Shown in pieces: positions 1 through 64,000 of a DNA stretch of 64,000 bases (positions within the stretch are counted from its first letter, which is position 1; each line of letters starts with the position of its first letter). The notes beneath the pieces were generated by a model. It was not told the DNA's origin. It did not search any database and saw nothing but the letters and a program-made list of their open reading frames with translations. Origin of the DNA: Methanococcoides sp. LMO-2 (GTDB taxonomy: Archaea > Halobacteriota > Methanosarcinia > Methanosarcinales > Methanosarcinaceae); the NCBI RefSeq assembly GCF_038432375.1, contig NZ_JBCAUS010000003.1, forward strand, positions 248,001 through 312,000, given 5' to 3'. A program made the translations under genes and the position numbers.

Positions 1-629
1 CCGCCGATAACGACGGTCTTTCCTGCAACAAGCAGATTGGTGGTCCTCATGATACCATCCCAGGAGGACTGGCCGGTCCCATAGCGGTTATCGAAAAGGA
101 ACTTGGTCATTGCATCATTGACAGCAATTACAGGCATCTTAAGAGCACCGTCCTTGTCCATTGCCTTGAGCCTGTGGATACCGGTTGTGGTCTCTTCACA
201 GCCACCAAGGATCTCAGGGATCATGTCCTGGCGTTCTGTGTGAAGCTTGAAGATAAGGTCTGCACCATCATCAATGGTTATGTCAGGCTTCATATCAAGC
301 ACTTTGTCAATAGCCTCATAATATTCATCGCCGCAGCAATCATATTTAGCATAGCATTCGATGTTATCCCTTGTATTAAGGGCAGCTGAAACGTCATCCT
401 GTGTGCTCAGTGGATTACAGCCGGTAATAGCTACCTCTGCACCACCAATTGCAAGGGTCTCAACAAGAGCAGCGGTCTTTGCCTCAACGTGAAGCGCCAT
501 TGCGACCTTATGCCCTTTAAGAGGCTGATCGCGCTCAAAGTTCTCCCTGATGATAGACAGCACGGGCATGTGGTTGCGTACCCAGCCGATCTTCATATCA
601 CCGGATTCTATCAATTCTTTTTCACTCAT
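1..629 (-). CDS. ahcY: S-adenosylhomocysteine hydrolase, partial (N-terminal ~210 residues)
   Basis: Adenosylhomocysteinase splits SAH to homocysteine and adenosine and so clears the by-product of methylation in the cytosol. The reading frame starts at the ATG ending at 629, preceded by GGAG, and runs off the left edge, so only about half of the protein is here. Visible family signatures are KIGWVRNHMPVL near residue 12, HVEAKTA near residue 48, ITGCNPLSTQDD, a TIDDGADL stretch, EETTTGIHRL, and AVNDAMTK followed by the start of the NAD domain (VAGKTVVIGG). It is transcribed in the same direction as the SAH/deoxyadenosine deaminase next to it, which uses the same metabolite pool. The 78-base gap between them holds its own TATA box. 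Identity is secure; the C-terminal part is outside the window. Confidence 0.95.
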   Translation of the reverse strand, partial: MSEKELIESGDMKIGWVRNHMPVLSIIRENFERDQPLKGHKVAMALHVEAKTAALVETLAIGGAEVAITGCNPLSTQDDVSAALNTRDNIECYAKYDCCGDEYYEAIDKVLDMKPDITIDDGADLIFKLHTERQDMIPEILGGCEETTTGIHRLKAMDKDGALKMPVIAVNDAMTKFLFDNRYGTGQSSWDGIMRTTNLLVAGKTVVIG

Positions 630-650
630 ATTTGGATCTCCAACTTAAAG

Positions 651-663
651 CGTAATATATAGT
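651..663 (-). promoter_or_regulatory. Archaeal TATA box upstream of the SAH hydrolase gene
   Basis: On the minus strand the sequence reads ACTATATATTACG about 25-35 bases upstream of the start codon at 629. It is the only strong TATA-like motif in the gap behind the deaminase gene. This suggests the hydrolase has its own promoter with a very short leader. Inferred from motif and position only. Confidence 0.5.
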
Positions 664-707
664 AACATACTGTATAACGTAATCAATTCAATAGATGAAC
701 AGCCATA

Positions 708-2012
708 TTATTTCTTCGCATCCACACGGGATATCAGTTCAGCTGCTGCATCACGGGCCTCATCGATGACCTTCTGCTCATCCATGCAAACGACCCTGTA
801 ATCATCCATAAGCACCTTACCATTCACAATCGTGGTCCTCACATCACTGCTTCCTGCAGAGTAAACAAGGTGTGAAGGAACATCATACAATGGATTGAGA
901 TGTGCTTTGTTCATGTCAACAATAATGACATCTGCATTATAGCCTTTCCTTATCATTCCACTATTAATATCAAGCGCCTTTGCACCATTAACGGTGCCCA
1001 TCTCAAGCACCTGCCTTGCAGGAAGTGCCATCGGATCCATTGTATCAACCTTCTGTAACAGGGCTGCCGCTTTCATTTCCTCGAACATGCCAAGATTGTT
1101 GTTGGAAGCACAGCCATCAGTACCAAGACAGACATTAGCTCCACGGTCAAGCAATTTTGTTACAGGAGCAATGCCTGATGCAAGCTTCATGTTGCTTACA
1201 GGATTGTGAGAAATGTTCACATTGTTGTTGCGCAGAATATCCATGTCACCATCGGATAGCCAGATACAATGTGCAGCAAGCACATCGGGACCAAAGAAAT
1301 CAATGCTGTCCAGCATGTTCACAGAACACATGCCATATTGCTCTTTCATCTGGTTCAGCTCGGCCTCGGTCTCAAGCACATGGATGTGGATCTTCGCATT
1401 GTCCTCCGTAGCCTGCTCCCTGACCTTCATGAGGAACTCCTTTGAACAGGTGTTCGGAGCATGCGGACCATACATAGCAGAGATCCTGCCATCTGCCTTA
1501 CCGTTCCACTCATTAACGAAGGACTTGCCTTCCTTGAGTTCCCTCTTGCCTTTCTCCTCGTCCCACAGTTCGATCATACCATAGGAAAGGGCAGCTCTAA
1601 GGCCTGAGGACTCGACAACTTTACCGACCTCATCCATGAAGAAGTACATGTCTGCAAATGCAATGGTACCGCTCTTGATCATTTCAAGACATGCAAGACG
1701 AGTACCTGCATAGACATCTGATGCTGTCAGTTCTGCCTCTGCAGGCCAGATATGATTCTCAAGCCAGTCCGAGAGAGCAAGGTCATCTGCATATCCCCTG
1801 AAAAGGGTCATTCCCGCATGAGTGTGGGTGTTAATAAAACCGGGCATCACAACACTGCCCTGTGCATCAATTACAATGTCAGCCGCCTCTTCTGTCTTCT
1901 CGCAAACATCTGTGATCCTGCCATCCTCAATAACAACAACACCATTCCTGATGTTGTCCACGGACGGGTCCATTGTAAGAATATAACCGTTCTTTATTAT
2001 GATATCAGCCAT
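708..2012 (-). CDS. dadD: 5'-deoxyadenosine / SAH / methylthioadenosine deaminase
   Basis: This 434-residue amidohydrolase-superfamily protein should deaminate 5'-deoxyadenosine, SAH or methylthioadenosine to the inosine forms. In methanogens such enzymes salvage products of radical SAM and methylation chemistry. Metal-binding motifs are visible in order: HTHAG near residue 63, HVLE near 211, AAHCIWL near 245, and the GTDG aspartate motif near 296. Length fits the family (about 420-440). The ATG at 2012 is preceded by AAGGGA. It lies 21 bases downstream of an HD-domain gene and upstream of SAH hydrolase. With many radical SAM enzymes in this window, deoxyadenosine is a likely main substrate, but substrate choice cannot be read from sequence. 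Confidence 0.9.
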   Translation of the reverse strand: MADIIIKNGYILTMDPSVDNIRNGVVVIEDGRITDVCEKTEEAADIVIDAQGSVVMPGFINTHTHAGMTLFRGYADDLALSDWLENHIWPAEAELTASDVYAGTRLACLEMIKSGTIAFADMYFFMDEVGKVVESSGLRAALSYGMIELWDEEKGKRELKEGKSFVNEWNGKADGRISAMYGPHAPNTCSKEFLMKVREQATEDNAKIHIHVLETEAELNQMKEQYGMCSVNMLDSIDFFGPDVLAAHCIWLSDGDMDILRNNNVNISHNPVSNMKLASGIAPVTKLLDRGANVCLGTDGCASNNNLGMFEEMKAAALLQKVDTMDPMALPARQVLEMGTVNGAKALDINSGMIRKGYNADVIIVDMNKAHLNPLYDVPSHLVYSAGSSDVRTTIVNGKVLMDDYRVVCMDEQKVIDEARDAAAELISRVDAKK

Positions 2013-2033
2013 TTTGATCCCTTATACCTGTGA

Positions 2034-2669
2034 TCAGAAGGAGGTCTCTTCCTCCAGCGCATCAAGATATTGATGCATTATCTTAAGTCTGTCCTCTGCG
2101 ATCTTCTTTGCCGCGCCAGTATTTAAGCGCTCCATTATTTTAAAAGGTTTCATTTCCATGTATTCGGCAAAACCATCCAGAGGATCTTCTGCATACGCGT
2201 TCCTTGAAGATGCCTTCTCCACACCACTGGAATGTTTAAGACACCTCAATGCACCCATGGACATGACAGCCCTGAAAATACCGATAGCACCAAGAGCATC
2301 GATACGATCTGCATCCTGCAGAATCTCACCCTCAAGAGACTCAGCTTTATGCCCGCGACTGAACCTGTGAGTTCGTATGCACGAAACAATATGATCAACT
2401 GAAGAAGCATCAACCCCTTCATTTAAAAGAAAATCGCGGGCGATCTCCGCACTATATACGGAGTGATCCCCACCTTCGCGGTGCTCCCTGACAACGCCAA
2501 CATCATGAAGCAGGGCAGCAAGACGGATCACCTGAAGATCACCGCCTTCTTCCGCCTGTATTTTCATGCATGTGGATTCCACACGCTCGATGTGTGACAT
2601 CTCATGAGAACTGGGTTCGTCGGCGAGAACACCCGCAACGAATTCCCTGGTTCTTTCTATAAGGCCCAT
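2034..2669 (-). CDS. HD-domain metal-dependent phosphohydrolase
   Basis: A 211-residue protein with the HD superfamily signature: a first histidine in SSHEMSHIERV, the LLHDVGVV motif near residue 55, a following H in EGGDHSVYSAE, and LQDADRIDALG near residue 130, which is the last metal ligand. These are typical of YedJ/RRP-like phosphohydrolases acting on nucleotides or phosphoesters. The ATG at 2669 is preferred because GAGGT sits five bases before it; a GTG 12 bases upstream would overlap the stop of the preceding gene. It sits directly after the phosphopantoate ligase gene and is probably co-transcribed with it. Substrate unknown. Confidence 0.8.
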   Translation of the reverse strand: MGLIERTREFVAGVLADEPSSHEMSHIERVESTCMKIQAEEGGDLQVIRLAALLHDVGVVREHREGGDHSVYSAEIARDFLLNEGVDASSVDHIVSCIRTHRFSRGHKAESLEGEILQDADRIDALGAIGIFRAVMSMGALRCLKHSSGVEKASSRNAYAEDPLDGFAEYMEMKPFKIMERLNTGAAKKIAEDRLKIMHQYLDALEEETSF

Positions 2670-2677
2670 GAGATACC

Positions 2678-3430
2678 TCACAGACCTGAAAGTTCTTCAA
2701 GTTTTCTTATCATCTGCCGAACTGCATCGGAAAGAGTATGAGAGTTGTCATACCCTTCAACGAGTTTACGCAGTTCAGCTTCTTCAAGCCCTTTCATCTC
2801 ATGAGAAAGGGCTATCATATTTTCTAAAGTTCGGATCACGTTGTCCACGATGGTCACCGTAGCTGTACGTGACGTACGTGATAGGGGGTTCAGGTCGATG
2901 GTAATGACCATCTTTCCCATATCAACAAGTGCCTGACACCTGTCGCCGTCCTCGAGGGGAACAAGTACAACATCCGCATTGTATATCCCGTCACTATCCA
3001 CAATAGCCCTGCTGTGTTGCAGGTCAAGGCGTGCATCAGCATTGCTGCCAAGAACCTCCAATGCACCATTGGTTTTCAGATGTTCGATTATCCGGTTAAC
3101 ACGCTCTTCGGTCCTGTGGAACAGGTTAACCTCAAGAGGAGCACCTGTAGCCTCAGACAATCTTACAAGGGAATCCGGAACTAGAGCTGCTGCATTGCCA
3201 TTTACAGACAATACAGGGTGCTCTGCAAGAAGCAACATGGCAACAGCCACTTTCTCTGCCATAAAAGCAGAGGCAGTTGTCTGCTCGCCGATCAGGTAGT
3301 CGAAGCATTCGCCCCGACCCTGTGCGACCAGACCCTGCTGACTTGTTATTCCCAGTTCTACGCCTTCAACTATCTTCTCCCGCGTCATAAGGGACGCATA
3401 CCTTGGATGATCTTTCGGGATCTCGCTCAT
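2678..3430 (-). CDS. 4-phosphopantoate--beta-alanine ligase (archaeal phosphopantothenate synthetase)
   Basis: The 250-residue protein matches the archaeal PPS family (former DUF137, COG1701), which joins 4-phosphopantoate and beta-alanine using ATP in the archaeal route to CoA. Recognised stretches are the N-terminal IPKDHPRYASL, a GECFDYLIGE segment near residue 40, VNGNAAALVP, ALEVLGSNADAR, and the C-terminal ITIDLNPLSRTSRTA. Length is as expected. It lies in the same run as pantoate kinase and CoaBC, the steps just before and after it, with an SPFH gene in between. The downstream HD gene begins nine bases after its stop. The assignment rests on whole-protein resemblance and the pathway neighbours. 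Confidence 0.9.
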   Translation of the reverse strand: MSEIPKDHPRYASLMTREKIVEGVELGITSQQGLVAQGRGECFDYLIGEQTTASAFMAEKVAVAMLLLAEHPVLSVNGNAAALVPDSLVRLSEATGAPLEVNLFHRTEERVNRIIEHLKTNGALEVLGSNADARLDLQHSRAIVDSDGIYNADVVLVPLEDGDRCQALVDMGKMVITIDLNPLSRTSRTATVTIVDNVIRTLENMIALSHEMKGLEEAELRKLVEGYDNSHTLSDAVRQMIRKLEELSGL

Positions 3431-3447
3431 ATTATATACCGCACTTA

Positions 3448-4398
3448 TCAGTTAGTAGCATCCAGGATAATTCCCTGATCAGCAGGAACTATCAATGTCT
3501 GGACCTCCTGTCCTTCTAGCATCTGGATATACTTATAGTTGATAAGTTTAGGGTTCTTTGCAAGTTCCACGTTTATCAGACGCAAGGCCTCAGCCTCTCC
3601 GGTTGCACGTACAATGGTCGCATTAGCAGCACCATTGGCCTCAATGATCTTCCTTTCAGCCTCAAGCTGTTCTTTCTGCTTTACAAAGACCATTCTCTGG
3701 GCTTCCTGATCTGCCTGAAGCTTGGACTCGATAGCATCAGCCACCTTTTCCGGCAACCTGACGTTCCTGAGAAGGACCTCTTCGACGATTATACCATCCT
3801 CAAGGAGAGCAGCTTCCATTTCCTCACGCATCTCGGTTGCAACCAGTTCCCTTTGTTCACCATAGACTTCCATAGCAGTGTTCCTGGAAACAACTTCCCT
3901 GATCACTGATTTTATCGTAGGCCTGATGATCTTTTCCGCATATCCCGTACCGAGGTTCTTGTGAACCACACTTGCATCCTCTGAAACAAGCCTGTACCTT
4001 ACACTGATATCAAGACCAAGGGTCAATCCTTCGTTCGTCAATGCATTGATCTGGTCATCACCTACAACTTCACCTTCGGAAGTTCTTGCACTCATGGTAT
4101 AGACCTCACTTCTTACGGAATACTTGGTCACAGACACCCATGGAGGTACAATATGCAGACCTTCACCAAGCTCATCGTCCTGAACACCACCAAACTGGCT
4201 GAACTTTACACCCACCTCACCGGCACCGATCGAAACGAAGATCGACCCGAATACCACTGAAAAAATGATCAATATCGCCAGAACAATAGCGGCACCTCGA
4301 AGAATTACCCCTGCCATTGGAGGTATCTTGATCTCAGGTATAGGCGGTCTCCTTTCATCATCGGAATCTTTGATGTCCCAATCATCTTCCATTACCAT
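3448..4398 (-). CDS. SPFH/Band 7 membrane protein (prohibitin/HflC-like)
   Basis: A 316-residue protein with a short acidic cytoplasmic start, one membrane segment at about residues 28-55 (AGVILRGAAIVLAILIIFSV), then an SPFH domain (FSQFGGVQDDELGEGLHIVPPW, EGLTLGLDISVRYRL) and a charged coiled coil rich in E, K and A at about residues 215-270. The order is that of prohibitins and HflK/HflC, which form membrane rings that control proteases or lipid domains. GGAG precedes the start codon at 4398. It sits between pantoate kinase and phosphopantoate ligase, 17 bases from the latter, without an obvious metabolic link. A 114-base gap on its upstream side may hold its own promoter. Confidence 0.88.
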   Translation of the reverse strand: MVMEDDWDIKDSDDERRPPIPEIKIPPMAGVILRGAAIVLAILIIFSVVFGSIFVSIGAGEVGVKFSQFGGVQDDELGEGLHIVPPWVSVTKYSVRSEVYTMSARTSEGEVVGDDQINALTNEGLTLGLDISVRYRLVSEDASVVHKNLGTGYAEKIIRPTIKSVIREVVSRNTAMEVYGEQRELVATEMREEMEAALLEDGIIVEEVLLRNVRLPEKVADAIESKLQADQEAQRMVFVKQKEQLEAERKIIEANGAANATIVRATGEAEALRLINVELAKNPKLINYKYIQMLEGQEVQTLIVPADQGIILDATN

Positions 4399-4512
4399 AA
4401 TATTTTACTCCTTTTTATGATGTAATAAACTGAATGAATTAAGAAGTACGTTCTTTTTATTAATATTTGTTTCGCATTATTACGAACTAACGTGCGAATC
4501 TATATACAAATT

Positions 4513-5385
4513 TCAAGGATGTTGATAAGACGACGTAACTCTATAAGTAGTAACCTTTCCAAAAGTTGAGAGAACTTCAATAACATCTTCTTCTGCATCA
4601 TCGAACGAGCAGGCAAAGACAGTCTCCCCCAGCATTGCCTGGGAAGCCATACCACCTGCAGAATCTACTGCTTCTATTGCCTCCATTACACGATCGCTCG
4701 CAAGACCGCACTTTAGAGTGAACTGCTTTGACAGGACCATGAAATTCTCAACAGTAGGACGGGACAACAAATCACGCAATGCTGAGCTGCCTGCAGAATT
4801 TACGTCCTTCATTATCACAGGATCACTAAGCACAGAACCCGTGGAAAGCTCACCAAGAACTATACAGTGTACATTAAATGAAGGTGATGGAACACGATCA
4901 AGAACTCCGTGAGGAGGACATCCGGGAGACCTCCTGATAGGAATGCCGCCAAAATACTGCCCCTCCACATCCCCCATGCCGCTCCCGTTGGTAACTTCCG
5001 CCACATGCACAGCCTCCACGATCTGATTGGAGGTCATACCAAGCGAGAAAGCATCATTAAGAGCATAGGCTGTGCTCAGAGCACCTGCTGCCGATGCACC
5101 AAACCCGCAACCGATAGGTATTGAGGAAGTGCATTCCACGCGAACGGGAAAGTCCACGAGCTGTCCTATGACAGAGCGGGTAGTCTCCGCCCGAACAGGA
5201 ATACCATCAAGAAATATCTCGGTGTTTTCCGTGTCACCTGTAACAACGGTATCGATGCCACCATCAATAACAATGCCACAACCTGTTGACCCCTTGTGAC
5301 GTGGGTCCGGGTCATCATGTATCTCAAAAAAACCTGTGATATGACCAGGTGCAAAGGCCCTGCCTGCAGAACTCTCAGTTAACAT
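4513..5385 (-). CDS. Pantoate kinase (GHMP family)
   Basis: This 290-residue GHMP-fold kinase fits archaeal pantoate kinase (COG1829), which phosphorylates pantoate before condensation with beta-alanine. Visible features are the N-terminal AFAPGHITGFFEI, a glycine-rich ATP loop IPIGCGFGASAAGAL near residue 90, and a C-terminal GGMASQAMLGETVFA segment. The GCGFGASAAG form instead of GLGSSAA is typical of this family. I chose the ATG at 5385, four bases after the CoaBC stop; an upstream ATG at 5418 would overlap CoaBC by 29 bases and adds residues unlike the family. Co-transcription with coaBC is likely. Confidence 0.88.
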   Translation of the reverse strand: MLTESSAGRAFAPGHITGFFEIHDDPDPRHKGSTGCGIVIDGGIDTVVTGDTENTEIFLDGIPVRAETTRSVIGQLVDFPVRVECTSSIPIGCGFGASAAGALSTAYALNDAFSLGMTSNQIVEAVHVAEVTNGSGMGDVEGQYFGGIPIRRSPGCPPHGVLDRVPSPSFNVHCIVLGELSTGSVLSDPVIMKDVNSAGSSALRDLLSRPTVENFMVLSKQFTLKCGLASDRVMEAIEAVDSAGGMASQAMLGETVFACSFDDAEEDVIEVLSTFGKVTTYRVTSSYQHP

Positions 5386-5389
5386 CTGA

Positions 5390-6619
5390 TCAGTTTTTCC
5401 TGAAGATTTCTTCCACATTGTCTGCCAGCGTCTCGGCTATCAGCCTTTTGTTACCGCTTACATGTGTGATAGCATCATCTCTTGCAGAGATGATATGAAC
5501 ATCGTTCTCCACAGTACCCATCCCTGTAATGCTAACCTCGTTTGCAACTACCATGTCAAGATCAGCAGCCTCAAGGGACTCTCTTGCACGTGCAATAAGC
5601 TCATCCTCTGTGATGCCTGCTTCTGCCTTGAAACCAACAATGGAAATCTCAGGGTATGCATTACGCACTTCCCTTATCAGCTTGCGGGTGCTCCTGAACT
5701 TAAGGGAAAGGTCTTCACCAGATTTTATCTTACTTTCACTGGCATCAAGAGTGTAATCAGAGATCGCTGCTGCACTTATCAGCATATCATACCCATGCTC
5801 GAGCTCTCTTAGAGTTGCATCGATCATCTCACCTGCACTTTCAACAAGGATCTCGTTCACACCTTCGGAGTCAAGTCTGCCATTGTGGACAACCGTGACC
5901 TCGGCACCACGACGATAGAATTCCATGGCGAGCTCCCTGCCGGTGCGACCTGAGGAACGATTTGTGATCACACGAATAGGATCTATAGATTCTGCTGTTG
6001 CACCGCTTGTGATCAGTACCTTCTTCCCCGAAAGTGTGCTGCTGCCAAGGGAACGTTCCACTTCAAGCAATATCTGATCATTGGATGCTATCTTCGCAAT
6101 CCCCTCTTCAAGATGCGGCCCCACAAATGTGACATCCCAGTCCTGAAGCTTGTTAATGTTCTCCATCACAGCAGGATGCTCATACATGGAATTGTGCATT
6201 GCCGGAACAACGATCACAGGTGCACCTTCCCCCATTGCCGTGGTCGCAAACGTCGTAACAGGAGTATCATCGATACCATATGCCATCTTACCGATCGTAT
6301 TGGCAGTCGCCGGTGCCACAAGGAGAAGGTCTGCACAACCTTCGGAACCAAAGAACTTCACATGTTCGACCTCACCGGTGATCTCAGTGATAACATCATG
6401 CCCGGTAGCATAATGCAATGCATAGGGATGAAGGATATGCTGTGCCTCTTTGCTCATCACAGCATAGACCTCTGCTCCGTTGCGTATAAGCTCACGTGCC
6501 AGTTCAACAACACGTACTGCAGCTATGCTGCCGGTAACAGCAATGACAATGACCTTTCCGGAAAGGGAAGCACTGCTCTGACCCTTTATCCACATAGTAG
6601 GATGACGTGACATATTCAT
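5390..6619 (-). CDS. coaBC: Bifunctional phosphopantothenoylcysteine decarboxylase / phosphopantothenate-cysteine ligase
   Basis: A 409-residue CoaBC (Dfp) enzyme that couples cysteine to 4'-phosphopantothenate and decarboxylates the product to 4'-phosphopantetheine. The N-terminal flavin domain shows VTGSIAAVRVVELAREL near residue 22, the VAPATANTIGKMAYGI segment, and PAMHNSMYEHP, the family's PAMxxxMY loop. The C-terminal ligase domain begins with KVLITSGATAESIDPIRVI and shows NRSSGRTG and SAAAISDY. An open frame continues about 100 codons further upstream, but that stretch is antisense to the neighbouring gene and low in complexity, so the ATG at 6619 (or 6613) is preferred. Pantoate kinase follows at once. 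Confidence 0.93.
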   Translation of the reverse strand: MNMSRHPTMWIKGQSSASLSGKVIVIAVTGSIAAVRVVELARELIRNGAEVYAVMSKEAQHILHPYALHYATGHDVITEITGEVEHVKFFGSEGCADLLLVAPATANTIGKMAYGIDDTPVTTFATTAMGEGAPVIVVPAMHNSMYEHPAVMENINKLQDWDVTFVGPHLEEGIAKIASNDQILLEVERSLGSSTLSGKKVLITSGATAESIDPIRVITNRSSGRTGRELAMEFYRRGAEVTVVHNGRLDSEGVNEILVESAGEMIDATLRELEHGYDMLISAAAISDYTLDASESKIKSGEDLSLKFRSTRKLIREVRNAYPEISIVGFKAEAGITEDELIARARESLEAADLDMVVANEVSITGMGTVENDVHIISARDDAITHVSGNKRLIAETLADNVEEIFRKN

Positions 6620-6713
6620 CAAATCCACTTTGTGTTCTAATGATAAGTAGCTTACTGAAATTCTTCTTAAAAACGGTATTCTTTTTATTCCTGAAACGCT
6701 TAAATTGAGACGA
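6620..6713. promoter_or_regulatory. Divergent promoter region between coaBC and the Vms1-like gene
   Basis: A 94-base gap separates two divergently read genes. On the plus strand CTTTTTATTCC (6681-6691) lies about 25 bases before the ATG at 6714, which would give a transcript with little or no leader, since no clear ribosome site precedes that ATG. On the minus strand the A/T-rich stretch around 6640-6675 is a plausible coaBC promoter, with GTGGAT just before the start. Motif-level inference only. Confidence 0.35.
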
Positions 6714-7727
6714 ATGTCCGGAAAAAAGAAAGTCGCAGGAAACCTGGGCTCATTGCTTAACAAATATTCAGGAAAGGAAAAACTGGAGGACGAGATCGAC
6801 AAGCTCCAGTCACACATCCTTGAGCTGGAGATCGACAGGAAAAGGTTCGAGAAGAACGAGAACACTGCAAAACGTGCCCTCGCTGCAAAGCAGGAAGCTG
6901 AAGAAAGCCTTAAGGCAGCGAACGTGAAGATCGAAACGCTCACACACCAGCTTGAAGGAAAGAAAGCAGAGGTTTCAGAGGAGATATCATTTACACTTAT
7001 CGAGGAGATCGTGCTGCCGCAGATGAAAAACTATACATCACAGGCAGCATCCATCAGATCGGACCATGATTCACTGATAACTGCATATATTACTAAAAAG
7101 GAGATGAATTTGAATGCAGGAATCTCAAAAGACGTCATGAAAGAACTGGACCAGAACAGCCAGTACCTGCTTCAGAAGATCAGGTCTGACACAGGATATG
7201 TAATGTTCTATGACAGGATGCAGATGATACAAGAAGTCATAGTCCCCCCTCTTCCTTTCGAAAGAAGTTCTATAGGAATATCGGATTCATTCATTACTGA
7301 GCAGCTAAATGAAACCCTCACAAAGGACATCAATATATGTGTCCTGGCAGCCCACGCCGGAGAATCGCTCATAGGCATCTCCTCTGACAGGACAGTATTT
7401 GACGAGGACATGGTCATCAGAAGCAGTGTCAAGGCCAAACATACAAAGGGCGGATTCAGCCAGAGACGTTTTGAAAGGCTCCGGGATGAGGATATCGATC
7501 ACCATGTTGAGAAGGTCAGGAACGCTCTGAAGAACATGCTCGAGCAGTCCACAGTTGAAATTGATATGATCGTTGCATGCGGGGATACCGTACTGGCAAA
7601 TTACATCCTTGAGAACATAGATACTGATATTGCTATCCTGGAAAGGAACATTGATGCCAGGATCGAGAAACACGATACGAACAGTATATTAAGAAGTCTC
7701 TTCAGCTGTCGCCGATATAAACTTTGA
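6714..7727 (+). CDS. Archaeal Vms1/VLRF1-like peptidyl-tRNA release factor
   Basis: A 337-residue protein. The first ~90 residues are a charged coiled coil (KLEDEIDKLQSHILELEIDR). The C-terminal half is an eRF1-domain-2-like fold: a beta strand with INICVLAAHAGESLIGI near residue 205, then KAKHTKGGFSQRRFERLRDE near residue 242, then DMIVACGDTVLANYIL. The GGFSQRRFERLR loop is the hallmark of the Vms1/ANKZF1 (VLRF1) clade, whose glutamine acts like that of GGQ in releasing nascent chains from stalled large subunits. I infer a role in ribosome quality control in the cytosol. It is followed after 11 bases by an unknown acidic protein and then by the RlmE methylase, a ribosome-linked context. A TTG nine bases upstream is a weaker start. 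Confidence 0.78.
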   Translation: MSGKKKVAGNLGSLLNKYSGKEKLEDEIDKLQSHILELEIDRKRFEKNENTAKRALAAKQEAEESLKAANVKIETLTHQLEGKKAEVSEEISFTLIEEIVLPQMKNYTSQAASIRSDHDSLITAYITKKEMNLNAGISKDVMKELDQNSQYLLQKIRSDTGYVMFYDRMQMIQEVIVPPLPFERSSIGISDSFITEQLNETLTKDINICVLAAHAGESLIGISSDRTVFDEDMVIRSSVKAKHTKGGFSQRRFERLRDEDIDHHVEKVRNALKNMLEQSTVEIDMIVACGDTVLANYILENIDTDIAILERNIDARIEKHDTNSILRSLFSCRRYKL

Positions 7728-7738
7728 AAGGAGAGAAC

Positions 7739-8371
7739 ATGGTACAACCGGAAGAAATAGAAGGTATGGTTGACGCACTTGGGGCTGTCACATATAAAGA
7801 AATAGTAGAGTTCGTTCAGGAACTTGCATACACCAGAGAAGAGGATGTGCCCGAAGAGGAAGAGATCTCAAAGTTGCTGGAAAAAGCAGTTTCCGAGCAT
7901 CTTCTTGAGACAATAACTTCCGGGGAGCTCATGGGATCGGATCCGGAAGAAGGGCACGAAGTAGAAAAAGAAGAGGAAGGAAAGGAAGAGGCAGAGGTAG
8001 AGGTAGAACAAGAACTGATCAACTACTATATAGTGGGACCAAATGCATTCCCGGACTTTCCATTTGACCTTAGCGAAGTGATCGATATCCTGAAACTGGA
8101 CCGCCGAGAGGTCGATCCGGATAAACTGACCAGGAAGTTCTCCAGAAGGCTGAAAGCCAGGATCACAAAGCTCGAGCACAACATAGAGGCATTCGCTAAA
8201 GGGGAGGACACCGCCATTGACATCCCCACCCTTGAACACAGGTACAGTGACCTGTTAAACGTTTACTATGATTATGACTCATGGATCGAAGGCGGCTTTC
8301 CGGAGATGGAGGACGAGGTGCTGTCCATCAGCAAACAGATCGATGCCCTGGGAGCAGCACAAGATATTTGA
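7739..8371 (+). CDS. Uncharacterised acidic protein in a ribosome-linked operon
   Basis: A 210-residue protein I do not recognise. Residues 1-60 look like a small helical, possibly winged-helix, domain (MVDALGAVTYKEIVEFVQEL). Residues 65-90 are a glutamate-rich linker (EVEKEEEGKEEAEVEVEQEL). The rest is mainly helical and contains a basic patch KLTRKFSRRLKARITKLEHN near residue 135. No membrane segment or signal peptide is visible. GGAG stands before the ATG at 7739, which decides against a TTG 15 bases upstream. It is placed between a Vms1-like factor and the rRNA methylase RlmE, so a role on the ribosome is possible but unproven. Confidence 0.75.
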   Translation: MVQPEEIEGMVDALGAVTYKEIVEFVQELAYTREEDVPEEEEISKLLEKAVSEHLLETITSGELMGSDPEEGHEVEKEEEGKEEAEVEVEQELINYYIVGPNAFPDFPFDLSEVIDILKLDRREVDPDKLTRKFSRRLKARITKLEHNIEAFAKGEDTAIDIPTLEHRYSDLLNVYYDYDSWIEGGFPEMEDEVLSISKQIDALGAAQDI

Positions 8372-8402
8372 TGTTTGTATGCGATGAGAGGTGAAGATAG
8401 AC

Positions 8403-9191
8403 ATGGCAAGGCATAGAAGAGATACCTATTACTGGCGTGCAAAAGATGAAGGGTACCGTTCAAGGGCAGCCTATAAGCTTTTCCAGATCAATGAGAAATT
8501 CAATGTTATAAAGGAAGGCGACACAGTGGTAGATCTTGGTGCCGCACCTGGCGGCTGGCTTGAGGTCGCAAAGAAGCTCACAGACGGGAAGATCGTCGGA
8601 GTAGACCTTCGCCGCATCAAGGATATCGAAGGCATAGAAACGATCAAAGGGGACATAACCTCCGATGTGACGATCAAGAAGATAATCGACCTGGTCGGCG
8701 AGGACGGAGCTGATGTTGTCATCTGTGATGCTGCACCGAACCTGTCCGGAAACTGGAGCCTTGACCATGCACGATCCATAGACCTTACCACATCTGCACT
8801 GGAATGCGCAAAGAAGATCCTCAAACCCAACGGACACTTTGTTGTGAAGGTATTCCAGGGAGATATGTTCAAGGATTACATGGATAAAGTTCGTAAAAGC
8901 TTTTCATTTACCAAGGCATACTCACCGCATGCCTCAAGATCTGAAAGTGCAGAGATCTATGTGATCGGCAAGAAGTTCCTCACTGCACCCTTGCACAGGG
9001 ATGACAAATTTGATGTCGTTATCAAGGAAATGGGAGCCAGCGGAGATGGCATTGCCTATGTTGAAGATTTCGTTGTGTTTGTAAAAGAAGCTGAAAAAGG
9101 CGAATCTGTGAAGATCCAGATCACTGACGTCAAGCCAAATTTTGCATTTGCAAAGGTCATTGAACGTAAAGAAGAGACGGCATCAGACTGA
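8403..9191 (+). CDS. rlmE: 23S rRNA (uridine-2'-O-)methyltransferase RlmE with C-terminal TRAM domain
   Basis: A 262-residue FtsJ/RrmJ methylase that modifies the 2'-OH of a uridine in the A-loop of 23S rRNA. It opens with RRDTYYWRAKDEGYRSRAAYKL, the RrmJ signature carrying the catalytic lysine. It then shows VDLGAAPGGWLEVA (SAM motif I), VVICDAAPNLSG with the catalytic aspartate, and VVKVFQGD with the second catalytic lysine. The last ~60 residues (AYVEDFVVFVKEAEKGESVK) form a TRAM-type RNA-binding domain, an addition found in archaeal homologues. GAGGTGA before the ATG at 8403 fixes the start over a GTG 12 bases earlier. It closes the run begun by the Vms1-like gene. Confidence 0.93.
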   Translation: MARHRRDTYYWRAKDEGYRSRAAYKLFQINEKFNVIKEGDTVVDLGAAPGGWLEVAKKLTDGKIVGVDLRRIKDIEGIETIKGDITSDVTIKKIIDLVGEDGADVVICDAAPNLSGNWSLDHARSIDLTTSALECAKKILKPNGHFVVKVFQGDMFKDYMDKVRKSFSFTKAYSPHASRSESAEIYVIGKKFLTAPLHRDDKFDVVIKEMGASGDGIAYVEDFVVFVKEAEKGESVKIQITDVKPNFAFAKVIERKEETASD

Positions 9192-9232
9192 ATGATCCCG
9201 TAAATATCCTATTAAAAAGCAAAATATACCCT

Positions 9233-9532
9233 TCAGCGATCCTGAAGGGTTGGCACTTCTTCTACAAGCCTGTTGCCTGCAGCCACTTCATCTATACTGT
9301 GTACAACTGCACCAAGCTTTTCAATGGCTTGCCTGACCACATTATAGTCGATCTGATCACCTTCGATAGTGATCTTAATGTTCTCTGTTTTCTGGTCGAC
9401 CTCATACAGCCCGATGTTCACACCGGTAATACCATCAATAACACTCAGGGTTTCCGCCAGTTCAATAGTAGAGGGATGGTGAGGTTTCAACACATCCAGA
9501 ACCAATCTTCTTATTCCTGTCAATTTATTCAT
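9233..9532 (-). CDS. DUF211 family protein
   Basis: A 99-residue protein of the archaeal DUF211 family (COG1888): [20 protein letters not shown] at the N-terminus, [21 protein letters not shown] and [21 protein letters not shown]. The fold is ferredoxin-like and similar to ACT or metal-binding domains; no function has been settled. The ATG at 9532 gives the usual family length. The frame stays open to 9583, but that extra stretch looks like leader sequence. It is read divergently from the PHP gene and convergently with rlmE. Confidence 0.85.
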
Positions 9533-9617
9533 CCTTCCCAAAATTTCCGATAAGCTACGAAGAGCTATAGAGATATAGATCATTTAGATTATCAGAAATT
9601 AGTTTTTCTCAGCAAAC

Positions 9618-9630
9618 CTTATATAGATAT
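9618..9630 (-). promoter_or_regulatory. TATA box for the DUF211 gene
   Basis: The minus strand reads TATCTATATAAGG about 90 bases upstream of the DUF211 start, a good match to archaeal TATA boxes. It implies a leader of about 60 bases. Inferred from the motif. Confidence 0.4.
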
Positions 9631-9656
9631 TGACATTAAAGAATGTTCGTACACAA

Positions 9657-9670
9657 ACGATTTATATTGG
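9657..9670 (+). promoter_or_regulatory. TATA box for the PHP phosphoesterase gene
   Basis: ACGATTTATATTGG lies about 55 bases before the ATG at 9720, with AAACGA at its upstream edge resembling a BRE. A second T/A-rich element (TTTTTATAAAATG) occurs at 9692-9704 but is too close to the start. AGGTGAGC at 9709-9717 is the ribosome site. Confidence 0.45.
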
Positions 9671-9719
9671 AATGACGTTTTAAGGACCATTCTTTTTATA
9701 AAATGTTGCAGGTGAGCAA

Positions 9720-10358
9720 ATGATAGACCTACACACACACACCGTTTTCAGTGACGGAGAACTCATACCAAGCGAACTTGTGCGTCGTGCGGTTACTTTT
9801 GGATACCGTGGCATCGGAATAACCGATCACGTTGATTATACCAACATCGAGCATGTCCTCTCATGCGTAAAGAAAGCAAAGTATATGGAAGAGGTCATGG
9901 ACATAAAGGTACTTTCCGGAGTTGAGCTGACACACGTTCACCCTGCAAAGATAGCCCCACTTGCAAAGATGGCAAAGGAACTGGGAGCAGAGATCATTGT
10001 GGTCCACGGAGAGTCACCGGTGGAACCAGTCGCACCCGGAACAAATGCTGCAGCTGTTGCCTGTGAAGATGTTGACATCCTCGCACACCCCGGTTTCCTC
10101 ACAACAGAGGAAGCCCAGATGGCATTGGATAACGATGTCTGCATAGAGATCACTGCAAGGAACGGACACAACAGGACAAACGGACACGTCGCAAGGATCG
10201 CTAACGAGGTCGGCGCTACAATGGTAGTGGATACCGACACCCACAGTCCGGATAATCTTATCACAAAAGAGACGGCCCTGAAAGTGGCAATGGGAGCCGG
10301 ACTTACAGAAAGCCAGGCAAAGCAGGTGCTTGAGAACTCAGTACGCTTTATCCAGTGA
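9720..10358 (+). CDS. PHP-domain phosphoesterase (histidinol-phosphatase type)
   Basis: A 212-residue single-domain PHP protein. Metal ligands are plain: DLHTHTVFSDGE at residues 3-14, GITDHVDY near 38, GVELTHVHP near 69, VVHGES near 96, ILAHPGF near 120, ITARNGHNR near 142 and DTDTHSP near 172. The family hydrolyses phosphate esters, most often histidinol phosphate, using three metal ions. Histidine pathway genes are not nearby, so the substrate is open. It stands alone, with its own promoter and a hairpin terminator behind it. Confidence 0.88.
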   Translation: MIDLHTHTVFSDGELIPSELVRRAVTFGYRGIGITDHVDYTNIEHVLSCVKKAKYMEEVMDIKVLSGVELTHVHPAKIAPLAKMAKELGAEIIVVHGESPVEPVAPGTNAAAVACEDVDILAHPGFLTTEEAQMALDNDVCIEITARNGHNRTNGHVARIANEVGATMVVDTDTHSPDNLITKETALKVAMGAGLTESQAKQVLENSVRFIQ

Positions 10359-10402
10359 TTTCAGGAAGATCCCATTGCAGGATCTGAAATGAACACACAT
10401 GA

Positions 10403-10440
10403 GTGTCGGCATGTTCCGGCACGTAATTCTTTTTTTATTT
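10403..10440 (+). terminator. Hairpin plus T-tract after the PHP gene
   Basis: Arms GTGTCGG (10403-10409) and CCGGCAC (10416-10422) form a 7-bp stem with one G-U pair and a six-base loop. A T-rich tract follows (ATTCTTTTTTTATTT, 10426-10440). It lies between two convergent genes, about 45 bases after the PHP stop. A weaker hairpin (AGATCC/GGATCT) lies just after the stop codon. Confidence 0.6.
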
Positions 10441-10484
10441 CATATATCTACAAGAGTATTTTCATTTTTCAAAAGACACTAACC

Positions 10485-11084
10485 TTAAAAATGACTGAGG
10501 GTCTTCTTGCCCTCATCGAAAACAAGCTCAAAGGTAAACTCCCCGCTGATCGGCCCTTCTATCATAACGCCTTCACTGGTGTTGCTATTCGGATAAGCAC
10601 TTTCGTGGAAGATCCAAAGCCCATTTTCCTCCTGAGCGCCTTTCCTGAAATGTACAGTTTCACCACTGATAAGTACACGTGTTTTGAAACCGCTGGCATA
10701 TCCGCAGAGGATGATATTGTCTTCCACAGACCATTCGGTATTCGAAATATTACCATCACCATCAGGGTCGGGATCAACACCAAAAGCAACATACATGACA
10801 TGCTCAGGCAGGGAAAGCTCCACAGTGCACATCGAACCGTCCGTCCCCTTTGAAGAGACATCCCTGGCATAACCATGCTGTATGGAGGAGATCTTCAGGG
10901 CAGCTTCCTCCAGCTGCCTGTCAATATCAGTGTCATCCACCACAGGAGAAATGTTGTTCCATGCAGCAGTTGCGAGCAGGATGACCAGTGCAGTAATTGA
11001 AAGATAGACAACCATCTTCAGCGGAATGGTGTCCACACCACGCGTATCCTCGAGAAAACGTTGAAGGTTGCTCACGATCACCAC
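10485..11084 (-). CDS. Pilin-like membrane-anchored secreted protein
   Basis: A 199-residue protein with the N-terminal layout of archaeal pilins: a short polar leader ending in TRGVDTIP, one hydrophobic segment (LKMVVYLSITALVILLATAAW) at about residues 23-43, then a long outside domain rich in beta strands. A DPDPDGDGN motif near residue 103 resembles a calcium loop. Of the GTG codons at 11084, 11081 and 11075 I cannot decide which starts the gene; GGTGATC precedes the last. It follows rdgB by 32 bases and appears to end the kae1-bud32-rdgB run. It is related in plan to the pilin-like cluster at 47-53 kb. Function unknown. Confidence 0.65.
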   Translation of the reverse strand: MVIVSNLQRFLEDTRGVDTIPLKMVVYLSITALVILLATAAWNNISPVVDDTDIDRQLEEAALKISSIQHGYARDVSSKGTDGSMCTVELSLPEHVMYVAFGVDPDPDGDGNISNTEWSVEDNIILCGYASGFKTRVLISGETVHFRKGAQEENGLWIFHESAYPNSNTSEGVMIEGPISGEFTFELVFDEGKKTLSHF

Positions 11085-11116
11085 AACTGCTCAGATCACA
11101 ATTACTTGCTGGACAA

Positions 11117-11662
11117 TCAATCCAGCCACTCGAAGAACTTGTCAAGTGCCCTTCGCCTGTGGGAAAGAGTATTCTTGATATCGGTTCCGAGCTCACCGAA
11201 GGTCTTGCCCTCGTACTCGAATATAGGATCATACCCGAACCCGCCTGTGCCGCGCTCCTCAAATGCGATCTGCCCTTCCACAGTACCTGCGAACACAGAA
11301 GGTTCCTCCCCGGGTTCGCAATAGCCGATCACGGACTTGAAGACGGCAGTCCTGTCCTCCTCATCTTCCATGAGCTTGAGGACCTTCTGATTCCCGAGAT
11401 TATCCTCAACAAATGCAGAATACGGACCAGGGAATCCGTTCAGTGCCTTGATGAACAGGCCGGAGTCATCAACCATTACAGGATGTTTCAACTTCTCAGC
11501 AGCCCATTTTGCACCGTATGCAGCGATAGGCTCAAGGTCGTCTTCCTGAAGTTCCGGATAGCCATCGGTGTTCTGTATCAGCTCAATGTCCTTTGCAGCC
11601 AGTATCTCCTTTGCCTCTCCGAACTTACCCTTATTTCCAGTAACAAATACCATTTTACGCAT
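11117..11662 (-). CDS. rdgB: XTP/dITP pyrophosphatase (RdgB/HAM1 family)
   Basis: A 181-residue house-cleaning enzyme that cuts non-canonical purine triphosphates (XTP, ITP, dITP) to monophosphates. Family motifs are VTGNKGKFGEAKEIL at residue 7, VMVDDSGLFIKALNGFPGPY near 62 with the catalytic DDS, GTGGFGYDPIF near 138, and SHRRRALDKF near the end. Length is typical. The start overlaps the end of bud32 by eight bases, with GAGGGG just upstream, so the two are translationally linked. Confidence 0.94.
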   Translation of the reverse strand: MRKMVFVTGNKGKFGEAKEILAAKDIELIQNTDGYPELQEDDLEPIAAYGAKWAAEKLKHPVMVDDSGLFIKALNGFPGPYSAFVEDNLGNQKVLKLMEDEEDRTAVFKSVIGYCEPGEEPSVFAGTVEGQIAFEERGTGGFGYDPIFEYEGKTFGELGTDIKNTLSHRRRALDKFFEWLD

Positions 11663-12227
11663 AACGACCCCTCTTCTCGATCTCTTTTACCCGGAGCAGT
11701 ACATCATCCGCCCCTTCGAGTTCTCTTCTGTAACCGCGACAGAATGCATCAATTAATTCTTCATAATTTGCATGTGTGCTTTCAAAGGTCTGGAACAGCA
11801 CATGGATATCCACACCTCTGGATTCCACCGAACTGTCAACGAATGCCAGACCAAAATCGATCAGGTAGATACGATCATCCTTCACGACCATATTGGAAGT
11901 GGTAAGATCACCATGGATGATGCCACCACTGTGAAGCCGACCGATCACTTCTCCGACCATTTCACACATGTCAGCATCCACCAGATACTTCAGTGGCTTC
12001 CCATCAATAAATTCCATTTCAATGGTGAAATCATAGATATCATGAATAATAGGCGTCGCGACACCACATCGCCTTGCTTCCGACATCAGGCGTGCTTCTG
12101 CCCTTGTCCTTTCCTTGCGGATCCTCTCATCCAGTTCCTGAACCCTGTACCGCTTGGGTATGCGCTCCTTGACCACGAAACCGTCTTTAAGAGCAACATT
12201 GGCCTCAGCACCACTTCGCAGGTACAT
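11655..12227 (-). CDS. bud32: KEOPS complex kinase Bud32
   Basis: A 190-residue atypical small kinase/ATPase of the KEOPS complex, needed for threonylcarbamoyl transfer to tRNA A37. Motifs: VALKDGFVVKERIPKRYR with the ATP lysine, a RTRAEARLMSEAR helix, IIHGDLTTSNMVV catalytic loop near residue 124, and IYLIDFGLA as the DFG motif. The Kae1 stop and this ATG share one base (TGATG), and GGAGG lies in the end of kae1. In several archaea the two are one fused polypeptide; here they are separate but tightly coupled. Confidence 0.94.
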   Translation of the reverse strand: MYLRSGAEANVALKDGFVVKERIPKRYRVQELDERIRKERTRAEARLMSEARRCGVATPIIHDIYDFTIEMEFIDGKPLKYLVDADMCEMVGEVIGRLHSGGIIHGDLTTSNMVVKDDRIYLIDFGLAFVDSSVESRGVDIHVLFQTFESTHANYEELIDAFCRGYRRELEGADDVLLRVKEIEKRGRYA

Positions 12228-13237
12228 CAAAGAACCTCCTGATGCTTATCTGCAATCCAGGTTACATCCACAGTATCCGGCCTGAAGCTCGGATCCACAT
12301 GTGAGTTTTCAATCGGAGTGGTGGTTCCTGACTTGAACATCAACAGGCCCGTATATGCGATCATTGCACCATTGTCACCCATGAACCTTCTTTCAGGAAC
12401 ATAGAAACGTGCTCCACGGTCATCACACATCACATCAAGCATCTCCCTGAGCCTCATGTTCGCACCCACACCACCTGCAAGCAACACCTCACTCTTGCCG
12501 GTATGTGCAAGTGCACGCTCAGTGACCTCCACAAGCATTGCAAAGGCATTTTCCTGGAAAGAATAACATACATCCTCAAGGGAGTTGTTGCTTAACGCAT
12601 CCTTGGCAGCCGTTGAAAGTCCGGAAAAGGAGAAATCCATCCCTTTGACGACATAAGGCATTTTGACATAGCCTGTGGCTTCCTTTGCATATGCTTCCAC
12701 CTTTGGTCCACCGGGATGGCTTAAGCCTGCACTCCTTGCGAACTTGTCAAGAGCGTTACCTATGCCGATATCAAGGGTCTCCCCGAATATTCGATACTTA
12801 CCGGCCCTGTGAGCAAGGACCTGGGAATTGCCACCACTTACATACAGTACCACCGGATCAGTTGCCGGCGTCTTCCACCTGCCGATCTCGATGTGGGCAA
12901 TACAGTGGTTCACGCCCACCATAGGGACATCAAGAGACATTGCAAGTGCCCTTGCAGATGTGGCAACGGTCCTCAGACAGGCACCAAGACCCGGGCCCTG
13001 AGAGAAAGCGATGGCATCGATATCCTGAGGATGATGACCTTTTTCCCGAAACTCATTCAGGAGCCTTTCAATAACATCAGAGGCATACATTGCATGGTGC
13101 TGGGCAGCTTCTCTGGGATGAATACCACCAGTAGCCGGACGATAGGTCTCAGTGACCTCTGCGATAACATCATCTTCGTCAACAATAGCTGCACTCAGGT
13201 TCCATGCTGTGCCTTCTATACCAAGAACTGTGGTCAA
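12227..13237 (-). CDS. kae1: KEOPS catalytic subunit Kae1 (tRNA N6-threonylcarbamoyladenosine synthase)
   Basis: A 336-residue ASKHA-fold protein that transfers threonylcarbamoyl to A37 of ANN-decoding tRNAs. Seen: the start VLGIEGTAWNLSAAIVD, PREAAQHHA near residue 43, the metal-binding histidines in VNHCIAHIEIGR near 107, YVSGGNSQVL near 129, and LLAGGVGANMRLREML near 252. The length is that of unfused archaeal Kae1. It heads a kae1-bud32-rdgB run with one-base and eight-base overlaps. The other KEOPS subunits (Cgi121, Pcc1) are not in the window. Confidence 0.95.
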   Translation of the reverse strand: MTTVLGIEGTAWNLSAAIVDEDDVIAEVTETYRPATGGIHPREAAQHHAMYASDVIERLLNEFREKGHHPQDIDAIAFSQGPGLGACLRTVATSARALAMSLDVPMVGVNHCIAHIEIGRWKTPATDPVVLYVSGGNSQVLAHRAGKYRIFGETLDIGIGNALDKFARSAGLSHPGGPKVEAYAKEATGYVKMPYVVKGMDFSFSGLSTAAKDALSNNSLEDVCYSFQENAFAMLVEVTERALAHTGKSEVLLAGGVGANMRLREMLDVMCDDRGARFYVPERRFMGDNGAMIAYTGLLMFKSGTTTPIENSHVDPSFRPDTVDVTWIADKHQEVL

Positions 13238-13352
13238 TAGGTAATTCTCCTTGAAAAGTAATGTCGCTTTTTTGTGTGTATTAACTTTGCTTCCTTACAT
13301 ATAACTTACCAGTTGAGAAACGTTTTAGTAGTTAGCAAGCCAATCCACCATC

Positions 13353-13628
13353 ATGGAAGAGAAGACAAGAGCAGAGCGCAAAAATGAAAACAGACCGGAA
13401 ATAACAACCGAGGAACTGCTTCATAACATCGGCAAGCCAAATCTTGGAAGCCACGTACCACCATCACTGAGCGAGGAACTTCCTGCTATGGATGGAATTG
13501 AGTTCATGCCTCACAAGACAGCAGGATTACAGTCACCTGCAGACATGTGGATCGACAGGCCAAGGATGACCGAGAACCTTCACAAAAAGGCTGTTGTTGA
13601 AAATATCCTGAAAGGCAGGACACTTTAA
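13353..13628 (+). CDS. Small conserved-looking hypothetical protein
   Basis: A 91-residue soluble protein I do not recognise. The first 15 residues are highly charged. The middle is rich in proline, glycine and short motifs (NIGKPNLGSHVPPSLSEELP, GIEFMPHKTAGLQSPADMW) and looks like an extended binding peptide rather than a globular enzyme. The C-terminus is basic and helical (LHKKAVVENILKGRTL). The ATG at 13353 lies 115 bases from the divergent kae1 gene. A T-rich downstream stretch could end its transcript. Codon usage is like that of neighbours, so it is probably a real gene. Confidence 0.6.
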   Translation: MEEKTRAERKNENRPEITTEELLHNIGKPNLGSHVPPSLSEELPAMDGIEFMPHKTAGLQSPADMWIDRPRMTENLHKKAVVENILKGRTL

Positions 13629-14026
13629 GGTCTAATTTTTAAGTAAGATGATTTGAACAAAAAATCATCTATAACACATCCCCGGAAATTTTCCAGTTGG
13701 AAGAGGACTTTTTCTGTCTGAATCCAATGAGGAACTGGCATTGGGACAAATTTTCTTCTTTTACTTTTTGCCTTTTACTTTACGTTTTGCTTTTGCTACA
13801 AAACATTCCGTATTTTACATCATCAATTCATTGACATGATAACTACACAAAAAATAGCATTATGTTAAAATAACATTATGAAGTTAGTTATTGTAATAAA
13901 TTTGATTTTCAACATCGAGAAGCGGTGGTCTTAGAAATGTGAGACGTCCTGCCTTCCTGTCAAAGTCAAATTATATCATTCGTTTCACACTTACATAATT
14001 TTGTAGAAAGTGAGATGGTGTAATTG
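13629..14026. other. 398-base intergenic stretch, A/T-rich
   Basis: No gene is seen here. Positions 13752-13800 carry a pyrimidine tract with repeated CTTTTACTTT units, suitable as a poly-U terminator for the small upstream gene. At 13858-13880 there is a near-perfect inverted repeat, CATTATGTTA and TAACATTATG around AAA (one mismatch), about 150 bases before the winged-helix regulator gene at 14027. It could be an operator for that regulator. A GGTG motif precedes the start at 14027. Confidence 0.4.
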
Positions 14027-14602
14027 ATGAAGTCCAGAATCAGAACAACATTGACAGCAGGGATCTTCATAATATCAAGTATAGTTGTGATCAACGTACT
14101 TCTGGTAAACAATCCTGTTGTCATACAAATTGAAGGCGATGCTTTCAAGATAATTGATATTCCCTACAAATATACGGTTAATGAAGCATACATGCTACTG
14201 TTCTCTGCCTTCCTCTGTGGATTTAGTCTTGCCCTAGTACTCCTTGATATTGGTGTATTTCAAACCGAACCGCAGGAGAAGGAAACCATGAAGGAAAGGT
14301 CAATGGAGGATACAGCATTGAAGGACAGAACATTGGAGAACTTTCAAGAACCAGAGAAAAGGGACATCTCAGGCATCATATTGAAAGCCCTTACCGGCGA
14401 TGAAAAGAAGACCGTTGAAATTATCCTGAATAACGAAGGCCGTATCCTTCAGAATGAACTTGTGAACTCTCTTGATTTTTCAAAGGCCAAAGTATCAAGG
14501 ATCCTAATCAATCTTGAAAAGCGTGGAATTGTCAGGAAAAGTAAGTATGGACTTACCAATTGCATCTCACTTGCTGATGATATAAGGGGTGAAACGAAAT
14601 GA
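14027..14602 (+). CDS. Membrane-bound winged-helix transcriptional regulator
   Basis: A 191-residue protein with two membrane segments (about residues 9-29, LTAGIFIISSIVVINVLLV, and about 51-73, AYMLLFSAFLCGFSLALVLL) around an outside loop of some 25 residues, then a charged linker with repeated MKERS/LKDRT units. A C-terminal winged-helix domain (ALTGDEKKTVEIILNNEGRI, FSKAKVSRILINLEKRG, near residues 125-185) resembles MarR-like one-domain regulators. The plan suggests a sensor that links an outside or membrane signal directly to DNA. Its stop overlaps the next start (ATGA). It heads a three-gene operon with an anchored beta-domain protein and a HEAT lipoprotein. Ligand and targets are unknown. 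Confidence 0.75.
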   Translation: MKSRIRTTLTAGIFIISSIVVINVLLVNNPVVIQIEGDAFKIIDIPYKYTVNEAYMLLFSAFLCGFSLALVLLDIGVFQTEPQEKETMKERSMEDTALKDRTLENFQEPEKRDISGIILKALTGDEKKTVEIILNNEGRILQNELVNSLDFSKAKVSRILINLEKRGIVRKSKYGLTNCISLADDIRGETK

Positions 14603-15465
14603 GAAAAGAATTTCTGATCATTGCATTGGTCATTTTCATACTGATTTTTGCAGGGATCTTTCTGCATAAAGGGGATCGCGATGATGTCAGTATTGTTGCT
14701 TTAAACGCTCCCCCTACAGTGGGTTTGAATGTGGTAAATCAGTTAGAGCTTGTTATCCAGAACAATGAAAGCCACATCGTCAATGTCGATCTCGATGTGA
14801 AAAATGCTTTTGTTGATGAGAACGGAAAAGGTCTTTCGACCTCGAGAATAATCATATCCAGCATACCTGGTGAAAACCAGAATGCCTATGACCAGGGCGC
14901 CATATCCGGAAAAGTAGCACTGGTTCCTGGAGAAAACAGAATACAGGTACTTGTTGGCTACGAAGCAACCGGAACTTACGATGTTGAAGTTAAACTTTAC
15001 CAGAATGAGCAGGTTGTTGATGAGAAAACAACATCAATTAAGGTCCTGCCACCAGAATTGTCGGTGGAGCTGGAGTATACTGAAAAGAGATCAGATGATG
15101 TGCTGGCCTATATGATAGATGGATACATCCGAAATGAAGGTCCGGGTAGAGCAGAAGATGTCGATGCAACTATAATAATATCGGATCTGGAATCCGGAGA
15201 AGTCCTATCCTCGGAAAACTACCAATACGATGTAGGAGGCAATACGAAAACCTTGTTGAGGGAATGGAGAGACCTTCCAGCAGCGGTTATTGAGCTATCT
15301 CCGGAAGGAGTCACCGAGGAATTATACAGACCCCTGGAAAGTGTTGTTAAGGGGAAAACAGGAGAAGCGTATCTCGTAACTGTAGAAATCAAATGGAATG
15401 ACCAATTCGATTCAACAGAATTGATCATTCCGGGTAGTAATGAGCAAACGGGGGGTTTGTTATGA
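14599..15465 (+). CDS. Membrane-anchored extracytoplasmic protein with two beta-sandwich-like domains
   Basis: A 288-residue protein with a single N-terminal membrane segment (FLIIALVIFILIFAGIFL, residues 4-21) and the rest outside. Two similar domains can be seen: one at about residues 30-150 (LELVIQNNESHIVNVDLDVK, ending in STSIKVLPPELSVEL-like strands) and one at about 155-280 (GYIRNEGPGRAEDVDATIII). The alternating pattern and the phrases about added N/G turns resemble CARDB or similar immunoglobulin-like adhesion folds. I cannot name a family with certainty. It overlaps its neighbours on both sides by four bases, so it is part of a fixed three-gene unit. Confidence 0.65.
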   Translation: MRKEFLIIALVIFILIFAGIFLHKGDRDDVSIVALNAPPTVGLNVVNQLELVIQNNESHIVNVDLDVKNAFVDENGKGLSTSRIIISSIPGENQNAYDQGAISGKVALVPGENRIQVLVGYEATGTYDVEVKLYQNEQVVDEKTTSIKVLPPELSVELEYTEKRSDDVLAYMIDGYIRNEGPGRAEDVDATIIISDLESGEVLSSENYQYDVGGNTKTLLREWRDLPAAVIELSPEGVTEELYRPLESVVKGKTGEAYLVTVEIKWNDQFDSTELIIPGSNEQTGGLL

Positions 15466-17396
15466 GAAGATCATCAGGATATTCATTCGATCATGTATTG
15501 AACTGCAAAAAAATAATACACCTTTGTCTGCTGGTCATTGTGGTAACCGGATTTACTCTCGGTTGTGTTGATACGGACAAGGCCCAGCACAAAAATCTTA
15601 CCTTTGAGGACATTAAAAGTGAGAACGAATCGATCCGTCAGGATGCTATCGGGAATCTGGGAATCATTGGTGATGATGAATCCACGGATATTCTGATAGG
15701 AATATTACTGGACAAGAACGAATCTGACGACATTCGTATCAGTTCAGTGAAAGCTCTTGAAGAAACAGGAGATGGAAGGGCGATAGAGCCTCTTATTTCA
15801 GTTCTGGAAGAGAATAATCCTGCACTGTTGATAGAAGTATCAGAAACACTTGTACAATTTGGTGATCCTGCAACAGAAATGCTCATTCACTCATTCGCTG
15901 ATAACAGTAAACCAGAATTCCGGGCAAACATGATGTATGTACTTTGCATGATCGCAGACGAGGACATTGATTATTTCATTGAGAAACTGAATAGTGAGGA
16001 TGCAACCACTCGAGGAAATACTGCACTCTTTCTTGCCGAGCTGGGAGACGAAAGATCATTGGATGCCCTTATCGTTGCCCTTGAGGACAATACCCGGTAT
16101 GTCAGGAGACATGCGGCCAGAGGTCTCGGGAACATTGGAAACAAGAAGGCTGTACCTTCCCTTATCCAGGCCATGAGTAATACTAGCGAATCACGGGAAG
16201 TTCGCAGTAATGCTGCAATTGCTCTTGGTCAGATCGGAGACGATGAGGCAGTGGAGCCCCTTATACAGGCATTAGAGGATGATGATTGGCTACTCCCAAG
16301 AAGTGCGGCAACCGCTCTTGGAGAGATCAGTGATACTAAAGCTGTACCCGATCTTACTGCCGCACTAAAAAGAGATGAAGATCTCACTGTACTCAATGCC
16401 GCTATGGCTCTTGAAAAGCTGGATGGAAGCGGAGTAGACAAATTAATTGACCTATTGAAAGATGATGACAAACATGTCCAGAAAAATGCAGCATATGCTC
16501 TGGCCGGAATCGGTGGTGAAAAAGCAATAGGTCCATTAATAGATCTGCTGGAAGATGCTAACGAGCATGAAGATGCAAGGGCAGCTGCAGCAAGTTCATT
16601 GGGAACAATAGGTGATAAGGATGCTGTCCTGCCACTTATCCGGGTACTCGAGGATGAAACTGAACCCACCGCTGTCAGGAAATCAACAATAAGTGCATTA
16701 AGACGGATCGGAGACGAAAGAGCAACGAAACCGATAATTGAGGGTCTGAAAGATGATGACCCGCAGATCCGGGAAGCTGCAGCATTCGCTCTCGGAGAGA
16801 TGGGGGATGAGAGTGCACTGGATGCACTTATCCTGTCAATGGAAGATGAGAACTGGAGGGTGAGGATATCCGCAATAAAAGCTCTTCAGAACTTTGATGA
16901 AGACAAGACCTTACTTCCAATTAGCGATCTGCTGGACGATGATTATTGGGCCGTCAGAAAGACAGCAGCCCAAACACTTAGCACAATTGGAAGTCAGCAG
17001 GCAATACCTCCACTCATTGAAGCGATTGGTGTAGAAAAGGAGAAAGATGTAAAGACTGCCATGGTGAGGAGCCTTGGGGACATTGACGATGGTTCATCAA
17101 TAGATCTGTTCATCCAGCTATTGCAGGACAAGTCTGAATTCCAGAGTGTCCGGGAAGCTGCAGTCATAGCTCTTGGAAAAACCGGGAATGGACAGGCGTT
17201 AGCTCCGTTAATTCAGGTAATGCTGGACGAAACGGAAGCATTCGAGCTTAGGTTAGAAGCTGCAAATTCGCTAGGTAGGATCGGAAGTCATGATGCAATC
17301 GACCCACTTTCCCGGATATATCAGAACCCGGGAGAGCATTATGACTTAAGAACTGCTGCGCAAGAAGCCATTGCGAATATAGGAAGTGTTCCATAA
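15462..17396 (+). CDS. HEAT-repeat lipoprotein
   Basis: A 644-residue protein made almost wholly of PBS-lyase-type HEAT repeats of about 31 residues. The recurring unit is of the form AIGPLIDLLED...VRxxAAxALGxIGD; I count roughly 18 units from residue 50 to the end. Near the N-terminus a hydrophobic stretch (IHLCLLVIVVTGFTLGC) ends in an LGC lipobox at residue ~35, so the protein is probably lipid-anchored on the outside. Such solenoids bind other proteins. The start overlaps the end of the preceding gene by four bases. A strong hairpin terminator follows the stop. Partner and purpose unknown. Confidence 0.85.
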   Translation: MRRSSGYSFDHVLNCKKIIHLCLLVIVVTGFTLGCVDTDKAQHKNLTFEDIKSENESIRQDAIGNLGIIGDDESTDILIGILLDKNESDDIRISSVKALEETGDGRAIEPLISVLEENNPALLIEVSETLVQFGDPATEMLIHSFADNSKPEFRANMMYVLCMIADEDIDYFIEKLNSEDATTRGNTALFLAELGDERSLDALIVALEDNTRYVRRHAARGLGNIGNKKAVPSLIQAMSNTSESREVRSNAAIALGQIGDDEAVEPLIQALEDDDWLLPRSAATALGEISDTKAVPDLTAALKRDEDLTVLNAAMALEKLDGSGVDKLIDLLKDDDKHVQKNAAYALAGIGGEKAIGPLIDLLEDANEHEDARAAAASSLGTIGDKDAVLPLIRVLEDETEPTAVRKSTISALRRIGDERATKPIIEGLKDDDPQIREAAAFALGEMGDESALDALILSMEDENWRVRISAIKALQNFDEDKTLLPISDLLDDDYWAVRKTAAQTLSTIGSQQAIPPLIEAIGVEKEKDVKTAMVRSLGDIDDGSSIDLFIQLLQDKSEFQSVREAAVIALGKTGNGQALAPLIQVMLDETEAFELRLEAANSLGRIGSHDAIDPLSRIYQNPGEHYDLRTAAQEAIANIGSVP

Positions 17397-17430
17397 GCAA
17401 CGCTTGTAAATTATTAAAGAAAACAGGAAC

Positions 17431-17490
17431 GTTCTTAGTTGTGTTTGGATCGGGTAGAATTCAAAAGCAACTAAGAACAAGCACTTTTTT
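17431..17490 (+). terminator. Hairpin terminator with 11-bp perfect stem
   Basis: Arms GTTCTTAGTTG (17431-17441) and CAACTAAGAAC (17468-17478) are perfect inverted repeats around a 26-base loop, followed by CACTTTTTT (17482-17490). It lies between the HEAT-lipoprotein gene and the convergent top6A gene and may serve both strands. Confidence 0.65.
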
Positions 17491-17516
17491 AAACAAAATG
17501 ACAAAAGGTGGATGGA

Positions 17517-18638
17517 TCAGATAATATCCATCTCACTCAGCCTGTTCGGAAGATACGTATCCGTCACGAAATCCAGACCCTTTCCTGCAAAAGCTTGTTG
17601 TTCGGCCTTTTTCTTAATGTTAAGCTGCAGGCTTATTTGTTCTTTCCAGTAGTCGCTTGCAAACCTCGGGTCAGTCATCTCACTTCTCAATGCATCGATA
17701 TCCTTGTCGGTGAGCTTGTCGGTGGAAAGTTCATATTCCACGATATCGGATGGCTGCACCCCAATGAACTTTGCCGCAGGTGTTGCCATGAACTCAGAAA
17801 GGTGAGCACTCTTGATAGCACCGTAAGCAACAGATGCGAAGATCCTGTAGGACCATGGATCACCATCAGTAAAGACCACTACTGGTATACCGAGCTCTTC
17901 GTTCATCCTCTTGATAAGACGACGTGTTGACCTGGCAGGCTGACCTTTCAGGTGTACAAGAATGGCATTGTACTTTTCATCAAAGCCATTTTCGATAAGT
18001 CTCGCATACATACCACCAGTCTCTATCGCAATGATGAACTTGGCATCATGATCAAGGAACTCGATGTTCTCAACGTTGAACGGAATCTGATAACCGCTCT
18101 CACCGATATCCTCCTGGCAGTGTATGACACGTGCACCACGTTTTGTTTCCTCGCGTATCCTGATCGGACCGAACATGGTAGCTCCGTCCTCTTCCGGACG
18201 CATGTGGAAATATTCCCTCTGGAGCGCTGTTATGATCTCAAGGTCTTCGATCAGCCTGTTACTCTCGGCCTGCTCGCGGAACTTGGCGATATCCCAGTTC
18301 TCTGAGATATAGTACAACTCCCTCAAGGTCGAACCACGGTCCTGTGCAAGGTGGTTCTTTACCAGGAAATCCACAGAATGTACGGTCTTGAGCAACTGGA
18401 AAGCACCCTTGACGGTCTTGGCGGTCCTCTGGGTCTCACGGTCGCCATATACCCAGACATCACTATCTTCACTGTACTCGATGTTGTTCTTGGTACGGCT
18501 TGAAATGCTGACATTCGGGACGACCTCGTCCACGAACTGGTCGTAAAGACTCTCGGTCAGACCGAGCAGGCGGTTCTTTGCCAGCAGATCATGCTGTTTT
18601 TTCTGTTGTGAATATCTTGATTCTACATCGTCTGCCAT
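17517..18638 (-). CDS. top6A: DNA topoisomerase VI subunit A
   Basis: The 373-residue cutting subunit of type IIB topoisomerase VI, related to Spo11. The catalytic tyrosine lies in [13 protein letters not shown] near residue 105. The Toprim domain shows [12 protein letters not shown] near residue 206 (catalytic glutamate) and [15 protein letters not shown] near residue 251 (metal-binding DGD). It makes double-strand breaks with two-base overhangs and works with subunit B to relax and decatenate DNA. It starts one base after the top6B stop and is surely co-transcribed with it. Confidence 0.95.
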
Positions 18639-18639
18639 T

Positions 18640-20508
18640 TCAGATCACCCCTTTGATAGCCTTTGCACCGGTCACAAGTTCTTCCTCCATACCCTCCACG
18701 ATCAGTTGCGGAAGTCTGGATATGTCAGACTCAGTGACTGTCTCCAGTTTGTAGGTCACCGCTTTGGAAGCATCAGGAGAAAGCTTGAGGTTCCAGACAT
18801 AATCATAATCGCTGCCCATTGAGATGATCTTTGGCTCAGGTACAACATCCCTGATCTCATACGGGAGCATGTCATGAAGTTTGAAATCGGCAAGTTTGCT
18901 TCCATGGTTCTTCACGGTCACAGATACATTGGCACCACCATTTCCGTCAAGCTCGACCCTGCGCATGACAAGAAGGTTACCCATTACCTTTGCAACCACA
19001 GGGTTGATGTCGGGAACATCTCGCTCAAGGGTCTCAGCAAGTTTTTGTGCCATCTTTGGCAGCACTTTGGTGATTATGACCTCTTTCTCACGCCTCTTCT
19101 TCAGGGTACCCTGACGTTTCAAATAACGATTCAGTTTCCTCGATACTTCCTTGACGGCCAGTTCAACCTCGTCCCTGATCTCAGGGATCTCAGCAATGGC
19201 ATCCTTGGACTCGGAAGTGAAAGGAACATTGGTGGACGCAACATGGATAAGGATCACCACAGGACCGGTGGGCATGCCACCTCCCGGCTGGTTCAGTCCG
19301 TACTGTTTCCACTTGATGCCCTCTACCGCATGAGTTGTAACGCAGCCACCCTGCTGGTAGAGCAGCGGAACACGGTTGGCAAATCTCATTATATCCACAC
19401 GGTCGTCCTTCTGGAGGTCACCGCCGTATGCAATACCTACTTCCACAACGAAAGGATTTCCTGAGAAAACGGAAGCCGACCTTGTGGTGGTCGCAATGAA
19501 ATCAACATTGAACTCCTTCTCAAGCCCCTTATAGATCAGTTCTTCACCGATAGGAGAGAGACAATCGGTTGGAGGAGACATGATCTTTACCTTCTTGAAG
19601 GCATCAAGCAATTTCTTTGACATATCCCTTGAGATCTCCGACGGAGGCATCTCAGGGTCGAGTCCTGCTGCCTTGCAGATCTCTTCGGCTGTGAGCAGGC
19701 CAATCTTGGAGAAAGAATAACGTAAGAACGGTGCAAGCTTCTGGCGCTCTGTATAGCGAAGCATCTTCATGAGCGTACCGAGCTCAATGCCGTGAGGATG
19801 TGGCAGGATCTCCTTTGCAGGAACAGGGAGCTTGTCTGTTGCCCTTTCAAATATGACCTCATTACCATCCGGCTCGATAAGTGTGATCCTTGCATGAGGA
19901 TTGACGATGGCAGTCGCCTTCAGGTACTCATAGATGGACTGCCTGCGACCCTTTACATAGGAAGCTTCCATCTCCATCTCCACGCGTGTGCCGTGAGGAC
20001 GGTCCCAGTCAATGACCTCATCAAGAAGGATCTCCGGGTCATTGGTACTGGTATTGATCATGAGCTCATAGTGGTGAGCAGGGGAACCACTGCCGATCTT
20101 GGAGATGATCTTTGTGGGGTGGCCTGCTGTGAGCTGGGCGTAAAGGACAGAAGCTGATATTCCGATACCCTGCTGTCCACGACTCTGCTTCAGTGCATGG
20201 AAACGTGAACCGTAAAGCAGCTTTGCAAATACCTTGGGGATCTGCTCCTTTATGATACCGGGACCATTATCCTCAATTATCACCGAGACATTGTCCTTTC
20301 CCACACGCTCAATATGAAGCAGGATATCCGGTAGGATCTCTGCTTCCTCACATGCATCAAGGGAATTGTCCACTGCTTCCTTTACGGTAGTGATAAGACT
20401 GCGTGGTGCCGAATCAAAACCAAGGATCTGCCTGTTCTTCTCAAAGAATTCCGCAACGCTTATCGCCTGTTGCTTTTTTGCAAGTTCTTCTGCAATTGGG
20501 GCTGCCAT
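18640..20508 (-). CDS. top6B: DNA topoisomerase VI subunit B
   Basis: The 622-residue ATPase subunit with GHKL fold. N-box [15 protein letters not shown] near residue 45, G1 box [10 protein letters not shown] near 80, and [19 protein letters not shown] near 100 bind ATP and magnesium. A transducer domain follows, with a switch lysine likely in the [18 protein letters not shown] stretch. The C-terminal ~120 residues ([19 protein letters not shown]) form the Ig-like domain seen in methanogen proteins. I place the start at 20508 because AGGAT stands eight bases before that ATG; an in-frame ATG at 20550 would add 14 atypical residues. Confidence 0.94.
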
Positions 20509-20770
20509 AGAATATTCATCCTGCTCTGTAAAAACTGATAGGAATAACAACTGTACAATTCCTGATAATTTCAGGACCTATTGACTGTAATCACTAAAAA
20601 ATGGGATACAAGATATTTATTAGTTTTCAGCCTCACAGGTTTCAGAGTGACTGAAAAGGATTAAATTTCTCTAAGATCAAAACGAAAAAGTGACCAACGC
20701 AAAACCGCATCTAATGCAGATGGTACATCGGTCCAAAACGACAAAAAAATAATTTCCGGAGCAGAAGAAG

Positions 20771-21202
20771 TTATTCCCCAATATCTTCGTTCCAGAGTTC
20801 CGGATTGCTTCTGATGAAATCTTCCATCATAGCCACACATTCATCGAGATCAAGGTCTACCACTTCAACACCGTGGGATTCCATGAATTCCTTTGCACCC
20901 GGGAAGGTCCTTGACTCGCCAACAATGACCTTTTTGATCCCAAATTGTACAACCGCGCCAGCACAAAGATAGCATGGCATCAAAGTGGAATAGAGAATCG
21001 AGCCCCGGTAATTCCCGATCCGTCCTGCATCCCTGAGGCATGATATCTCAGCGTGTGCCATGGGATCGTCCTCCTGTACACGTAAATTATGGCCCTTGCC
21101 AATGATAGTATCATCCCTTACGAGAACTGAGCCGATGGGAATTCCACCATCACTGCTTCCGGATCTTGCTTCGTCTATTGCTGCTTCCATGAATTTGTCC
21201 AT
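20771..21202 (-). CDS. Cytosine deaminase-like nucleoside/nucleobase deaminase (yeast Fcy1 type)
   Basis: A 143-residue zinc deaminase. The zinc and catalytic motif is MAHAEISCLRDAG near residue 48 and STLMPCYLCAGAVV near 74 (HAE and PCxxC). Several stretches resemble yeast cytosine deaminase rather than bacterial TadA or CodA: GGIPIGSVLVRD, GKGHNLRVQ, FGIKKVIVGESRTF, SHGVEVVDLDLDECVAMMEDFI, and the end LWNEDIGE, which recalls the WFEDIGE end of Fcy1. Cytosine to uracil salvage is therefore the likely reaction; guanine or other substrates cannot be excluded. AGGAAGT precedes the ATG. It stands alone. T-rich sequence (around 20740) downstream may end the transcript. Confidence 0.8.
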   Translation of the reverse strand: MDKFMEAAIDEARSGSSDGGIPIGSVLVRDDTIIGKGHNLRVQEDDPMAHAEISCLRDAGRIGNYRGSILYSTLMPCYLCAGAVVQFGIKKVIVGESRTFPGAKEFMESHGVEVVDLDLDECVAMMEDFIRSNPELWNEDIGE

Positions 21203-21279
21203 TAATACACTTCCTAAATATTAAAATAGATTAATGGTAGAAATAAACTTCTAATTTTGATCGGATCGGTAATCTATAA

Positions 21280-22509
21280 TTATTTAGAAGAATCCGGCAC
21301 ATCAAGCCTGTAAACCCTGTCATTCTCACGTACCTTGCCCTCAACAGCAAGGCCGATCTCTTCCCCGGGTTCAGCCCTCTGAACTGATCCGTCATCATTC
21401 CGGATCTCGGTCACTTTCTGCTCAAGGTATGTATTCTTACCTTCGATGATGATCTCATCACCAACCTCAATTCCGGATTCCAGAAGCTTTACCTCTGCAG
21501 CACCTTGTTTACGATAATAGTTGGTCACAACACCTACAGCCTGCCTCTTTACAACAGAGATATTCATATCCTGCTCGATATACATCCCATCAGGACCCGG
21601 AACACCGAAATAAAAGCCTGTGGAAAAGCCCCTGTTGAAAACCGATGCCATCTCTTCCTTCCAGCCGGCAGCCTTCTCCTGAGTGTAAGTACCTTCCCTG
21701 TACGCATCAAGTGCTTCGCGATAGCACCGGGAAACCGTTGAAGTGTATCTTGTATCCCTCAACCGCCCCTCAACCTTGAATGCATCCACGCCTGCATCGA
21801 TAAGCTCAGGGATGTGTTCGATCATGCAGAGGTCCCTTGCGCTGAGCAGGTACTTGCCTTCAAGGTCAACCTCGCTCCCGTCCTCGCCCACCAGTTTCCA
21901 GCCCCAGCGGCATGGCTGTGAGCATTCCCCGCAATTGCCGGACTTGCCAAGGATATAGGCTGAAAGATAACACCTGCCGGATATGGCCTGGCACATGGCA
22001 CCATGTATGAAAACTTCCAGTTCGGTATCGGTGTTCTGCCGGATGTCCTTTATCTGCTCGAGGCTCAGCTCCCTTGCAAGCACCACACGGGAAGCTCCGA
22101 GGGATGCATAGAAATTGACCGTCTGCCAGTTGGACACGTTCGCCTGTGTGGAAATGTGGACACGCAGACCTGCATCCACCGCTTTTGTGATCGCAGCAGG
22201 GTCCCAGGCAATGACAGCATCAACATCTGATGATGCCACTGCATCGATCACTTCATCAAGCTCGGGAAGGTCATCGGGATAGATCACGGTATTCAGTGCA
22301 AGGTAAGCATTCATACCCTGCTCCTTAACATCAGAAACAAAAGAGTTCAGGTCATCAAGAGTGATATCACAGGCCCTTGCCCTGAGGCTGAACCTGTCAA
22401 CTGAAAAATAAACGCCATCTGCATGATCCTTGCATGCCGAAAGTGCTGCACGGTTCTTTACACCCATCATAAGTTCCGGGATCTTGCCGGATTTTTCAGG
22501 CTGGTCCAT
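21280..22509 (-). CDS. Peptidase U32 family protein (TrhP/RlhA-like RNA hydroxylation factor)
   Basis: A 409-residue U32 protein. It has the TIM-barrel start (PELMMGVKNRAALSACKDHA), VHISTQANVSNW near residue 118, the signature EVFIHGAMCQAISGRCYLSAY near 170, GNCGECSQPCRWGW with the clustered cysteines, and DAFKVEGRLRD near 246. The last ~90 residues form a beta-barrel domain. Relatives in bacteria act in RNA 5-hydroxycytidine/uridine formation with prephenate, and some were earlier called collagenases. An RNA-modifying role is inferred. The cysteines suggest an iron-sulfur or metal site. Confidence 0.85.
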   Translation of the reverse strand: MDQPEKSGKIPELMMGVKNRAALSACKDHADGVYFSVDRFSLRARACDITLDDLNSFVSDVKEQGMNAYLALNTVIYPDDLPELDEVIDAVASSDVDAVIAWDPAAITKAVDAGLRVHISTQANVSNWQTVNFYASLGASRVVLARELSLEQIKDIRQNTDTELEVFIHGAMCQAISGRCYLSAYILGKSGNCGECSQPCRWGWKLVGEDGSEVDLEGKYLLSARDLCMIEHIPELIDAGVDAFKVEGRLRDTRYTSTVSRCYREALDAYREGTYTQEKAAGWKEEMASVFNRGFSTGFYFGVPGPDGMYIEQDMNISVVKRQAVGVVTNYYRKQGAAEVKLLESGIEVGDEIIIEGKNTYLEQKVTEIRNDDGSVQRAEPGEEIGLAVEGKVRENDRVYRLDVPDSSK

Positions 22510-22588
22510 GAGGATAGCATCGTAAGTGATGATTTAAATCAGTTATTGTCAGGAACAAACAATCGCATAGACAGAAAAAGAAGGTGGA

Positions 22589-23059
22589 TCAGTCCACCGG
22601 TGCGTATATCTCGGTGAGGATCTCCTCAGGAGGAACTTCCATAGGATCGTTCAGGTAGATCTCCCTTGTTGGTCCTGTAATGGTCAGTCCTTTTTCCTCG
22701 ATCCAGGCAAAGAATTCCCTATAGGTTTGTGTGCTATCTTCATACGGACCCTTGTGGATGGTCTTTACCATCTTTCCGCCGGGAAGTTCGTAGCACTTTA
22801 TCGTGTCAGTCCCATCTACCTTATTGGCTATCGGGACAGCTACCTCCACATCCGCATTCCCTTCACGATAGGCCTTCATAGCCGCCTCTTCACCGATTTC
22901 ATGACAGATGAATGTCGGACCTCCTGTGATCTCAAGACCATTATCAAATGCATAATGGAAAAGATCGGGAAGCATCTCTGCGATCAGCTCATACTTTCCA
23001 GTCTTCCTCATTCCAATGACCAGCTGTGGCCCAACTTCAACAATATCTATGTCAGACAT
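22589..23059 (-). CDS. GyrI-like/AraC effector-binding domain protein
   Basis: A 156-residue stand-alone effector-binding domain (SOUL/GyrI fold): IVEVGPQLVIGMRKTGKYE, HEIGEEAAMKAYREGNADVE, VPIANKV, CYELPGGKMVKTIHKGPYED, YREFFAWIEEKG, and EIYLNDPMEVPPEEILTEIY. In the family these domains bind small hydrophobic or cationic molecules. No DNA-binding part is present. The ATG at 23059 follows GGGGT and gives normal family length; an upstream ATG at 23104 looks like leader. Ligand unknown. Confidence 0.8.
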   Translation of the reverse strand: MSDIDIVEVGPQLVIGMRKTGKYELIAEMLPDLFHYAFDNGLEITGGPTFICHEIGEEAAMKAYREGNADVEVAVPIANKVDGTDTIKCYELPGGKMVKTIHKGPYEDSTQTYREFFAWIEEKGLTITGPTREIYLNDPMEVPPEEILTEIYAPVD

Positions 23060-23134
23060 TACAATACCCCAAAAGGAAATTGAACTGAAGCTATTTATAG
23101 GCAACCAGATCCAATTAATTAGGCCTTTTCCGGA

Positions 23135-23473
23135 TCATTCCTCGATGAACGGAAGAGAGACCCTGATAATGATCACGGAGACCAGACCCCAGGCAAATGG
23201 GAGCCAGAGAGGAATGTTCATGAACAAAGGAGCAGAGTAGGTCCAGACACCAAGATGGGTACCTATGAACTCGGCGGTACATCCAAGAATAATGCCTGAG
23301 ACATAGATGATGTTGTCTCCTTTTGCAGACCATTTGAACTGTCTTGCACCATAAACGAGGATCATCAGGAAGGTCAGTAGAATGTTGTTCTGCCAGAACA
23401 TCACTGCAAGCAATAATGCAATGGCAAAGATCAATAGCTCCCTTAATATATCATAGTTCACGACTTTTTTCAT
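23135..23473 (-). CDS. Small integral membrane protein, unknown
   Basis: A 112-residue protein with three or four membrane helices: residues ~9-27 (LLIFAIALLLAVMFW), ~30-45 (ILLTFLMILVYGAR), ~56-75 (IIYVSGIILGCTAEFIG) and ~85-108 (PLWLPFAWGLVSVIIIRV). The WTYSAPLFMNIPLWLPFAWG stretch is reminiscent of DUF2878-like membrane proteins, but I am not sure. The ATG at 23473 is preferred to the one at 23518, whose extra residues are poorly hydrophobic. It lies 75 bases from the preceding GyrI-like gene on the same strand. Confidence 0.6.
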   Translation of the reverse strand: MKKVVNYDILRELLIFAIALLLAVMFWQNNILLTFLMILVYGARQFKWSAKGDNIIYVSGIILGCTAEFIGTHLGVWTYSAPLFMNIPLWLPFAWGLVSVIIIRVSLPFIEE

Positions 23474-23680
23474 TCTCTGCTTAAAGTAAGTCTTTATATA
23501 AGTAGTATATGAAAACAAGCACTGCCTACTAAATAAATTTATGACTTTGCCGAAGAATAAATTTCAAAATGGAAAAAGTATATCTTTGATTGTGGTTATA
23601 TATAAATATAGAAATACTGCGAATCAGGATTTCAATATTTAAAATACGCATATCCAGATATGTTCGGAATGGTGGGGAAC

Positions 23681-24043
23681 ATGACCTATATTGAGGATAT
23701 CGGACTTAGTGACAGTGCAAAAGCTCATGCACTAACTTACCTGCGAAATGTAGAGATTACTGAACAGTACAGAGCACAGCTTTTCCAGTGGGTGGGGACC
23801 TATCTTGATGAAAGCACACTGGAAAACATTATTGCCTACAAGAAGTCCTCACACTGGGACCAACCCTTTGAATCGATCAGGTCAGAAGCTGAAAAGGACC
23901 TCGAACTGACAACACTCTACGCTTCCAGAGGAGAACAGTACGACATCGACCTGATGGTCTTTGAAGGAAACCTGCTGATACTTTTCAATGAAGTACTTTC
24001 AAAAGCAAAAGAACATCTTGAAAAGAAGGTAGTAGCCCACTAA
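23681..24043 (+). CDS. Hypothetical helical protein
   Basis: A 120-residue soluble, mostly helical, acidic protein with no family I recognise (TYIEDIGLSDSAKAHALTYL at the start; LLILFNEVLSKAKEHLEKKV at the end). The ATG at 23681 is chosen because GGTGGGG stands five bases upstream; the ATG at 23660 has no ribosome site. A/T-rich sequence around 23600-23640 could carry its promoter. It converges with pyrK. Confidence 0.55.
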   Translation: MTYIEDIGLSDSAKAHALTYLRNVEITEQYRAQLFQWVGTYLDESTLENIIAYKKSSHWDQPFESIRSEAEKDLELTTLYASRGEQYDIDLMVFEGNLLILFNEVLSKAKEHLEKKVVAH

Positions 24044-24078
24044 AAATGAGAAATAGGGATTGTGGCCAGAAATCAGTT

Positions 24079-24858
24079 TCAGACCTTAACCCTCTGGCTG
24101 CTGGAACTTCTCTTGTAGTTGCCGAACTCTGAATCCAGCAATAAGGAACCGTTCAGTACAGGACCGTCCTTGCAGACCCTCAGCCCTTCGTGGTCCATGC
24201 AGCAGGCACCACACACCCCGATTGCGCATTTGAAATACCTGTGGAGACTAAACTCTGCCCGATCATGTGCACCCTTTTCCTCTAACATCTTGAGGACATT
24301 GAACATCATGATCTCAGGGCCACATACGCATATGCGGTCGTATTCGGAAACATCCATTTCTGCAAGTACAGTTGTGACAAAACCACAGGTTCCGGCAGAA
24401 CCATCGTCTGTTGTCACAGTTATACCCCCTGCCTCTGAGAACCTTTTCTCAAAAACAAGCTCCGATGCATTCCTTGCACCGAGTATCGTGGTAACTTTTG
24501 CACCTACGGAAGCGGCCTCATCAGCAAGCGGTCCAAGTGGAGCAACGCCAACTCCGCCGGCGATTATCAGTATGTTCTCATCCTTTGCAGGTAATGTGAA
24601 GCCCTTTCCGAAAGGACCACGAAGACCGACGGAATCGCCTTCCTTCATCTCAAAGAGACGTGATGTAGCATCACCTACTTTCTGTACGGTGATACCGTTC
24701 TTGAAGGAGCAGCCCATTGGGACCTCGTCCACGCCACGTACCCAGACCATTACGAACTGGCCTGGCTGGGCATCATCGAGGGACGTGTCAAAACGGAATG
24801 TCCTGATAGAAGGAGTTTCCTCTACGATCTGTGTTATTTTAGAATTAATTGGACGCAT
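24079..24858 (-). CDS. pyrK: Dihydroorotate dehydrogenase electron transfer subunit
   Basis: A 259-residue ferredoxin-reductase-like protein that passes electrons from PyrD flavin to its own FAD and [2Fe-2S] cluster. FAD-binding is seen in [15 protein letters not shown] and [11 protein letters not shown]; the NAD-side fold has [20 protein letters not shown] near residue 98 and [14 protein letters not shown]. The cluster ligands are in [20 protein letters not shown] near residue 212. PyrK and PyrD form a class 1B enzyme of pyrimidine synthesis; in archaea the final acceptor may differ from NAD. It starts at the end of pyrD, with GAGGTGA in front. Confidence 0.93.
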
Positions 24859-25760
24859 CAGATCACCTCGTGGGCAAGGCCGGTAATATCTTCGACACCG
24901 GCATAACCATTGTTCTGCAGGAACTGCTCGATACCTGTTGCAATGTCTGCAAAGACCTCTACGCCTTCATGAACAGCTGAACCGATCTGGACAGCACTTG
25001 CGCCTGCCATTATCATCTCAACTGCATCTTCCCATGAGGACACTCCACCAACACCTATCACAGGGATATCCAGTGCCTCATAAAGGTCATAGACACACTT
25101 GATAGCAACCGGTTTTACCGCTGAACCGGAAAGTCCTCCGAACCGGTTTCCAAGTATGGGATACCCGGAATTGATGTCAATAGCCATTCCACGCAGGGTG
25201 TTGATAGCCACAACAGCAGCAGCACCGCCGTTCTCAGCAGCTTTGCCTATTGATTTAATATCAGTAACATTTGGTGTCAGCTTTACCCATACCGGGACAT
25301 CCACGGCATCACAAACGGCAGCGGTGATCGCTTCCACCATACAGGAATCGGTTCCTATTGTAGCACCGTAACCTTCCGCATGCGGACAGCTGACGTTAAG
25401 TTCAAATGCATCAGGTTTGGCATCAGCCAGACCTTCAGCAACCCTGACGAATTCCTCCGCATTTCCGCCAAAGATACTTGCGATCACAGGAACATCAGCG
25501 CCTTCTTTTGCGATCTTTATCTCATTAACGAAATCCGCATAGGAAGGATTTGGCAGACCCATTGCGTTCAGGAAACCGCAGTCCAGCTTGACCATACTGG
25601 GATTCGGATGCCCGATCTTCGGCTCCGGCCCGATGGATTTTGTAACCACCGCACCTGCACCGGAATTTGTCATACGTACAAGGGAAGCACCTGTGGTACC
25701 CATGATACCCGATGCAAGTATTGTGGGATTCCTGAATTCAATGCCTGTGATCTTTACCAT
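24858..25760 (-). CDS. pyrD: Dihydroorotate dehydrogenase catalytic subunit (class 1B)
   Basis: A 300-residue FMN TIM barrel that oxidises dihydroorotate to orotate. It shows [19 protein letters not shown] at the N-terminus, [13 protein letters not shown] near residue 70, [14 protein letters not shown] near 119 with the catalytic cysteine, [37 protein letters not shown] near 208 and [23 protein letters not shown]. The cysteine base marks class 1. Stop and pyrK start overlap. It lies 20 bases after hemC, so pyrimidine genes are appended to the heme run. Confidence 0.95.
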
Positions 25761-25780
25761 AATATATCACTCCGATCAAT

Positions 25781-26710
25781 TCACTCATCTTCACAGCCGG
25801 AAAGCTCGCACACAGCATCCCGGACGAGTTCCTTGCCACCCATTTCAACAAGCATCCTTCCGATGCTGGCTGCATGTTCACGGTAGTTCTTCATCGGGAT
25901 CATCTCATCGATGCGCACTTCACGTGTGCCATCAAGGGACAGCACTTCCACGAGTACGTGGATCTCATCGCCGTCATCACTGATACGTGCGAACGAGCCG
26001 ATAGGAACAACACAACCGCCTTCGACATCCGTAATTAGTATACGTTCGACCTCGGTTTCGATCCTTGACTTCTCATGGTTAAGTTCAGAACAGATCTTCT
26101 CTGCCTCACTTCCAGATCTGGTAACGATCACAATGGTTCCCTGGTTGGCAGAAGGACAGAATCCTTCAGGAGGAAGGCGATGGACGTTCATTTCCCAACC
26201 CATGCGCTGCAGGCCTGCTTCTGCAAGCAATATACCATCATACAATCCGTCTTCAAGTTTCTTTATACGCGTATTGATGTTGCCTCTCAGGTCCTGTATG
26301 TTGAGGTCAGGACGGAAGCGCAAAAGCTGTGCACGCCTGCGCATAGAGGTCGTGCCGATAATAGCACCATCAGGAAGCTCATCCAGTGTTGAGCCGTCCT
26401 GTGTAAGGAGAACATCATAAGGAGAATCTCGCTCCAGAACTGCTGCAATAGCAAGCTCAGGAGGTCTTATTGTAGGAAGGTCTTTCATGGAGTGGACTGC
26501 AATGTCCACTTCACCGGCGATCATCCTGTCATCAAGTTCGCGGACAAATGCTCCCACGCCTGCAACCTCATGAAGGGGGCGGTCTGTGAAAACATCGCCT
26601 GATGTCTTGATTATCTCTCTTTCCAGTTCATGCCCGCGTTCTTCGAGCATTTTAGTAACAAGGTCTGCCTGAGCAACGGCAAGAGCACTTCCACGGGTTC
26701 CCAGTATCAT
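25781..26710 (-). CDS. hemC: Porphobilinogen deaminase (hydroxymethylbilane synthase)
   Basis: A 309-residue enzyme that polymerises four porphobilinogens. Motifs include the start ILGTRGSALAVAQADLV, GVGAFVRELDDRMIAGEVDIAVHSMKDLP near residue 49, GTTSMRRRAQLL near 122, DLRGNINTRIKKL near 140, and VEGGCVVPIGSFA near 230 with the cysteine that holds the dipyrromethane cofactor. Length is normal. It sits 19 bases after hemL. Uroporphyrinogen III synthase, the next enzyme, is not in the window. Confidence 0.95.
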   Translation of the reverse strand: MILGTRGSALAVAQADLVTKMLEERGHELEREIIKTSGDVFTDRPLHEVAGVGAFVRELDDRMIAGEVDIAVHSMKDLPTIRPPELAIAAVLERDSPYDVLLTQDGSTLDELPDGAIIGTTSMRRRAQLLRFRPDLNIQDLRGNINTRIKKLEDGLYDGILLAEAGLQRMGWEMNVHRLPPEGFCPSANQGTIVIVTRSGSEAEKICSELNHEKSRIETEVERILITDVEGGCVVPIGSFARISDDGDEIHVLVEVLSLDGTREVRIDEMIPMKNYREHAASIGRMLVEMGGKELVRDAVCELSGCEDE

Positions 26711-26729
26711 ACTGTGATCTCTCCTGGAA

Positions 26730-27998
26730 TTATTTCAGGTTAGCTGCGTATGCATCAAGGGTCTTCTCGATATCATCCTCAGTGTGAGCTGTTGAAAGGA
26801 AGTTTGTCTCGAACTGGGAAGGTGGTACGAAAACACCGCTGTCCAGCATGTTGTGGAAGAACTGCAAGTAGCCTTCCTTGTCACATTTGAGAGCGTCCTG
26901 ATAGTTCAGAGGCATATCCCCGAAGAACACCTTGAACATTGAACCAATACCACTGACATTGTAATCGAGTCCCTTGTCTGCAATGATATCCGTAAGGTTG
27001 GAACGCATCATATTACCAGTTGCTTCAAGCTTTTCATGGACCTTTTCCTTCTCAAGTACATCAAGGGCTGCAATACCGGCTGCAACTGATGCAGGACTTC
27101 CGCTAAAGGTTCCTGCCTGATAAACTGAACCTGACGGTGATATCATATCGATTATCTCACGCTTACCACCGAAAACGCCGATAGGAAGACCGCCACCTAT
27201 GATCTTTCCAAGGGTTGTCATGTCAGGTGTGACACCGAAGTACTCCTGTGCACCACCCATTGCAAGCCTGAAACCGGTGATAACTTCGTCAAAGATAAGG
27301 ACAACATCGTTCTCTTCAGTGACCTTTCTGACCTCTTTCAGGTAATCGCCTTCAGGAAGTATAGGACCAATGTTACCCAGTACAGGTTCCATAATTACCG
27401 CAGCCATGTCATCCTGGTTGGCCTCGATGACCTCTGTCATTGCCTCGATATCGTTGTAAGCGACCTGAAGGGTGTTCTTTGTGAAATCTGCAGGAATTCC
27501 AAGGGAATCCGGCTCACCGTGTGTGGTTGCTCCGGAGCCTGCTTTCACAAGCACAGCATCGTGAGCGCCATGGAAACCACCTTCGATCTTGATGAATTTA
27601 TTCTTACCTGTAAAACCACGGGCAGCCCTGAGAGCACTCATGGTAGCTTCGGTACCTGTTGAAATGAACCTAAGCATATCGATGCTTGGATAGAGGGATG
27701 CGATCTTCTCTGCAAGGGTAACCTCAAGCTGGGTCGGGGTTCCGTAAAGCCAGCCTTTGTCAAGCTGGTCAATGATCGCCTGCCTGATTACAGGGTTTGC
27801 ATGCCCCAGTATCTTGGGACCGTATGCAAGACAGTAATCGATGTACTCGTTGCCATCAACATCAGTGATATGAGAACCTTTCGCGGACTCTGTGTAGAAC
27901 GGATATGGCTTGATTGCACGTACCGGACTGCTCACACCGCCTGGAAGTAGCATTTTTGCTTTGTCGAATAGATCCTTGGATTTGTCTAAAGTAACCAT
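26730..27998 (-). CDS. hemL: Glutamate-1-semialdehyde 2,1-aminomutase
   Basis: A 422-residue class III aminotransferase that makes 5-aminolevulinate from glutamate-1-semialdehyde. Seen: [19 protein letters not shown] at residue 18, [20 protein letters not shown] near 110, [19 protein letters not shown] near 228, [18 protein letters not shown] near 255 with the PLP lysine, and [16 protein letters not shown]. These identify HemL rather than other class III enzymes. It works with HemA in the C5 pathway; the genes are in the same run. Confidence 0.95.
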
Positions 27999-28075
27999 TA
28001 TAACACCATTTGGAATTTGATCTGTGATTATGTTAAGATGAAATTATCAAGTTGAATAAAGCTGTCAGCATTAAA

Positions 28076-29050
28076 TTATTTCAACATCCTTGCAAGGTCC
28101 TTTGCGAAATACGTCAGTATCATATCAGCACCTGCACGCTTGATCGACATCAATGATTCATACATGACCTTATTCTCATCCAGCCATCCCTTCTCTGCTG
28201 CTGCCTTGAGCATTGAGTACTCACCACTGACATTGTAAGCAGCAGTAGGCATCTTGAACTCATGCTTGATACGATAGATGATATCAAGATAAGGCAAAGC
28301 CGGCTTGACCATCACCATGTCAGCGCCTTCGAGTATGTCCAGTTCGACCTCGCGGATCGCTTCATCGGAATTTGCAGGATCCATCTGGTAAGCTGAACGG
28401 TCACCGAACTGGAAACCGGAATCTGCTGCATCCCTGAAAGGACCGTAGAACGCTGAAGAATATTTAGCTGCATAGGACATGATAGGAATGTTCTTGAAGT
28501 TCTCCTCATCAAGAGCCGTACGCATTGCACTGATCATACCATCCATCATACCGGAAGGGGCCACAATATCAGCACCTGCCTTTGCATGGCTCACAGCGAT
28601 CTTGCCAAGTATGTCAAGGGTAGGGTCATTTAGAACTTCCTCGGTCTCAAAGTTCACGATTCCGCAGTGACCATGGCTTGTGTATTCACACATGCAGACA
28701 TCGGTCATGACCACCATGTCCTTACCAAGGTCTTCCTTGATGGCACGGACGGCCTGCTGGACGATATCCTCCTCGCCGTAAGAGGATGTACCGGTCTCGT
28801 CCTTGTGCTCCGGAATTCCGAAAAGGATCAGTGCAGGAATTCCAAGATCTGCTGCATCCTTTGCATCATCGACGACCTTATCCAGAGGCAACCTCTGGAC
28901 ACCTGGCATGGATGATACTTCCACAGTAGAATCAATGGTCTCATCCACGAACATAGGATATATCAGGTCGTTCGCACTAAGTTCGGTCTCCCGAACCATA
29001 TCGCGTATCTTACCACTTCTTAACCTTCGCATTCTAACCTGTGGGAACAT
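28076..29050 (-). CDS. hemB: Porphobilinogen synthase (5-aminolevulinate dehydratase)
   Basis: A 324-residue TIM-barrel enzyme that joins two aminolevulinates. It shows [29 protein letters not shown], a zinc-type site [19 protein letters not shown] near residue 116, [16 protein letters not shown] near 192 with the first active lysine, [15 protein letters not shown] and [14 protein letters not shown] near 246 with the Schiff-base lysine. The cysteines indicate zinc dependence. It is 11 bases from hemA. Confidence 0.96.
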
Positions 29051-29061
29051 AGTATCAACTC

Positions 29062-30330
29062 TTATTTTGTAGATTCATTATTCTTCTTGATCGGACTTAT
29101 ATCAAATAAACGGGATACGGAATCCAGGAATTCCTCGTCATCATACTCCGCAGCATTGCGCAATTTCTTGGTCGGCTCTGCCAGGATCTTATTGGTAATT
29201 GCACGCGTGAGGTCCACGAGCACCTTGCGTTCAAAGTCACCCATCGTATGATAGGCGCTCAACTTGTTAATGGCATGTTCCATCTCGGTCTCTCTCAGAC
29301 CATAGGAATTGCTGTAAAGTTCTGAGATAATGACATCTGCTTTCTGGCGTTTGTACTGTGCTCCAAGAAGTTCCAGTTCCTGTCCAACTATGACCTCAGC
29401 TTTCTTGGCCTCTTCCAGCCTCATCTGAAGGTTCTTCTCATTGATAACACGCAAACTGTCAATATTGCGAAGGATCACATGAGGAATATCCTCCACCAGC
29501 GGGTCAATGTCCCTGGGACTTGCAATATCTATGAGAAGAAGTTCGTTCTCCCGACCGTCCATTACCTTTTCCACAAGATCCTTCTTCACAACATAGTGTG
29601 GTGCGGAAGTTGCAGTTATTACCACATCGGCGGCTGAGATATATTTCTCAAGCTGGTCGAACATGACAGCTTCGCCACCAAGTTCCACAGCAAGATCCTT
29701 TGCTTTCTCATATGTACGGTTTGCAATGTAGATGACATTCATGTCCCTGTGTGCAAGAGCCTTTGTGACCAGAGTACCCATTTCACCGGTTCCGACAACA
29801 AGGATGTTCTTGTCCTTCAGACCATGTAGGATATCCTCGGCAAGGTCAACAGCTGCGGAAGCAATGGAAACCGCACCTCTGTTGATAAAGGTCTCAGTTC
29901 GCACCCTCTTGCCAACCTGTATAGCCTTACTGAAAGCTGTATCCAGCACCTTTCCTACTGTGCCTGCCTCTTTTGCAATAAGGAACAGGTCCTTGATCTG
30001 GCCCAGGATCTGGTCCTCACCAATGATCATTGATTCAAGGCCTGATGCAAGCCTGAGAAGATGTCTTAAAGATTCATCATGGTCATAGAACTCAACAATA
30101 TTAGCTGACACACCCATCTCTTTTGCAAAATGGAACAGTACGCTGCTACCCTTTGAGGAAACAACATAGATCTCCACACGGTTGCATGTCTTGAGCACTG
30201 CACATTCATAAACAAGTTCATTTGAATACAGCTGGTTCAGAACACCATCGAGGTCCCCATGCCATGAATCTTCCATTTCCTCGACTGTAGCCTTGGCATG
30301 TGTAATGACCATACTGGATATTTCTGTCAC
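29062..30330 (-). CDS. hemA: Glutamyl-tRNA reductase
   Basis: A 422-residue enzyme that reduces glutamyl-tRNA(Glu) to glutamate-1-semialdehyde with NADPH, committing to tetrapyrroles (heme, F430, cobamide). The catalytic cysteine is in [13 protein letters not shown] near residue 48; [18 protein letters not shown] near 96; [15 protein letters not shown] near 175 binds NADPH; a helical dimer domain follows. I place the start at GTG 30330 because GGAGG lies six bases before it. The gap of 93 bases from met8 has no strong promoter, so read-through is likely. Confidence 0.94.
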
Positions 30331-30423
30331 AGTGAACCTCCACAATGAACGTGCATTAGATGTAGCATATCTTCATGAACACGAACATCGAACTTAAATC
30401 TAATGTAATATCCCATGATAATA

Positions 30424-31104
30424 TCAACCTTTCTTGCTTATGTGCTCCTGAACTATATCATATGCTGCATTATACCCTTTTTCATATGAGATCTCAAGAG
30501 CATCCCAGACAGCCCTATCCTCAAGTATCTCCCAGAGGATCGCTTTTCTGTCCTTCTGGTCTTCAACTTTGGTTTTCAGGATATTGCGGACCTCGTCCTG
30601 CAATCGTATCATATCCCCATACTGAGGAGTTATAAACGTTTCTATTTTTCTGCGCGTGTATTTTGACATTGCAGGACTCGAACCAAAAGTGGATATTCCG
30701 ATGGTCAGACCTCCCCTCTTGATAACAGAAGGAATGACAACATCATCCGCCATATCGACACGGTTCACCAAAGCACCTGACATGCGTGCAAATTTTTCGA
30801 TCCTGTCGTTGAGCTTAGCTATATTCGTTGCAGGAATAACAAGGAAAGCATCCGACACAAACTCTTTGAGCTTCTCATCGGGTGCGGACATAAGGTCCAT
30901 GGAAACCAGCTCCACAGAAGATGAAGATGCAAGATCCCGAAGCTCGGGAACAAAATCCGCACTTACTACCAGCGTTTGTGCATACTCCGAAAAGAGGGAT
31001 GCTTTGCGAAGACCAACAGAGCCTCCACCGAAAATTACCACTTTCTTCTCGCTCAGGTCAATGAAAAGCGGCAGATAATTACGGCCATCGGTCTGTTCTG
31101 CCAT
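30424..31104 (-). CDS. Precorrin-2 dehydrogenase / sirohydrochlorin ferrochelatase (Met8/CysG-B type)
   Basis: A 226-residue protein making siroheme from precorrin-2. It starts with NYLPLFIDLSEKKVVIFGGG, the NAD-binding GGGSVGLRKASLF, then FLVIPATN, and ALVNRVDMADDVVIPSVI with the conserved aspartate-like region, followed by ISTFGSSPAMSKYTRRKIE near residue 150. Siroheme is the substrate of AhbA/AhbB, encoded directly upstream (one base apart), so the order of genes follows the pathway to heme b. Whether it performs iron insertion as well is inferred. Confidence 0.92.
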   Translation of the reverse strand: MAEQTDGRNYLPLFIDLSEKKVVIFGGGSVGLRKASLFSEYAQTLVVSADFVPELRDLASSSSVELVSMDLMSAPDEKLKEFVSDAFLVIPATNIAKLNDRIEKFARMSGALVNRVDMADDVVIPSVIKRGGLTIGISTFGSSPAMSKYTRRKIETFITPQYGDMIRLQDEVRNILKTKVEDQKDRKAILWEILEDRAVWDALEISYEKGYNAAYDIVQEHISKKG

Positions 31105-31608
31105 TCACAACCTCACACCTGTCTTTTTGAATTCACGAACACTGTATAATAACTGATAATCACTGATTCCGGTAGCCCTGGATATCTCCGAAGCGACGTA
31201 TTCACAATCTTCCTTTGTATAGGAATGGACCATTGTGAACAGGTTGTATGGCCAGTCAGGATAACGAGGCCTTTCATAACAATGGGTCACTTCCGTAAAT
31301 CCTGCCATTACGGCACCCACCTCTTCTACAAGTTCATCAGGTACATTCCATGTGCACATTGCATTTGCAGTGATACCTATAGCACGGTGCCCGATAGATG
31401 CCCCAAACCTTCGGATAAAACTGTTTTCCTGGAGTTTTTCTATCCTTTGGACAACTTCTTCCTCAGTGATACCCAATTCTTCAGAAATCTTAGCAAAAGG
31501 CGAATGCGTGAATGGGATTCCATCCTGAGTAAGTTTCAAAAGTCTGGTATCGCATTCATCCATGACAATATTGTCACAGGAATTGTTGCCAGAATTTTCA
31601 TTTGACAT
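31105..31608 (-). CDS. ahbB: Siroheme decarboxylase subunit AhbB
   Basis: A 167-residue Lrp/AsnC-like protein. It has a winged-helix start ([37 protein letters not shown]) and a RAM-like domain ([40 protein letters not shown]). In the Ahb pathway AhbA and AhbB together remove two carboxyl groups from siroheme to give 12,18-didecarboxysiroheme. It overlaps ahbA by 11 bases and has GGGGTGA before its ATG. The histidine in THCYERP and the YPDWPYN stretch are family features. The A/B naming follows length and order and could be reversed. Confidence 0.88.
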
Positions 31609-32053
31609 CGAACTTCACCCCAATTTTAAAAAGGCGTTTTGTAGGCAGGTCGATCAGAGGACACCCGGTCTCTTCCTTAAGGTCATTGATTATCTGCTCC
31701 AGCCTTTCCCTATTAGCAGCAGATACTGTGAACCATATATTATAATCTGCCTGGCGCAAATAATTGTGTGAAACTTCCTGATGCTGATTGATAAGCTCCG
31801 CAATCTCATCGATCCTTGATTCAGGAGCTTTCAATGCAACAAGAGTGCTTATCCCGCCTACTCTCTTCGTGTTGATAACCGGACCTATCCTGCGCACTGC
31901 ACCTTCTTCTTTCAGACGCTCCATGCGTTGCAGCAGTTCCACTTCAGAGATGCCCAGTTGGGCACTCAGTTTTTCAAAAGGATGAACATCAAGCGGAAAA
32001 TCCAGCTGGATCAGGTTAAGGATATCCTTGTCAATTTCATCAAGTTGTATCAT
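31598..32053 (-). CDS. ahbA: Siroheme decarboxylase subunit AhbA
   Basis: A 151-residue partner of AhbB with the same two-part plan: winged helix ([40 protein letters not shown]) then RAM domain ([40 protein letters not shown]). The ATG at 32053 has GGTG nine bases upstream; a TTG at 32068 is less likely. Although Lrp-like, its tight coupling to ahbB and met8 argues for the enzyme role, not gene control. The 129-base gap up to ahbD holds an inverted repeat. Confidence 0.88.
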
Positions 32054-32103
32054 ATGAATGAACACCAAATGTTTTTTAGGAGACTGTTTTTAGCAGGCTC
32101 CCG

Positions 32104-32128
32104 GATGCCATGCAGACTTCATGCCATC
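32104..32128. repeat. Near-perfect inverted repeat between ahbD and ahbA
   Basis: GATGCCATG (32104-32112) and CATGCCATC (32120-32128) are inverted copies with one mismatch around a seven-base spacer. It lies in the 129-base gap within the otherwise packed heme run. It could be an operator, a transcript hairpin that divides ahbD from ahbA, or chance. Confidence 0.35.
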
Positions 32129-32182
32129 ATTAGATTATAATGTTTTCCTGCAAACACAGCTTTTACCGGATACTTGCCCCAA

Positions 32183-33223
32183 TTATCTGGGCACATATAT
32201 GCAGTAAGGCTCTTCGGCCATGTAGTCACCTGTGGCAGCATATGCACGGGCACGACATCCGCCACATACTCCTTTGTAGCTACATTTTCCACACTTGCCG
32301 CCCAGACTGTCAAAATCCCTTAGATCATTGAACAATTTGGAATCTTCCCAGATCTCCTTGAAGCTCTGCTCTTTTATGTTTCCCGCAACTACAGGCAGAT
32401 AACCACATGGCTGGACATCGCCGGTGCTTGAAACAAAACAGAAGCTTGTACCTCCGAGACATCCACGTGTCATTGCCTCATAACCATGGGTCTTTACAGA
32501 GACCTCGATCCCTTCCTTTTTAGCACGCTGGCGCATTATCCTGAAATAATGTGGAGCACAGGTTGCTTTTAGCTGGATACTGACATTCTTCTGCTGGTCA
32601 TAGAACCAGTTGAGAACGCGCTCATATTCCACCGGAGGGATCTCCTCTTTCTCGAGGTTCTTTCCCCTGCCAGTAGGAACAAGCAGGAATATATGAAGAG
32701 CTTCTGCACCGATCTCGGTTGACAGCTCAAGTATTGCAGGGATCTCATCAAGGTTTCTTTTTGTGATGGTGGTGTTGATCTGGAAACCGAGACCACCTTT
32801 TTTGAGATATTCGATCCCACGCATGGCACCCTCAAACGCACCGGGAACTCCACGGAACTCATCATGGGTCTTTGCGGTAGAACCATCGATACTGATGCTT
32901 ACCCGCTGGACACCGGCATCCTTGAGCTTTTTCACAACGACCTCATCAAGAAGGGTGCCGTTTGTTGCAAGAGCAACACGTAAGCCTTTATCGGTTGCAT
33001 ACCTGGCAACCTCAAAAACGTCTTTCCGGGTGAGTGGTTCCCCACCGGTGATAATGAGGATAGGATCACCAATTTCAGCGATCTCGTCAACAAAATGCTT
33101 TGCTTCATCCGTAGAGAGCTCACCTTCAGGTATCTCAGAGGTGGATGCACCCCTGCAATGGACACAAGAAAGATTGCAACCCCATGTCAGTTCCCATGCG
33201 ATAAGTCTTGGAGGTTTTACCAT
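32183..33223 (-). CDS. ahbD: Radical SAM heme b synthase AhbD
   Basis: A 346-residue radical SAM enzyme with SPASM-type end. The start carries PRLIAWELTWGCNLSCVHCRG (CxxxCxxC binding the radical SAM cluster), then IITGGEPLTRKDVFE. DEFRGVPGAFEGAMRGIEYL and HIFLLVPTGRGKNL resemble AhbD and NirJ proteins. The C-terminal cysteines in CLGGTSFCF, VQPCGYLPV and GGKCGKCSYKGVCGGCRAR can bind auxiliary clusters. AhbD converts two propionates of Fe-coproporphyrin III to the vinyls of heme b. Placement next to ahbA/ahbB favours AhbD over the deacetylase AhbC, which is not evident in the window. Start at 33223 has GGAGA upstream. Confidence 0.83.
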   Translation of the reverse strand: MVKPPRLIAWELTWGCNLSCVHCRGASTSEIPEGELSTDEAKHFVDEIAEIGDPILIITGGEPLTRKDVFEVARYATDKGLRVALATNGTLLDEVVVKKLKDAGVQRVSISIDGSTAKTHDEFRGVPGAFEGAMRGIEYLKKGGLGFQINTTITKRNLDEIPAILELSTEIGAEALHIFLLVPTGRGKNLEKEEIPPVEYERVLNWFYDQQKNVSIQLKATCAPHYFRIMRQRAKKEGIEVSVKTHGYEAMTRGCLGGTSFCFVSSTGDVQPCGYLPVVAGNIKEQSFKEIWEDSKLFNDLRDFDSLGGKCGKCSYKGVCGGCRARAYAATGDYMAEEPYCIYVPR

Positions 33224-33409
33224 GTCAGACAGTTCTCCTTTATGCCCTATATATAATGTAAGAATACAATAGAACATTCGTTCAATTTACTTAAATAGTA
33301 TGGCAATATACTACACAGAACCCATATTAAACCGTGTCGTCAAGACACGGATAATAACAAAGGAAACCAGATTTTTCCGGCAATTAAGATCGATGAAGGG
33401 TGAACGGGC

Positions 33410-33538
33410 ATGGTATTTGGAATACAGGCATTTCAGGCAGCTTTTGTCATCACATGGATAGTAGTATTATCATACATCTGTTACCTGATCTATAACCGTT
33501 CTAAGATGGAATCCCTAATTCTGAAGCTTAAAAAATGA
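33410..33538 (+). CDS. ccmD: CcmD-like small membrane protein
   Basis: A 42-codon gene easily missed. The product reads MVFGIQAFQAAFVITWIVVL then SYICYLIYNRSKMESLILKL and two lysines: one membrane helix at about residues 8-28 followed by a basic coil, the plan of CcmD. CcmD helps release heme-loaded CcmE from CcmC. GGGTGA stands before the ATG, and the ccmE ATG follows 12 bases after the stop, the usual ccmD-ccmE order. No ccmA, B, C or F is in the window. Confidence 0.72.
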   Translation: MVFGIQAFQAAFVITWIVVLSYICYLIYNRSKMESLILKLKK

Positions 33539-33550
33539 AGGTATTTGCAT

Positions 33551-33931
33551 ATGGATAAAAAACGAAAGACGATCCTGACAACAATTGCCATAATAGCAGT
33601 GGTTGCGATCGGATTCTGGGGCGTGGATGTCGAACAGGGATATTACATGGTATCCGACATCACTGCCGACCCAACTGAGCATCTGGGACAGAAGGTCAAC
33701 ACCATGGGAGTTGTGAAGAATGGTAGCCTGAGCATCTCACCTGAGATAACCACCTTCACGCTGGTAGATGCAGAAGATGAGAACTACGAGATCGATGTGG
33801 AATACTCTGCTGACCTCCCCGCAAACCTCGCAGAGGGAAAAAGCATCAGTCTGACCGGAACCATGGTCTCTGAAACCCTTATCGATGCAGAGCAGATCGT
33901 GATGGGATGTCCGTCAAAGTACTCTGAATGA
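33551..33931 (+). CDS. ccmE: Cytochrome c maturation protein CcmE, cysteine type
   Basis: A 126-residue heme chaperone with an N-terminal membrane segment (ILTTIAIIAVVAIGFWGV, residues 6-23) and an outside OB fold (YYMVSDITADPTEHLGQKVN, TFTLVDAEDENYEIDVEYS, KSISLTGTMVSETLIDAEQI). Near the end GCPSKY gives a CxxxY motif in place of the HxxxY of bacterial CcmE; archaeal and some sulfate-reducer CcmE proteins use this cysteine to carry heme. It indicates c-type cytochrome assembly, as in cytochrome-containing Methanosarcinales. GAAGGT precedes the ATG at 33551. Confidence 0.88.
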   Translation: MDKKRKTILTTIAIIAVVAIGFWGVDVEQGYYMVSDITADPTEHLGQKVNTMGVVKNGSLSISPEITTFTLVDAEDENYEIDVEYSADLPANLAEGKSISLTGTMVSETLIDAEQIVMGCPSKYSE

Positions 33932-33978
33932 ACTAAACATCAAAACAAAACAATAATTCCATATTATGAGGGCATGCG

Positions 33979-34839
33979 ATGAACATCGAAGAATGGGAAG
34001 AGTACCAGCACATCAACGATGCAATGAACGATATGATCAGCAGTATGGATGATTCACCCCAGATGCAATCAGTGGTTGGCCACATTTGCAGATCCGGCGG
34101 TAAAAAGGTCAGGCCGATAATACTGATGCTTGCTTCCCGGATATGCGGAGGCAACTACGAAAAAAGCGTTAATGCCGCACTCGCCATCGAACTTATCCAC
34201 TCGGCATCCCTGATACATGACGATATCCTGGACGAGGGTGTTATAAGAAGAGGCGTGGAGTCCGCCCATAAGAAATTCGGCCCTGCAGCTGCAATGCTTG
34301 CAGGAGACTACATGATATCAAAGTCAATAGACCTCATCTCATCATATGCTGCCCCCGTGGTAAGAGAGTTCGGACGTGCAGGAATGGCTATGGCAGAAGG
34401 CGAGACCATTGACATAAAAAGCACGAACGGAACCTTTGAGGACAGCAACTATTTTGATTGTATTAATAAGAAAACAGCTTCCCTTTTCGCTGCGAGTGCA
34501 GCCATGGGAGCATATATCGCAGATGCGGATGAAGCCACCGCAAAAATGTTGAAAGACTATGGGGAAAAGCTGGGGATAGCTTACCAGATAGTCGATGACC
34601 TTCTGGAATACACAGAAACTTCCGGAGATAAAAGATCAGACCATGAGTCGGTCTCCATTCTTCAGATATACCAGAAGGACATGAGCCGGCAGGAATCCAT
34701 ACAAAAAGCAACCGATGTCGCGATAGAGTATGTGGATATGGCAAAAGAAATCCTCGAAAAGTTCGGACCATCAGATGCAAAAGACAAACTTCTTAAGGTC
34801 ACCGACTACATAACCATCGAAATGATCCCAGAATATTAA
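33979..34839 (+). CDS. Polyprenyl diphosphate synthase, probably C25 or longer product
   Basis: A 286-residue trans-prenyltransferase. It has GGKKVRPIILMLASRICGG near residue 36, the first aspartate-rich motif in SASLIHDDILDEGVIRRG near residue 76, and a second one in AYQIVDDLLEY near residue 200, which ends in Glu rather than the usual Asp. The position five before the first Asp is alanine, not an aromatic residue, which in this family lets chains grow beyond C20. This would suit a quinone-like side chain such as the C25 chain of methanophenazine, rather than archaeal lipids. It follows ccmE and precedes a radical SAM gene. Confidence 0.85.
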   Translation: MNIEEWEEYQHINDAMNDMISSMDDSPQMQSVVGHICRSGGKKVRPIILMLASRICGGNYEKSVNAALAIELIHSASLIHDDILDEGVIRRGVESAHKKFGPAAAMLAGDYMISKSIDLISSYAAPVVREFGRAGMAMAEGETIDIKSTNGTFEDSNYFDCINKKTASLFAASAAMGAYIADADEATAKMLKDYGEKLGIAYQIVDDLLEYTETSGDKRSDHESVSILQIYQKDMSRQESIQKATDVAIEYVDMAKEILEKFGPSDAKDKLLKVTDYITIEMIPEY

Positions 34840-34862
34840 ATCATAGAAACCCAGGTGAAGAT

Positions 34863-36056
34863 ATGCGGGTATATGAAAAATCAGTAATCAAAGTAAATGC
34901 CAGTACAGAGAACGGCAAAGTGGTCCTGGATACAGAAGGTCCGCTTTCAGCGGTTGCAAGCCCTGTCATCAAGAGGATCAATAAGATCTTCCAGGAAGAG
35001 AAACCTATCCGGGCAGATGACGAGAACATAATTTTTTCCACATGGTCACCACCGATACCCAGTACTGCCTTCAACAGGCTAATAAGTGCACAGATCGGGG
35101 CCATTATGAAGAAAAGGATACCCGACCAGTTCTCAATAGGAATTACTGATAAGTGTCCCTACAATTGCATCCACTGCGGGGCTGCAGGAATTGTTGCGGA
35201 TCCTGAGATGACAGTTGAGGAGATCAACAGGGCAGTTGAGGAAGCTATCGATCTTGGAGCATATTCGATACAGTTCGATGGTGGTGAGACAATGCTCCGA
35301 GGCGACATAGTGGACATGGTTGCAAATGTCGATAAGACAAGAGCCATTGCCACATGTTTTACATCCGGTTTCAGGCTGACACCGGAAAGGGCAACGGACC
35401 TCAAGAACGCAGGGCTTTTTGCAACACACATCAGTATTGACAGTCCTTTCGAAAGCGAGCATGACCGTGTCCGTGGAAGAGAAGGTGCTTACCAGAATGC
35501 AATGGATGGAATTAAGAACAGTCTTGATGCAGGTATGCTGACGGATATGTTCGTAGTCGTTTCCCCTGACAATATCGACGACCTGGAAGATTTCTATGGA
35601 CTTGCAGAAAGCCTTGGAATGCATGAGATGTCAATCTATGAGATCATTGCTGTTGGCAGATGGCTTGAACGTGAAGATGAAACGATCAGTCAGAAGGATG
35701 TCGATAGGCTTGAAAAGTTCCAGAAAGAAAAGAACAGGACAGTTGGCGGACCAAGGGTCACTGCATTCCCATATTTCATGGGACCTGACCAGTTTGGCTG
35801 TTTTGCCGGAAGGAGATGGATACATGTATCATCCGGTGGCGACGTCATGCCATGTGCATACACACCACTTGCTTTCGGTAACATAAGAGAGGACAGTCTT
35901 GAGGATATCTGGAAGCGCATGGGCAAACATAGCGCATACAAAGGCTCTGCAGAATATTGTATGATGCGCAACCCAGAATTCAGGAAGAAATACATACACA
36001 CGATACCAAAGGATGCGATCGTACCTATAAGGGTCGACATTCAGGAAAGGAACTGA
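34863..36056 (+). CDS. Radical SAM protein of unknown function
   Basis: A 397-residue radical SAM enzyme. After an ~85-residue N-terminal domain (VIKVNASTENGKVVLDTEGP, IIFSTWSPPIPSTAFNRL) comes FSIGITDKCPYNCIHCGAAG (CxxxCxxC) near residue 96, IQFDGGETMLRGDIVDM near 137, and THISIDSPFESEHDRVRGRE. Further cysteines lie in QFGCFAGRRWIHVSSGGDVM then PCAYTPLAFG and EYCMMRNPEF and may bind an auxiliary cluster. It is 23 bases after the prenyl synthase. It does not have the start expected of AhbC. Modification of a prenylated or heme cofactor, for instance in methanophenazine formation, is only a guess from context. Confidence 0.82.
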   Translation: MRVYEKSVIKVNASTENGKVVLDTEGPLSAVASPVIKRINKIFQEEKPIRADDENIIFSTWSPPIPSTAFNRLISAQIGAIMKKRIPDQFSIGITDKCPYNCIHCGAAGIVADPEMTVEEINRAVEEAIDLGAYSIQFDGGETMLRGDIVDMVANVDKTRAIATCFTSGFRLTPERATDLKNAGLFATHISIDSPFESEHDRVRGREGAYQNAMDGIKNSLDAGMLTDMFVVVSPDNIDDLEDFYGLAESLGMHEMSIYEIIAVGRWLEREDETISQKDVDRLEKFQKEKNRTVGGPRVTAFPYFMGPDQFGCFAGRRWIHVSSGGDVMPCAYTPLAFGNIREDSLEDIWKRMGKHSAYKGSAEYCMMRNPEFRKKYIHTIPKDAIVPIRVDIQERN

Positions 36057-36216
36057 CCTGATTTTTTAGTGCCCGACAAGTAAGACAATTGTATTAATAA
36101 AGTTCTGAACTGCCAAACAACAGATAATCGACAGTCAGAACTTGATTATATTATATACCTTTCGCAAATAAGTCATGATAAATTATTAACATTTCCGCAA
36201 TCAGAAAGGTGGAACC

Positions 36217-36232
36217 GAATAACTTATATGCA
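36217..36232 (+). promoter_or_regulatory. Promoter (BRE/TATA) of the ATP synthase operon
   Basis: CGAATAACTTATATGC, a match to archaeal BRE plus TATA, lies about 70 bases before the ahaH ATG. The predicted start of transcription is near 36255, leaving a leader of about 45 bases. GAGG at 36289-36292 is the ribosome site. The gap from 36057 shows no other gene. Confidence 0.55.
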
Positions 36233-36298
36233 TGTTTGCTATAGGGGTGGGTAAATCACGCGCTAAGTAAACAGTTTATCGACATATTGAGGATTTAT

Positions 36299-36617
36299 AT
36301 GGCCAAAGATAAAATATTATCCGAAATAAAGGAAGCAGAACAAAGTGCGGCCAAAATGGTGGAGGAAGGGCTTAAAAGTAAGAACGAGCGCATTATGAAT
36401 GCTCGTGCTGAAGCCAGAGAGATCATCAAGGAGGCAGAATCTGATGCGACAAAATCCGCACAGAGTGCACTTAGATCTGCTGAAGAAACAATAAAACAAG
36501 AATCTGACAAAATTATCAGCAACGGTAACAACGAAGCTTCATCCATCGGTAAGAATGCTGAAGCTAACATTGACAAGGCCGTTGAGAACTTAATCAGCGA
36601 GTTTGAGAGGGCAATTC

Positions 36618-36625
<8 letters not shown>
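36299..36625 (+). CDS. ahaH: A1Ao ATP synthase peripheral stalk subunit H
   Basis: A 108-residue, almost fully helical, lysine/glutamate/alanine-rich protein (SEIKEAEQSAAKMVEEGLKS, AREIIKEAESDATKSAQSAL) that pairs with subunit E to form the outer stalk of the archaeal ATP synthase. The ATG at 36299 is chosen since GAGG precedes it; a TTG 12 bases upstream is unlikely. First gene of the aha operon; its end overlaps ahaI by eight bases. Confidence 0.88.
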
Positions 36626-38802
<2,177 letters not shown>

Positions 38803-38852
38803 GTTAATTTGAGAGCATTTTTTGCTCTTAAATTCTTTGAAGGTGTCAGAGC

Positions 38853-39404
38853 ATGGGACTCGAAACAGTTATTAAAGATATCATGGATGCCGCACAGGCA
38901 GAAGTTACCATGATCAATGCAGATGCTGATGCAGAAGTATCTCAGATACTTGATGAAGCAAGGCAGAATGCAAAGAACATCATGGGTGACCGTCTGGCAA
39001 AAGCAGAAGATGATATTGCAAGATTACGCCAGCAAGAGACATCCAGCGCAAACCTGGAAGTCAAACGTGCAATGCTTAATGCCCGCAAAGAAGTCCTTGA
39101 CAAAGTATACAACAATGCAGAGGAGTCTATAGTATCACTTCCTGAAGCAAAACAGGAAGAACTGTTAAAGGCCATCATCGAACAGAATGAAGCCAATGGC
39201 AGCAAGATATATTCAAACAAAGACTCTGAAGAACTTGTCAGAAAGTTGTCCTCACTTGAATATGCCGGCAATATCAACTGTATTGGCGGAGTTGTCATTG
39301 AGAACGACGATGGAACAGTTCGTCTGGATTATACATACGACATAATCCTGAAGAACGTTAATGAGCAATCATTGAAACAGACATCTGATATCTTGTTCGG
39401 GTGA
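38853..39404 (+). CDS. ahaE: A1Ao ATP synthase peripheral stalk subunit E
   Basis: A 183-residue V-type subunit E. The N-terminal ~100 residues are a coiled coil (AQAEVTMINADADAEVSQIL, AKAEDDIARLRQQETSSANL) that pairs with subunit H. The C-terminal domain (CIGGVVIENDDGTVRLDYTY) binds the catalytic head. GAAGGTG stands before the ATG. The gene order K-E-C matches the Methanosarcina operon. Confidence 0.93.
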   Translation: MGLETVIKDIMDAAQAEVTMINADADAEVSQILDEARQNAKNIMGDRLAKAEDDIARLRQQETSSANLEVKRAMLNARKEVLDKVYNNAEESIVSLPEAKQEELLKAIIEQNEANGSKIYSNKDSEELVRKLSSLEYAGNINCIGGVVIENDDGTVRLDYTYDIILKNVNEQSLKQTSDILFG

Positions 39405-39411
39405 TTTTTAA

Positions 39412-40488
39412 ATGCGGCTTTTGCAAAAATTCAGAGGAAAAAGTAGTCCGAAACAGGGCGGAAGTGGTGGCTCTAACTACGCTTACGTGACTGCACGTGT
39501 TCGGGCAATGAAGAGCAATCTTCTTCCAAAGGAAACCTATCCCCGACTTATGAACATGGGTATCGACGAGATCACCCGTTTCATTGAAGAGTCACAGTAC
39601 AAACAGGATGTCGATGAACTGGCAAGAGTATACGACGGCGTGGACTTGTTCGAGCACGCATTGAACAGGAACCTTGCAGTCACATTTACAAAGCTTATCA
39701 GTATCTCAGAAGGGGAACTTAACTTCCTGATCTCTGAATATCTTAAGAAATATGATATCTGGAGCATCAAGACAATCCTGCGTGGAAAGTACTGTGGTGC
39801 ATCAGTAGAAGAGATCAACGATAGCATTGTTTCCGCCGGACAACTGTCTTATTCATTTTTGTCAAGCCTTGCAGAAAAAGAATCCTATGAAAGCGTCATC
39901 GATGCTCTCAGTGGAACCGATTATTACCCGACATTGAAAGGTTATGATGGTACAAACCTCTCTGCTATTGAAAACCAGCTTGACAAGATGTACTATGACG
40001 GCTTGTTCTATGCATTAGGAAATCCAAAATCAAAGGATAGTAAACTGTTCGCAAAGCTCATTCGTACTGAGATCGACAGCAAGAACCTGAGCACTCTTTT
40101 CAGGTTAAAGAATGCCGGTGTCGAAGAGGATGAAATTGCAGAACTTATACTTGATGGCGGGCTTCATATAAGCAAGAAAGAGATCGAAAGGCTATTGCCA
40201 CTTTCATTTAGTGATTTTGTACAGTCACTTGAGAAGTATCCTTGTTGGGAGGACATTTCCGACATTGTGAAACCTGAAATGGAATCATTGGTGGAGCTGG
40301 AAACCCAACTCACAAAGTACAACATCAAGTCAGCTACAAGCTTTTCACATATGTATCCACTTTCTATTGTTCCAATCATGGATTATATCCTGAACAAAAA
40401 GAACGAGGTTAACAACTTGCGTATTATTATGCGCGGAAAGGCAGCAAACCTTGATGAAGAAATTATCAGGAACCAGTTGGTGATCTAA
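39412..40488 (+). CDS. ahaC: A1Ao ATP synthase subunit C (V-type d homologue)
   Basis: A 358-residue funnel-shaped helical protein linking the c-ring to the central stalk. Characteristic stretches: [60 protein letters not shown], and [20 protein letters not shown] with [10 protein letters not shown] at the end. The stop codon and the ahaF start share a base. Role known from the family. Confidence 0.93.
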
Positions 40489-40787
40489 TGGAATTAGCAG
40501 TAGTAGGTAACAGCGAGTTTGTTACAGGATTCAGGCTGGCTGGTGTCAAGAAGATATACGAAGCCAATGATGATGAGTTAGAATCCGTGGTCACAAAGGT
40601 CCTCGAGGATTCTGATGTCGGAATATTTGTCATGCATGGCGATGACGTTAACAAACTACCGGAAATTTTGAGAGACACGCTAAGTGAGTCTGTTGAGCCA
40701 ACAGTCGTTACTCTCGGAGGAACTGGTGAAAGCTCAAATTTAAGGGAAAAGATAAAACAATCGGTAGGTGTAGATCTGTGGAAGTAA
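40488..40787 (+). CDS. ahaF: A1Ao ATP synthase subunit F
   Basis: A 99-residue Rossmann-like central-stalk subunit: [40 protein letters not shown] and [16 protein letters not shown]. It contacts subunit D and the head and couples rotation. It begins at the last base of ahaC and ends inside the start of ahaA, so translation is coupled along the operon. Confidence 0.93.
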
Positions 40788-42514
40788 ATGGTGAAATTTA
40801 TCGCGTGGCAGGACCGGTCGTCACAATTATAGGTATTAAACCAAAAATGTACGATGTGGTCAAGGTAGGTCACGAAGGACTGATGGGAGAAGTCATCAGG
40901 ATCGAAGGCGAAAAAGCCACTGTTCAGGTATATGAGGATACATCCGGTATCAGGCCGGGAGAACCTGTAGTGAACACTGGTATGCCTTTATCCGTGGAAC
41001 TTGGACCCGGATTATTAGAAAGTATTTATGATGGTATTCAGAGACCTCTCCAGGTGTTGCAGGAAAAGATGGGCAACTTCATTGAGAGAGGAGTAACTGC
41101 AAACGGACTTAACCGTGACAGGAAATGGGAATTCACACCAACAGTAAGCAAAGGCGATGCTGTAGAAGGTGGAAGTGTTATTGGTGTTGTTCAGGAAACA
41201 GCAAACATCGAACACAAGATCATGGTCCCACCAACAGTATCAGGTACAGTCGAAGAGATCAAGAGCGGAAGCTTCACGGTCGACGAAACTGTATGTGTGC
41301 TCGCTGATGGAACCGAGCTTCCAATGATGCAGAAGTGGCCAGTACGAGGACCACGTCCTGTAGCTAAGAAGCTCATGCCAACCAAGCCACTGATCACAGG
41401 TCAGAGGATCCTTGATGGTATGTTCCCTGTCGCAAAGGGCGGTACCGCTGCAATTCCAGGTCCATTCGGATCAGGAAAGACAGTTACACAGCAGCAGCTC
41501 GCAAAATGGAGTGACACAGATATTGTGGTCTACATTGGTTGTGGAGAGCGCGGTAATGAGATGGCTGAGGTATTGAACGAGTTCCCTGAACTCGAAGATC
41601 CAAAGACCGGACGTCCACTCATGGAGAGGACAGTTCTTATCGCAAACACATCCAACATGCCTGTAGCTGCTCGTGAAGCATCTGTTTACACCGGAATCAC
41701 AATTGCAGAATATTACAGAGACATGGGATACGATGTATCACTCATGGCTGACTCAAGCTCAAGATGGGCAGAAGCAATGAGAGAGATCTCATCAAGGCTT
41801 GAAGAGATGCCTGGAGAAGAAGGTTATCCAGCATACCTTTCAGCAAGGCTCTCAGAGTTCTATGAGCGTGCAGGTTCCGTGAACTCACTTGCAGGACTTG
41901 ACGGTTCAATTACAGTCATTGGCGCAGTATCACCACCTGGTGGTGACTTCTCCGAGCCAGTCACACAGAACACACTTCGTATCGTTAAAGTGTTCTGGGC
42001 TCTTGACGCAAAGCTCTCACAGAGAAGACACTTCCCATCCATTAACTGGCTGACAAGTTACAGTCTGTACACCCAGGGTCTTGCAGACTGGTTCTCCGAG
42101 AACGTCGCAGCTGACTGGACTGACCTCAGGGATAATGCAATGGACCTTTTGCAGCAGGAATCCGAACTTCAGGAGATCGTCCAGCTCGTCGGTTCAGACG
42201 CACTTCCGGAAGACCAGCAGTTGACACTCGAGATCGCACGTATGGTAAGGGAATACTTCCTCCAGCAGAATGCGTTCCACCCTGTTGACACATACTGTCC
42301 ATTTGACAAGCAGTACAAGCTTCTCAAATCTATCACAAAGTATGGTGAAATGGCAACAGCTGCACTTGACTCAGGAATCCCAATGAACAAGATCATCTCC
42401 ATCGAATCAAAGGATGAACTTGCAAAGGTCAAGTTCGAAGAAGATTTCGACGGAGAACTTGAAAAAGTCATGGCAAAGATGGATGAAGAATTTGCTCAGC
42501 TCGGAGGCAACTGA
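40778..42514 (+). CDS. ahaA: A1Ao ATP synthase catalytic subunit A
   Basis: The 578-residue catalytic subunit. It has the beta-barrel start ([15 protein letters not shown]), the extra bulge domain of V/A-type A subunits ([20 protein letters not shown], near 145-165), the P-loop [14 protein letters not shown] near residue 228, and [19 protein letters not shown] with the catalytic glutamate, then [20 protein letters not shown] start at 40778 overlaps ahaF by ten bases. It makes or hydrolyses ATP in the A1 head. Confidence 0.97.
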
Positions 42515-42516
42515 AC

Positions 42517-43899
42517 ATGACCAAAGAATACAAAACGATCGTAGAGGTTTCCGGACCTCTTGTTTTCCTTGAGAAGACAGAACCTGTAGGCTATAATGAA
42601 CTTGTTCACATCAACCTGCCTGATGGAACCACCAAGAGAGGTCAGGTTCTTGACACATCTGCAGACATGGTAGTTGTTCAGGTTTTCGAAGGTACAGGAG
42701 GACTCAACGAGGAATCCGGTGTTGTCTTCAGTGGCGAAACCATCAAGCTCCCTGTATCAAAGGATATGCTTGGAAGGATCCTCTCAGGATCAGGTGAACC
42801 ACTCGATGGTGGACCACGTATCGTCCCTGACGAGAAAGTGGACATCAATGGTGCATCAATGAACCCATATTCCAGGATGCCACCAGAAGACTTTATCCAG
42901 ACAGGTATCTCCACAATCGATGGTACAAACAGTCTTGTAAGGGGACAGAAACTTCCTATCTTCTCCGGATCAGGTCTGCCACACAACGAGATCGCACTTC
43001 AGATCGCAAGGCAGGCAAAGGTTCCTGGAAGCGATGAAGATTTCGCAGTAGTTTTCGCTGCAATGGGTATCACCAACGAAGAAGCACAGTACTTCATGGA
43101 GGACTTCGAGAAGACAGGTGCTCTTGAAAGGGCTGTTGTTTTCCTTAACCTTGCAGATGACCCTGCTGTCGAGCGTATCACAACTCCAAGGATGGCTCTT
43201 ACAGCTGCAGAATACCTTGCTTACGAGCATGACATGCACGTACTCGTAATCCTGACAGATATCACAAACTACTGTGAAGCACTCCGTCAGATGGGCGCAG
43301 CAAGAGAAGAGGTTCCAGGAAGACGTGGTTACCCAGGTTACATGTACACTGACCTTGCATCCCTCTATGAGAGAGCAGGTGTTATCAAAGGCCTTAAGGG
43401 ATCTGTTACTCAGTTCTCTATCCTTACAATGCCTGGTGACGATATCACTCACCCGATCCCTGACCTTTCCGGTTACATCACCGAAGGACAGATCGTGGTT
43501 TCCCGTGAACTTCACAGGAAGGGTATCTACCCACCAATCAATGTATTGCCATCACTTTCCCGTCTTATGAACTCCGGTATAGGAGATGGAAAGACAAGGG
43601 ATGACCACAAGGCAGTATCTGACCAGATGTATGCAGCATACGCAGAAGGTCGTGACCTTCGTGGACTTGTTGCTATCGTCGGTAAAGAAGCATTGTCCGA
43701 AAGAGACAGGACAATCCTTGAGTTCGCAGATCTGTTCGAAGACAGATTCGTGCGCCAGAGCAGAGATGAGGACCGTTCCATCGATGACACACTTAGAATC
43801 GCATGGGAGATCCTTTCAGAGATGCCTGAAGCACAGCTTTCAAGGATCGATAACAAGTACATTGACAAGTACCACCCTGCTCACAAGACCAGCGAGTGA
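42517..43899 (+). CDS. ahaB: A1Ao ATP synthase regulatory subunit B
   Basis: The 460-residue non-catalytic subunit: [20 protein letters not shown] at the start, [20 protein letters not shown], a degenerate P-loop region [20 protein letters not shown] near residue 150 (no GKT), [20 protein letters not shown], and [20 protein letters not shown]. It binds nucleotide without hydrolysis and alternates with subunit A in the head. Two bases after ahaA. Confidence 0.97.
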
Positions 43900-43920
43900 T
43901 GCTGTAGCGAGGGATCTATA

Positions 43921-44538
43921 ATGGGCGCAAAAGACGTTAAACCAACTCGATCAGAACTCATTGAACTAAAGAAGAAGATCAAGCTCTCAGAAGGTGGCCA
44001 CAAGCTGCTGAAAATGAAGAGAGATGGCCTTATCCTTGAGTTCTTTGATATCTTAAGCAAAGCAAAGGATGTACGCTCTGAGTTGGATGCTGCCTATGAA
44101 AGGGCCAATGAGCAGATCGGTATCGCAGAATCTGTGGAAGGCAGAATAACTGTCAAATCCACAGCATTTGCAATGAAAGATGCACCACAGATCGAGCTCG
44201 AAAGCCACAACATCATGGGTGTAGTAGTGCCAAAGATCGAATCCTCAAGTGTGCGTAAACCCATAAACAAGCGCGGATACGGAATTCTTGGAACAAGCTC
44301 TTACATTGACGAAGCCGTCGATTCATATGAAGTTCTGGTTGAGAAGATCATTCTGGCAGCAGAGATCGAAACAACCATGAAGAAGCTTCTCGATGATATC
44401 GAAAAAACAAAGAGGCGTGTCAATGCACTTGAGTTCAAGGTCATACCTGAACTGAAGGAATCCATGAGCTTCATCAGTCTCCGTCTTGAAGAAATGGAAA
44501 GAGAGAACACATTCCGCTTGAAGAGGATCAAAGCATAA
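43921..44538 (+). CDS. ahaD: A1Ao ATP synthase central stalk subunit D
   Basis: A 205-residue coiled-coil rotor shaft: VKPTRSELIELKKKIKLSEG then GHKLLKMKRDGLILEFFDIL at the start, and RVNALEFKVIPELKESMSFI then LRLEEMERENTFRLKRIK at the end, both standard for V/A-type D. It turns inside the A3B3 head. Confidence 0.95.
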   Translation: MGAKDVKPTRSELIELKKKIKLSEGGHKLLKMKRDGLILEFFDILSKAKDVRSELDAAYERANEQIGIAESVEGRITVKSTAFAMKDAPQIELESHNIMGVVVPKIESSSVRKPINKRGYGILGTSSYIDEAVDSYEVLVEKIILAAEIETTMKKLLDDIEKTKRRVNALEFKVIPELKESMSFISLRLEEMERENTFRLKRIKA

Positions 44539-44547
44539 GGCTTTCTC

Positions 44548-44721
44548 ATGCAGCAGAAATCCTCTGATCGGCCAAATATGGCCGACAGACTTTTTTTTAT
44601 TTTAACTCAGCCCGAGAACCTTGCTCGCATACTGAGATGGGCATGGATAGTTTCACTTGGTATGCTGGTCCTGGGCTATCTTTTAATTTACTTTAATATT
44701 AAGGACTATCTGAACCTGTAA
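44548..44721 (+). CDS. ahaG: ATP synthase operon small membrane protein AhaG
   Basis: A 57-codon gene nine bases after ahaD. The product starts QQKSSDRPNMADRLFFILTQ and continues PENLARILRWAWIVSLGMLV, ending with NIKDYLNL. One or two membrane stretches (about residues 30-52) are seen. In Methanosarcina mazei the operon ends with a small hydrophobic ahaG in this place, which is the basis for the name. AAGG stands seven bases before the ATG. Its role in the enzyme is unknown. Sequence identity was not compared. Confidence 0.75.
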   Translation: MQQKSSDRPNMADRLFFILTQPENLARILRWAWIVSLGMLVLGYLLIYFNIKDYLNL

Positions 44722-44728
44722 GTTATAA

Positions 44729-44753
44729 GAGTGTCATACAGTTTGAAACACTC
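44729..44753 (+). terminator. Weak hairpin behind the ATP synthase operon
   Basis: GAGTGT (44729-44734) and ACACTC (44748-44753) form a 6-bp stem around 13 bases, just after the ahaG stop. There is no strong T-tract directly behind it, so it could instead mark a processing site. Confidence 0.35.
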
Positions 44754-44792
44754 ATCATTATAATAATCAGTAAGCCTTAAATAAAAATCAAA

Positions 44793-44803
44793 CATATAAT
44801 AAG
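44793..44803 (+). promoter_or_regulatory. TATA box before the ArlD-like/pilin cluster
   Basis: CATATAATAAG, preceded by an A-rich stretch, lies about 115 bases before the ATG at 44915. This predicts a leader of some 85-90 bases, longer than is usual in this window, and a separate transcript from the ATP synthase operon. Confidence 0.45.
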
Positions 44804-44914
44804 CAGAGCTATGCAAATTTAATAGGATCGTGCATTATCTGAGGATGTATAAGACTTATCTCAAGCTTACAGGCCCCGGAAAGCAATTTTATCGATCTCA
44901 AAAGTTGGTCTGCA

Positions 44915-46996
44915 ATGAGTGAATCACCGTGGGGAATTGGAAAAGAAAAAGGAAAAACACCTCCTTTTGGAACAGGAGCTACAGCTGGAGCTGTGTTTCC
45001 GGAAAATGCAACCGTTACTCCCATAGGTGACCAGAGTAACCAGAACATCGCAACTGTTGCAGATGAAACCATAAGCATTAATCCAGTAGGTCAACAAGAT
45101 CCAAAACCGGAAATTCCCATCATAGACGGAATTGAAAATCATAACCCATTTCAGAACAATTCGAAACCAGCTATTTCTTATGATAATGAAAGGGGAATTG
45201 ATGAACCTGGAAAACCTATCGCTTTGCAGGAAAGCGAAACTGACCAGACTAAGGATAACACAGGATTGAGAAAAAGACCATTGCCTTTGTTCGAACCTGA
45301 ACTACCCGTCGAAAATGAAGACGTTAAATCATCCTTTTTACAATATGGAGATAATTTTACCCCCAATGATGGAACTAATGGGCCAGTTCAAATGTCAGGA
45401 AGGAATCCTTTCGAAGCCATGTCGGACATGCCAATTAATTCCCCATTAACACAAACTGAAGCTATTGATCAAAAGACCGTTAGTCCGGAAAAGGTTCAGA
45501 ACTCAGGAATACCACTATTCCCTCCGGCAACGCCTGACATGGGATCAATGAGTGAAAACGAAATCCCACAAGCTGCTGAAAATGAAGCAGAAGAAGCCAT
45601 CCGGAACGAGAACGGACTTCTAACAATAATCAAAAAAACATTCAAACGTTTCACTCACAAAAAAAAGCTGATCGATCGCATGGAAGAGTGGCAACCTCCT
45701 GAACCAGAAGAAAAAGAAGAGGAAACTACCCCTAATGTGGTTGAACGGAATATGAAAACTACTCCCGACAATAACCTGCCTGCAAACTATGATAACGCAG
45801 AAACGGTCTCATTAGAGGATATTAGAAAAGTAATCCCTATTGAACCTCAAAATGTTGAGAGTGAATCTGAACAAAGGATCCCGGAGGTCCAGACTGATCA
45901 GCCCCCTTCAGAAATCACAACCGACTCCGGAGTAACTGAGAAAACCGCATCCCCAGAGACATCTGTTACAGACTCCCTGCCTGGCTACTCCCAGGAAGAG
46001 ATCCGAACAATAAAAGAAGAACTGGCAGATTCAAAACAAGGCAATGAAGAACTTGGAAAGGATATCAAAGAACTTACAGGTACCATTAATGAAATGGAAA
46101 GCTCAATCGACTCCATGAAAAGGGATGGGGACAGCTTCAGCTCGATTATAAATATGAGAGTCGATGAATCCACAAAAAGGATCGAATGCCTTGAAGAGCG
46201 TCTCAATGAGTTCGAAGTTACACTTGAAAGTATCCACACCGACAATGTTGACCTTAAAACCGATCTCAATACCATTGAGCAGAACATTGCAGAACTTACA
46301 GGCTCTTACAGTATCATGCTCAAACAGATGCAGAAACTGACAGAATTCGGTAATTCAAGGTCTGCAGAGATATTTGAGACAAATAAACGTATCGACAGAC
46401 TGGACCAGACTCTTTCCACACTGAACGCTGTTCAGGAAGAATCACAAAAAAGCATGCTTGAACTCCGCTCTGTCACATCTGACCTGATAAGAAGCGTGGA
46501 AAACACACACAATGCAAACAAAGATTTCAGGGCTGACAGAGAAAATCAGGACCAACTTATCAAGGACGAACTTGTCTCACTGACTGATTTTGTTGAGAAG
46601 GAATTCAAGAACCTTGGAGCAAGAAGCTACCGTGCAAATGGCGAAAATATCCAGCTGAACAATATTATAAAGAATTCCACCAATATGAAACTCTGCATGG
46701 AATGGCTTGAATTCCTCATGGAACTTGTCGGAAGGAACCACCTCGCAGACATCCTTTCCTACTATGAGGAACTTGGCTGGATCAGCGAGGATGTCCGGCT
46801 TGAACTTATGCGATATGCAGAAGGCATCGATTATTACATCGAAAAGACCGACTGGAAGCTTGCACCCGATGACCATGTGAAATCTATCTGGTTCATCGAA
46901 CAACTTGCCGGACTCAAAGTAGATAAGAACCGGCTATCAATAGTTGAGAAGAACATCAAAAAAGTTAAGAATGGTACAGAGATATATGGTATATAA
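44915..46996 (+). CDS. ArlD/FlaD-like coiled-coil protein with long disordered N-terminus
   Basis: A 693-residue protein in three parts. Residues 1 to ~350 are low in complexity and rich in P, E, N and T, without membrane segment or signal. Residues ~365-585 are a coiled coil (IKEELADSKQGNEELGKDIK, IECLEERLNEFEVTLESIHT). The last ~100 residues resemble the archaeal flagella D/E domain: MKLCMEWLEFLMELVGRNHL, YYEELGWISEDVRLELMRYA and WFIEQLAGLKVDKNRLSIV. In archaella that domain belongs to the cytoplasmic ring linking motor to chemotaxis. No archaellin, ArlI or ArlJ is nearby; instead seven pilin-like genes follow. I infer a cytoplasmic scaffold for a related surface machine. Confidence 0.78.
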   Translation: MSESPWGIGKEKGKTPPFGTGATAGAVFPENATVTPIGDQSNQNIATVADETISINPVGQQDPKPEIPIIDGIENHNPFQNNSKPAISYDNERGIDEPGKPIALQESETDQTKDNTGLRKRPLPLFEPELPVENEDVKSSFLQYGDNFTPNDGTNGPVQMSGRNPFEAMSDMPINSPLTQTEAIDQKTVSPEKVQNSGIPLFPPATPDMGSMSENEIPQAAENEAEEAIRNENGLLTIIKKTFKRFTHKKKLIDRMEEWQPPEPEEKEEETTPNVVERNMKTTPDNNLPANYDNAETVSLEDIRKVIPIEPQNVESESEQRIPEVQTDQPPSEITTDSGVTEKTASPETSVTDSLPGYSQEEIRTIKEELADSKQGNEELGKDIKELTGTINEMESSIDSMKRDGDSFSSIINMRVDESTKRIECLEERLNEFEVTLESIHTDNVDLKTDLNTIEQNIAELTGSYSIMLKQMQKLTEFGNSRSAEIFETNKRIDRLDQTLSTLNAVQEESQKSMLELRSVTSDLIRSVENTHNANKDFRADRENQDQLIKDELVSLTDFVEKEFKNLGARSYRANGENIQLNNIIKNSTNMKLCMEWLEFLMELVGRNHLADILSYYEELGWISEDVRLELMRYAEGIDYYIEKTDWKLAPDDHVKSIWFIEQLAGLKVDKNRLSIVEKNIKKVKNGTEIYGI

Positions 46997-47032
46997 TGCT
47001 CCATGCCTCCGTAGAGATCTCATAAAGGAACG

Positions 47033-47548
47033 ATGAAGAATATGACAAGACCTAATTTGTTAAAAAGAAAACTTCGAGGAAATGACGAAGGCCAGGTAAC
47101 AATCGATTACCTTATGGGAATTACCATATTCATTGTTGCATTATTCTTCATATTCCAGTATTCAGCAGGTTTATTTACTCCATTCCAGTCCAATTCTGAC
47201 GAGGTTACACTTGTTGCTGACCGTGTTGCTACTTCGATCACTGAGAAGGAGATCAGTGCGGGGGATATAAGGACACCGAATTTGATTGATGGAAACAAGA
47301 CTAATGATTACTTTGACAATAAGCTATCATCTGGTTATTATACAGAAATTGAAGATCTTGGATTGAGAGGAGAATACCATCGATATGACCTTAATGTAAC
47401 ACTGGAGAACAGTACACAGATGCTCAAGATGGCGGGCGAACCACTTCCACTTTCCAACAATATTGGCCAAACAAAGCGTGTTGTACTCATTGAAGATACT
47501 GTCACCGGCGAAACTGAAACAGCAATACTATCAGTAAGGGTGTGGTGA
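47033..47548 (+). CDS. Pilin-like protein, type 1 (GQVTIDYLMG N-terminus)
   Basis: A 171-residue protein. After a basic leader (RPNLLKRKLRGNDEG) comes QVTIDYLMGITIFIVALFFI, a hydrophobic helix at about residues 22-45 of the kind cleaved by archaeal prepilin peptidase, then an outside domain. From memory it resembles the haloarchaeal DUF7287 family. Two ATGs (47033, 47042) fit; AAGGAAC lies before both. First of the pilin-like series. Confidence 0.7.
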   Translation: MKNMTRPNLLKRKLRGNDEGQVTIDYLMGITIFIVALFFIFQYSAGLFTPFQSNSDEVTLVADRVATSITEKEISAGDIRTPNLIDGNKTNDYFDNKLSSGYYTEIEDLGLRGEYHRYDLNVTLENSTQMLKMAGEPLPLSNNIGQTKRVVLIEDTVTGETETAILSVRVW

Positions 47549-47549
47549 G

Positions 47550-48185
47550 ATGAAAAATCTAAACATAATTAGAATTACACGCGAAGAGGATGCACAGATG
47601 CACACTCTTGAAGCCATAATGGCTGCAACCATAATGGTAGTCATAATTCTATTCGCAGTTCAGGCAACTTCTCTTACTCCCCTTACCTCATCAACAGCAA
47701 ATGCCCACATCGAATCCCAGATGTACATCATAGGTCAAGATATGTTGACTGCACTTGACCATTCTTCAAATGGGCAAAACTCTGATCTGAAAAATGAAAC
47801 CATTAACTGGAATGGAGAGATGTATGTCTGGAACGGGACAGATTATCAATCCGATGATAATAAAAATAATTCACTCGAGGGACCTGTAGTTGACCTCATA
47901 AAACCTATTCTGGTTGATAATGGAATTGCTCACAACATCGAGTTCACATATAGCAGTATTTCAGAATCAGAGAACTACACAAGATACAGCGAAAAACTTG
48001 AAAATTACTACATATATAATGGAGATCCATCTGACAACGCGGTAATTGTTTCAAGAAAAGTATTGCTTTCTGAATCAGATGTTGGAAGTTCTTATGAAGC
48101 TGTTACCGGAATACCAGATGTTGATGGCAATGCAACTGCATTATATAACATTATAGATGTGAAACTCACATTATGGCGCATGTAA
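47550..48185 (+). CDS. Pilin-like protein, type 2 (AQMHTLEAIMAA N-terminus)
   Basis: A 211-residue protein with the short leader ITREED followed by AQMHTLEAIMAATIMVVIIL at about residues 13-33 and then FAVQATSLTPLTSSTANAHI. The LTPLTSS and HIESQ stretch resembles, from memory, haloarchaeal DUF7288. The rest is an outside domain with several N-x-S/T sequons. It begins one base after the preceding stop with GGTGAG in front. Confidence 0.7.
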   Translation: MKNLNIIRITREEDAQMHTLEAIMAATIMVVIILFAVQATSLTPLTSSTANAHIESQMYIIGQDMLTALDHSSNGQNSDLKNETINWNGEMYVWNGTDYQSDDNKNNSLEGPVVDLIKPILVDNGIAHNIEFTYSSISESENYTRYSEKLENYYIYNGDPSDNAVIVSRKVLLSESDVGSSYEAVTGIPDVDGNATALYNIIDVKLTLWRM

Positions 48186-48205
48186 AATAAATAAGAGATG
48201 TTATT

Positions 48206-49027
48206 ATGAGAAAGTTTGATGATTCCGCACAATTGTTATTACTTGCTGCATTTGCCATAGGATTCACTTTAGTCATAACGACCATAATGTTGAACAATGT
48301 CATCTATGCAAGTAATATGGCATCGGAATCTACCAGTGATATTAGCAATTATGAGATCTCAAACATTGCTAAAATGACAGATGAGGCGACAAGTGCTGCT
48401 TACAACGATAGCAAATATGAAACTGACAGAGATGCAAAAATTGCAGCATATATGGACAGCTATGCAAATGAAATATCAACCATATACGCATTCAGGGGTC
48501 TTTCACTATCCTTCGATGACAGTAACCTTACTGATGCATATTTTACGGAGAACGGACTTTATTCTGGAAACTCAGATTGGGACGTCGTTAAGAATGTAAA
48601 TCGTACGGACATATTCACGATCGAGTTAATAAATACATCAAAGCTTGTGGATGAGTCAAATGCATATGAAGTATATCTCGTAAACCAATCCAACGGAACA
48701 GTTTGGTCCATGAAAGTCTACAACGATAGTACGCATATAAACATAAGTGTAAATAATCATATTGTTGATTCAAGAACACCAACCACATACATGATGCTGA
48801 ATATCACAGGCGTATCATCTTTTAATTTTAATAAATCTACAACAAACGACCCCTATATGATAAAATTTGTAAACTCAAGTAATGCCATGGGATATTACTC
48901 AATCTCCGGAGGACTTGCAGATGGAAGTTCTTTTGTTGAAGAAAGATACAAAGTAACAAATGCGACAATAAGTGTTGCATCCAGCAATAACAAGATCAAC
49001 TTGACAATACCTTTTACAATACCATGA
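48206..49027 (+). CDS. Pilin-like protein, type 3 (SAQLLLLAAFAIG N-terminus)
   Basis: A 273-residue protein: RKFDDSAQLLLLAAFAIGFT and a helix to about residue 30, then VIYASNMASESTSDISNYEI and a long outside part rich in Asn, Ser and Thr with many sequons (NQSNGTV, NDSTHINISV). The start resembles haloarchaeal DUF7261 from memory. The whole gene is visibly A/T-rich compared with the aha operon. GAGATG precedes the ATG. Confidence 0.7.
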   Translation: MRKFDDSAQLLLLAAFAIGFTLVITTIMLNNVIYASNMASESTSDISNYEISNIAKMTDEATSAAYNDSKYETDRDAKIAAYMDSYANEISTIYAFRGLSLSFDDSNLTDAYFTENGLYSGNSDWDVVKNVNRTDIFTIELINTSKLVDESNAYEVYLVNQSNGTVWSMKVYNDSTHINISVNNHIVDSRTPTTYMMLNITGVSSFNFNKSTTNDPYMIKFVNSSNAMGYYSISGGLADGSSFVEERYKVTNATISVASSNNKINLTIPFTIP

Positions 49028-49036
49028 GGATCTAAC

Positions 49037-49504
49037 ATGAAGCAAATATTCCATGATAATGAAGCTGTCGCTACCTCTGTTGGGTTCATACTTACTTTTT
49101 CAATAACAGTTATCACTTTTTTGCTTGTTATGAATGCGTCCTATGATATGATGGACCAGGCGGAGCATACAGTCATGAGAGAAGAGTTTGAGATCCATGG
49201 AAGTAACATCGCACTCCAGATTACAGAGATTGAAACATTGGTGAACACTAGCCAAAATATCGGGGGGGAAGTTGGTGAAATCAGATATGAGATGGTGTTG
49301 CCTTTGAAAGTCGCAAATGACTATTATTCTGTTGATTTTTCAACTGATGAAATGATATTTGAGTCTCATGGTCGTGACGAAACAAGGGTAAAAATACCTT
49401 ATGAAGCAAGAAATATTAACGTAACTCCCACTACCATAAGCAGTGCAAGTGAGGAACATTTCATGACCTATAACAGCACTTCGAATATGATAGAGATATA
49501 CTGA
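49037..49504 (+). CDS. Pilin-like protein, type 4 (NEAVATSVGFILTFSIT N-terminus)
   Basis: A 155-residue protein with a short leader FHD, then NEAVATSVGFILTFSITVIT and a helix to about residue 33, then a conserved-looking HTVMREEFEIHGSNIALQIT helix. It ends with an outside beta domain. It resembles haloarchaeal DUF7266 from memory. A gly-rich GGEVGEIRYEMVLPLKV follows near residue 75. Nine bases from the preceding stop. Confidence 0.7.
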   Translation: MKQIFHDNEAVATSVGFILTFSITVITFLLVMNASYDMMDQAEHTVMREEFEIHGSNIALQITEIETLVNTSQNIGGEVGEIRYEMVLPLKVANDYYSVDFSTDEMIFESHGRDETRVKIPYEARNINVTPTTISSASEEHFMTYNSTSNMIEIY

Positions 49505-49527
49505 TCAACTAAAAGGTTCTGATATAT

Positions 49528-50304
49528 ATGGGAAGAAAAAATATAATAAAATCGGAAAATGCAGTATCAGAAGTAGTTGATGTAGTGCTCATACTTGGCA
49601 TAATGCTTATTGCAATAACTGTTATAACCGTTGCAGGATTTCCTGCTCTACAGAACATGCAGGAAAGCGGACACAAAGAGAATATTAGACAAAGTTTCAT
49701 AGTTCTTGGGGAAAACGTAAATAAGGTTGTCTTTGACCATGCTCCATCCCAGTCCATAGAATTGAAAATGTATGGAGGAGGAATATGGGTCACTGGAAAT
49801 TCTTCAATTTATGTTGAATTGGAAACATGGAATGCTACGAACTCCAAAACTGAAATTCAACCAATAGATATACAACTTCGAGAATTGCAGAATCAATATG
49901 AAGATACAACAATCTCATATGAGAACACAGGAGTTTGGGCAAAGTACGAAACTGGTGAAGCTGTGATGGTTCGGGAACCTCAATTTATCAATTCAGATGA
50001 ACTCCTTGTAATACCTTTTACTCTGGTTACAGGTGTTGATGGTATTGCAGGAGAAGGTCTAGTAAGAGTAATTGCAGAAAAGGATTCAGTTCCCCAGGTC
50101 TATAAATACCAAAATGTATCAGCAGTTAATATAACAATACAAAGTCCATATTATACCGCTTGGGAAGACTATCTGAACGAAACTCTGGAAATGCAAATCG
50201 TGGACATGGATCATATGAATTCCACAGTTAATGCATCCAGAAGTTATGCAAAGAATATCGACGTATACATACTTCAATCATCAATTGAGATGACAATTGA
50301 ATAA
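49528..50304 (+). CDS. Pilin-like protein, type 5 (ENAVSEVVDVVLILG N-terminus)
   Basis: A 258-residue protein: leader GRKNIIKS, then ENAVSEVVDVVLILGIMLIA and a helix to about residue 35, a PALQNMQESGHKENIRQSFI helix, then an outside domain with KMYGGGIWVTGNSSIYVELE and ISYENTGVWAKYETGEAVMV. The last two motifs are shared in weaker form with the following two genes, so it is a distant paralogue. DUF7289-like from memory. AAGGT stands before the ATG. Confidence 0.7.
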   Translation: MGRKNIIKSENAVSEVVDVVLILGIMLIAITVITVAGFPALQNMQESGHKENIRQSFIVLGENVNKVVFDHAPSQSIELKMYGGGIWVTGNSSIYVELETWNATNSKTEIQPIDIQLRELQNQYEDTTISYENTGVWAKYETGEAVMVREPQFINSDELLVIPFTLVTGVDGIAGEGLVRVIAEKDSVPQVYKYQNVSAVNITIQSPYYTAWEDYLNETLEMQIVDMDHMNSTVNASRSYAKNIDVYILQSSIEMTIE

Positions 50305-50318
50305 GGCGGAGATAACAG

Positions 50319-51743
50319 ATGGGATGCGGAAAAAACATAATCAGTGAATGTAATGCCGTTTCATCTGTTGTAGGGTCATTGTTAATTTTTTCAATCACAG
50401 TCCTTTGCATTACTGTAATGGTTCTCTACAGTGTCCCGATGATCGCTGAAATGCAGGATGATGCCGAGGCACAGAAAGTAGAACAGGCATTCACAATTCT
50501 GGATTCACGTATAAGTAAAGTAGCGCTTGGAGAATCTCCTCTACAAACGACGTCCATCACAATGGAAGGAGGGACTTTAAACGTAAACGCTCCGGTTGAA
50601 TCTGAAAAAGGAAGAATGACTATTCAGATCATCAACCAAACGGATAATACAAAGGAAGAGTTCAATTGTTCACTCGGAACTATAGAGTATGCCACAGATG
50701 ATCGAAAAATAGCATACGAAGGAGGAGGTGTGTGGTCCAACTATGGTTCAAGAGGAGGAACAGTTATGGTATCACCACCGGAGTTCCATTACAACGGAGT
50801 TACTCTTACTTTACCAATAATGACCATTAATGGAAAATCCTCATCCAGTGGAGATGGTGATTTCGATATTGCGGTAACTTCCGACAACAAGCCTCAAATA
50901 TTGTATCCGAATGTATCAGCGTCAGTCCAGAGAAAGAATCCGGTTGTGCATGACAAGGTCATTGTATACATTAAAAGTGAATACTACACCGCCTGGGCCG
51001 ATTATGCTAACACGTTAATATACACAACTGCAACAGTTGATGATGCTAACGAAACAGCCATCATTGAATTCTATACTACTCCACCGATGGGAACCTTTAG
51101 CCTTACTAATAATATAAAAATGGGCCAGGTCAATAAATCCAACTTCCAACCAATACAAGATTTTAACTTCCATTTTGAAGCCGCAAAATCCCAGGGATTG
51201 AACCCAAAAAAATACGAAATAAAAGCGATTTCCGATTCCAAGACATTAACTTATGGTTTACAAAAAAAGAGCGGTGCTGATCAGCTTGAACTTTATGTAA
51301 CCTATATGGATACATCAGTAGGGCCAGACTATATCGAACATTGGGAGGGAATCGAAACATTCTCAATAGAGGGAGCACAAGCAGATGAGATATCTAATGT
51401 CGATCTGCTTAATGAATCATTCATTATGAAATATAGTCCACCAAACCTGGATGGTGCAGACACCGATTTCTCATGGGGACCTTCCAACACCACAAGTGAA
51501 TTACCAAACGTTGTGATCAATACAACATCAGGATATGATGAGTATTCACTGGAAAATATAACTCAACATTACATTAAGTTGATGACAAATGAGGATCCAA
51601 TTCAATTCAATCTGGATGGAGGATCACAGGATCCAATGGATTATGGAAGTTCAAAGATAACTCTCAATTATGATTCTATTGGAAACCTTATTACATATCT
51701 GCATGTAACTCAAAACGAGCTGGATGTGGAAATTGTAAATTGA
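50319..51743 (+). CDS. Pilin-like protein, type 5, tandem copy A
   Basis: A 474-residue secreted or membrane protein. The leader GCGKNIISEC leads to NAVSSVVGSLLIFSITVLCI and a helix to about residue 38. Then come QKVEQAFTILDSRISKVALG near residue 55, IAYEGGGVWSNYGSRGGTVM then VSPPEFHYNGVTLTLPIMTI near 140, and a C-terminal ~250-residue domain ending HYIKLMTNEDPIQFNLDGGS and LIT YLHVTQNELDVEI-like text. The VSSVVG start matches archaeal type IV pilins of DUF1628/DUF7289 kind. GGAG stands before the ATG. Very similar to the next gene. Confidence 0.72.
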   Translation: MGCGKNIISECNAVSSVVGSLLIFSITVLCITVMVLYSVPMIAEMQDDAEAQKVEQAFTILDSRISKVALGESPLQTTSITMEGGTLNVNAPVESEKGRMTIQIINQTDNTKEEFNCSLGTIEYATDDRKIAYEGGGVWSNYGSRGGTVMVSPPEFHYNGVTLTLPIMTINGKSSSSGDGDFDIAVTSDNKPQILYPNVSASVQRKNPVVHDKVIVYIKSEYYTAWADYANTLIYTTATVDDANETAIIEFYTTPPMGTFSLTNNIKMGQVNKSNFQPIQDFNFHFEAAKSQGLNPKKYEIKAISDSKTLTYGLQKKSGADQLELYVTYMDTSVGPDYIEHWEGIETFSIEGAQADEISNVDLLNESFIMKYSPPNLDGADTDFSWGPSNTTSELPNVVINTTSGYDEYSLENITQHYIKLMTNEDPIQFNLDGGSQDPMDYGSSKITLNYDSIGNLITYLHVTQNELDVEIVN

Positions 51744-51878
51744 TTTTCACAATATCAATACACAATCCATAATATTGAAAATTCAATTGACATGCGCAAA
51801 AAGATAAGTATGCCAAACACAATAAATAATATAGTAACACGTTTTATCATAATGAATATATAATTCGGATTGGTGGAT

Positions 51879-53267
51879 ATGGGGACGAAAAGAAAATCAA
51901 TTGAATCATGTAAAGCGGTTTCATCAGTTGTTGGATTATTGCTGATGTACTCTCTTGCAATAATTGCTATTGGAATCATATTAGTTTACAATGTCCCTGT
52001 GCTCAATGATATGCAGGACAGCGCAAAAGCACAGAAAGTTGAACAGGCTTTTACCGTCATGGACTCCCGGATGAGCAAAGTCGCACTTGGAGAGTCCCCA
52101 AGACAAACAACTTCCGTATCCCTCATGGGTGGAAGCATTAGTGTAAATGGTCCTGGTGAAAATGAAAAAGGACTCATGACGATTCAAATAATCAACCATT
52201 CAACTAATATGAATGAAGAATTCAACTGTTCATTGGGTACTATAGAATACATCAAAGATGATCGAACGGTCGCTTACGAAGGTGGAGGAGTATGGTCAGA
52301 CTACGGATCAAAAGGCGGAACCGTTATGGTATCACCACCTGAATTCCATTATAATGGAGTGACACTCACATTGCCAATAATGACCATAAATGGTAACTCA
52401 TCCATTACTGGCGAGGGCAATACTGCGATTCTAGTCACATCTAATAATCAACCACACGTATTGTACCCGAATACTTCACTCTCTGCCAACAGAATAAATC
52501 CTACTGATCATTTTGACGAACTTATACTATATATCAAAAGCGATTATTATAAAGCATGGGCAAACTATGCAAATTCCATGACCTACACCAGTGCAACAAT
52601 GGATGATAAAAATAAAACAGCCATTGTTTCTTTCTCTACAAAACCCCCAATGGGAACATACCCCCTTTCAAGCAAACTAAAAGTGGCTCAAGTGTGTCAA
52701 ATCGATGAACCAGTTTATGACTTTGATTTTGACTTTCAAGCTGCGGCTTCAAGTGGACTAAATCCAAAAAACTATGGCATAACAGCAACTTCGGGAAGCC
52801 AGACACTTTCATACTATTTACAGAAAAGAGAAGGTGCTGAACAATTAGATCTTATTGTTACTTATGAAGACACAGATTTGAGCTCTGATATGGAAAGATG
52901 GGTAAGCATACAAAATTACCCAGTAAATTCAACCAGTCCAAAAAACGAGGATCAATACTCCATAGTTGATCTTGTAAATGATTCATTTATGATGGAATTT
53001 TCAAAAAAGAAAGGTGGTGTAGAGACTGACTTTTCATGGTCTAATGCCACCATAAATGATACAGACGTCTATTCAGTAAATGATCTTACACAACATTACT
53101 TTAAACTAATAACGGAAGACAAACCGGTTACATTTTATATGGATGGTGGCAACCAAGATCCTGTAGACTACAGCACATCTACAGTCACTATCAACTATTG
53201 TGTAGAAGGGAACTTTATTACCTATTTGCACATAACTCAAAATGAGCTGGATGTAACCGTAGAATAA
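51879..53267 (+). CDS. Pilin-like protein, type 5, tandem copy B
   Basis: A 462-residue near twin of the preceding gene. Same plan: KAVSSVVGLLLMYSLAIIAI, QKVEQAFTVMDSRMSKVALG, VAYEGGGVWSDYGSKGGTVM, SPPEFHYNGVTLTLPIMTIN, and the end FITYLHITQNELDVTVE. Copies agree over long runs in the first ~190 residues and differ more in the middle and C-terminal parts. The ATG at 51879 follows GGTGG; a TTG at 51870 is weaker. The gap of 135 bases before it is A/T-rich and could hold an extra promoter. Last gene of the cluster. Confidence 0.72.
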   Translation: MGTKRKSIESCKAVSSVVGLLLMYSLAIIAIGIILVYNVPVLNDMQDSAKAQKVEQAFTVMDSRMSKVALGESPRQTTSVSLMGGSISVNGPGENEKGLMTIQIINHSTNMNEEFNCSLGTIEYIKDDRTVAYEGGGVWSDYGSKGGTVMVSPPEFHYNGVTLTLPIMTINGNSSITGEGNTAILVTSNNQPHVLYPNTSLSANRINPTDHFDELILYIKSDYYKAWANYANSMTYTSATMDDKNKTAIVSFSTKPPMGTYPLSSKLKVAQVCQIDEPVYDFDFDFQAAASSGLNPKNYGITATSGSQTLSYYLQKREGAEQLDLIVTYEDTDLSSDMERWVSIQNYPVNSTSPKNEDQYSIVDLVNDSFMMEFSKKKGGVETDFSWSNATINDTDVYSVNDLTQHYFKLITEDKPVTFYMDGGNQDPVDYSTSTVTINYCVEGNFITYLHITQNELDVTVE

Positions 53268-53285
53268 ACCAAAAAAAATCAAACC

Positions 53286-53313
53286 GGGTCATAGAAAAAT
53301 AAATCTATGACCC
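53286..53313. terminator. Bidirectional hairpin terminator
   Basis: GGGTCATAGA (53286-53295) and TCTATGACCC (53304-53313) are a perfect 10-bp stem with an eight-base loop. A run of eight A precedes it (T-tract for the minus strand) and ATTTTTAAA follows. It sits between the convergent pilin cluster and the DUF4013 gene and can end both transcripts. Confidence 0.75.
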
Positions 53314-53335
53314 AAAATACTATTTTTAAATTCCT

Positions 53336-53911
53336 TCACTCAACGTCAGAGACTTCCGTATACTCAGCAGTATAGCTCTCTCCTGCACCAACCTGTGCCT
53401 CAAGAGCTGCTACCAGTGCAAGGAAGTAGAATGGTGTTGTCAGTAAAGAACCAACGTAGACCATGCCGCCTATTGCGCTGATCACCCATAGGATGATGGC
53501 CAGAACAAGGGTGTCAACAAAGTTGTTCTTGGATATCTCGATACTTTCTTTTATGGAATCCATTACGCCGTATCCCCTTATAATAAGGAGAGGGAGGGCA
53601 TAGATCATCAGTATTGAAAGTACAAGTCCGGGAAGCACCAGGAACATAAATCCTATTCCCACTATAATGGCAAATAGAATAAAGAACACCCAGCTCTTTA
53701 TGAAATTATTGAAACCTTCAAACAGGTCATTGATCTCAACCTTTTCGCCGCCCATTCCTTTCACAGCCATATAAGCAAGACCGTAGAAGAGCGGTGCAAT
53801 GGTCACAATAAATATTGAACCTATAAATGCTATTAATGTAGCTACGACATAAGCTGCGACGTTCTCTTTGAAAACATCCCATGCTCGCCTGAATATTTCT
53901 TCATAATCCAT
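53336..53911 (-). CDS. DUF4013-like membrane protein
   Basis: A 191-residue protein with about five membrane helices: an amphipathic start (YEEIFRRAWDVFKENVAAYV), then YVVATLIAFIGSIFIVTIAP, WVFFILFAIIVGIGFMFLVL, LPGLVLSILMIYALPLLIIR, and TLVLAIILWVISAIGGMVYV. The GVMDSIKESIEISKNN loop is typical of DUF4013 and related glycerophosphodiesterase-like membrane families. Function unknown. GAGGTGA before the ATG at 53911 decides the start. Confidence 0.75.
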   Translation of the reverse strand: MDYEEIFRRAWDVFKENVAAYVVATLIAFIGSIFIVTIAPLFYGLAYMAVKGMGGEKVEINDLFEGFNNFIKSWVFFILFAIIVGIGFMFLVLPGLVLSILMIYALPLLIIRGYGVMDSIKESIEISKNNFVDTLVLAIILWVISAIGGMVYVGSLLTTPFYFLALVAALEAQVGAGESYTAEYTEVSDVE

Positions 53912-54018
53912 AATGTCACCTCTAAAATAAAATAGGTTTATAGGCATAAATAATTTTGCACCGGACTATTTATAGAAAGGTTTGAAGATATACTAATTGG
54001 TAGATTAATTTTCTACAA

Positions 54019-55104
54019 TCATTGTTGGTTCAATATAGTATACGTAGGGAACGGGATCTCAATTTCCTCTTTCCGGAACTCGGAATCGATCAGCGTGTTA
54101 ACCTCATTTATGACACTGAACTTGTCTGAAGGATATCTTACCCAGAGGATCAATGCAAAATCAAGGCTGAAATCGCCATGGTTGTCAAATCTTACTGAAG
54201 GCTCAGGGTAATCCAGAACAAGATCAATGCTTCTTGCAATGTCCATAAGGACCCTTTTTACCTTTGCAACATCAGAACCATAGACAACACCAACCGTTAT
54301 TTTCACCATCATCTTCGGTTGGGGTGATGTATAGTTTATGACCTTGTTATTCGCTATTATGCTGTTTGGTATGATGATCATATTGTTGTAGAAATCGAGT
54401 ATCCTGGTGCTTCTGATACCGACCTCTTCCACGATGCCCAACTGACCATCAGCGATCTCAATGCGGTCACCGTTCTTGAAAGGCTTGTCATAATAAATGG
54501 AAAGACCACCGAAGAACTGTGAGATGGCATCCTTGGCAGCAAATGCGATGGCAATTCCCACAATACCCGCAGATGCGAACAAAGGAACAACGTTCACTCC
54601 CCAGACACCTTCGAGTATCAGACCTATACCCACCAGACCTATCAAAATATCGGAGAGACCTTTCAGGAGTGGAAGCATTTCGTCATCGATCTTTGTCTCT
54701 GTCTTCTTTACTAACGACGGAAATACATTGTCAAACAGTATCCTGTTAAGGCTGATCAAAGTGAATATCCAGACCAGTGCCAGAATGGTCAGCAATATGT
54801 CATTGAATACCCATAGATAACTTTCTGCACCGCCAACTATGGAAAGTGCAAGGAACGCACCCAGGATTATTACAGTATAGTATATTGGTCGCTTTACTGC
54901 ATGTATTACAAGATCATCGATCTCAAATCTTGTCTTGGATGTATAATGTAAAACAACCTTCTTGAAAACGATATCCACCAGATAGGCAAGTATAAGCGAG
55001 GATAGCATTATCAGGGCAGCTACTGCTAATTTGTATTCAATTGAACCAAAGAGAGACCCGAATGTTTGCTGGGCATACATGGATACTGTTTCATTGAATG
55101 ACAT
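54019..55104 (-). CDS. Small-conductance mechanosensitive channel (MscS family)
   Basis: A 361-residue channel with four N-terminal membrane helices (for example LAVAALIMLSSLILAYLVDI and IYYTVIILGAFLALSIVGG) and a pore-lining fifth in FASAGIVGIAIAFAAKDAIS, followed by QFFGGLSIYYDKPFKNGDRI, the MscS beta domain with VEEVGIRSTRI and IIPNSIIANNKVINYT. It opens under membrane tension and releases solutes after osmotic downshock. Extra helices compared with E. coli MscS (three) are common in archaea. Not obviously in an operon. Confidence 0.92.
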   Translation of the reverse strand: MSFNETVSMYAQQTFGSLFGSIEYKLAVAALIMLSSLILAYLVDIVFKKVVLHYTSKTRFEIDDLVIHAVKRPIYYTVIILGAFLALSIVGGAESYLWVFNDILLTILALVWIFTLISLNRILFDNVFPSLVKKTETKIDDEMLPLLKGLSDILIGLVGIGLILEGVWGVNVVPLFASAGIVGIAIAFAAKDAISQFFGGLSIYYDKPFKNGDRIEIADGQLGIVEEVGIRSTRILDFYNNMIIIPNSIIANNKVINYTSPQPKMMVKITVGVVYGSDVAKVKRVLMDIARSIDLVLDYPEPSVRFDNHGDFSLDFALILWVRYPSDKFSVINEVNTLIDSEFRKEEIEIPFPTYTILNQQ

Positions 55105-55133
55105 AGCTTAAGAATTGGTTAGAAAATATATAT

Positions 55134-58100
55134 TTATTTGGACATACCATCCGAAACCAGACGATGGACGGTATCCAGCAGGTCCTTTTTGCTGAAATCC
55201 CCTTTTTCCATAACAGAATCCACCTTATCATCCAGTAACAGACGATCGTCAGGCGAGAGTTCCTTTCCTGTGCATACGACTATTGGAATATTCCCGGTCA
55301 CTGGATTTGACCTTATTGTGGAGATCACATCAAAACCGGTGATATCGGGCATCATCAGATCAATTATCACCATGTCGGGCTGATCAGCCGTACACATGTC
55401 AATTGCATCCATACCGGAATATGCAGAAAGTGTGGTGAAGCCTTCAGACTCCAGCATGGATGAAAGAAGATCAACGGCATAAGGCTCGTCATCAACCAGC
55501 AGGATCTTCGGACTTTTCCCTTCCAGTTTATTTCTGTACCTGTCCATGAGCTTCAAGAGATCATCACGATCGAACGGTTTGGCCAGATATTCTGATGCAC
55601 CCAGTTCCAGAGCTGTTTCTTTCTGGTCCAGCATAGAGATCACCAGAACAGGGATAGCACTGGTAGATACATCAGCTTTCAATTGGCTGAGCAACTCCCA
55701 TCCATCCATCTTTGGTAACATTATATCAAGGGTAATAGCAAAAGGCTTCAACTTCCTAGCAAGAGCCAGACCCTCCAGACCATCTTCGGCAGCTACAACA
55801 CGATAGCCACCGTCAATAAAGGCCAGCATCAATAGCTCGCGGGATGTTTCGTCATCCTCTATAACAAGAACCAGCGGATCAGCATCCGTGCAATTGTCAG
55901 GAACTATTATCTCAGGAGTGGAGTATTCACCCGATCTTCCGATTGATGGGGCAGGTGCTATGTTAACAATAGCACCATTGACAGCAGCATCATAAGAAAC
56001 ATCAGAAGGGATGCTATCGGCATCAGCTTCAAGATTAAGATCCACCATATTTTCAGAAACTGGAGCCTGTGATGCAGATCTTATTATGTTAGGAGAACTG
56101 GTTTCAATAGGAATGTCAAAAGAAAAAGTGCTTCCAACACCGGGTTTGCTCTTGACCCAGACATTCCCGCCATGCATTTCCACATAATGTTTGACAATAG
56201 CAAGGCCAAGGCCATTGCCACCATACCCACGGCGATATGAACCGTCTGCCTGAGTGAAGGAATCAAAAAGGGACTTGCAGTCCTCTTCAGGGATACCAAT
56301 GCCTGTGTCCTTTACCTGAACCACTAACCTGTCATTGACAAATCTTCCACTCAGGTCAACAGAGCCACCATCAGGAGTGAACTTTATCGCATTGTCCATC
56401 ATGTTCTGGAGGATCTGTTCGAACTTCTGTTTATCAGCATTGATGACAATACCTCGGGGATCCAGTTCGCAATGAAGGTCAACACTCTTCTTTTCAGCCA
56501 TACGGGCAAGCGATGAGGAAACAATGTCAAAGGATTCCCAGACCAGGAAATGCTCAGAATGCAATTCAACATTCCCTGCCTCCAGTCTTGAGATATCCAG
56601 AACGTCATTGATGATACCCAGAAGCTTCTTGCCACTGTCTGATATATTGCGCACGTACTTCAAATGCCTTTCACCAAGAACATCAGATTCATCAAGAAGG
56701 ATATCGGAAAACCCAATGATAGCATTTAATGGTGTCCTTAGCTCATGCGTCATATTAGAAAGGAATTCACATTTAGCAATACTGCCATTTTCAGCACTGG
56801 CCTTTACAGCAGACAGGTTCTCCTCTTTGTTCCTGCGTTCTGTGATGTCTTTCATTGCGATGAGAACAGAGTCTTTACCCGCATACTTCACTGTACTGGC
56901 ATTGATTTCTACAGGAATGGAGGAAGCATCTTTTTTCACTATAACGGACTCAAAGGTCAAACTCCCTTTATCAGGCACATCGGCCATATGGCCTTTGAAT
57001 TCCCCAGCATGGTCCGGGTCTATAAGGTATGCTGAATTCAAAGACAGCAGCTCCTCACGCGAATAACCCGAGATCTCAAGCCCGGACCTATTGACATCAA
57101 GTAGATTGCCATCCGCATCCTGCACATAAAATGCATCACAGAAGCCGTCGAGTACTGCCTTGTAATTTACCAGTGGGTCCTTAAAGCCACCTTCAGCGGA
57201 CTTCTTATCGGTAATATCCATAATTATGCCATGATAGCGATCACTAAGACCGTTTTCATCGACCTCAATTTGGGAATGTTCAGATATCCAGTGTACATTT
57301 CCACTCTTATCGAGAATGCGATATTCCCTGGAGAAGGCCATTCTGCCTTCTTTCAGGCATGCAAGAAGATCTGAGTAGTATCCTTCTACATCAGCAGGAT
57401 GAATTATATCAGCATAGAGAACCTCATGGGACATCAGTTCCTCTGCATAATATCCCAGCTGTGCAACGTTATCCGACACATACTCTACTGGAAATCCTTT
57501 TTCAGCCTTCCAGAGAAATGCAATGGCAGGACTGCTTTCATAGATAGAAGCAAGTTCTTCTTTCTTTTGCCTTGCTTTACCGCGTCCCAAAACATCCTGT
57601 TTGTCTTCCAGAGTGCTTTCCGGAGTACTTGTTAGCGAACTCTCCACTTCACTCTCCCTTAAGGAAAAGCCCTTATCGTCCGCCTTGATAATAAAATCAT
57701 CATCCACAGTGTTCATTTCAAGAACTTCAGAAGGAGTGAACGATCTAAGAGGGCAGGTGCAAATAGACCTCATGCCGATCTCTCTGACAGTATTCTTTAC
57801 TGTATCGTTGTAAGATCTGATAAGATCAAGACAGGAACCTTCGATGTCCTTTAGATCCACGTTAAAACGAAGACCATCAAAACCATTCAGGACGGCATGC
57901 TCATGCATGAGCTTCCAGTGATCAAGCAGGAGAGTGGGAAGCAGTGCCATGTCATTTCCAGGTAATTCCGGGACGGGGAGGATCTCAAGCTGGGAATTGC
58001 GAATGTAAGGATCGATGTAGATGCCTTTTTCCTGCAAGACATCTTTTGCCTTTGCAGTACTTTCCACGTCAGGGGTCATCCATACGCACAATTCGTTGCT

Positions 58101-58232
58101 TTCAAGACCTGACATGAAGTAATCCTGCAGGAAAGCAGCCATTTCGGCCAGATTCCTGTATACAAAGCAAAAATGACTTCCTCTTGGAGTGACAGGCATA
58201 TCGCTGTCCGTTCTTCTTGCTTGATCTTCCAT
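55134..58232 (-). CDS. Hybrid histidine kinase with MEDS, two PAS and two receiver domains
   Basis: A 1,032-residue cytoplasmic signalling protein. In order: MEDS domain ~15-180 (GSHFCFVYRNLAEMAAFLQD, YFMSGLESNELCVWMTPDV); PAS ~225-345; PAS ~350-465 (QDADGNLLDVNRSGLEISGY); HisKA ~485-550 with the phospho-histidine in FLSNMTHELRTPLNAIIGFS; HATPase ~590-705 (QNMMDNAIKFTPDGGSV, DTGIGIPEEDC, GNGLGLAIVKHYVEMHGG); receiver ~775-890 (LVIEDDETSR, ITLDIMLPKMDGWELL); receiver ~895-1020 (ILLVDDEP, VIIDLMMPDITG). No membrane segment. MEDS domains bind cofactors or small molecules in methanogen and methylotroph sensors. ATG 58232 follows GAAAGGA. Confidence 0.92.
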   Translation of the reverse strand: MEDQARRTDSDMPVTPRGSHFCFVYRNLAEMAAFLQDYFMSGLESNELCVWMTPDVESTAKAKDVLQEKGIYIDPYIRNSQLEILPVPELPGNDMALLPTLLLDHWKLMHEHAVLNGFDGLRFNVDLKDIEGSCLDLIRSYNDTVKNTVREIGMRSICTCPLRSFTPSEVLEMNTVDDDFIIKADDKGFSLRESEVESSLTSTPESTLEDKQDVLGRGKARQKKEELASIYESSPAIAFLWKAEKGFPVEYVSDNVAQLGYYAEELMSHEVLYADIIHPADVEGYYSDLLACLKEGRMAFSREYRILDKSGNVHWISEHSQIEVDENGLSDRYHGIIMDITDKKSAEGGFKDPLVNYKAVLDGFCDAFYVQDADGNLLDVNRSGLEISGYSREELLSLNSAYLIDPDHAGEFKGHMADVPDKGSLTFESVIVKKDASSIPVEINASTVKYAGKDSVLIAMKDITERRNKEENLSAVKASAENGSIAKCEFLSNMTHELRTPLNAIIGFSDILLDESDVLGERHLKYVRNISDSGKKLLGIINDVLDISRLEAGNVELHSEHFLVWESFDIVSSSLARMAEKKSVDLHCELDPRGIVINADKQKFEQILQNMMDNAIKFTPDGGSVDLSGRFVNDRLVVQVKDTGIGIPEEDCKSLFDSFTQADGSYRRGYGGNGLGLAIVKHYVEMHGGNVWVKSKPGVGSTFSFDIPIETSSPNIIRSASQAPVSENMVDLNLEADADSIPSDVSYDAAVNGAIVNIAPAPSIGRSGEYSTPEIIVPDNCTDADPLVLVIEDDETSRELLMLAFIDGGYRVVAAEDGLEGLALARKLKPFAITLDIMLPKMDGWELLSQLKADVSTSAIPVLVISMLDQKETALELGASEYLAKPFDRDDLLKLMDRYRNKLEGKSPKILLVDDEPYAVDLLSSMLESEGFTTLSAYSGMDAIDMCTADQPDMVIIDLMMPDITGFDVISTIRSNPVTGNIPIVVCTGKELSPDDRLLLDDKVDSVMEKGDFSKKDLLDTVHRLVSDGMSK

Positions 58233-58540
58233 CTTGGTCCTTTCCAAAAACCCGGATACTGATGTTATTCGAGTGAGTTGAAGTAATAAGATGCAACTCG
58301 CCGGAAGCAGAGAAATACATCAGGCAGATATTCAGTTATTTTATAATAGGAGAATTGTTTTTGCTATTATATATATTATAACCCATAGAAAAGGGACTGC
58401 CTCTGTTTTTTGTTATTTGGAAGAAAGCCCATTGAAAGGAAAAAACAATATCATAAATTGAAAATGAAAAAGAACTGAAAAAGAAAGAGCAAAATAAGTC
58501 GAACCCGGAAATGTTAAAGAAAATTAATCTGAGAGGATCA
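58233..58540. other. Intergenic region with TATA box and long leader of the hybrid kinase
   Basis: On the minus strand GGGTTATAATATATATAAT (58365-58383) is a strong TATA-like element, placing the transcript start near 58340 and giving a leader of about 110 bases before the kinase start. The rest (58385-58540) is A-rich with no gene that I can support. Confidence 0.45.
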
Positions 58541-58891
58541 TTAACCACTTATGATGTTATCCAGTACAGTGTCAATGTTGTACAGCTTCTCTTTTACAAT
58601 CAGGTACAATTCCCCAAAATTATCTCCACTTTCTGTGGATTTGTAATCTTTTGAACTGTATGAGATATACGGTCCCGGATCATTGGGCATGTACTTGATA
58701 GAATCAATTACCTCTTTTACCTCACTGTGATTCACATAGTATATCAGGAAATAGTCACCTAGTTCCTTTTGTATAGACCACACGTATGTTTGATTATACT
58801 TAAAGAACAGGGTTTCTTGCAATGCTTTCACATCGGTGATCAATTCTTCAGAATTAACCATTGCATCTACAGCTTTCAATATTTTGCTCAT
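58541..58891 (-). CDS. Hypothetical protein
   Basis: A 116-residue soluble protein I do not recognise. It begins with a helical stretch (SKILKAVDAMVNSEELITDV) and has an aromatic-rich middle (TLFFKYNQTYVWSIQKELGD then YFLIYYVNHSEVKEVIDSI) and an acidic end. The alternation of strands and helices (KELGDYFLIYYVNHSEV, GPYISYSSKDYKS) suggests a small alpha/beta domain. GGTG stands before the ATG. It is A/T-rich like the gaps around it. Confidence 0.55.
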   Translation of the reverse strand: MSKILKAVDAMVNSEELITDVKALQETLFFKYNQTYVWSIQKELGDYFLIYYVNHSEVKEVIDSIKYMPNDPGPYISYSSKDYKSTESGDNFGELYLIVKEKLYNIDTVLDNIISG

Positions 58892-59081
58892 TCATAACAC
58901 CACGCACAAAGATCGAATAATATAACCAGTCATCTATTTCCTATTAATTTAATAAAAAGATATTGGCATATAGAAATATATAACCAAAAAGATATGAGGA
59001 ATAAATAAGAATTTGTAAAAAGACAGAGATTGAAAAACACAATTGCTCCCCCATTTCTCATTCCGAGTAGAATTATATAAG

Positions 59082-59609
59082 ATGAAACAAGATATTCGCA
59101 AGAGAATTTATTTTGGAGAGATCCAATTGGAAAAGATCAATCAAAAAGAGATCCTGGCCCTGACACTTCAGAGGATGTACTGGATCGAAACTGAAATGGA
59201 GCAGCTCGTAACATGGGAAGCAAGAATAGAACTTGAGGGCGAACACAAAGAAGCACTTGAGATTCTGTCCAACGATTCCGACAAACATGCCCTTATCCTC
59301 GAGAAATGGCTCAACGTAGCAAACATCGAACTCCCTAGAAGTGCACCCCGGGGGATCCCACAAAAGGGATTTGACTTTTACAGAACTAATATATTTGAGA
59401 TGTTCAGTGAGATCCGAAAATACGAAATCCTTGCAAGGGACACCTACCACAGCATAACCAAAGCAGAGCCGAATGTCCTGGAAGAAACATTTCCCGATGA
59501 AGAGCAAAGGGAAGAGTTCATTAAAGACATGAAGCACCTGGTCGCAGAAGAAGAAAAACACAAAAGAATCTGTGATGATAAGATCGGTGGGTTTGCCAGA
59601 GTACTGTGA
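59082..59609 (+). CDS. Ferritin-like helical protein
   Basis: A 175-residue helical protein with a ferritin/rubrerythrin-like plan. Repeated helix ends carry possible metal ligands: QRMYWIETEMEQLVTWEARI, NDSDKHALILEKWLN, EIRKYEILARDTYHSI and VAEEEKHKRICDDKIGG, where AEEEKH gives an ExxH pair. A diiron oxidase or peroxide-linked role would fit the fold, but not every expected ligand is clear. The ATG at 59082 is preferred to one at 59043, whose extra residues do not look like the fold. A terminator hairpin follows. Confidence 0.6.
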   Translation: MKQDIRKRIYFGEIQLEKINQKEILALTLQRMYWIETEMEQLVTWEARIELEGEHKEALEILSNDSDKHALILEKWLNVANIELPRSAPRGIPQKGFDFYRTNIFEMFSEIRKYEILARDTYHSITKAEPNVLEETFPDEEQREEFIKDMKHLVAEEEKHKRICDDKIGGFARVL

Positions 59610-59613
59610 ATTT

Positions 59614-59663
59614 TAGATTCGTTTTTGAGATATTCCGGGCTTTTCAGAATCTATTACTTTTTT
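59614..59663 (+). terminator. Hairpin and T-tract after the ferritin-like gene
   Basis: TAGATTC (59614-59620) and GAATCTA (59647-59653) form a 7-bp stem around a 26-base loop, followed by TTACTTTTTT. A further T-rich stretch (ACCTTTTTT) lies just behind. Confidence 0.5.
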
Positions 59664-59774
59664 CACCTTTTTTAAAATATAACCCTAAAATAAAGTCGTT
59701 TTAAGAAAGAATTATTTAAATATTCAAAAATCTTGCAGATAAATCATTGAAAAACATAGAAAAATAAGAAGAAA

Positions 59775-59845
59775 GCCTCGGGTGGGATTTGAACCCACGA
59801 CCTCGTCCTTACCAAGGACGCACTATACCCCTAAGCCACCGAGGC
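59775..59845 (-). tRNA. tRNA-Pro (anticodon TGG)
   Basis: On the minus strand the acceptor arms GCCTCGG and CCGAGGC pair fully. The anticodon stem CGTCC/GGACG encloses loop TTGGTAA with anticodon TGG, which reads proline CCA and, by wobble, other CCN codons. The T arm is GTGGG/CCCAC with TTCAAAT. The D arm is short (three pairs). No CCA end is encoded, as in most archaea. The base after the acceptor (position 73) reads T. Confidence 0.93.
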
Positions 59846-59914
59846 ACCTTCATTGTGGGGGTTGTGATGTGGTTCCCAGATACACAGAATCAATTATGAA
59901 CCTTTCGGTCGAGT

Positions 59915-60436
59915 TTATAAATTCCAGCGGTCGTCCACCGGGAACTTCTCGTTTATCCACATGAGGGTCTTGTTGTCGTGTACGATGTGATATGACCTTG
60001 AAAGTGCTTTACTGCTGTCGAAAAGCGGGTCTTCTTCGGTTATTTCGATGTTGTCGAAGTCACGGCGGGTTTCGATGCCGCTGTTTCTGAGGATCTTGCC
60101 AATGGGGATGTCCGCGCGCATCAGATCCTGCCGAATGTCTTCGGGCATTCTGTCGATGGGTGACAGGGATAGCGCCCTGACGAAGGGCTGGTCGCCTGCG
60201 AAGAGTGTCACAAGCCTGTAGTTCACATCAGAGCCTACGGCAATATCAAGAAGGGATGCGGTTTCCTCATCTGCCTGTATGAGATGCTGGGCCTCAGTGA
60301 CCACGGAGACGTCCTTGCGAGTCATGATCTCAAGCAGGAATGTTACAGACCCATCGGTACCGGCACATACCCTCAGGCATGTGGGTATCTCAAATGACTT
60401 CAGGGCCTTGAGGAATTCCTTATTAACGAATGTCAC
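59915..60436 (-). CDS. Chorismate pyruvate-lyase family protein (DUF98)
   Basis: A 173-residue protein of the UbiC-like/DUF98 family, which splits chorismate to 4-hydroxybenzoate and pyruvate. Seen: FEIPTCLRVCAGTDGSVTFL near residue 15, NYRLVTLFAGDQPFVRALSL near 90, with the conserved arginine, and IPIGKILRNSGIETRRDF near 125 where IGxIL is the family motif. In methanogens 4-hydroxybenzoate feeds methanopterin and perhaps other aromatic cofactors. GTG start at 60436. A hint of terminal fold GLU in NIEITEED is also typical. Confidence 0.8.
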   Translation of the reverse strand: MTFVNKEFLKALKSFEIPTCLRVCAGTDGSVTFLLEIMTRKDVSVVTEAQHLIQADEETASLLDIAVGSDVNYRLVTLFAGDQPFVRALSLSPIDRMPEDIRQDLMRADIPIGKILRNSGIETRRDFDNIEITEEDPLFDSSKALSRSYHIVHDNKTLMWINEKFPVDDRWNL

Positions 60437-60523
60437 AGCTGATCTATATCCACGGATCGGTGTCCTTAGCTTAAATGCACAGTTGAATGCTCAATTAATG
60501 GCTACAACTGTATCCCGGGATGC

Positions 60524-60835
60524 TTACTTGGACACTGCCTTCTTTGCCTGCTTAAGGCGTTCCTTGGCGGTGTATCCTGTTGCCAGCTGGAGGAAGTCCC
60601 TGAAGCGCTTGTTAGTGTCAAGGATCATCTCGTCATCGCCGAGAGTAGCATCTGTTACAGTATCTACCACCAGCTTCTTGCCGTCCATCCAGACTGACAG
60701 TTCTGTCATCACGCCATAAGAGACCATAAGCTTGTCACCCTCGCGCTTGATCTCGCCAGGGAAGCATTTGCCGATCTCTTCATACATTCTCTCGATGTCC
60801 GGGGAAAAACCACGTTTCAATTTATATTCCTGCAT
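60524..60835 (-). CDS. DUF5611 family small protein
   Basis: A 103-residue soluble protein. QEYKLKRGFSPDIERMYEEI at the start, KLMVSYGVMTELSVWMDGKK in the middle, and LDTNKRFRDFLQLATGYTAK with ERLKQAKKAV at the end. I associate it with the methanogen family DUF5611, whose role is unknown. The ATG at 60835 is preferred to one at 60865. It lies 87 bases upstream of chorismate lyase on the same strand. Confidence 0.7.
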   Translation of the reverse strand: MQEYKLKRGFSPDIERMYEEIGKCFPGEIKREGDKLMVSYGVMTELSVWMDGKKLVVDTVTDATLGDDEMILDTNKRFRDFLQLATGYTAKERLKQAKKAVSK

Positions 60836-60917
60836 TGCTATCGGATAATAGATGGGTATCAACACGAATAAATATTCCGGTATAGAAGGTCATTCGGGAA
60901 ATTAAAATGGGGGGAGG

Positions 60918-61613
60918 TCATTTCCCCAGGACCAACTTGCCACCTTCCCCGACAAGCCTGACCTTCTGCACCTTTTCAAGTAACATCTCACCCAGATTGC
61001 GAACCTCATCCCATTCAGGAGTTGGTGTCTCATGACCCTTGAAAGGCAGGTCAAAGTCAGGATTGCTCATGAACTGGTATAGCATGACCTCGGAAGCATC
61101 TTCAATATCCGGAATTATTCTGGGTATCGTTTCAGCATTGATAAATTCCGGAATGACCCTTATCCATATCCTCATCCATTTCTGTTTGGCAATCTCAAGG
61201 GATTCACGCAACAAAGAGATGTATTTAAGAACACGGTTTTCGGACAGTCCCGTAAGTTCCATGATAGCAGGGATATCATCAAGAGGCGCTTTGATCTCAA
61301 TAACAAAGCCCTTGACAAACGGAAGTGCACTATCAAGGACCTCAGGCTTCATCCCATTGGATTTGAGCAGTATGCTCTTACCGGAAGCATGTAGCCCTTC
61401 GATCAGGGGAAGGAGTTCCTTCTGGAGAGTTGGCTCTGCACCACCAAGATAAACGTCCCTGCTCTCAGATGCCTTTGCAAAATCCAGTACATCATCAATG
61501 GAATATTCGGCCATTGGCTGCTTGATATGCACACAATAAGGGCATCTCATATTACAGCCTGCAAATTCCACACGTATCTGTCCCGCGTTATCAGATAGAT
61601 TGATAAGTCTCAT
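60918..61613 (-). CDS. Radical SAM protein, pyruvate-formate-lyase-activase-like
   Basis: A 231-residue radical SAM protein with GQIRVEFAGCNMRCPYCVHI near residue 11; CNMRCPYC is a shortened CxxxCxxC site. VYLGGAEPTLQKELLPLIEG near 54 is the GGEP-like motif, with Ala in place of Glu as the third letter (GGAEP). It also shows KSNGMKPEVL and KGFVIEIKAPLDDIP. Related archaeal proteins activate glycyl radical enzymes or modify tRNA; none is adjacent. Function unknown. Confidence 0.78.
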   Translation of the reverse strand: MRLINLSDNAGQIRVEFAGCNMRCPYCVHIKQPMAEYSIDDVLDFAKASESRDVYLGGAEPTLQKELLPLIEGLHASGKSILLKSNGMKPEVLDSALPFVKGFVIEIKAPLDDIPAIMELTGLSENRVLKYISLLRESLEIAKQKWMRIWIRVIPEFINAETIPRIIPDIEDASEVMLYQFMSNPDFDLPFKGHETPTPEWDEVRNLGEMLLEKVQKVRLVGEGGKLVLGK

Positions 61614-61820
61614 TGTTAACCGTCCGAAATATCTCTATAAAGAAATAGATCACAGAGCCTATAATACTTTCTCCGGCAACGGCTCAGGAAAAATGTAGCA
61701 GAGCATTTAAAGGATAATTCATTGCTGTCAGATACAGCAATACTTCAATGAAATCAGCAGAAACAGCGATTACTATATATGTAGATTGTAACATCAGTTC
61801 AGTCATATTAGGTGATCATA

Positions 61821-62117
61821 ATGCCAAAGAAACTTACAATAGAAGACCTCGAAAAAAGGAAGGAAAAGGAAGAGCTGCAGGAGGAAATGGGAGAGGAACT
61901 TGAGGAACTCTATGACCTGGTAATGCCACCTGGAACCCCTTCATACATCATCTATGACCTTGTAGAGGAATTTGATCTGGAACCTGTAGAAAGGAATCTC
62001 AACGTCAATATCGTAGAATGTGATAAAAGGGAAGTTATTGCTCTGAGAGGAAAGCTCGAGGTTGTAAAAGAGGCAGAACAGTACTTTTTCCAGGAAATGG
62101 AAGCATACGTAGAATAA
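61821..62117 (+). CDS. Small acidic hypothetical protein
   Basis: A 98-residue protein with a charged helical start (KKLTIEDLEKRKEKEELQEE) and an alpha/beta remainder (SYIIYDLVEEFDLEPVERNL, VNIVECDKREVIALRGKLEV) that resembles a small ferredoxin-like or ACT-like domain. No family recognised with confidence; similar proteins occur in other methanogens, I believe. The ATG at 61821 follows TTAGGTG. TATA-like CTATATATG around 61773 may be its promoter. Confidence 0.6.
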   Translation: MPKKLTIEDLEKRKEKEELQEEMGEELEELYDLVMPPGTPSYIIYDLVEEFDLEPVERNLNVNIVECDKREVIALRGKLEVVKEAEQYFFQEMEAYVE

Positions 62118-62160
62118 TGCTCAAATATAGAACATAAATTCGTTTTTTTAAAAAAGAAGG

Positions 62161-62179
62161 ACCTGTTAACATAACAGGT
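62161..62179 (-). terminator. Perfect short hairpin terminator for methanogenesis marker 2
   Basis: ACCTGTTA (62161-62168) and TAACAGGT (62172-62179) are perfect 8-bp arms around ACA. On the minus strand it is followed by CCTTCTTTTTTAAA, a T-tract. The plus strand shows GTTTTTTTAAA just before it (62142-62152), so the upstream small gene may use that tract. Confidence 0.65.
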
Positions 62180-62188
62180 TCATTCCAC

Positions 62189-63190
62189 TTATTCTGATCC
62201 GGCATCTTCAGTATCCATATCGATGCCTGTAATTGTATCGTCATTAAGATCAAAGACAACTGCCTTTTGATCTCCTGAATAGATATCTATCTTATTGGAG
62301 TCGTTGATCTCACCGATCACAGCTGCGGTTATCCCGACCTCTTCAAATATCCGGATACACTCATCACAGTTCTCCGGCCTTGCGGTCAGGATGTAGCCGG
62401 TCGCAGGATAGATCTTAAGCCACTGCTCCAGCTCAAGGCCCTCAGGCATAGGGATCTTTGTGATATCCACGGATGCACCGACCTTGCTGGTCTCACACAG
62501 CATACCGAGAGTTCCGACGGTACCGGGATTGCTGATATCTTTCCCTGCTGTCAGCAGCTTCTTCTCCGCGAGGGTCTGCATCACAAGGAAACGGTCGCGA
62601 ACGGTCTGGTCATCCTTGAAAGACGTGGTGTCCCAACTGTAAGGGGAATTCTTGCCCACACGACCGTCCATATCATAAGCAGCAATCACTGCATCGCCCG
62701 GTCTTGCCATGTCACTTCTGACAATGCAATCCTTCTTTGCAACACCAATTATAGCAACACCAAGAGAATTATAGGGAGTATCAGGATGTACATGTCCGCC
62801 GACCATGGGGACGCCGAACTTCTTTACTCCGTCTTTGATACCACGCATCATCTCTTTACATGCTTCGGTATCGCAGGAGGACATGACATTGACCATGGCA
62901 ACAGGTCTTCCACCCATTGCTGAAATATCATTGACATTGACAACTACGGACGTATATCCGGTCCACCACGGGCTTTCAAGTGCGATCCTGCCCCAGATAG
63001 CATCAGCAGCGAACAATATCACCTCATCGCTACCTGTATCAAGTACCGCTGCATCATCTCCAAAATCCACGATAGTCTCGCCATATTCACTGCGGACCTC
63101 ATCGAACATGTTGACAATGTCAGCTATTGGTTTCTTGCGGGTCACGCCTTCGAAGTTGCGGAGGTTTGAAGCCAGTTGTTCAATATCCAA
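62189..63190 (-). CDS. Methanogenesis marker protein 2 (AIR synthase-like)
   Basis: A 333-residue AIR-synthase/ThiL/SelD-fold protein found in nearly all methanogens as marker protein 2. ATP-binding features: ETIVDFGDDAAVLDTGSDEV near residue 37, FAADAIWG, SVVVNVNDISAMGGRPVAMV near 82, VPMVGGHVHPDTPYNSLGVA near 126, and PGDAVIAAYDMDG. Its precise role is unknown; links to nickel or F430-related steps are speculative. It appears to start with TTG at 63190, with GAAGGA six bases in front. It lies 41 bases after nifB in the same direction. Confidence 0.85.
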   Translation of the reverse strand: MDIEQLASNLRNFEGVTRKKPIADIVNMFDEVRSEYGETIVDFGDDAAVLDTGSDEVILFAADAIWGRIALESPWWTGYTSVVVNVNDISAMGGRPVAMVNVMSSCDTEACKEMMRGIKDGVKKFGVPMVGGHVHPDTPYNSLGVAIIGVAKKDCIVRSDMARPGDAVIAAYDMDGRVGKNSPYSWDTTSFKDDQTVRDRFLVMQTLAEKKLLTAGKDISNPGTVGTLGMLCETSKVGASVDITKIPMPEGLELEQWLKIYPATGYILTARPENCDECIRIFEEVGITAAVIGEINDSNKIDIYSGDQKAVVFDLNDDTITGIDMDTEDAGSE

Positions 63191-63231
63191 GTATATCCTT
63201 CCCTTTGTGGTTCAGGCAGAACAGAAGAGAT

Positions 63232-64000
63232 TTACTCTTCGTGTTCCATCTTTTTGATAGATTCCATTTTGATGACGTTTCGTCGTTCCTCGCTCATCTG
63301 AGAGAGGTCCTTGCCCAGAAGACCGTATGCGTCAGACCTGCACTGGCGACAGTGTCTCATCTGCTGCACATAGGGTTCACAGAGAGCCTGGATTTCCTTG
63401 CGCTCCTCATTGGTAGGTGGTTCCATGTCAGCAAATTTCGCCTGGCAGATAAGAGGCATGATGTTCATGATGAATACACCGAGCTCGCGTACCTTCTTTG
63501 CAACCTCCACAATGTGGTCCCTGTTGATCGTCGGGATCAGCACAGTGTTGATCTTGACAACCATTCCGGCCTCCACTGCCATCTTGATGCCTTCCAACTG
63601 GTTCTTTATCAGGATCTCTGCAGCTTCCACGCCTGTATAGGATTTGCCCTTGTAAGCGATATGGTCCACGATCTGTGCCTGTATCTCAGGGTCAATAGCA
63701 TTAAGGGTCACAGTAAGTGTACTGACACCAACCCTAAGGAGGTCATCGATCCTGTCCGGAAGTGCCAGTCCATTTGTACTGAGACAAAGGGTCACGTCAG
63801 GAAACTCGTTCTTGATAAGCTCAAGGGCCTCAAAGGTCTCATCGTTAGCAAGAGGGTCACCTGGACCTGCTACTGCAACGACCTTGATGAATGGATAATC
63901 CTTGAGTACCTGCCTTGTTTTCTCGAGCGCCTCCTGAGGCGTCAGCACTTCACTTGTAACACCCGGACGACTTTCATTGACACAATCGAACTTACGGTCA
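63232..64000 (-). CDS. nifB: Nitrogenase cofactor maturation radical SAM enzyme NifB, partial
   Basis: The C-terminal ~255 residues are here; the frame continues past the right edge. The first residues seen, DRKFDCVNESRPGVTSEV, follow the radical SAM cluster site of NifB. Then come AVAGPGDPLANDETFEALEL, LCLSTNGLALPDRIDDLLRV, VTLNAIDPEIQAQIVDHIAY, VLIPTINRDHIVEVAKKV and the cysteine motif QMRHCRQCRSDAYGLLGKDL, which binds an accessory cluster. NifB makes the NifB-co core of nitrogenase cofactor. It lacks the C-terminal NifX-like domain, as in other methanogens. Confidence 0.94.
   Translation of the reverse strand, partial: DRKFDCVNESRPGVTSEVLTPQEALEKTRQVLKDYPFIKVVAVAGPGDPLANDETFEALELIKNEFPDVTLCLSTNGLALPDRIDDLLRVGVSTLTVTLNAIDPEIQAQIVDHIAYKGKSYTGVEAAEILIKNQLEGIKMAVEAGMVVKINTVLIPTINRDHIVEVAKKVRELGVFIMNIMPLICQAKFADMEPPTNEERKEIQALCEPYVQQMRHCRQCRSDAYGLLGKDLSQMSEERRNVIKMESIKKMEHEE

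Follow-up and report, generated by a model that had tools for sequence, protein, structure and literature searches.

At positions 44915-53267 of the analysed stretch of 64,000 nucleotides (the window), eight closely packed open reading frames lie in the same direction on the plus strand, as an initial annotation of this DNA had it, separated in order by gaps of 36, 1, 20, 9, 23, 14 and 126 bp. The reading frames were called mechanically and their products were assigned to families by Pfam profile search. Read 5' to 3', they encode an Arch_fla_DE protein, one member each of DUF7287, DUF7288, DUF7261 and DUF7266, and three DUF7289 pilin-like proteins. The cluster is A/T-rich, as had been noticed (G+C 38.8% versus 44.6% for the whole window). 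Upstream lie A-type ATPase genes, the last two being atpB and atpD. Downstream, on the opposite strand, are the gene of a YciC/UPF0259-like membrane protein (53336..53947, minus strand), a recurrent neighbour of the pilins or of the DE gene in most Methanosarcinaceae genera, and a further reading frame that we read, from its sequence, as a putative MscS-like channel. A perfect 10-bp inverted repeat at 53286..53313 separates the pilin operon from the convergent membrane-protein gene. The initial annotation took it for a perfect terminator closing the cluster; the repeat is indeed perfect, but a terminator scan scored the stem as a terminator for the minus strand only.

The last seven genes encode pilin-like proteins of several N-terminal classes. 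Their leaders are short and polar and end in G or A, followed by Q or V and a hydrophobic stretch (below, a slash stands between positions -1 and +1). The DUF7287 protein (47033..47548, E = 2.2e-35) reads DEG/QVTIDYLMG; in relatives, -1 is G or A in 48 of 49 N-termini, +1 is Q in 45 of 49, and the D at +5 is conserved as well. Next come the DUF7288 protein (47550..48185, 9.7e-42; DA/QMHTLEA) and a DUF7261-like pilin (48206..49027; SA/QLLLLAA) whose match of 25.7 bits (1.5e-5) falls slightly below the curated cut-off of 27, and whose relatives have Q at +1 in 49/49 cases. The DUF7266 protein (49037..49504, 3.1e-8) reads EA/VATSVG, and most relatives in this family and in DUF7289 have A/VS at this point. 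These counts cover four families; DUF7288, whose motif lay at the margin of the alignment, was judged by inspection. The three DUF7289 proteins comprise a short form (49528..50304, 5.2e-31) and two long forms (50319..51743, 7.1e-25; 51870..53267, 3.2e-27). The long forms, a first and a second copy, also carry a C-terminal DUF7308 (1.3e-15 and 3.7e-16), which is absent from the short form. The second copy could start at TTG 51870 or ATG 51879. The initial annotation named all five families correctly, with DUF7261 slightly under its cut-off.

Several of these proteins are predicted from sequence to combine a class III prepilin signal with a hydrophobic helix, the combination looked for in a PilB4-type pilus. 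A strict FlaFind-like pattern recognises only two of the seven and is too restrictive to be used as a test. AlphaFold2 predicts for the short DUF7289 protein (pLDDT 81) a 60-residue N-terminal helix, at residues 9-68, and then a beta-rich domain; this model had no convincing match in the PDB, which speaks neither for nor against a pilin fold beyond the N-terminal helix. NCBIfam gave no informative names for the pilin-like proteins and a literature search by the DUF names found no paper. Five families without names gain a probable structural role here.

The pilin set is widespread. DUF7288 is present in 106 of 147 sampled genomes of the phylum Halobacteriota, and the order 7287-7288-7261-7266-7289, usually with a second, longer DUF7289, recurs in loci from many genera, Haloferax included. 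The suggestion that these families cluster and are common to haloarchaea and methanogens therefore holds. The same neighbourhood comparison revealed linked machinery: the pilins adjoin TadA and TadC in several haloarchaeal-type and methanomicrobial-type loci (L072, L073, L076, L077, L083-L085). Inside the 64-kb window, a profile search of the own genome found no T2SSE or T2SSF match, in agreement with the earlier statement that it lacks an ATPase and a platform protein. Two TadA/TadC pairs are encoded on contig C2, with no pilins beside either, and a prepilin peptidase (Peptidase_A24, 3.5e-16) lies at C2:849848. We propose that this peptidase, whose gene is at a distant locus, would cleave the seven prepilins, and that one of the two TadA/TadC pairs would assemble them in trans. 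In a TadA tree, from which three sequences dropped out, TadA1 falls into a clade (89/89) with methanomicrobial-type ATPases, some of them encoded beside pilins; it is for this reason the better candidate partner ATPase, although this level of support does not settle the matter.

The initial annotation saw in these genes part of an undescribed machine. The pilins instead match a known kind, the clade-2 euryarchaeal type IV pilus exemplified by the PilB4 locus in Figure 4B of Makarova, Koonin and Albers 2016 (PMC4858521). As in that system, there is a dedicated set of several pilins. The signature minor pilin described there (arCOG02911), a family of about 250-550 residues that is prone to duplication, fits DUF7289, the two being likened by description. 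The same authors argue that an ATPase/TadC pair need not be encoded beside the pilins it serves, as would have to hold for the window pilins, and the Haloferax-type ATPase with its extra N-terminal domain resembles the long ATPases of the pilin-linked loci. Unlike the PilB4 type, the window pilins are unlinked to an ATPase and TadC and are preceded by a DE gene.

We call the product of this first gene DE-long (44915..46996, 693 aa). Its C-terminal archaellum D/E-type domain, as initially annotated, matches PF04659 at residues 577-666 (1.6e-27; 95.7 bits against a cut-off of 21). In front of it are a coiled coil at about 360-560 and a long, variable N-terminus that bears a short [LF]PW[DE]-like motif. 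Within the coiled-coil stretch, a match to PF05377 (the FlaC region) reaches 21.5 bits against a cut-off of 27.8. A search of the PDB with the DE-long profile matched only coiled-coil chains, and among the 60 listed none extends over the DE domain. The predicted all-helical DE domain (pLDDT 80) had no convincing PDB match either, with none by Foldseek at E <=0.001 and a best VIA Z of 3.1. The own genome has a single arl operon, located on contig C7, whose sole DE gene encodes a shorter protein of 439 aa (DE-short) that lacks the N-terminal motif. The window belongs to contig C3; the DE-long gene thus lies apart from the arl operon. When 80 DE domains were placed in a tree, DE-long formed a clade distinct from DE-short (support 99/99), and both paralogs are found throughout the archaellated Methanosarcinaceae. 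The domain being short, the deeper branching is unsure; as far as it resolves, this duplication is separate from the haloarchaeal one.

A FlaD/E gene outside the archaellum cluster has precedents. For Methanococcoides burtonii, probably of the same genus, Desmond et al. 2007 (PMC1914349) describe a second flaD located apart from the fla genes, with the other FlaD/E copy fused to FlaC, and state that FlaD outside the cluster is also known in haloarchaea. The place of DE-long outside arl is therefore not disqualifying. Their passages on the M. burtonii gene mention neither a pilin operon context nor a loss pattern, and the open-access literature searched yielded no earlier account of DE-long among pilin genes or of its joint loss with the archaellum, described below.

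We compared the occurrence of DE proteins, ArlJ and DUF7288 across 81 Methanosarcinaceae genomes. ArlJ of this archaellum type is present in 46 of them, and 43 of these 46 have DE-long (both counts tallied by hand; that a gene is missing from a draft genome says little). Four pilin-bearing genomes, G174, G011, G167 and G170, have neither a full ArlJ nor DE-long. In G174, from the same genus as the window, the only pieces left correspond to residues 1-45 and 602-648 of DE-long from a relative; two short pieces remain in G170, one in G011 and none in G167. Local tblastn placed the scraps at the pilin locus in the three genomes that have them, and the surviving pieces differ. ArlJ has likewise decayed to C-terminal scraps in G011 and G174 and to an 84-residue scrap in G167, while G170 has no ArlJ match above TadC level. 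In all four, the pilin reading frames are full length. An AtpB/AtpD tree places G174 among archaellated Methanococcoides, G170 as sister to the archaellated G164, and G011 with G167 in another Methanohalophilus group that has archaellated members, which implies at least three independent losses of the archaellum. The converse is seen in G171 and G159: both are archaellated, their DE-long is intact (648 and 706 aa), and the space from DE-long to the membrane-protein gene holds no pilin genes.

The correspondence is not complete. G139 has an intact DE-long (478 aa) and ArlJ only as a scrap; it is very close to the archaellated G065 (AtpD dS 0.023), so its archaellum loss may be too recent to be informative. 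G199, a fragmented assembly that is 95% complete, has DE-long and DE-short without ArlJ of this type, probably through an assembly gap. DE-long is missing from three archaellated genomes: G187 (99% complete), and G195 and G150 (both about 94%). Among the pilin-bearing genomes, Fisher's exact test, which ignores phylogeny, gave p = 0.0019, or 0.0007 without G199. DE-long is thus present with the archaellum and lost with it, as would be looked for in an ArlD/E protein, with G139 as the one exception. Since its retention and loss follow the archaellum rather than the pilins, DE-long is probably no part of the pilus, to which the initial annotation had assigned it, and one operon seems to carry parts of two different surface machines. 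Judged by its operon neighbours only, the ArlD-like protein would have been placed with what is probably the wrong machine.

The archaellum motor is surrounded by a cytosolic ring of ArlC/D/E; the Haloferax proteins ArlCE and ArlD interact with one another as well as with ArlH and CheF (PMC8978795, PMC9126983). DE-long shares with the ring proteins the PF04659 domain, the coiled coil, the number of two DE proteins per archaellated genome and the co-occurrence with the archaellum; it differs in its very long and variable N-terminus and, from the usual ring genes, in its location in a pilin operon. With a single DE protein encoded in the arl operon of the Methanosarcinaceae, DE-long is the obvious candidate for a second ring protein. 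We therefore consider it likely that the cluster is the pilin operon of an ordinary PilB4-type pilus headed by an archaellum gene, whose product is a second ArlD/E-type ring subunit and, as such, a candidate for this role in the Methanosarcinaceae archaellum. By analogy to Haloferax ArlCE/ArlD, DE-long and DE-short together would form the cytosolic ring around ArlI/ArlH. Two tempting inferences are thereby corrected, as the pilins are of a known kind of pilus and the ArlD-like protein would belong to another machine.

Other roles for DE-long were weighed against this one. If it served the pilus machine as a cytosolic component, encoded together with its pilins, this would explain why the two are adjacent on the same strand in five genera, with a gap of 36 bp in the window. 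This role is very hard to reconcile with pilin operons that stayed intact after the decay of DE-long in G174, G170, G011 and G167, with a DE-long that stayed intact after deletion of the pilins in G171 and G159, and with the haloarchaeal-type, methanomicrobial-type, Methanolobus and Methanomethylovorans loci examined, none of which has a DE gene beside the pilins; we regard it as most improbable. We give equally little credence to the idea that what DE-long tracks is not the motor itself but a chemotaxis system that disappeared along with the archaellum. The ArlCDE ring does join CheF/CheY to the motor in Haloferax (PMC8978795, PMC9126983), but CheF, the sole che gene surveyed, occurs in only 15 of the 81 family genomes though DE-long is common, and this known partner of the ring was not detected in the own genome, where the chemotaxis link may consequently differ from that known in Haloferax. 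The failure to detect CheF also counts against the ring role that we favour for DE-long.

Somewhat less remote, if still unlikely, is a dual use, in which DE-long would belong to the archaellum ring and in addition dock or position the motor of the type IV pilus. Adjacency has been kept in five genera despite DE-long following the archaellum, and the long variable N-terminus, whose motif is absent from DE-short, points the same way. Pilin operons nevertheless persist without DE-long, and Methanolobus and Methanomethylovorans gave up the adjacency with neither part lost. If dual use were true, one operon would couple swimming and adhesion, physically or transcriptionally, in methylotrophic methanogens.

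On the preferred reading of DE-long as a second archaellum ring subunit, its position has still to be accounted for. DE-long and the pilins are same-strand neighbours in Methanococcoides, Methanosalsum, part of Methanohalophilus and the genera g4 and g73, which suggests more than accident. The simplest idea is joint expression: the adjacency would serve the co-expression of parts for adhesion and motility. Inertia may also be why DE-long stays beside the pilins in these five genera. A conserved operon mixing parts of two related surface machines offers an entry to the balance between swimming and attachment. The arrangement varies within the family: DE-long adjoins a divergent pilin set in two Methanohalophilus genomes and is broken in Methanohalophilus profundi (locus L237). 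In favour of the archaellum role, DE-long is present away from the pilins in Methanolobus and Methanomethylovorans, and Methanosalsum has an extra DE-long beside a DE-short and archaellin-like proteins.

The long ArlD/E-type protein at the head of the pilin operon (DE-long) and its paralogue from the archaellum operon (DE-short) have E[IL]YGI at the C-terminus in common. Close to the N-terminus, the majority of DE-long proteins carry a short [LF]PW[DE]-like motif (e.g. L121 7878), which was absent from the DE-short proteins checked; the corresponding residues in the DE-long of the window are SPWG. Among relatives, the DE-long of Methanohalophilus profundi (L237 9000-10411) appears to be frameshifted and truncated, and a Methanosalsum locus (L048 5528-19580) encodes an extra DE-long together with a DE-short and several archaellin-like proteins; arlHIJ was not found in the stretch of this locus that was read.

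Between atpD and DE-long lies a short ORF (44549-44722, + strand) whose product, about 57 residues long, is probably a membrane protein; of the related loci searched with tblastn, 14 have a match to it. The YciC/UPF0259-like membrane protein (53336-53947, - strand) is a candidate accessory protein. Its gene repeatedly adjoins the pilins or DE-long in most Methanosarcinaceae genera, and is duplicated (two copies) at some loci.

A divergent second pilin set, with a DUF7287 protein of about 320 aa and a DUF7288 protein of about 174 aa, is present in many genomes of the family (loci L051, L052, L058, L123 and L127); some genomes retain it as their sole pilin set. In G159, which has an archaellum and an intact DE-long, an ORF of 607 residues, running on the opposite strand (L122 10459-12282, -), occupies the site of the absent pilin genes.
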